Below are positions 1 through 20,408 of a stretch of 20,408 nucleotides of DNA, one piece after another. The translations under genes and the position numbers were made by a program. This DNA is from a virus. The stretch's first letter is position 1, and each line of letters starts with the position of its first letter. Location of the stretch: positions 1-20,408 of the IMG/VR virus record IMGVR_UViG_3300025133_000745. One strand, written 5' to 3'. The notes beneath the pieces were generated by a model. That model was not told the origin of the DNA, ran no database searches, and saw only the letters and a list, made by a program, of their open reading frames with translations.

Positions 1-932
1 ACCTAGCAAGGCTTTTGCAGAAAAAAGGGTATGAGGTTTTCGGCGGTTATCGTCGTGGAGCCAGCCCAAGAACAGACAGGCTTGAGCGTTTGGGTGTCAG
101 TTGTGAAATGGTGCCTATCGAGCTTGGTGAATACGAAAATATAAAACGCACCATTGACAGGGTCAGGCCCACCGAGATCTACAATTTAGCTGCACAATCG
201 TTTGTCGGTGATTCATTTGAACTTCCGCTGTACACCGTTGATGTAAATGGTGTTGGCGTACTGCGCCTGCTGGAGGCAATCCGTGGCAAAAATATACGAC
301 TTTACCAAGCATCTACAAGCGAAATGTTCGGCAACGCGCCAGCAAGACAAAATGAACGAAGCCGTTTTCAGCCTCGATCACCCTACGGTGCAGGCAAGCT
401 TTTGGCGCATTCTTTATGCGTTAACTATCGAGACTCCTACAAAACCAAAGTCAGCTGCGGAATCCTGTTCAATCACGAAAGTCCACTTCGGGGACAAGAG
501 TTCGTCACCCAAAAAATCGCCAAAGGAGTCTGGAACAACAAAATAACTCTTGGGAACCTGGAGGCAAGGAGGGATTGGGGGCATGCAGCGGATTATGTCA
601 GGGCGATGTGGTTAATGCTGCAGCATGATCCGGATGACTTTGTGATCGCGACTGGTAAGAGCCACACCGTGAAAGAATTTCTAAACCTTGCGTGTGAGAC
701 CGCCAAGCGTTATCCGGAAATAGCTTCAAGTCTGGATCATTATCGTCCAGCGGAAGTTCACCACTTGTGCGGTGATGCAACGAAGGCACATGAAGTATTG
801 AAATGGGAACCAAGGATCGGGTTCAAACAACTCGTTAGCGAGATGGTCAGGGAGGCCAAAACATGCACAAAATCTTTATCGGATATGACCGCAAGGAAAT
901 CGCGGCCTATCATGTCTGCGCACACAGCATAA
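1..932 (+). CDS. gmd: GDP-mannose 4,6-dehydratase, 5'-truncated by the window edge
   Basis: Converts GDP-D-mannose to GDP-4-keto-6-deoxy-mannose, the precursor of GDP-fucose, GDP-rhamnose and related sugars; a cytosolic extended-SDR enzyme. The reading frame is open to base 1, and codons before the TTG at 15 encode L-A-R-L, matching the family helix after the NAD(P)-binding loop, so the true start and the Rossmann glycine motif lie outside the window. Counting from the TTG, I see S-T-S-E-M-F-G at 100-106, the catalytic Y-x3-K as Y124/K128 in SPYGAGK, then the diagnostic FNHESPLRG and RRDWGHAADYV blocks. The last 20 or so residues are unlike the family and are read through the start of the next gene (70-base overlap). 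Family assignment is firm. Presence in a phage late operon suggests modification of host surface glycans or of virion proteins, which is inference. Confidence 0.93.
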   Translation, partial: LARLLQKKGYEVFGGYRRGASPRTDRLERLGVSCEMVPIELGEYENIKRTIDRVRPTEIYNLAAQSFVGDSFELPLYTVDVNGVGVLRLLEAIRGKNIRLYQASTSEMFGNAPARQNERSRFQPRSPYGAGKLLAHSLCVNYRDSYKTKVSCGILFNHESPLRGQEFVTQKIAKGVWNNKITLGNLEARRDWGHAADYVRAMWLMLQHDPDDFVIATGKSHTVKEFLNLACETAKRYPEIASSLDHYRPAEVHHLCGDATKAHEVLKWEPRIGFKQLVSEMVREAKTCTKSLSDMTARKSRPIMSAHTA

Positions 933-1555
933 TTAAACACGCCACCGCTCCGGTGAGCATTTGCCCCGTCAACATCAGGCATATAGAAAATTTCCACAAT
1001 ACCGATTACAAGGCATCTACTGAATTTGCCTTTACTCGTTTTCTGGTTCCGTATTTATCAGATTACGAAGGGTATTCGGTCTTCATGGATTGCGACATCC
1101 TTGTTCGTAGCGATATAAACCGCCTGTTTGAATGTATTGACGGTATCTCCGATGTTCAGGTTGTAAAGCATCGATACGTTCCAAAAGAAGGCAATAAGTT
1201 CCTTGGGGCGGAGCAAACCAAATACAGTAAAAAGAATTGGTCAAGCGTCATGCTGTTTAATAACGCTGCCTGCAAAACCCTTTCAAAGCACTATGTTAAT
1301 CGCAGTGGTGGTTTGAACCTGCACCAGTTCGATTGGGCAAAAAAGGTAGGTGAGTTACCGAAAGCATGGAACTACCTCGTTGGTGAGGGTGTCGATGATT
1401 CGGTCTACGGAAATCCTAATCTTGTGCATTTCACTTTGGGTGGCCCGTATTTTGAAGATTATAAAAATTGTGCTTTCGCAGATGAATGGTGGCAATGCTG
1501 GAGGGAAGCAAATTCGGTTTTAGATAGGAAAGTTTTGGGAGGCGGAAATGTTTAA
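863..1555 (+). CDS. Glycosyltransferase, GT8-like, DxD type
   Basis: Likely transfers a sugar from a nucleotide donor. The 230-residue protein has an N-terminal Rossmann-like strand (KIFIGYDRKE), a conserved STEFAFTRFLVPYL segment, and the metal/nucleotide-sugar motif D-C-D at 76-78 inside VFMDCDILV. A C-terminal H-F-T-L-G-G-P at 190-196 resembles the metal-binding His region of GT8 enzymes. The ATG at 863 has GGAGG at 851-855 with seven bases of spacing. It overlaps gmd by 70 bases and the next gene by 8 bases, so the three are probably co-transcribed and co-translated. The natural guess is that it uses a GDP-sugar derived from the gmd product, but donor and acceptor cannot be read from the sequence. 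No membrane segment or signal peptide is apparent. Confidence 0.72.
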   Translation: MHKIFIGYDRKEIAAYHVCAHSIIKHATAPVSICPVNIRHIENFHNTDYKASTEFAFTRFLVPYLSDYEGYSVFMDCDILVRSDINRLFECIDGISDVQVVKHRYVPKEGNKFLGAEQTKYSKKNWSSVMLFNNAACKTLSKHYVNRSGGLNLHQFDWAKKVGELPKAWNYLVGEGVDDSVYGNPNLVHFTLGGPYFEDYKNCAFADEWWQCWREANSVLDRKVLGGGNV

Positions 1556-2174
1556 CAGCGTAGAAGAGGCGATTAAATTCGGGGAAAAGAAGCAGGCAGA
1601 TGGTGGACGGCCTGAATTTTTCCTGCAGGCGGTTGATTACAAGGACGCAAACGGCAATGTATTAAGTCGTGATGAGATTTATGTACGCATATTTAATATC
1701 GGTGATCCGAAAAGTATTATCGAGCGCCCCAAGCGTCCTGAAGATGAGAAAAGATGGCCTGCTTACTGGCAGGCTTATCAGGAAAACTCAGAGGTGCCGG
1801 AACAGGGAACACCAACCAAATCATTTCCGTTATTGACACCGGCTGACATCCAGAATCTCGGCAGGCGAAAAATAAAAACAGTCGAAGAGATTATTAATCT
1901 TCCGGATAACGAACTTAAAAATATTTTCGGTGGCAAGGGATTTGCTACCAAGAGAGCCGCTGAAAAGTTTCTGGATTATCGGCAGGGCGATACCGCTGCC
2001 TTGTTGCAACGAATAGAAGAATTGGAGAGTAAGCTTGGCAACGATACTAAGCATATGTCAGGGAGTGATGGAGGAAACAGGGTTTCCGAGTCCGTCAACT
2101 CTGGTGGGAAACAACGGGCAAGACGCAAGAACAATCCTAAGGCTCGCAAAAACGTCAGCAAAAAGGCTGGCTGA
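1548..2174 (+). CDS. Conserved phage protein of unknown function, HhH-like segment plus coiled coil
   Basis: 208 residues. It resembles a recurrent phage family found near capsid and connector genes, with a R-P-K-R-P-E-D-E-K-R-W-P-A-Y-W signature (about 61-75). This is followed by GTP...FPLL-TPADI and a short helical repeat (about 97-135) that looks helix-hairpin-helix-like. A short coiled coil follows (LLQRIEELESKLG, about 151-164). The last 45 residues are low-complexity, Ser/Asn/Lys-rich and strongly basic, and are encoded where the gene overlaps the next one by 140 bases, so this tail may be constrained by the other frame. The ATG at 1548 follows GGGAGG. By position it could be a virion or assembly factor (head completion or scaffold-like). 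I do not know a characterised function. Confidence 0.75.
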   Translation: MFNSVEEAIKFGEKKQADGGRPEFFLQAVDYKDANGNVLSRDEIYVRIFNIGDPKSIIERPKRPEDEKRWPAYWQAYQENSEVPEQGTPTKSFPLLTPADIQNLGRRKIKTVEEIINLPDNELKNIFGGKGFATKRAAEKFLDYRQGDTAALLQRIEELESKLGNDTKHMSGSDGGNRVSESVNSGGKQRARRKNNPKARKNVSKKAG

Positions 2175-2778
2175 AGAATATCCGTGGAGTGTCCTTACCA
2201 AGGAGCATGAATTTCCGCTGGTTAAGGATAAGGCTTCGTATGATCTGCCGGACGATTTCGGGCGCTTTATAAACGGCACCATGTGGGATCGGGTGGAATC
2301 GCGTCCAATCGAGCGTGTCGCGCCACATATCTGGCAGGAATTTAAAAGCGGGTTAGTCAAAACCGCTGTATATCGACGCTGGCGTGTGAAAGGTGTGGAA
2401 GGCACTAAAGAGCTTTTCATAGACAGCACCCCAAGTACGACACAATGCGAATATGAATGCCGTGATGGAACCAAAGTGCGTCTGGGCGTTGCGTTTGAAT
2501 ATATATCAAATGAGTGGGCGGCAAGTACGACGGGCAATCCAAAGACAAACTTTACGGCTGATACGGATACTTTTTCGCTGGATGACTCGCTGTTGGAATT
2601 AAATATTAAATGGCGTTGGCTGAACGCACTAAACCAGACTTATGTTGAAGAAAAAAATGAATTTGATCGTTACCTGTCGATTGCAAAAGCGCAGGATGGT
2701 GGTGCCGGTGTATTAAGGGCGGATCATGGGCAGGCTTTCCGTTATCCGAATATTCCGGAGAGCGGCATTGGTCTCTAG
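2035..2778 (+). CDS. Head-tail adaptor protein (T7 gp11 / tail tubular A-like position)
   Basis: 247 residues. The N-terminus M-A-T-I-L-S-I-C-Q-G-V, followed by GFPSPSTLVGN and A-x3-A-K-R-L-A-E-E-Y-P-W, is typical of podovirus connector/adaptor proteins that sit below the portal and join it to the tail nozzle. The family-like N-terminus fixes the start at the TTG at 2035. A GGAGAG Shine-Dalgarno at 2024-2029 lies exactly five bases upstream. The next in-frame ATG (2068) would remove the conserved helix. It overlaps the preceding gene by 140 bases, unusually long even for a phage. The gene immediately downstream is the nozzle-like protein, matching the gp11-gp12 order. The family call rests on sequence pattern and synteny; direct homology to T7 gp11 is not claimed. 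Confidence 0.72.
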   Translation: MATILSICQGVMEETGFPSPSTLVGNNGQDARTILRLAKTSAKRLAEEYPWSVLTKEHEFPLVKDKASYDLPDDFGRFINGTMWDRVESRPIERVAPHIWQEFKSGLVKTAVYRRWRVKGVEGTKELFIDSTPSTTQCEYECRDGTKVRLGVAFEYISNEWAASTTGNPKTNFTADTDTFSLDDSLLELNIKWRWLNALNQTYVEEKNEFDRYLSIAKAQDGGAGVLRADHGQAFRYPNIPESGIGL

Positions 2779-4270
2779 GGCGGCTCTGGCAAGAGAGCGA
2801 TATCGTAGTTCGTATAGGGGTTCAACGCCTGCTCCTATCGGCGGCTGGAATACCCGCGATGACCTTGCAAACATGCCTCGCGCTGATGCAGCGGTGTTTG
2901 ACAACTGGTTACCGGACACAAACGCGGTGCGCCTGCGAAAGGGGTATCAGCAGTTCTGTACTGGCGTGGGTAGCGGAAATGTAGAAACCCTCCAGTCACA
3001 TGTCACAACCTCAGGAACAGACAAGCTTCTGGCCTGTGGTGGTGGACGCATATATGACATTACCAGTGGTAGTGCAACATCGCTTGCTACCGGCTTTGCC
3101 AGTAATCGGTGGGACACAGTCGATTTCAATCGAGGGGTGGTGTTCTGTAATGGCGCAGACCAACCGCAGATTTACGATGGTAGTACAGTTTCCGCCGCTT
3201 CATTTGTTGGCGGTGATATCTCACATGATCGTTTTTTCTCTGTGCATGTATTCAAAAACAGGGTCTATTACGCAGCCAAAGATGAACTGGCCTTCTGGTA
3301 TACCGAGCTTTTTGCTTCTACCGGAACTGTCACAAAATTTCCTTTAACAGGAATTGCCGAAAGGGGTGGTAGCGTTGTTTCAATCAATTCATGGACAGTT
3401 GATGGCGGCAGCGGACCAGATGACTTTCTGGCTGTCTTCACCTCAGAAGGTGAGGTGCTGGTGTATCAGGGAAGTGATCCTGGTGATGACTTTGCCATTG
3501 TTGGAAGATTTTATGTCGGACCTATCGTGGATAATCGGGCTATCGCCCCGATCTACGGCAAGCTTTTTGTGGTTACTAACCGAGATTACATATACGCACC
3601 TGACCAGTTTATAACACAGGGTGGCGGCAGGGACTCAAAGCTAAGTGGTGCTGCAAGGGATGCACTTGCGTTGTATTCGGGTTTCGCTGGGTGGCAGGCT
3701 CATTACTCTCCTAATGAAGGGTTAATGATTGTTAATGTGCCAACGGGCGAAAGCACTTCGGTGCAGCATGTTACGAATGTCAGGACCGGAGCAGCTACCC
3801 GTTTCACCAACCTGAATGCAATGGTGTTTGGTGAATTCAACAACAAACTGTATTTCGGTGGCACGGGTGGAAAGGTTTATCGCTACAGCGGAACGACAGA
3901 TGACGGTAGTGCAATTACAGCAATTGCGAAAACCGCACCAACGATTTTAAGAAGCAATTCCGAAAAGCGGGTGTCAGCGTATCGCCCACGTTTAATCAGC
4001 GTCGGCAATGTGACCGCTGTGAGTGGGCTTGCATATGACTTCCATCCTGTTGCATTCAAGCAATCAATTAGCTTGAGCGCAACTTCAGGAACGGTGCTGC
4101 CAGCTGACTGGCCTTTTGATTGGGCATCGGAAGACACAACAAGAGAAGAATGGATGAGGGGCGCAGGACGAGGCACTTTTGTGCAATTGTTTTTACAGGT
4201 CAGTTCAACTGTTGATGTTGACTGGTTAGGCACCGATTTCATATCAGAACCAGGAGGCATTCTGAGGTGA
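2768..4270 (+). CDS. Tail nozzle-like structural protein (T7 gp12 / tail tubular B-like position)
   Basis: About 500 residues, rich in Gly, Ser, Thr and aromatic residues, with many short beta-strand-like repeats and no obvious catalytic motif. The APIGGWNTRD...DNWLPDTNAVRLRKGY block near the N-terminus is a hallmark of a widespread phage structural family encoded after the adaptor; a beta-propeller nozzle role is inferred. I place the start at the TTG at 2768 because GGAGAG at 2757-2762 precedes it by exactly five bases, the same arrangement as three other genes here, leaving an 11-base overlap with the adaptor. An in-frame ATG at 2726 with AAGGG at 2714-2718 is a possible alternative giving 514 residues. 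The stop overlaps the next GTG start (GTGA). Confidence 0.75.
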   Translation: MVSRAALARERYRSSYRGSTPAPIGGWNTRDDLANMPRADAAVFDNWLPDTNAVRLRKGYQQFCTGVGSGNVETLQSHVTTSGTDKLLACGGGRIYDITSGSATSLATGFASNRWDTVDFNRGVVFCNGADQPQIYDGSTVSAASFVGGDISHDRFFSVHVFKNRVYYAAKDELAFWYTELFASTGTVTKFPLTGIAERGGSVVSINSWTVDGGSGPDDFLAVFTSEGEVLVYQGSDPGDDFAIVGRFYVGPIVDNRAIAPIYGKLFVVTNRDYIYAPDQFITQGGGRDSKLSGAARDALALYSGFAGWQAHYSPNEGLMIVNVPTGESTSVQHVTNVRTGAATRFTNLNAMVFGEFNNKLYFGGTGGKVYRYSGTTDDGSAITAIAKTAPTILRSNSEKRVSAYRPRLISVGNVTAVSGLAYDFHPVAFKQSISLSATSGTVLPADWPFDWASEDTTREEWMRGAGRGTFVQLFLQVSSTVDVDWLGTDFISEPGGILR

Positions 4271-4728
4271 TTGTGGTTCCCGCCAATGCGGCGGAAAACG
4301 TGATTTTTGCCAGTTGGGCTTGTGACGTTTTGGACGAAAAACTAGAGACATTCGGCTTTGACAGATTCGGAGACCCGCTGTTTAACACAGTTGGATTTAC
4401 AGTCAGGGACGATAAATTGGCATGCGTAGTTGTTGCTTACAATTATGCAAAACCGAATGTCGTTATGGCGTTTGCTGCAACGAATCCTCGTTGGGCAACA
4501 AAAGGAAATATTAAGGCTCTAGGGCAGTGGGCATTCCGTGATTTGGGGTGCCAGCGCATTACAGCCTTTGTCAAAAAAAGTAATAAAAGGGCTAGGAAAT
4601 TCGATGAGGGGGTTGGATTCAGGCATGAGGGGAAATTACGCAAAGCCACAGAGAGCGAGGATGTCATCGTTTATGGGCTTTTAAAAGAAGAACATGAGAC
4701 TTGGTTAAGGAAAGCATATGGGAAGTAA
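4267..4728 (+). CDS. GNAT-like N-acetyltransferase fold protein (T7 gp13 position)
   Basis: 153 residues with the C-terminal half of a GCN5-related acetyltransferase: a helix after N-P-R-W-A-T-K-G-N (73-81) where acetyl-CoA pyrophosphate would bind, then QRITAFVKKSN (97-106) with the conserved Asn, then VGFRHEGKLRKA (116-127) and VYGLLKEE (135-142). The GTG start overlaps the previous stop, with AGGAGG at 4252-4257. It lies between the nozzle-like and gp14-like genes, the slot of internal virion protein A (gp13) in T7-type phages. It might therefore act in the virion or its assembly, or simply be an acetyltransferase carried there. The canonical R/Q-x2-G-x-G/A loop is replaced by W-A-T-K-G, so activity is uncertain. 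Confidence 0.75.
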   Translation: MIVVPANAAENVIFASWACDVLDEKLETFGFDRFGDPLFNTVGFTVRDDKLACVVVAYNYAKPNVVMAFAATNPRWATKGNIKALGQWAFRDLGCQRITAFVKKSNKRARKFDEGVGFRHEGKLRKATESEDVIVYGLLKEEHETWLRKAYGK

Positions 4729-5626
4729 GGGTGACACCGTCGTGGAAGCCGTCGATCCGTTAGAGGTTGCGCAAACGGATGTTCGGTTTAACCGCATCGA
4801 TCAACACACACCGCTTGGGTCATTAACCTATAGCGGGCCAGAAAGAAATGTTGCAACGATGGACCTGAGTCCAGAGCAGCAGGCGATTCTGGATGCCCAG
4901 CAGGAATCTGATCTTGGGCTGTTAAATATGGCCCTTGGCAGGCAGGCAGATTTTCAGGCGGGATTGCCTAATCTCGTCGCGGATTTAGAGACTGACCCCT
5001 CGGATTATGAGATGCGAATCGATCCATCTCAATTTGAGGGTATGGATCGTGATTATTACGAAGATGCTGTTTTTGACAGGGGGTCAAGGTTACTAAATAC
5101 CCAGTTCGATAGGGAAGAGGATCGGCTAAGGCAGTCGCTGGCGAACAGGGGGTTGACCGGCACCACAGATGAATTAGGGGAGGCAGCAAACACAGAGCTT
5201 GGGCTGTTCGGTCAGGGCAAAAATGAAGCTTTTCAAGCCTTAGCTCAGGATGCCGTCCAAAGGGCGGGGGGCGAAATGAGGGCGGACCTTGCAAGCCAAT
5301 TGGGTTTACAGCAAGGGGTAATCGGTGCTGAACAGGGAGCAATGCAGGCCGCTATGGCGGGTGAACTGCAGCAGGCAAATGTCGCAGAAGCCAACAGGGC
5401 GCGTCAGTTCAATGAGATGGCGGCGTTACTTGGAATGCAGCAAACCTCAGCACCAAATTTGTCAAACTTTTATACCCCATCACAAGCAGATGTTAGCGGT
5501 GCCTACGCACTCGAAAACCAAGCCAATATGCAGAACGCACAAATGGCAGCTAATGCCCAGCAGGGCATTATGTCGGGCTTGTTTGGGTTAGGCTCCAGTG
5601 CAATATTAGGCTCCATGTTGAGTTAA
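4718..5626 (+). CDS. Internal virion protein candidate (T7 gp14-like position)
   Basis: 302 residues in a family widespread in short-tailed phages and often labelled internal virion or DNA-transfer protein. Visible family marks are a TPLGSLTYS motif (about 31-39), LSPEQQAILDAQQ (about 51-63), a YYEDAVFDRGSRLLN-type segment, then RLRQSLANRGLTGTTDE (about 137-153). After that comes a long Ala/Gln-rich helical region (about 160-235) and a Gly/Ala/Leu hydrophobic C-terminus (GLFGLGSSAILGSML) that could insert in a membrane. The high Ala, Gln and Met content fits an ejection protein. The ATG at 4718 lies inside the end of the previous gene (11-base overlap). Function in genome delivery through the host envelope is inferred from family and order. 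Confidence 0.7.
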   Translation: MGSKGDTVVEAVDPLEVAQTDVRFNRIDQHTPLGSLTYSGPERNVATMDLSPEQQAILDAQQESDLGLLNMALGRQADFQAGLPNLVADLETDPSDYEMRIDPSQFEGMDRDYYEDAVFDRGSRLLNTQFDREEDRLRQSLANRGLTGTTDELGEAANTELGLFGQGKNEAFQALAQDAVQRAGGEMRADLASQLGLQQGVIGAEQGAMQAAMAGELQQANVAEANRARQFNEMAALLGMQQTSAPNLSNFYTPSQADVSGAYALENQANMQNAQMAANAQQGIMSGLFGLGSSAILGSMLS

Positions 5627-5636
5627 AGGAAATATT

Positions 5637-6056
5637 ATGCCATTAGGAAATCCACAGGGTTATCAAGACCCGCTACAAGTTGCGCTCAGCAACAATACGC
5701 TCCATCCATCCCAAATGGGCGTTGCTCCGTTGAATCAGCAGTTTTTGCCTTCACCTGTTGCAAAGGATCGTTTCTCACCACCTCGTACAGGACCGGCGAG
5801 TAAGTATCCTCCTAGGCAGCCTATAGCAGGCGCTAAAGGTGGCCCAATGCGACAGCCTCGCAACATAGGGCATCCATCTAAGGGTGGTCCGATGCAACAG
5901 CCGCCTAATATGAGGGGGCCTAGTGCCACGCCGCCACCAGGGTATCTGCGGCAAATGTCCGCGAAGGGTAGCCCGATGCGACAGCCTGCAAATATGGGTG
6001 CATCCACAACGGGCGCTGTTAGCAGTCCGCCTGTTTATCGAGGAGGTCTTCGATAA
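5637..6056 (+). CDS. Proline-rich protein with internal KGGPMRQP-type repeats
   Basis: 139 residues, not recognised. The N-terminal third is ordinary in composition; from about residue 45 it is dominated by Pro, Gly, Arg, Met and Gln. Three copies of a unit of the form K-G-G/S-P-M-R/Q-Q-P-x-N-M/I-G/R occur near residues 67-78, 82-93 and 110-121. It is probably disordered, basic and free of membrane segments. The ATG follows AAAGGAA by six bases, and the stop TAA shares its last base with the next ATG. Its position among internal/ejection protein genes suggests a minor virion or assembly protein, which is inference only. Confidence 0.7.
   Translation: MPLGNPQGYQDPLQVALSNNTLHPSQMGVAPLNQQFLPSPVAKDRFSPPRTGPASKYPPRQPIAGAKGGPMRQPRNIGHPSKGGPMQQPPNMRGPSATPPPGYLRQMSAKGSPMRQPANMGASTTGAVSSPPVYRGGLR
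5835..5999 (+). repeat. Three in-frame degenerate ~36-base repeats
   Basis: Copies start near 5835, 5880 and 5964, each about 36 bases, beginning AAGGGT/AAAGGT and running through a CCGATG/CCAATG core and CAGCC. They encode the KGGPMRQP-like units of the proline-rich protein. Many differences fall in wobble positions, which points to selection on the protein repeat. Confidence 0.7.
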
Positions 6057-7645
6057 TGGAAATGTCTGCACCCAGGCGTTCTGCATTATTACAAATGTTA
6101 TTAAAACAACAGCAAGCACCCCGCCAAATTGTCCATCCAGCCCAGTTGGCAGCTGAACTAGGCTCCCAGTTTATTCGCGGCAAGGCAATGTCAGGGTTGC
6201 GTGAGCAAGAGGCAGCTGCTGGCAGGCGCGAAGACGCTTTAGAAGCCGCTGTTCTTTCTCAGGCATTGGGTGGGCCTAGACAGGACTTTCAGGGCAGGCC
6301 GATTACAGATGCCTCTGGAGCGATGCAGACAGGTAGTCCGGAGGAGATGTACGCTAATTTAGCAAAATTGCCACCAACTAGTCCTATCGGTAGAGCGGTT
6401 TTAACGAAATTAATGACTGGTGAAAAACAACCAGAGTACGGCACCACGACAATAAAATCGCTTAATAAGGACACTGGCGTAAATGAGGATCAAACTTGGA
6501 TAACTGAGGACGGCATCCCTGTTAGGCTTTTCGACTCGGGCGATACATGGGACCCTAGAAGGGATAAAAAAGACGGTACTGGAGGCGGAGGTGCGATAAG
6601 TAATTTTTACCTCACTGGCGACGTATTCGGTCCAGACGGAAGCCTGATAGGTCGGGCAGAAGATATTATTTCGGCGGAAGCGGGTACAGAAAAACATCAG
6701 ATTTTAGTTGGCAGTCGTGATGCAGCTAAAACGGGGAATGTGTCCGGTAGAACAATGCAAATTCATGGCCTTACGAGAAACCATCCTGGATTAAGCGTAG
6801 CACAGGCAACTGCTATTGTTGACGGAACCGCCGAAATGAACGTCACCCCGAATGGGGATGTCATTTTTACTGATGTAGTAAAAGAAACAGCGTCTGTTGT
6901 GCCACTTAACCAATCGGAGCGTCCGAAAAGCCCTACGCCTAACCAGGCTGACGATCAAGGCTTTTATTCGCGGTCTCGTTATTTAACAGGCTTTGTGAAT
7001 AAGTTTCAATCTGCGACAGGCCCAGCTTTATCCTTGGTTACTGACGAGGCCGTGTTTGCAAAAGAGCAAGCAGCCACGACAGCCATTAATAATGCTATTG
7101 CCGATTTATATAGAACATTTGGCGCAAACACGCGATATCCGATGGGGGAGCAAGAGCGCATAAGAAAGGAAATTAATATTAAAGGAAGGTGGTTTGATAG
7201 TCCGGAGGCATATGATGTCCGCTTGCTGGAAATACAACACTTCGTTAATACCAAAATTGCTGAAGATTTGGTGAGTTCAAAGGATGTGTCATTGGGGCCA
7301 ACAGCAAGAGCAGGCTATGGGAAATCCGTTGCTGACCTTAGGCGTTTTCATGCGCAACTCGGTTTTCCAGATTATATTGTTAAGCATTCAAAAGAGTCAG
7401 CAGTTCCAGATAAGCTTTTAATAAGAATGGATGGTACAAGTAAAGCTAGGGATGCAAACGGCAATCGTGATCCCAATATGGATCTTTCCATTGCGAATCT
7501 GTTATTTATTGATTATGAGCGTTATTCGCCATTGCTTGACAAAATCCCAGAATATTATGAGCGGTTTAAGAAGCTAGGTCTTTCGGAGGATGACATCGTA
7601 GAGGCGATCCAGCGCCAAATATACCAAGAAGGAACTACTGAGTGA
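6056..7645 (+). CDS. Putative internal virion / structural protein (T7 gp15-like position)
   Basis: 529 residues, soluble-looking, no signal peptide or membrane helix. The N-terminus is helical and Gln/Ala-rich (about 1-80). A Gly-rich linker (DGTGGGGA, about 173-180) follows a beta-rich stretch. The C-terminal half is mixed and ends in a helical segment rich in Tyr and acidic residues (about 490-529). I recognise no enzyme motif. The ATG at 6056 is overlapped by the preceding TAA and has AGGAGG at 6041-6046. Together with the large gene downstream it occupies the gp15-gp16 slot, so an ejection-tunnel role is a reasonable inference without direct motif support. It is shorter than T7 gp15 (about 750 residues). 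Confidence 0.6.
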   Translation: MEMSAPRRSALLQMLLKQQQAPRQIVHPAQLAAELGSQFIRGKAMSGLREQEAAAGRREDALEAAVLSQALGGPRQDFQGRPITDASGAMQTGSPEEMYANLAKLPPTSPIGRAVLTKLMTGEKQPEYGTTTIKSLNKDTGVNEDQTWITEDGIPVRLFDSGDTWDPRRDKKDGTGGGGAISNFYLTGDVFGPDGSLIGRAEDIISAEAGTEKHQILVGSRDAAKTGNVSGRTMQIHGLTRNHPGLSVAQATAIVDGTAEMNVTPNGDVIFTDVVKETASVVPLNQSERPKSPTPNQADDQGFYSRSRYLTGFVNKFQSATGPALSLVTDEAVFAKEQAATTAINNAIADLYRTFGANTRYPMGEQERIRKEINIKGRWFDSPEAYDVRLLEIQHFVNTKIAEDLVSSKDVSLGPTARAGYGKSVADLRRFHAQLGFPDYIVKHSKESAVPDKLLIRMDGTSKARDANGNRDPNMDLSIANLLFIDYERYSPLLDKIPEYYERFKKLGLSEDDIVEAIQRQIYQEGTTE

Positions 7646-10539
7646 GCGATAATTTAACCCTGCAGCAGCTAAGGGATATCCAAGCAGACCAACAAGTTGT
7701 CGGAAAAGATGAGACTTCTATACAACCGCTGCAAGCGTTACGGGAAAATCAGGCTGGACTAAAGGTTGGCACGGGGGGTGATAGCGGCTTACAGCAAGAC
7801 ATTGCTTTCCGCAACCAACCTTGGGCGGTAAGAAATATAGCTGATCCCATTAATAGGGCTGCGGTTGATCTTTATGATCTTCCAAACGTCGCTACTAATG
7901 CCGCTTTGGGAGCGATGGGTACTGATAAACGAATTACTACCGTTAAAGAGAGTCTTCAAAGCAGCGGCCTTATGGCTCCGGAAGGGCAGGAAGAAGAGGG
8001 CTTTTTTCCAAGAATGATGTATTTAACGCCGTTGGTGGTTGCCGGTGAAACCGCATTAATTCGGCATGGGGCGCGGTATGCGGCAGGAAGTTTTTCATTA
8101 ATCAATGAATCTTCCGGTGCAATTATGAACGCCATTCGTACCGCAGCAAAACACACGGCTGACAAACCCCTCCAGTCCTCTGCTATTGCAGGCGTTTCGA
8201 CTGCAGGGGCCGCAGGCGCACATACGGTGGCTTCTGAGCATATCGTTAGCCCAGCCTGGATTGCGGTCTGGGAAATGATTGGAGCCTTTACCGCACCAGT
8301 TGCAGCGTGGGGTTTAACCATGCCATTACTCCGAAATGTGATGGGAAAAATTTCAGAGCATGTGACCCCCTTCTTAAAGGGAGGTGCTGAAATGAGGGCG
8401 GCTAAACGCCTGCAAGAAGGAGTGGGTGACAAAGACGCGGCGCTGTCTGGGGTAGAAACTTATGGGGGGCCGATTGAAGGTGTCCCTGGTAGTAGGGGCC
8501 TGCCTGTTGGAAGAGCTTCTGATGATGAATTTTTAAGGGCCTTAGAAAACCGGTTGCTTAGCAAAGACCCAGAGATAGCTGCGGCTGCAAGTAAAGATCT
8601 TGATGCTGAAATAGATCGTATTTTTTCAGCTATGGGTAATTTTGACGGGAATACCGCAACAGTTAGGGAGTTGTTGGAGGGTCACCGTGATCATATTTTG
8701 CGCACCTTGGAGCTTAAAGCCCAACACGCAGGAAAGCAGTCAGCGGAAGACATGGAAGGATTATTCAATAATCCTGATATCGATGTTAATAATATACGCA
8801 CACGGGAGATAAGTGTCGTTGCAGCTAAAAGCTTAGACGATGCGTATAAGACAGCTAGGGCAACAGAAAGAAGGATGTGGCGCGCTCTAGAAGACTCACC
8901 AACATATATGAACACGCCTGTAGAGGTTACTCATGGCACGGCTACTGTCCGAGGATTGAGGGCCGATATTGCCAAAACAGAAAAAGAAGACCTTATTCCA
9001 GATTATATTCTCAAGTGGCTTGATCCGGATGCTGTTCCGCCGGAAGTCAAAGCTCAGTTGGAAAAGGCTGGATTTCTGGATAGTGATGGAAATGTTCCGG
9101 AGGCGCTTCTTGCACAGATGATAGATGAGGGGGCGATAACCCCAGTGGAGCTTAGTTTTAGGGACGTAAGTCGCTTGAGGAGCAGGATTCTGACGGATAT
9201 AAGGCATATTCGTGCGCAACCAGGGCATGACAGGAATCAGGTAAGAATCCTCAAGGAAATAGCCAATGGTAATCCGGAGACAGGCGCAAAAGGTTTGGTT
9301 GATGATCTGGACCAAGCCAATTTAGAGGGCGCTCGTACCGCTGCAGAATATTCCCGCAGATTAAATGAAATGTTCACTCAGGGCGCTGTCGGTCAATTGT
9401 TACGATTCGAGAAAACAGGGGCAAGGTCTTTTGATCCAGCTGACACTCTGAGCGCGATAGTTTTCGGGAATAAAAGAGCCACTAACATAAAGTCGCTTAT
9501 CGATGCGCAGCCCAATGTGCAGCCGGAAATTGAGGATTTCATTACCGCCAAATATGTGCAGGCGGCAATGGAAAACGGAGTCATTAATCAGGGCAGGCAC
9601 GATAGGTTTATAAGGCAATTGGTCAATAATGAAGTTGATCAGGTATTACCGAAGCTTATTGAAAAATTTGAGCTTGCTAAAAGATCAGCTGATGTGGCAA
9701 AGGCCATGCAGGATAACCTTGCAGCCGGTTATGTCCCCGAAAATGGCGGTAAATCTGTTGCGTCCCTTTACCTTAATGCTCCGGTGGGGCAGGAAATAGA
9801 GGGGATTTTAACAGGTGCAACGACTAATCTTTTTGCAGAAGGGGCGGCATTGCGCTCTATGATGAACGGAGATGAGTTAGCCATACAGGGCCTAAAAACT
9901 GAATACGTTGAGTATTTGCTTAAAACCGCAACTATGAATGCTGGGGTGAGAGTAACACCCAGTGGAACCACTGAGCAGGTATTTGACCTGCGCGTTGTCA
10001 ATAACCTCATAAAAAACATGCATGGCAACCAAAAGTTTGAGCAAGGTCTTGGTTTCACTGCGGATGAATCCAAAAGAATACGAATAATGGCTGAAGCACT
10101 GAGAAGGGCAACAACGCCGCTAAAGGGAGAAGAACACCTTTACAGGGATATGCCAGCTGCGTTGGTGCAAGTGATGGCAAGAATATCTGGTGCCACGATG
10201 GGTGGCAGAGCAGGGTCTGGCCCAGGAACGCCACTTGTGCTTGCACATGAAGGCTCAAAACGAATGCAAAGGGTCATTTCTGGCCTGACTCAGTCAAGAG
10301 CGAGGAATCTTCTTTCGGAAGCAATGCAGGATAGGGAGCTTTTTCAGGCATTAATGGGCAAGCGCAGCGCCGCTTTACCTGAGCAAATACGCAACGCAAA
10401 TATAATTGCAGGGTGGGTGCGGAAGCAAACTTCGGTTACCTTGCCGGTTCTTGCTGCGCAAAGTCAGGATATAGCAGGGGCTGGTCCAGGATGGTCAGCG
10501 AGACCCGATCAGGCACAACAAGAAGTAGCAATTAATTAA
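7642..10539 (+). CDS. Large internal virion / DNA-ejection protein candidate (T7 gp16-like position)
   Basis: 965 residues, the longest gene in the window. The N-terminal region is polar and Gln/Asp-rich. Hydrophobic, Ala/Gly-rich stretches near 125-150 and especially 203-230 could enter a membrane. The rest (about 240-965) is long, mostly alpha-helical and charged, with Ala/Glu/Lys/Arg-rich segments. This layout resembles large ejection proteins of short-tailed phages. No lytic transglycosylase motif like that at the N-terminus of T7 gp16 is visible, so cell-wall digestion would need another protein. The GTG start overlaps the previous stop (GTGA) and follows AAGGA. The role is inferred from length, composition and position before the tail fibre. 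Confidence 0.65.
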   Translation: MSDNLTLQQLRDIQADQQVVGKDETSIQPLQALRENQAGLKVGTGGDSGLQQDIAFRNQPWAVRNIADPINRAAVDLYDLPNVATNAALGAMGTDKRITTVKESLQSSGLMAPEGQEEEGFFPRMMYLTPLVVAGETALIRHGARYAAGSFSLINESSGAIMNAIRTAAKHTADKPLQSSAIAGVSTAGAAGAHTVASEHIVSPAWIAVWEMIGAFTAPVAAWGLTMPLLRNVMGKISEHVTPFLKGGAEMRAAKRLQEGVGDKDAALSGVETYGGPIEGVPGSRGLPVGRASDDEFLRALENRLLSKDPEIAAAASKDLDAEIDRIFSAMGNFDGNTATVRELLEGHRDHILRTLELKAQHAGKQSAEDMEGLFNNPDIDVNNIRTREISVVAAKSLDDAYKTARATERRMWRALEDSPTYMNTPVEVTHGTATVRGLRADIAKTEKEDLIPDYILKWLDPDAVPPEVKAQLEKAGFLDSDGNVPEALLAQMIDEGAITPVELSFRDVSRLRSRILTDIRHIRAQPGHDRNQVRILKEIANGNPETGAKGLVDDLDQANLEGARTAAEYSRRLNEMFTQGAVGQLLRFEKTGARSFDPADTLSAIVFGNKRATNIKSLIDAQPNVQPEIEDFITAKYVQAAMENGVINQGRHDRFIRQLVNNEVDQVLPKLIEKFELAKRSADVAKAMQDNLAAGYVPENGGKSVASLYLNAPVGQEIEGILTGATTNLFAEGAALRSMMNGDELAIQGLKTEYVEYLLKTATMNAGVRVTPSGTTEQVFDLRVVNNLIKNMHGNQKFEQGLGFTADESKRIRIMAEALRRATTPLKGEEHLYRDMPAALVQVMARISGATMGGRAGSGPGTPLVLAHEGSKRMQRVISGLTQSRARNLLSEAMQDRELFQALMGKRSAALPEQIRNANIIAGWVRKQTSVTLPVLAAQSQDIAGAGPGWSARPDQAQQEVAIN

Positions 10540-10550
10540 AAGGATTTAAT

Positions 10551-11480
10551 ATGGGTTGGTCCGGCGGAACTTTTAGTCGTTCACATAATTTTAGTGCGGA
10601 CGCATCAGCAGGAATTCAGGCTCAGGCATCGCGATTTGATGCTGAGTTCGACAATGTAAAAACGGGGTTAGAAACCTGTGTTACGAGAGATGGGCAAAAT
10701 GCAGCAAGTGGCAATCTGCCTATGGGTGGTAACAGGCATACAGGAGTTGGAGCGGCTACGAGTGCAGCTGAATATTTGAGGGCCGATCAGGCCAGCAAAC
10801 AAACTGGAATCTTCGTTAAAGGCTTGGTGACGGGCCACAAGGTCAGCGCCAGTGCTACTGTCTTTCCAGCCGCGCTTGCTCACGGTCAAAGGGTGACTAT
10901 CAGGCCAGACGATAACGTGGTGACCAGTGCCAGCGGCAGCGCAGGAACCTTCATCATCAACGGCTTAACCGCTCCTTTTGAGACCACCAAAAACACAATA
11001 ATCCTGAAGAGCGGGAATTTTCACGATTACGTTTATAACGCATCTGCATCACCCCCACGTTGGGAAGGTTTACACGCCACAGGTATGGCAGCTGGCTCAT
11101 TCAAGGGGTTGCTGGTTGGCATGACGGCTACAACGACATGCGAGGTTAACTGGATACTAGATGGAAGCATTGTAACGATGGGAATCGGTAACACCGCATG
11201 CACAGGAACTTCCAATACTACGACTTTTGGATTAGATGGTATTCCGACACAAATTTACGCACAGGATGATGTTTCAGGGGCTTGCCTTGTGCATGACAAC
11301 GGGGCTGACAAGCTTGGTTATTTTGAACTCGATAGCGTGACTGATCCAGGTACGATCTACTTTAAACTTTACAGCGGTGCCTTCACCTCCAGTGGGACAA
11401 AAGGGTTTCCCAACGGATGGACGATCAGCTATCCATATGATATTAGCGACACCAGCAACAACAGAAGAAATCCATTGTGA
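10551..11480 (+). CDS. Tail fibre / receptor-binding protein
   Basis: 309 residues. The N-terminal ~80 residues have the pattern of phage fibre attachment domains: a helix with F-D-A-E-F-D-N-V-K-T-G-L (29-40), then VTRDGQN (44-50), NLPMGGNRHTGVGAA (55-69) and a short helix before the shaft. The rest is beta-rich, full of Gly, Thr, Ser and Asn, as in a fibre head, without a chaperone or enzymatic motif. It is shorter than T7 gp17 (about 550 residues), so it may be an adaptor for another fibre or a short fibre. The ATG follows AAAAGGAT. The stop overlaps the next gene's GTG (GTGA), coupling the fibre to the lysis cassette. Confidence 0.78.
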   Translation: MGWSGGTFSRSHNFSADASAGIQAQASRFDAEFDNVKTGLETCVTRDGQNAASGNLPMGGNRHTGVGAATSAAEYLRADQASKQTGIFVKGLVTGHKVSASATVFPAALAHGQRVTIRPDDNVVTSASGSAGTFIINGLTAPFETTKNTIILKSGNFHDYVYNASASPPRWEGLHATGMAAGSFKGLLVGMTATTTCEVNWILDGSIVTMGIGNTACTGTSNTTTFGLDGIPTQIYAQDDVSGACLVHDNGADKLGYFELDSVTDPGTIYFKLYSGAFTSSGTKGFPNGWTISYPYDISDTSNNRRNPL

Positions 11481-11653
11481 CTAGTACGCATGCACAAGGA
11501 GGTGCAGCGATTAGCGCAACGCTTGCTGCCAGCACTTATCTGGGTCCTGTTAACGATTTATTGCAGCTTGTCCTTACTATCGTAGGAATCATTTCCGGAA
11601 TGATGGCTATTCGGTTCTACATGAAGAAAAATAAAAATGAGCCTTCGCAATGA
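11477..11653 (+). CDS. Small membrane protein, candidate holin
   Basis: 58 residues from the GTG at 11477, which overlaps the fibre stop (GTGA). The protein has a polar, Ala-rich N-terminus, one clear hydrophobic segment from about 25 to 47 (LLQLVLTIVGIISGMMAI) and a basic C-terminus (FYMKKNKNEPSQ). Small size, a single transmembrane helix, a lysine-rich tail and position immediately before the endolysin are the usual marks of a holin. It occupies the position of T7 gp17.5. It overlaps the endolysin start by 17 bases. The Shine-Dalgarno is weak, so expression probably relies on translational coupling. Confidence 0.7.
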   Translation: MTSTHAQGGAAISATLAASTYLGPVNDLLQLVLTIVGIISGMMAIRFYMKKNKNEPSQ

Positions 11654-11960
11654 CCAAGAGGTCTTTGCGAGCTTAATCCCGCGTTTAATCGATTTCATTT
11701 TTACAAACGGTTACACCTGCACGGTTGGTGATGCTTATCGCTCACCTGATGTGCAGTACGGGCATGCAAGTTCATTGCATCGCAAGCGGCTGGCAATAGA
11801 CCTTAATTTATTCAAAGACGGCAAGTATTTGACAGACAGCGAAGATTATCGCTTTGCAGGGGAATACTGGCTAACACTTAACGACAATTGCACTTGGGGC
11901 GGAAGTGCAGACGGTAATCATTTTTCCGCTTTTGCTAGTAAATATCAAATGGAGTTTTGA
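11637..11960 (+). CDS. Endolysin, M15-family (VanY-like) zinc peptidase
   Basis: 107 residues. It probably cleaves peptide bonds in peptidoglycan stems at the end of infection, as an L,D- or D,D-peptidase. The M15 pattern is visible: S46-L-H48-x2-R51-L-A-I-D55-L-N with the first zinc ligands His48 and Asp55, a W-G-G at 87-89, and D92-x2-H95-F with the last ligand His95. There is no signal peptide, so release across the inner membrane would need the holin. It is compact, without a separate wall-binding domain. The ATG at 11637 lies within the end of the holin-like gene. The family assignment is secure; substrate bond specificity is not. Confidence 0.88.
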   Translation: MSLRNDQEVFASLIPRLIDFIFTNGYTCTVGDAYRSPDVQYGHASSLHRKRLAIDLNLFKDGKYLTDSEDYRFAGEYWLTLNDNCTWGGSADGNHFSAFASKYQMEF

Positions 11961-11961
11961 G

Positions 11962-12081
11962 ATGGAGCATCGAATGATTGATGAGATTAAAGACTGCTGG
12001 GAAGAGTTCCCCATGGCGGTCAAATGGATACTGGGCGCAGGATTGTTTTTCGGCATGATTTTCGGGGCGGCGATTGCCTAA
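11962..12081 (+). CDS. Tiny membrane protein (39 residues), lysis-associated
   Basis: Starts at ATG 11962, one base after the endolysin stop, with GGAG at 11951-11954. The N-terminal half is amphipathic and acidic (MEHRMIDEIKDCWEEF). The C-terminal half is a single hydrophobic helix with a GxxxG-like pattern (WILGAGLFFGMIFGAAIA). Layout between endolysin and another two-helix membrane protein suggests a second holin, pinholin or antiholin, but no family is recognised. The stop falls inside the next reading frame, consistent with coupling. Confidence 0.55.
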   Translation: MEHRMIDEIKDCWEEFPMAVKWILGAGLFFGMIFGAAIA

Positions 12082-12301
12082 CCAAATGGTGCTTGGAAAG
12101 CGAATACCCGTTGGGGTTGCCTGTACCGGCGCGATCACCTTTGCTGGCGATATATGGAATGTGACCCATCCGGAAATGGCGCTGTCGGTTGCTGCTTGGG
12201 GTGGTCTTGCAGCCTGCCTCACAGCCTGCCTGCAGGTTGCCGTCGTAAATATTGGGGGAGTCACAAATGCAGATAAAAATTGCTGTGGGCAATGCAAGTG
12301 A
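12074..12301 (+). CDS. Two-helix membrane protein, holin-like candidate
   Basis: 75 residues from the TTG at 12074, or 71 from the ATG at 12086. Two hydrophobic segments are visible (about 12-28 and 38-60) separated by a short loop, with a Cys-rich polar C-terminus. Size and topology fit a class II holin or antiholin. There is GGGCGG at 12064-12069 close to the TTG, while the ATG lacks a nearby Shine-Dalgarno, so I keep the TTG without certainty. The stop TGA shares its A with the i-spanin ATG (TGATG). Confidence 0.5.
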   Translation: MPNQMVLGKRIPVGVACTGAITFAGDIWNVTHPEMALSVAAWGGLAACLTACLQVAVVNIGGVTNADKNCCGQCK

Positions 12302-12555
12302 TGCTTAAAACCAAATTACTCGCATTTGGCGCTGCCCTGGTTGCTATGCTTTTAACTGTAATTAAATTCTTAACAGTTCGTAATAAGCAATTGAAACATA
12401 AAGCGAAAGTTACAGAAAAAGCACTCACTTTAGAACGGGATAAGGTTAAAAATGATAACGAAATTGACCAAGATTATTCCCACAGGGCTGCGGAGGCGAG
12501 AAAGGATATTCGCAACAAACGCATTCCTGCTCATCTGCGTAACCCTCGCAACTAG
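12301..12555 (+). CDS. i-spanin (Rz-like inner membrane spanin subunit)
   Basis: 84 residues from ATG 12301. An N-terminal type II signal-anchor (about 5-25) is followed by a charged, Lys/Glu-rich coiled-coil periplasmic region (about 33-75), the classic Rz layout. With its partner it would bridge inner and outer membranes and fuse them in the last step of lysis. The o-spanin gene starts inside this one in the +1 frame, the nested arrangement typical of Rz/Rz1, which strengthens both calls. An upstream in-frame TTG at 12280 is less likely because the ATG is directly coupled to the previous stop. Confidence 0.78.
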   Translation: MLKTKLLAFGAALVAMLLTVIKFLTVRNKQLKHKAKVTEKALTLERDKVKNDNEIDQDYSHRAAEARKDIRNKRIPAHLRNPRN

Positions 12556-12742
12556 TTGTAGCAACACTCCACACTTTGCACTGGGCTTGCCCTCGTGCGT
12601 AACGCCGATTCCGGTGACAGAGGAAATTTGGAATGACCTCGCTTTGCTTCAGGAAACGATGTCAAACAATCAGCTTGTCGATCAGCAATGCATTGAGAAG
12701 CTGCGCAGCCGCATTGCGCTGCACGATGAAACCACAGGATAA
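12452..12742 (+). CDS. o-spanin (Rz1-like outer membrane lipoprotein)
   Basis: 96 residues. The signal sequence has a basic n-region (RRRER, 14-18), a hydrophobic core (AFLLICVTLA, 24-33) and a lipobox ending in Cys36 (L-A-T-S-C, with Ala at -3, acceptable but not ideal). Mature length would be about 61 residues. It would be lipidated and anchored in the outer membrane, pairing with the i-spanin. The ATG at 12452 follows TAAGG by six bases. The first 104 bases overlap the i-spanin gene in another frame. A more Pro-rich mature region is usual for Rz1; only a short Pro-containing part is visible here. Confidence 0.72.
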   Translation: MITKLTKIIPTGLRRRERIFATNAFLLICVTLATSCSNTPHFALGLPSCVTPIPVTEEIWNDLALLQETMSNNQLVDQQCIEKLRSRIALHDETTG

Positions 12743-12745
12743 CGA

Positions 12746-13057
12746 ATGCCGCACTACTGGAAGCAAGCAATCAGAACTGCATTTGCATTCACGGCGCTCA
12801 TTATTATGGCGCTTTCCGTGCGACACATCAGCTTTCGCGAGGGATTTGAAAAAGGATACGAACAAAGGGAAATGATCTCTGTAAGCCAGGTGAAAGAGGC
12901 TTATCGAATTGGCTTTGCAAATGGAATGCAAAGATGCCGGAAGACGGTAACTCCGGTAGTAGCACAAAGGGAGAGTTGGTTTGAAGATTCTATTGTTGGA
13001 CATCGAGACAGCGCCTTGTACTGTTTACACATGGGGACTCTGGAACCAGAATATTAA
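12746..13057 (+). CDS. Small single-pass membrane protein of unknown function
   Basis: 103 residues with one N-terminal hydrophobic helix (about 9-26, FAFTALIIMALSV) and a polar remainder. Two related helical units follow (FREGFEKGYEQ near 30-40 and KEAYRIGFANGM near 50-61). ATG 12746 has AGGA about six bases upstream and follows the o-spanin stop by three bases, so it seems to be part of the lysis unit. The last 77 bases overlap the exonuclease gene, and its C-terminus there (after about residue 78) may carry no function of its own. No family recognised. Confidence 0.6.
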   Translation: MPHYWKQAIRTAFAFTALIIMALSVRHISFREGFEKGYEQREMISVSQVKEAYRIGFANGMQRCRKTVTPVVAQRESWFEDSIVGHRDSALYCLHMGTLEPEY

Positions 13058-13724
13058 TCCAGGCAACATCATAGAGCAGGGCTACACAATGTGCTGGGCG
13101 GCTAAATGGCTGGGTGAGAAAAAAGTAAAATTCTCGTCAATCCATCAGGCCACACGCGCAGACATGATCGATGAGATTTATGATTTGCTGGAAGAAGCAG
13201 ATGCTGTCGTACACTGGAACGGAACCAAGTTTGATATTCCTACATTAAACAGCGAGTTTCTCGCGGATCGGCTCGATCCTCCTAGTAGCTATGCGGAAAT
13301 CGATCTACTCAAAACTGCCAGACAGCGGTTTCGCTTACCAAGCAATAAATTAGACTACGTTGCGCGCTACTTGGAAATGGATGGGAAAATCAAACATATG
13401 GGAATGCAGTTGTGGCACGACTGCATGGCGAACGATAAAAAAGCATGGCGATTAATGAAGAGGTACAACAAACGGGATGTGACGCTCTTAGAGGACATCT
13501 ACCACGTTTTACTCCCATGGATAAGAAATCACCCCAACATGGGGCATTTTGTGGATACAAGCGATATCAGCTGCGCTAAGTGCGGCTCAAAAGAGGTAAT
13601 TAAAAATGGGAGAGAAATCAGGACAATCGTCCCCTACCAGCGATATAAATGTATCGACTGCGGAAGCCCCCTCAAAGGGCGGTTGGCAATTGCTGGACAC
13701 AGACCAACAACAAGAGCGGCCTGA
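12981..13724 (+). CDS. DEDDy 3'-5' exonuclease-like protein with C-terminal zinc ribbon
   Basis: 247 residues with a DnaQ-like RNase H fold: D7-I-E9 (Exo I), VHWNGTKFD with Asp85 (Exo II), and Y162-x3-D166 (Exo III, DEDDy subtype). These residues would bind two metal ions and remove nucleotides from 3' ends. A C-terminal zinc ribbon with C198-x2-C201 and C224-x2-C227 probably contacts nucleic acid. The start is the TTG at 12981, with GGAGAG at 12970-12975 exactly five bases upstream; the encoded MKILLLDIET is a proper Exo I strand, confirming it. It overlaps both the preceding membrane protein (77 bases) and the DUF3310 gene (119 bases). A stand-alone phage exonuclease could act in recombination, DNA degradation or RNA processing. 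Confidence 0.85.
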   Translation: MKILLLDIETAPCTVYTWGLWNQNINPGNIIEQGYTMCWAAKWLGEKKVKFSSIHQATRADMIDEIYDLLEEADAVVHWNGTKFDIPTLNSEFLADRLDPPSSYAEIDLLKTARQRFRLPSNKLDYVARYLEMDGKIKHMGMQLWHDCMANDKKAWRLMKRYNKRDVTLLEDIYHVLLPWIRNHPNMGHFVDTSDISCAKCGSKEVIKNGREIRTIVPYQRYKCIDCGSPLKGRLAIAGHRPTTRAA

Positions 13725-13953
13725 TGAATACCAGGTGGGGGGAGATCACTATTCAAACATGAGTATCGGTGTGTCTGAATTTCTGGTAGCCAATGACATT
13801 GGTTGGCTGGAAGGAAACGCCATAAAATATCTTTGCCGACATTCAAAAGTCGAAAAAGGCAAGGAGCAGGACATCAAAAAAGCCATCCATTACTGCGAGC
13901 TTATCTTGCAATGGCAATATGAGGTGACCGACAATGCGAGTAACGAAAATTGA
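13606..13953 (+). CDS. DUF3310 (SaV-like) family protein
   Basis: 115 residues. The conserved DUF3310 core is clear: V-G-G-D-H-Y-S-N-M (44-52), then DIGWLEGNAIKYLCRH (64-79) and KGKEQDIKKAIHYCELIL (84-101). The family is common in phages and is often annotated as a nucleotide kinase-like protein, but the biochemical role is not well established. The first ~40 residues are low-complexity and lie in the 119-base overlap with the exonuclease zinc ribbon, so they may be a by-product. The ATG at 13606 has AGAGGT eight bases upstream; a later start near the conserved core cannot be excluded. Confidence 0.85.
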   Translation: MGEKSGQSSPTSDINVSTAEAPSKGGWQLLDTDQQQERPDEYQVGGDHYSNMSIGVSEFLVANDIGWLEGNAIKYLCRHSKVEKGKEQDIKKAIHYCELILQWQYEVTDNASNEN

Positions 13954-14122
13954 GCAAATTGAGGCATTAGTAAAGAGTCTCTATAGTTTGGTTGAAACGA
14001 GGGAGAAAGAAATTTCTAAGTTGAAGGTAGAACAGCGCGTCCTGCTGGCTCAGTTAAAAGCCGCACAGAACGCGCAAGTCGTAGACTACGGTTGCGAATC
14101 GGTTCTGTTAAAAAGGGCGTAA
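13934..14122 (+). CDS. Small coiled-coil protein
   Basis: 62 residues, not recognised. Residues about 5-48 form one amphipathic helix with heptad-like Leu/Ile/Val spacing (IEQIEALVKSL...KEISKLKVEQRVLLAQL), so a coiled-coil dimer is likely. It starts with ATG 13934 inside the DUF3310 gene end (20-base overlap) and is the last gene of the rightward late unit. Confidence 0.6.
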   Translation: MRVTKIEQIEALVKSLYSLVETREKEISKLKVEQRVLLAQLKAAQNAQVVDYGCESVLLKRA

Positions 14123-14142
14123 TTACCCTGTTGTTAAAAGTG

Positions 14143-14156
14143 TAGTACAACTTTAG
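14143..14156. promoter_or_regulatory. Operator-like element, third copy
   Basis: TAGTACAACTTTAG matches 13 of 14 bases of the element at 16592-16605 and resembles that at 18225-18238. It lies at the 3' end of the late unit, not at a gene start. It could be a repressor or integrase-accessory binding site or a chance match. Confidence 0.35.
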
Positions 14157-14216
14157 TTCTTTCTTCAGACTTATCAAAAACTTAGCTTAAAGTGACTTCT
14201 ACGATGGAATGCAATC

Positions 14217-14260
14217 TAAGCCGTGCGCCGCATACCTATGCGAATTGTTACACGGCCTTA
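14217..14260. repeat. Nested inverted repeats beside the integrase gene
   Basis: Outer arms TAAG-CCGTG (14217-14225) and CACGG-C-CTTA (14251-14260) pair with one bulged C. An inner dyad CGCATA (14229-14234) and TATGCG (14237-14242) surrounds two C bases. There is no T-run on either strand, so a simple intrinsic terminator is less likely. Location 14 bases from the int stop fits integrase core or arm sites, or a bidirectional transcription barrier. Confidence 0.5.
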
Positions 14261-14273
14261 TAAAGTATAATCC

Positions 14274-15236
14274 TCACATCCGCAGAAAAGTTAGCTTCTT
14301 TCGATTCGTCAATTTCTCAACTTTGCTTTCAAGCAGATAAACATCTTGTTGGGTGTAATTATTCCAGATGTCTGTCCCGTGATGACCAGCTAAAGCATCG
14401 GTGATTCTTTTTTCATATACCCCATGCGCAGCCAGCCTTGAAATGAAAGTATGGCGCAGATTGTGAATCCCTGTCCTCTGCCATTCGCCGGACGGTAGTC
14501 CTGCGTTTTTCCAGCATGCCGAAAACAGTTTCCATGTTTTCCCAAGCTTCCCGCCCCTGTTGCTTGCGCACCTGCTCGGAAAAATGTAACGACTGCCATT
14601 GTTTCTTTCGTAATCGACTGCTTCCTTTGCAAGCGAGTTCAGGATGACAGCCCTTGGCTTTACAACCTCCTTGGACTTCCCATATGCGATTATCACATAA
14701 GTCGAGTATGGATCGTGAAATTCTCGGATATCGGTCCATTTCATGCCGGTGACCTCCTGTTCACGCACCCCCGCGTTAATCGCAAATTTGCAGAGACCCT
14801 TGCGCCAGTGTTCAGGCAGGGCAGCAAAAAGTTGGTCTTCCTCTTCATATGTCAGTGCAATCGATTGTTTTTTCATTCCCCTAGGTCGCTCAAAATATGG
14901 TGTCTGAGGAATCCAGCGCCAATGCTTGCTCGCTCGATTCATTACTGCCGCTAGGTATCCCACGCGTTGGTTCACAGTTCCTGCCGTGCGTTGACCTTTA
15001 CCATCATCAAATAAGCCGCGCCCTTGCAGGTAGTCGCTTCTCCATTCGGAGATAGCACCATCGTCAACTTCAATGATGGGCATATCGCCAAAATAATGGC
15101 ACATACCCGCCAAAATATTTGCGACAGCATCTGCATCTTTGCCTGTAAACTCATCCAGATATCGTTGCGCCGCCTCGCCAAAGGGGCGCATTGCATCTCT
15201 TTCCATTTTTTTAAAGATCGATATTGATTGGTTCAT
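14274..15236 (-). CDS. int: Tyrosine-family phage integrase
   Basis: 320 residues from ATG 15236. It catalyses site-specific recombination between phage and host attachment sites through a 3'-phosphotyrosine intermediate. Numbered from an upstream in-frame TTG (15257), the catalytic set is Arg165 (NAGVREQEV), Lys195 or nearby (GKSKEVV), H265-x2-R268 (HNLRHT), His292 (LAGHH) and the nucleophile Tyr301 (WNNYTQ). The N-terminal part (about 20-120) looks like a SAM-like core-binding domain. I prefer ATG 15236 because AGGAG lies nine bases upstream and the ATG overlaps the previous stop (ATGA). It is the last gene of the leftward unit, next to the putative attP. No excisionase is recognised upstream. 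Confidence 0.95.
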   Translation of the reverse strand: MNQSISIFKKMERDAMRPFGEAAQRYLDEFTGKDADAVANILAGMCHYFGDMPIIEVDDGAISEWRSDYLQGRGLFDDGKGQRTAGTVNQRVGYLAAVMNRASKHWRWIPQTPYFERPRGMKKQSIALTYEEEDQLFAALPEHWRKGLCKFAINAGVREQEVTGMKWTDIREFHDPYSTYVIIAYGKSKEVVKPRAVILNSLAKEAVDYERNNGSRYIFPSRCASNRGGKLGKTWKLFSACWKNAGLPSGEWQRTGIHNLRHTFISRLAAHGVYEKRITDALAGHHGTDIWNNYTQQDVYLLESKVEKLTNRKKLTFLRM

Positions 15237-15553
15237 TTTGATAAACTCCTGAACCAATTCGCACTACCATCCTGCTCTTTTTGCTGATTTTTTTCAATCA
15301 CTTCTAGTTTTTCCTTTACCTGTATTAGCGTTCCTTTGATGTTAATAAAGGTCCGCCAATAGTCATCCGACTTGGTGTCATCTTCTACCTGGTTGTCTTT
15401 ATATTTAGCCATGTCTGCTTTCGCAGCACTGAGCGTCACCCGCGCTTTTATCTCTCGCCAGTGCGGGTTGTTTTGATGTTTTTTAACAAACAAACGCTCT
15501 GCATGATCCACCAAAAGACGAACCTCATCTGAGAAATTCATTTTTTTTGTCAT
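15233..15553 (-). CDS. Hypothetical helical protein
   Basis: 106 residues, very rich in Lys, Asp, Glu and Gln, predicted almost wholly helical with a possible coiled coil near 70-95 (INIKGTLIQVKEKLEVIEKNQ). No domain recognised. ATG 15553 has GGAGA about eight bases upstream and overlaps the preceding gene's stop (ATGA); its own stop overlaps the int ATG the same way, so it is translationally coupled to integrase. Position immediately upstream of int is where an excisionase often lies, but the sequence does not look like a winged-helix Xis. Confidence 0.65.
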   Translation of the reverse strand: MTKKMNFSDEVRLLVDHAERLFVKKHQNNPHWREIKARVTLSAAKADMAKYKDNQVEDDTKSDDYWRTFINIKGTLIQVKEKLEVIEKNQQKEQDGSANWFRSLSK

Positions 15554-15894
15554 GTTGAAATCTCCAGATTTGAGGAGCGTCGAATCCAGACGCTGTCTTC
15601 CTGTTTGGTGGTTAGGCTTCCGGTTTTAAGGATTTGCCGCTGGTAGGGCGCGAAGATGCCGCCTGCTTTCGTGGAGCAACTCCAGATGTCGATTCTGCGG
15701 CTAACTTCAATATCCTCAAGTATCTCGTGTGCCGCTGATGCGAGAGGGCGCTGACGGGCCTGTAGTTGCACCTCATAGCCATTTAGATATAGCAGCATGA
15801 GGGCTACCGAGACCTGTTCGTTTCTTATTGCTTCCGTGTGTTGCAAAACGCGAGGGGTGGCACTTCCCTGTGCCACAAGCGATGTCATATCCAT
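15550..15894 (-). CDS. Hypothetical protein
   Basis: 114 residues, no recognised domain. An N-terminal helical half (about 15-45, with an LMLLYLNGYEVQLQARQ stretch) is followed by a mixed part with Trp and Cys residues (IDIWSCSTKAGGIF, about 68-81). The ATG at 15894 shares a base with the stop of the SSB-like gene (TGATG). The Shine-Dalgarno is weak, so coupling with the upstream gene is likely. Coupling to SSB hints at a DNA-metabolism role, but this is only contextual. Confidence 0.6.
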   Translation of the reverse strand: MDMTSLVAQGSATPRVLQHTEAIRNEQVSVALMLLYLNGYEVQLQARQRPLASAAHEILEDIEVSRRIDIWSCSTKAGGIFAPYQRQILKTGSLTTKQEDSVWIRRSSNLEIST

Positions 15895-16241
15895 CAGAAT
15901 GGAATATCTTCATCCTCTTCTTCTTCTTCGGTGATAGGCGCTACGAGAAAACCACTTTTCCCAAAAGACTCGTAATATTTGACTGTGATCATCAGCTTTT
16001 GACCGATCCACTCGTCACTCTCTTTGCCAAACGCACGAATTATCTCTTTCGTATTCGTGGGATTCAGCACCAGTTTTTTGTCTTTACCTTTAAATGCAAG
16101 TGCTGGCTTTATCTCTTCACCGTCATCGGTGTCAAATGCAACCATTTCGACTGCGGAAATTCGAACATCAAATCTCTTGCCAGTAAAATCATCCGCTTTC
16201 AAATATTGGCCTTCCTTGCCTGCGTATTGCGTCATATCCAC
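15894..16241 (-). CDS. SSB-like single-stranded DNA-binding protein
   Basis: 115 residues. The central region is beta-rich with OB-fold-like alternation (KRFDVRISAVEMVAF, ALAFKGKDKKLVLN, QKLMITVKYYESF). A conserved NxTNxxxIxxAFGxxSDxWIG segment (about 60-80) resembles a phage family of DNA-binding proteins. The C-terminus is a run of acidic residues ending D-E-D-I-P-F, strikingly like the SSB tail that recruits host repair and replication proteins. The GTG start at 16241 overlaps the preceding TAG, and GGGAG lies nine bases upstream; the in-frame ATG at 16235 is an alternative. It probably protects ssDNA during phage replication or recombination. Confidence 0.72.
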   Translation of the reverse strand: MDMTQYAGKEGQYLKADDFTGKRFDVRISAVEMVAFDTDDGEEIKPALAFKGKDKKLVLNPTNTKEIIRAFGKESDEWIGQKLMITVKYYESFGKSGFLVAPITEEEEEDEDIPF

Positions 16242-16570
16242 TAATCTTCACTCCCATAAAAAAACTTATAGTTTGGTTTGAGGAGGTCTATTTCTGTTTG
16301 GATTGCGTGTGCGCAGTTGATTTCCTGAGCGTTCCTGAATGTGTCCCGAAAATCGAAAAGGTCTACTTCGTCCGGCCCTGCGCATTTGGAGAAGAAGCGA
16401 ACCAGGTACTGATCTGGAATTGTCTCGAGTAGCTCTACGACATCCACCTGATCGTAGTTTTCGCTAATCCATAGTTCCGATGCCTTTTGCCGCTCGCGCA
16501 AACTAAAGTCATGCATAAAGTCATCGCAATGCTCTGCGAGCTTATGTTCAATTAGCTCTTTGAGAGTCAA
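16241..16570 (-). CDS. Hypothetical acidic protein, first gene of the int/SSB unit
   Basis: 109 residues, strongly acidic and helical with several aromatic residues (FMHDFSLRERQKASELW near 18-34, DLFDFRDTFRNAQE near 70-83). No family recognised. The start is the TTG at 16570 with AGGAGA at 16579-16584 eight bases upstream; there is no better in-frame start nearby. Its promoter/operator region (16581-16607) contains a perfect dyad that also covers the Shine-Dalgarno. Confidence 0.65.
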   Translation of the reverse strand: MTLKELIEHKLAEHCDDFMHDFSLRERQKASELWISENYDQVDVVELLETIPDQYLVRFFSKCAGPDEVDLFDFRDTFRNAQEINCAHAIQTEIDLLKPNYKFFYGSED

Positions 16571-16580
16571 ACAGAAATTC

Positions 16581-16607
16581 TCCTAAAGCGTTAGTATAAC
16601 TTTAGGA
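16581..16607 (-). promoter_or_regulatory. Early leftward promoter/operator with perfect 8-base arms
   Basis: Arms TCCTAAAG (16581-16588) and CTTTAGGA (16600-16607) form a perfect inverted repeat around an 11-base centre. On the minus strand a -10-like TATACT (16593-16598) lies in the centre, with only a poor -35 (TAGATT near 16616-16621). The element TAGTATAACTTTAG is shared with the repressor control region, suggesting repression by the same CI-like protein. A hairpin in the transcript could also hide the Shine-Dalgarno. Confidence 0.6.
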
Positions 16608-16639
16608 ATGAAGAGAATCTAGTGTTGATTTAAGGAATA

Positions 16640-17314
16640 TTAAGCTTTTAAAATATTCTGAACCCATTCTTTTTCTTTCTTACGAGCGAATACGGTTTTA
16701 AACCGATTCTTGTGGGTCGGATGGTCAGTTTGATTTCGGCGCAAAAAATCCAGCGTCGTGTTTACACCGCTCGCTTCCATCTTTGCAATCTGTTTCTCGT
16801 GCCGTTTAGTTTCCTCGTGCAAAAAATTGTGCCGCCTGCTGGCGGTGATACCGTTCGCTGTAATGCAAGTGTTAATGTAAAAATCGGCAACCGCATGTAT
16901 GAATTTCGACGTTACGCTAAAATATTTCCGCCGCTTGTCAGTTCGTTTGGGTCCTTCGGAACAGCATCCGGTGGCTTTTTTTATCATTCCAGCGTCTTGC
17001 AACTCCGCGAAACAACGATCCATGTAACTGCGGTGCCATGAGTGATCAGGCCATCTGCGTTTCATACCATCCAGGGCATCGATGGCGGTAAACCGCCCCT
17101 CTGGCTCATTATCGCCAACCACCCTGTTTTTCAAGCTCTCTAGGGCGTAATAGTGTAGAAATCCCATGACCATGAACTTTTTAAAGGAAATGTCTCCGTA
17201 AGTTTCAAAGCTCCACTCTATCGTACATTTAATTGAAAGGGACATTGAATCAATGTTCCACACATGATCTTCCATTTGCGCAAGCGTTTTTAATTTAGCC
17301 CCTATCGTAGGCAC
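16640..17314 (-). CDS. Putative winged-helix DNA-binding protein, function unknown
   Basis: 224 residues. Residues about 80-135 have the order helix (AIDALDGMKRRWP), helix-turn-helix (SWHRSYMDRCFAELQDAGMIKK) and a basic beta-wing (PKRTDKRRKYFSVT), like MarR-type winged helices. The rest is basic, with a Lys/Arg-rich C-terminus (NRFKTVFARKKEKEW). This suggests an early regulator or DNA-binding replication factor, but no named family is recognised. The GTG start at 17314 follows AGGGA and is overlapped by the TAG of a possible small upstream ORF (TAGTG). An in-frame ATG at 17275 is an alternative. Confidence 0.6.
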   Translation of the reverse strand: MPTIGAKLKTLAQMEDHVWNIDSMSLSIKCTIEWSFETYGDISFKKFMVMGFLHYYALESLKNRVVGDNEPEGRFTAIDALDGMKRRWPDHSWHRSYMDRCFAELQDAGMIKKATGCCSEGPKRTDKRRKYFSVTSKFIHAVADFYINTCITANGITASRRHNFLHEETKRHEKQIAKMEASGVNTTLDFLRRNQTDHPTHKNRFKTVFARKKEKEWVQNILKA

Positions 17315-17430
17315 TATTTTTTCCCTAAGTTGTTGTTACTTTCATTTTTTTCCGCAAATTGGTCAGCACCGTGAATACTAATTTTAAAGCAATTTGTATC
17401 TTGAATACGATTTTCGTATATTCGGGCCAT
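17314..17430 (-). CDS. Possible 38-residue ORF coupled to the downstream gene
   Basis: ATG 17430 to TAG 17314-17316. The product begins MARIYENRIQD and ends in a Asn/Lys-rich tail (ESNNNLGKK); no domain. Its stop overlaps the GTG of the next gene by one base (TAGTG), the same style as other junctions in this leftward cluster. There is no clear Shine-Dalgarno, and a promoter-like -10 lies only 13 bases before the ATG, so translation would be near-leaderless. It may instead be an untranslated leader. Confidence 0.35.
   Translation of the reverse strand: MARIYENRIQDTNCFKISIHGADQFAEKNESNNNLGKK
17405..17419. promoter_or_regulatory. Palindrome, possible operator or leader hairpin
   Basis: ATACGA-TTT-TCGTAT, perfect six-base arms with a three-base centre, located in the leader of the leftward unit just downstream of a promoter-like sequence. 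It could bind a dimeric regulator or fold as a small RNA hairpin. Confidence 0.4.
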
Positions 17431-17442
17431 ATTCAATAATCT

Positions 17443-17471
17443 ATAATAATAAAGTAACACTCTACATGCAA
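17443..17471 (-). promoter_or_regulatory. Possible leftward promoter for the 17314 gene
   Basis: On the minus strand TTGCAT (17466-17471) and TATTAT (17443-17448) are separated by 17 bases. The -10 matches consensus at five of six positions, the -35 at three. It lies in the otherwise gene-poor 17431-17566 stretch, which also shows a rightward TATAAG (17519-17524) with a weak TTGTTC upstream; nothing else is recognised there. Confidence 0.35.
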
Positions 17472-17566
17472 ATCACGGCCATTCATGTTCATTTCGCTTG
17501 TTCCTGCCCAAGCAACAATATAAGTAGATTCGTTAAAAATCGGTTAACCTGAAAAGAAAGAAAGTT

Positions 17567-17815
17567 ATGCTAAGCCCCCTAAGCAAATGTCAAATGAACG
17601 AAAATAACTTCTTTCGCAAAATAACAATTGCCAGTGAGGAAAACAAAATTCCTAAGCAGGTGCTTTTAATGTGCATAATGCTGAGCAACGAACAAGAAAC
17701 CATTGACTGGCTGCACGAAATAGGTTTGGGAGAATTGCTGGCAAAGCGAGAAGAGTTAATTAGCCTGATGGGCAGCTGGCCCCTTTTTACTCAGACTCCA
17801 CAATTTTTAGAATAA
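17567..17815 (+). CDS. Small hypothetical protein opposite the repressor 3' end
   Basis: 82 residues, helical, with hydrophobic segments (QVLLMCIML near 31-39) interrupted by charged residues; no transmembrane helix is convincing and no family is recognised. It starts at ATG 17567 behind an A/G-rich but weak Shine-Dalgarno (AAGAAAG); ATG 17594 is an alternative. Its last 29 bases overlap the 3' end of the repressor gene on the other strand. A TATAAG hexamer about 45 bases upstream could be a -10. Confidence 0.5.
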   Translation: MLSPLSKCQMNENNFFRKITIASEENKIPKQVLLMCIMLSNEQETIDWLHEIGLGELLAKREELISLMGSWPLFTQTPQFLE

Positions 17816-18197
17816 TTTCGAGCCGCTCATCCGACAGGTTGGGCAGGGCATCCAGAATTCTTTCAGCTTCCGGTGACAAATTTTCGCTAGGGCGCTTCGG
17901 GCCTTTTCCGGTCCATAACCATTCAAGCGAATATCCGCTTAGCTCTGCTATCGATTGCATCTTTTCCATGTCGGGAAGATAGCGTCCACTTTTCCATCCG
18001 CCGATGGAGGCAGCCGTGATCCCAAGCTTGTCTGCCAGACCCTTTTTTGACCCGTGTCCCTTTAGACCCATCGCTGCCATTGCGTCTTCAATGCGCAACC
18101 AGCGCTCTGCGGCCTGATCCCGACGCGCTTCTTTGGTTTTGGCTTTTGCCTGGTGGTGCTTACGAAGCACCTCGGATTTGTATTTATTTTGATTCAT
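17787..18197 (-). CDS. CI-like phage repressor, short form with XRE-type HTH
   Basis: 136 residues. A basic N-terminal arm (about 1-30, KHHQAKAKTKEARRDQ) precedes an XRE-family helix-turn-helix at about 48-98 (SKKGLADKLGITAASIGGW, then a scaffold helix and LEWLWTGKGP). A short acidic C-terminus (about 105-136) is probably for dimerisation. There is no S24/LexA-like peptidase domain, so RecA-stimulated self-cleavage is not expected. It is transcribed divergently from the replication genes, the usual position of the lysogeny repressor. ATG 18197 lacks a Shine-Dalgarno, and a -10-like TATACT lies about 29 bases upstream, inside the shared operator; the poor -35 suggests an activator-dependent maintenance promoter. 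Confidence 0.8.
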   Translation of the reverse strand: MNQNKYKSEVLRKHHQAKAKTKEARRDQAAERWLRIEDAMAAMGLKGHGSKKGLADKLGITAASIGGWKSGRYLPDMEKMQSIAELSGYSLEWLWTGKGPKRPSENLSPEAERILDALPNLSDERLEIILKIVESE

Positions 18198-18211
18198 AAG
18201 ACAGAAATCGC

Positions 18212-18239
18212 TTGATAATACCGTTAGTATAACTATAAT
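18212..18239 (+). promoter_or_regulatory. Strong early rightward promoter (PR-like)
   Basis: TTGATA (18212-18217) and TATAAT (18234-18239) separated by 16 bases, a near-consensus sigma-70 promoter. It points to the replication genes, with a start expected near 18246. The operator-like element occupies the spacer and -10, so bound repressor would block polymerase. Confidence 0.75.
18223..18238. promoter_or_regulatory. Repressor operator candidate overlapping both divergent promoters
   Basis: TAGTATAACTATAA at 18225-18238, preceded by CGT, is shared in 12 of 14 bases with 16592-16605. TAGT and ACTA form a short dyad. The minus-strand -10-like TATACT (18226-18231) for the repressor gene and the plus-strand TATAAT both overlap it. 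Confidence 0.6.
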
Positions 18240-18298
18240 TTGTCATATGGATTTTAGTCGTTTACCTAATGTTCGGTTGTTAAAAGTGTTCCATTTTC

Positions 18299-18341
18299 AC
18301 TGCCTCTTTTCTCTTAAAAAGGAAGGGAGGCAGTTTTTTTT
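18299..18341 (+). terminator. Intrinsic terminator in the leader of the replication operon
   Basis: ACTGCCTC (18299-18306) pairs perfectly with GAGGCAGT (18327-18334) around a 20-base loop, followed by a run of eight T (18334-18341). It lies about 55 bases after the expected rightward start and about 60 bases before the first replication gene. Confidence 0.8.
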
Positions 18342-18353
18342 ACGCCTGCAAAA

Positions 18354-18401
18354 ATGAATCTACACTACATTCAAGGCCACATGCAAATGTTTGAAACATA
18401 A
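18354..18401 (+). CDS. Possible 15-codon leader peptide
   Basis: ATG 18354 to TAA 18401, ending one base before the replication gene ATG at 18403. That gene has no Shine-Dalgarno of its own, so re-initiation after this short ORF is conceivable. The leader ORF also lacks a Shine-Dalgarno; weak support. Confidence 0.25.
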   Translation: MNLHYIQGHMQMFET

Positions 18402-18402
18402 A

Positions 18403-19092
18403 ATGAAATGGTTTAAGCATCCCAGCGACGCGAATATGAACTACAAGCTTCGGAAAATGAAGCTGAAATATGGCATGGAGGGGTACGGCCTGTATTGGCA
18501 TTGCCTTGAGCTTATAGCCGCTGGCGTAGACAAAGACAACATCACTTTTGTACTAGAACATGACTCGGAAATCATTGCACACGACACAGGGCTGCATATA
18601 GAGCGCGTCGAGGAAATGATTGTATACATGGAAAAGACAGGGCTTTTCAGCATTGAAAACGGCAAAGTGGTGTGCATCAGCATGGCAAAAATGGTTGATG
18701 AATATATTAACAAAATACTGCGGGACCCCAAGGTTATAAAGGCTGTCCTGACACACTCCGGACACTCTCCGGACAAAGTCCCTCCTAAGAGAAGAGAACA
18801 GAAAAGAAAAAAACAGATTAAAAAGAAGAGGGGCGCTAAACGCGCACCACAGGATTTCCAAGTGACGATCCAGATGTACGGATGGGCCGAAGAAGAACTT
18901 GGCATGGCAGCAACCGTGGTGGACCAGCATACCAAGGAATTTAAGGACCACGAGTTCAAGGATGCGAAAACCGCTTGGGAGAGTGCCTGGAGAAATTGGC
19001 TGCGGCGTTCATCCAGATTTGCTCCAAAGCGTTTGAATCAAAGTACAGACAGTTATCACGCAGAACTGGAGAGACAGCTTGGCGGTGATTAA
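18403..19092 (+). CDS. Phage replication initiator-like protein, DUF4373 N-terminal domain
   Basis: 229 residues from ATG 18403. The N-terminus M-K-W-F-K-H-P-S-D-A-N-M, then KLRKMKLKYGMEGYGLYWHCLELIA, is the hallmark of the DUF4373 (Lin1244/Lin1753-like) domain found in phage replication initiators/helicase-loading organisers. A very basic linker (about 125-148, RREQKRKKQIKKKRG) and a C-terminal helical domain with W-x3-W-x2-W-L-R-R-like spacing (AWESAWRNWLRRS) follow. It is expected to bind the phage origin, often located within such a gene. I choose ATG 18403 because homologues begin MKWFKH; a TTG at 18391 is in frame. It precedes a lambda P-like gene, mirroring the O-P order. Confidence 0.82.
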   Translation: MKWFKHPSDANMNYKLRKMKLKYGMEGYGLYWHCLELIAAGVDKDNITFVLEHDSEIIAHDTGLHIERVEEMIVYMEKTGLFSIENGKVVCISMAKMVDEYINKILRDPKVIKAVLTHSGHSPDKVPPKRREQKRKKQIKKKRGAKRAPQDFQVTIQMYGWAEEELGMAATVVDQHTKEFKDHEFKDAKTAWESAWRNWLRRSSRFAPKRLNQSTDSYHAELERQLGGD

Positions 19093-19609
19093 CGATGTAG
19101 CTAACCTTTTCAAGAGCATGCGGATCGCATACGGGGCGCAGTGGAAGCATGGCTCAGACGCAATAGGTGTCTGGCTGGGTGCGTTGCAGAAATTCAGTGC
19201 AGACGAAATTCTGAATGGTGCAAACGAATGCATGGCGCTTTTTATCGACTATCCGCCGACGCTGCCGCAATTTCTCAAAATCATGGAGCCGTTGACAAGG
19301 CCGAATACTTATCTTCCTCCACGGAAAACCACTCAGCGTGAACGTCAAGTAAATCTCGCATTCAATCAGGCAATGAATACTTTCGGAGGCGTGGACAGCT
19401 TGACCCTTAAAAAAATGCTGGAGAAAAAGGCAGAGATGCTTGATGCGAAGAATGACGAATTTAACAAGCTGCCGGTGGAAAAATTTGCCACTGAAGCGAC
19501 AGCACAAATGAGGGTGATTGCCAGCAAATACGACAAACAAAAATGCAGTAGGGAAGCGGCAATTGCCAGAGAAAAATTTATAGTACGCCAGGGAATGCAG
19601 CGACGGTGA
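19079..19609 (+). CDS. Lambda P-like replication protein (helicase loader candidate)
   Basis: 176 residues. The N-terminal half follows a pattern frequent in phage replication P proteins: LFKSMRIAYGAQW (10-22), a conserved V-W-L-G-A-L (31-36), an ADEILNGANECM helix (41-52) and Y-P-P-T-L-P-Q-F (58-65). The rest is helical, Lys/Glu-rich. It would bring host DnaB helicase to the initiator. The TTG start at 19079 has GGAGAG at 19068-19073, exactly five bases upstream, and overlaps the initiator gene by 14 bases. The stop overlaps the next GTG (GTGA). Family recognition is by pattern and by position after the O-like gene. Confidence 0.68.
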   Translation: MAVINDVANLFKSMRIAYGAQWKHGSDAIGVWLGALQKFSADEILNGANECMALFIDYPPTLPQFLKIMEPLTRPNTYLPPRKTTQRERQVNLAFNQAMNTFGGVDSLTLKKMLEKKAEMLDAKNDEFNKLPVEKFATEATAQMRVIASKYDKQKCSREAAIAREKFIVRQGMQRR

Positions 19610-19995
19610 GTGACTTCGTGTGGGTGCTGAACCATAGCCAGAAAAAGAGCGTGATTGCCCTTTTGCGAGCAACTGAGATGCCGTACAAGGTCACCGTTTC
19701 AAGGGGCGGGTCGCGCAGTAATCGACAAAACCAATACCTATGGGGTGTGGTTTATCCAACCATCATTCGTGATGGTGGAGAGGCAATGCGCGGTTGGGAA
19801 AACAAGGATTTACATGAATATTTCCTTGGGCAGCATTTTGGGTGGCGGCACTACGATCTTTTTGGAATGAAAAAGCAGAAGCCAGAACGGCGTTCCAGCA
19901 TTCTTTCGACAACAGAGTTCTCAGAATTTGTTGATTTTATCCAGCGAGCGATGGCAGAGATCGGGATATTTATACCCGATCCGGAGGAGCAGTAA
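19606..19995 (+). CDS. ninB: NinB-like recombination protein
   Basis: 129 residues. R36-S-x-N-R-Q-N-Q-Y-L-W-G (36-47), a D-L-H-E-Y-F (68-73) helix and the C-terminal STTEFSEFVDFIQ (101-113) with GIFIPDP (120-126) are diagnostic of the NinB/Orf family. In lambda this protein binds ssDNA and SSB and can replace RecFOR in Red recombination. The GTG start overlaps the P-like stop. It lies in the early rightward operon next to replication genes, as nin genes do. An interaction with the phage SSB-like protein encoded on the other arm is an attractive but untested idea. Confidence 0.82.
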   Translation: MSDFVWVLNHSQKKSVIALLRATEMPYKVTVSRGGSRSNRQNQYLWGVVYPTIIRDGGEAMRGWENKDLHEYFLGQHFGWRHYDLFGMKKQKPERRSSILSTTEFSEFVDFIQRAMAEIGIFIPDPEEQ

Positions 19996-20288
19996 TGGCG
20001 AGGAAAAAAAGTTTGCGCAAGCTTGCAAAGGGACAGGAGTGCCTTGTGAGGATTCCAGGTTATTGTAATCACAATCCGGAAACCACGGTGCTGTGTCATA
20101 TCAGGCGGGGCGGTGTTGCAGGCATAGGGCAGAAGCCGGTTGATTTGTCAGCAGTCATTGCCTGCTCGCATTGCCATGACGTTATCGACGGTAGGGTGCC
20201 TTATCCCTTGGAAAATAAAGACACCTTTGTGCTAGAGGGAATGTGCAGAACGGTTACCTTTTTTGCCAAGCATTTGAATGTGGGTTAA
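19995..20288 (+). CDS. DUF1364 family protein, HNH-like zinc nuclease candidate
   Basis: 97 residues. The family signature is clear: L-R-K-L-A-K-G-Q-E-C (8-16), PGYCNHNPETTVLCHIR (21-37), GIGQKP (43-48) and ACSHCHDVIDGR (56-67). Cys16, Cys24, His35, Cys57, Cys60 and His61 could bind zinc and form a beta-beta-alpha-metal-like site. The family usually sits in the nin-like region of phage replication operons and is annotated as a nuclease-domain protein; activity is inferred. ATG 19995 overlaps the NinB-like stop (TAATG) and follows GGAGGAG. Confidence 0.85.
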   Translation: MARKKSLRKLAKGQECLVRIPGYCNHNPETTVLCHIRRGGVAGIGQKPVDLSAVIACSHCHDVIDGRVPYPLENKDTFVLEGMCRTVTFFAKHLNVG

Positions 20289-20408
20289 ATGAAAAATACC
20301 AAGGAATGGTTTCCAAAAATTCTGGAGCTTGCAGGTACGATGCCTGATGCTCGGGTTGCCAAGATTACAGGCGTACCGGCATCGAGGGTGTATAGGATTC
20401 GCACAGAT
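20289..20408 (+). CDS. HTH-like protein, truncated by the window edge
   Basis: ATG 20289 directly follows the DUF1364 stop; 40 codons remain before the window ends. The segment ARVAKITGVPASRVYRIR (about 21-38) looks like a helix-turn-helix, suggesting a DNA-binding protein such as a late regulator or replication accessory. No further assignment is possible. Confidence 0.55.
   Translation, partial: MKNTKEWFPKILELAGTMPDARVAKITGVPASRVYRIRTD

Follow-up and report, generated by a model that had tools for sequence, protein, structure and literature searches.

The region between the repressor gene and the replication genes of this temperate phage carries a strong intrinsic terminator in the leader of the early transcript. 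Our preferred reading of the sequence, to which we give a probability of roughly 0.6, is a leader terminator (attenuator) that belongs to an early promoter under repressor control and restricts how much transcription enters the replication operon. The promoter, the terminator, the order of the genes with no cro among them, a chain of reading frames running on to the next large gene, and the recurrence of such terminators in relatives can all be read directly from the DNA. In the window, by which we mean the whole stretch analysed (the 20.4-kb fragment that makes up positions 1-20,408 of IMG/VR record IMGVR_UViG_3300025133_000745), the element is ordinary in form and a known kind of control point. 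The more interesting part is that a leader-terminator site recurs before DUF4373 genes, and that the RNAs there include at least one family with covariation that lies outside Rfam.

The window runs through tail and lysis-type genes and then a leftward block with an integrase gene (14274-15257) at its end, and its source is a temperate phage. The early operon is truncated because the record covers a fragment. The gene for a CI-type repressor is divergent from the replication operon, with the first replication gene, rep, to its right and no cro-size gene between the two. The features of the control region are the following:

17787 to 18197, minus strand: CI-type repressor gene, 136 aa (Pfam Phage_CI_repr 1.7e-7 and HTH_3 3.6e-7; PHROG transcriptional repressors)
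18212 to 18239, plus strand: early promoter, TTGATA-16-TATAAT, 11 of 12 consensus positions
18218 to 18230, no strand: operator-like palindrome ATACCGTTAGTAT (ATAC-N5-GTAT) inside the promoter, from a pattern scan of the window
17405 to 17419, no strand: operator-like palindrome ATACGATTTTCGTAT (ATAC-N7-GTAT) in the leftward control region, from the same scan

The near-consensus promoter that had been proposed ahead of the stem is borne out, and the transcript is predicted to start at 18245-18247. The window holds only one other ATAC...GTAT site, at 9903, and the palindromes in both control regions are likely sites for the repressor. An 82-aa rightward ORF (17567-17815) with no family match is convergent with the repressor gene and overlaps its end, and a short terminator-like hairpin lies where the ORF itself ends.

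Downstream of the promoter the leader has two features:

18299 to 18341, plus strand: intrinsic terminator with a 14-pair stem (8 perfect), a loop of 8 and T8, from folding and a scan of both strands
18245 to 18341, plus strand: predicted terminated leader RNA of about 95-97 nt, its start and end taken from the promoter and the terminator

The stem (ACTGCCTC/GAGGCAGT) has eight perfect outer pairs, as originally described together with a run of eight T, but the helix is longer, being extended to 14 pairs by A-U and G-U pairs. The hairpin (18299-18334) has a dG of -20.4 kcal/mol and lies about 50 nt past the promoter; the first of the eight T (18334-18341) closes the stem, leaving seven unpaired. 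The fold of 18246-18342 has a z-score of -3.95, with no shuffled sequence equally stable. When both strands of the whole window were scanned for terminators with a dG of -15 kcal/mol or lower and at least 7 T in 8, this was the sole match in 20.4 kb, compared to 0.36 such terminators per shuffled window at -15 and 0.04 at -20. The hairpin with its T run is real and not a product of chance. The expectation that most transcripts would end near 18341, giving an RNA of about 95 bases, is well supported at the level of sequence. The 5' part of the leader (18245-18298) folds weakly, at -6.6 kcal/mol, and is nearly unstructured; the only complementary segments inside the leader are the terminator arms, and its longest complement to the terminator loop is five A-U pairs. 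Scanned against Rfam, the window gave nothing credible at either gathering or relaxed thresholds, leader included. The exact stem-plus-T pattern had three matches in viral contigs, all of them unrelated terminators elsewhere.

The gene that lies beyond the terminator is described by two features:

18403 to 19092, plus strand: rep, encoding a DUF4373/Lin1244_N protein (Pfam Lin1244_N 5.2e-7; phrog_20981 1.7e-31)
18744 to 18827, plus strand: iteron-like TCCGGACA repeats followed by an A-rich (A/G-rich) stretch inside rep, marked by DNA conservation

The rep product is likely the replication initiator, and the start of its gene is kept in all aligned relatives. The internal stretch is conserved as DNA (73-85%) in relatives whose protein is poorly conserved there, and such conservation is found in many DUF4373 genes, so that it looks like a candidate replication origin inside the initiator gene. 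As an attenuator, the element would work as follows. Once the repressor is off, RNA polymerase would start at about 18245-18247, most polymerases would stop near 18341 and release the RNA of about 95 nt, and a minority would continue into rep and the genes beyond. Since most polymerases would stop at the terminator, basal expression of the replication operon would be capped. If the candidate origin is real, the terminator would also cap transcription through it, and read-through would then matter twice, for initiator synthesis and for origin transcription.

How polymerases might pass the stem can be weighed from the same data. The original prediction held that read-through needs an antiterminator or a leader switch, which claims too much, as leaky termination or translation through the stem is equally open. 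We would rank an unrecognised phage antiterminator as the most probable route, followed by plain leakiness, translation of a short leader ORF and lastly RNA-based control. A processive antiterminator of the phage (N-, Q- or put-like), which would modify RNA polymerase at the promoter or leader and leave only the unmodified enzyme subject to the terminator, is possible as an explanation of the whole element, although we consider it the less probable one. Lambda tR1 and PR'-tR' are arranged in the same way, as promoter, short leader, strong terminator and operon, and several early proteins match no family, the 224-aa protein at 16640-17314 among them. Against this, no N, Q or other antiterminator family was recognised in the 20.4-kb fragment with its truncated early operon, even at relaxed thresholds, which agrees with the earlier statement that no N-like protein is recognised. 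Additionally, the Rfam scan found nothing in the leader, and its weakly folding 5' part is unlike the two-hairpin put RNA (PMC9378689). A search for boxA/boxB-like conservation had been suggested; a boxA-like TCTCTTAAAA does occur (18309-18318), but it sits inside the terminator stem-loop with no boxB after it, and the leader is not conserved in relatives.

We searched for relatives with an alignment of nine rep proteins and obtained 80 viral and 16 bacterial loci. DNA similarity to the window starts only at 18398-18403, and hence none of the relatives found conserves the window leader. Nevertheless, 7 of 90 distinct loci (the window and L029, L063, L070, L079, L086 and L097) have a strong terminator in the 110 nt upstream of rep, where 0.21 would be expected from the terminator rate in the rest of the same loci. 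This makes the position before rep a recurrent control point, though most of the enrichment comes from a single related group and therefore from few independent events. In the six loci of that group the terminator lies about 100 nt after a promoter-like site, as it does in the window. In the closest relatives by rep (L013 and L093), genes separate the control region from rep, and such a terminator is absent. Single-protein patterns for rep, cI and a NinB-like protein found no close relatives in viral contigs. The tail protein at 2726-4270 is identical in two IMG/VR contigs (L002 and L003) and 57% identical in a third (L004); all three are short contigs, L002 and L003 being too short to reach the early region, and none gave a DNA match to it.

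The six loci share a leader RNA, which we call R1, and further loci were found by pattern. Our alignment of it (A3) holds 23 distinct sequences from metagenomic phages, 16 in addition to these seven named copies:

L070, 3884 to 3989; L063, 3884 to 3989; L079, 3883 to 3989; L086, 3300 to 3405
L076, 1253 to 1358; L097, 3885 to 3987; L029, 1481 to 1582

R1 is about 106 nt long and in most copies begins 6-7 nt after a -10-like site. It consists of AGUGGYAU, a long hairpin with the loop GGACAAG, AUGCC..UGGU, an 18-pair terminator with the loop CUUGUCC, and U8, and the 7-nt loop of the first hairpin is complementary to the terminator loop. The structure, loop-loop pairs included, forms in 96.2% of the cells for the 23 distinct sequences, and 18 pairs have changes on both sides, compared to 5.0 in shuffles and 1-5 when the alignment is slid. 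The loop pair itself covaries (GGACAAG/CUUGUCC, GGUCAAG/CUUGACC and GGACUAG/CUAGUCC, and shifted by one column GAGCAG/CUGCUC). Some copies lie directly before rep, others before another early gene. Searches of Rfam at gathering scores gave no match and only weak ones below, and the candidate assignment to freshwater-2 was rejected at 19.3 bits against a cut-off of 49.9, mostly from the common GGAGAAAACAAATG end. A blastn search of annotated phages found no match, an R1 model compared to parts of HK022 and P4 gave nothing credible, and a limited literature search found no description of the RNA. R1 is apparently an undescribed folded RNA.

The window and the R1 loci are alike in having, before rep, a promoter-like site, a leader of about 100 nt and a terminator, but the covarying hairpin whose loop pairs with the terminator loop belongs to R1. 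Nowhere in the window does the R1 covariance model score better than in the leader, but the 14.1 bits there (E 0.042) compare with 78-125 for members, and a coding sequence of L156 reaches 14.1 bits by chance as well. We rejected the leader as a member on this score and on the lack of any leader partner for the terminator loop longer than the five A-U pairs. Four other loci (L020, L052, L060 and L062) show hairpins and runs rich in U close to the start codon of rep or of the first early gene; their leaders do not match R1 and are possibly further leader types. One speculative extension, which we regard as unlikely, is that DUF4373 replication operons form a class under leader-RNA control, in which leader RNAs of different kinds, R1 being one, lie at the start of the transcript and determine whether transcription yields a short RNA or continues into the initiator gene with its internal origin. 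In that case the window would be a second type, acting via a leaderless peptide ORF or an unrecognised RNA. If the attenuator reading of the window is true, entry into phage replication would be set by leader termination together with the repressor, without an intervening cro. Relatives have a covarying RNA outside Rfam at this very position, and so one can test directly whether RNA controls phage replication operons.

Two short reading frames join the leader of the window to rep:

18247 to 18357, plus strand: 36-codon ORF with putative translation, beginning at the predicted 5' end of the transcript and spanning the stem
18354 to 18401, plus strand: 15-codon ORF (ORF15) with an ATGA overlap with the 36-codon ORF and putative coupling

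The first of these was overlooked in the original prediction, which did describe the second as a bridge from the leader to the initiator gene and correctly gave the latter as having no Shine-Dalgarno. The stop of ORF15 lies one base ahead of the rep ATG at 18403 (TAA-A-ATG), and the reading chain is continuous from 18247 to 18403. With no Shine-Dalgarno of its own before that ATG, and joined to the leader through ORF15, rep fits a read-through mRNA. One could propose that the element is governed by translation, with ribosomes loading at the AUG at 18247, translating the 36 codons, blocking the stem and reinitiating at ORF15 and rep. The continuous chain and the missing Shine-Dalgarno argue for this, as does the finding that only 2.6% of leader shuffles have a start codon there and a frame open past the T run. 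The last is a post hoc figure, and given the ATG the frame stays open by chance in 21%. Moreover, the 36-codon ORF is kept in no relative, and ribosomes would have to load at a leaderless end and have translated about 13 codons by the time polymerase leaves the T run. We find this account rather improbable, while the 36-codon ORF could still aid read-through, for which the evidence is suggestive but post hoc.

It is more doubtful still that the short RNA is itself the regulator, either in the manner of IsrK, on the read-through transcript from its own promoter, or in that of P4 CI, as an immunity RNA. Gifsy-1 IsrK has a similar layout (PMC4825925), and the R1 relatives do have loop-loop pairing between leader and terminator. 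In the window, though, the leader pairs with any transcript no better than a shuffled leader does, its pairing with the downstream RNA (-28.7 kcal/mol) is equalled by 6.5% of shuffles, and its complement to the terminator loop is the short one given above. The P4-type immunity that had been suggested is not upheld, with a protein repressor gene adjoining, an operator-like site in the promoter, and no seqA/seqB/seqC-like pairing or other target found. Least probable of all is a terminator that serves only to insulate from upstream transcription, with rep driven from past the stem. The rightward gene at 17567-17815 does point at the region and a weak TTTACG-16-TACACT (8/12, about 18339-18366) can be read by eye, but the 11/12 promoter lies between and would be wasted, and the promoter scan lists none after the stem, in keeping with the original placement of the main replication promoter ahead of it.

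An attenuator of the early operon can be compared with several known systems. P4 immunity uses antisense pairing (seqA/seqB/seqC). P4 and the window would share the control of replication genes by premature leader termination, but the window has a protein repressor and no seqA/seqB/seqC pairing was found in it. With lambda PR-tR1 (N/nut) it shares a repressor-controlled rightward early promoter and a stop signal before replication genes, but the window has no cro before the terminator, and neither a nut site nor N was found. N proteins are hard to recognise. Lambda PR'-tR' (6S RNA, Q) is alike in its strong promoter, short leader RNA, strong terminator and long operon, and unlike in that it serves late genes, whereas the window has early genes beside the repressor and no recognised Q. 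The put RNA of HK022 is about 70 nt with two stem-loops that act on polymerase (PMC9378689); what it has in common with the window is an early transcript whose leader RNA may play a part in read-through, but the window leader is nearly unstructured before the terminator and lacks two stable stem-loops. By anatomy, the closest of the known systems is Gifsy-1 IsrK: from one prophage promoter come a short RNA that ends at an intrinsic terminator and, by partial read-through, a longer mRNA, with a small upstream ORF coupled by AUGA (PMC4825925). There the short RNA has a proven pairing with its read-through mRNA and controls an antirepressor (PMC4825925), whereas the window concerns a replication gene, and no significant pairing was found in it. 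What the two appear to share, in anatomy only, is the terminated short RNA, the read-through layout and the coupled upstream ORF.
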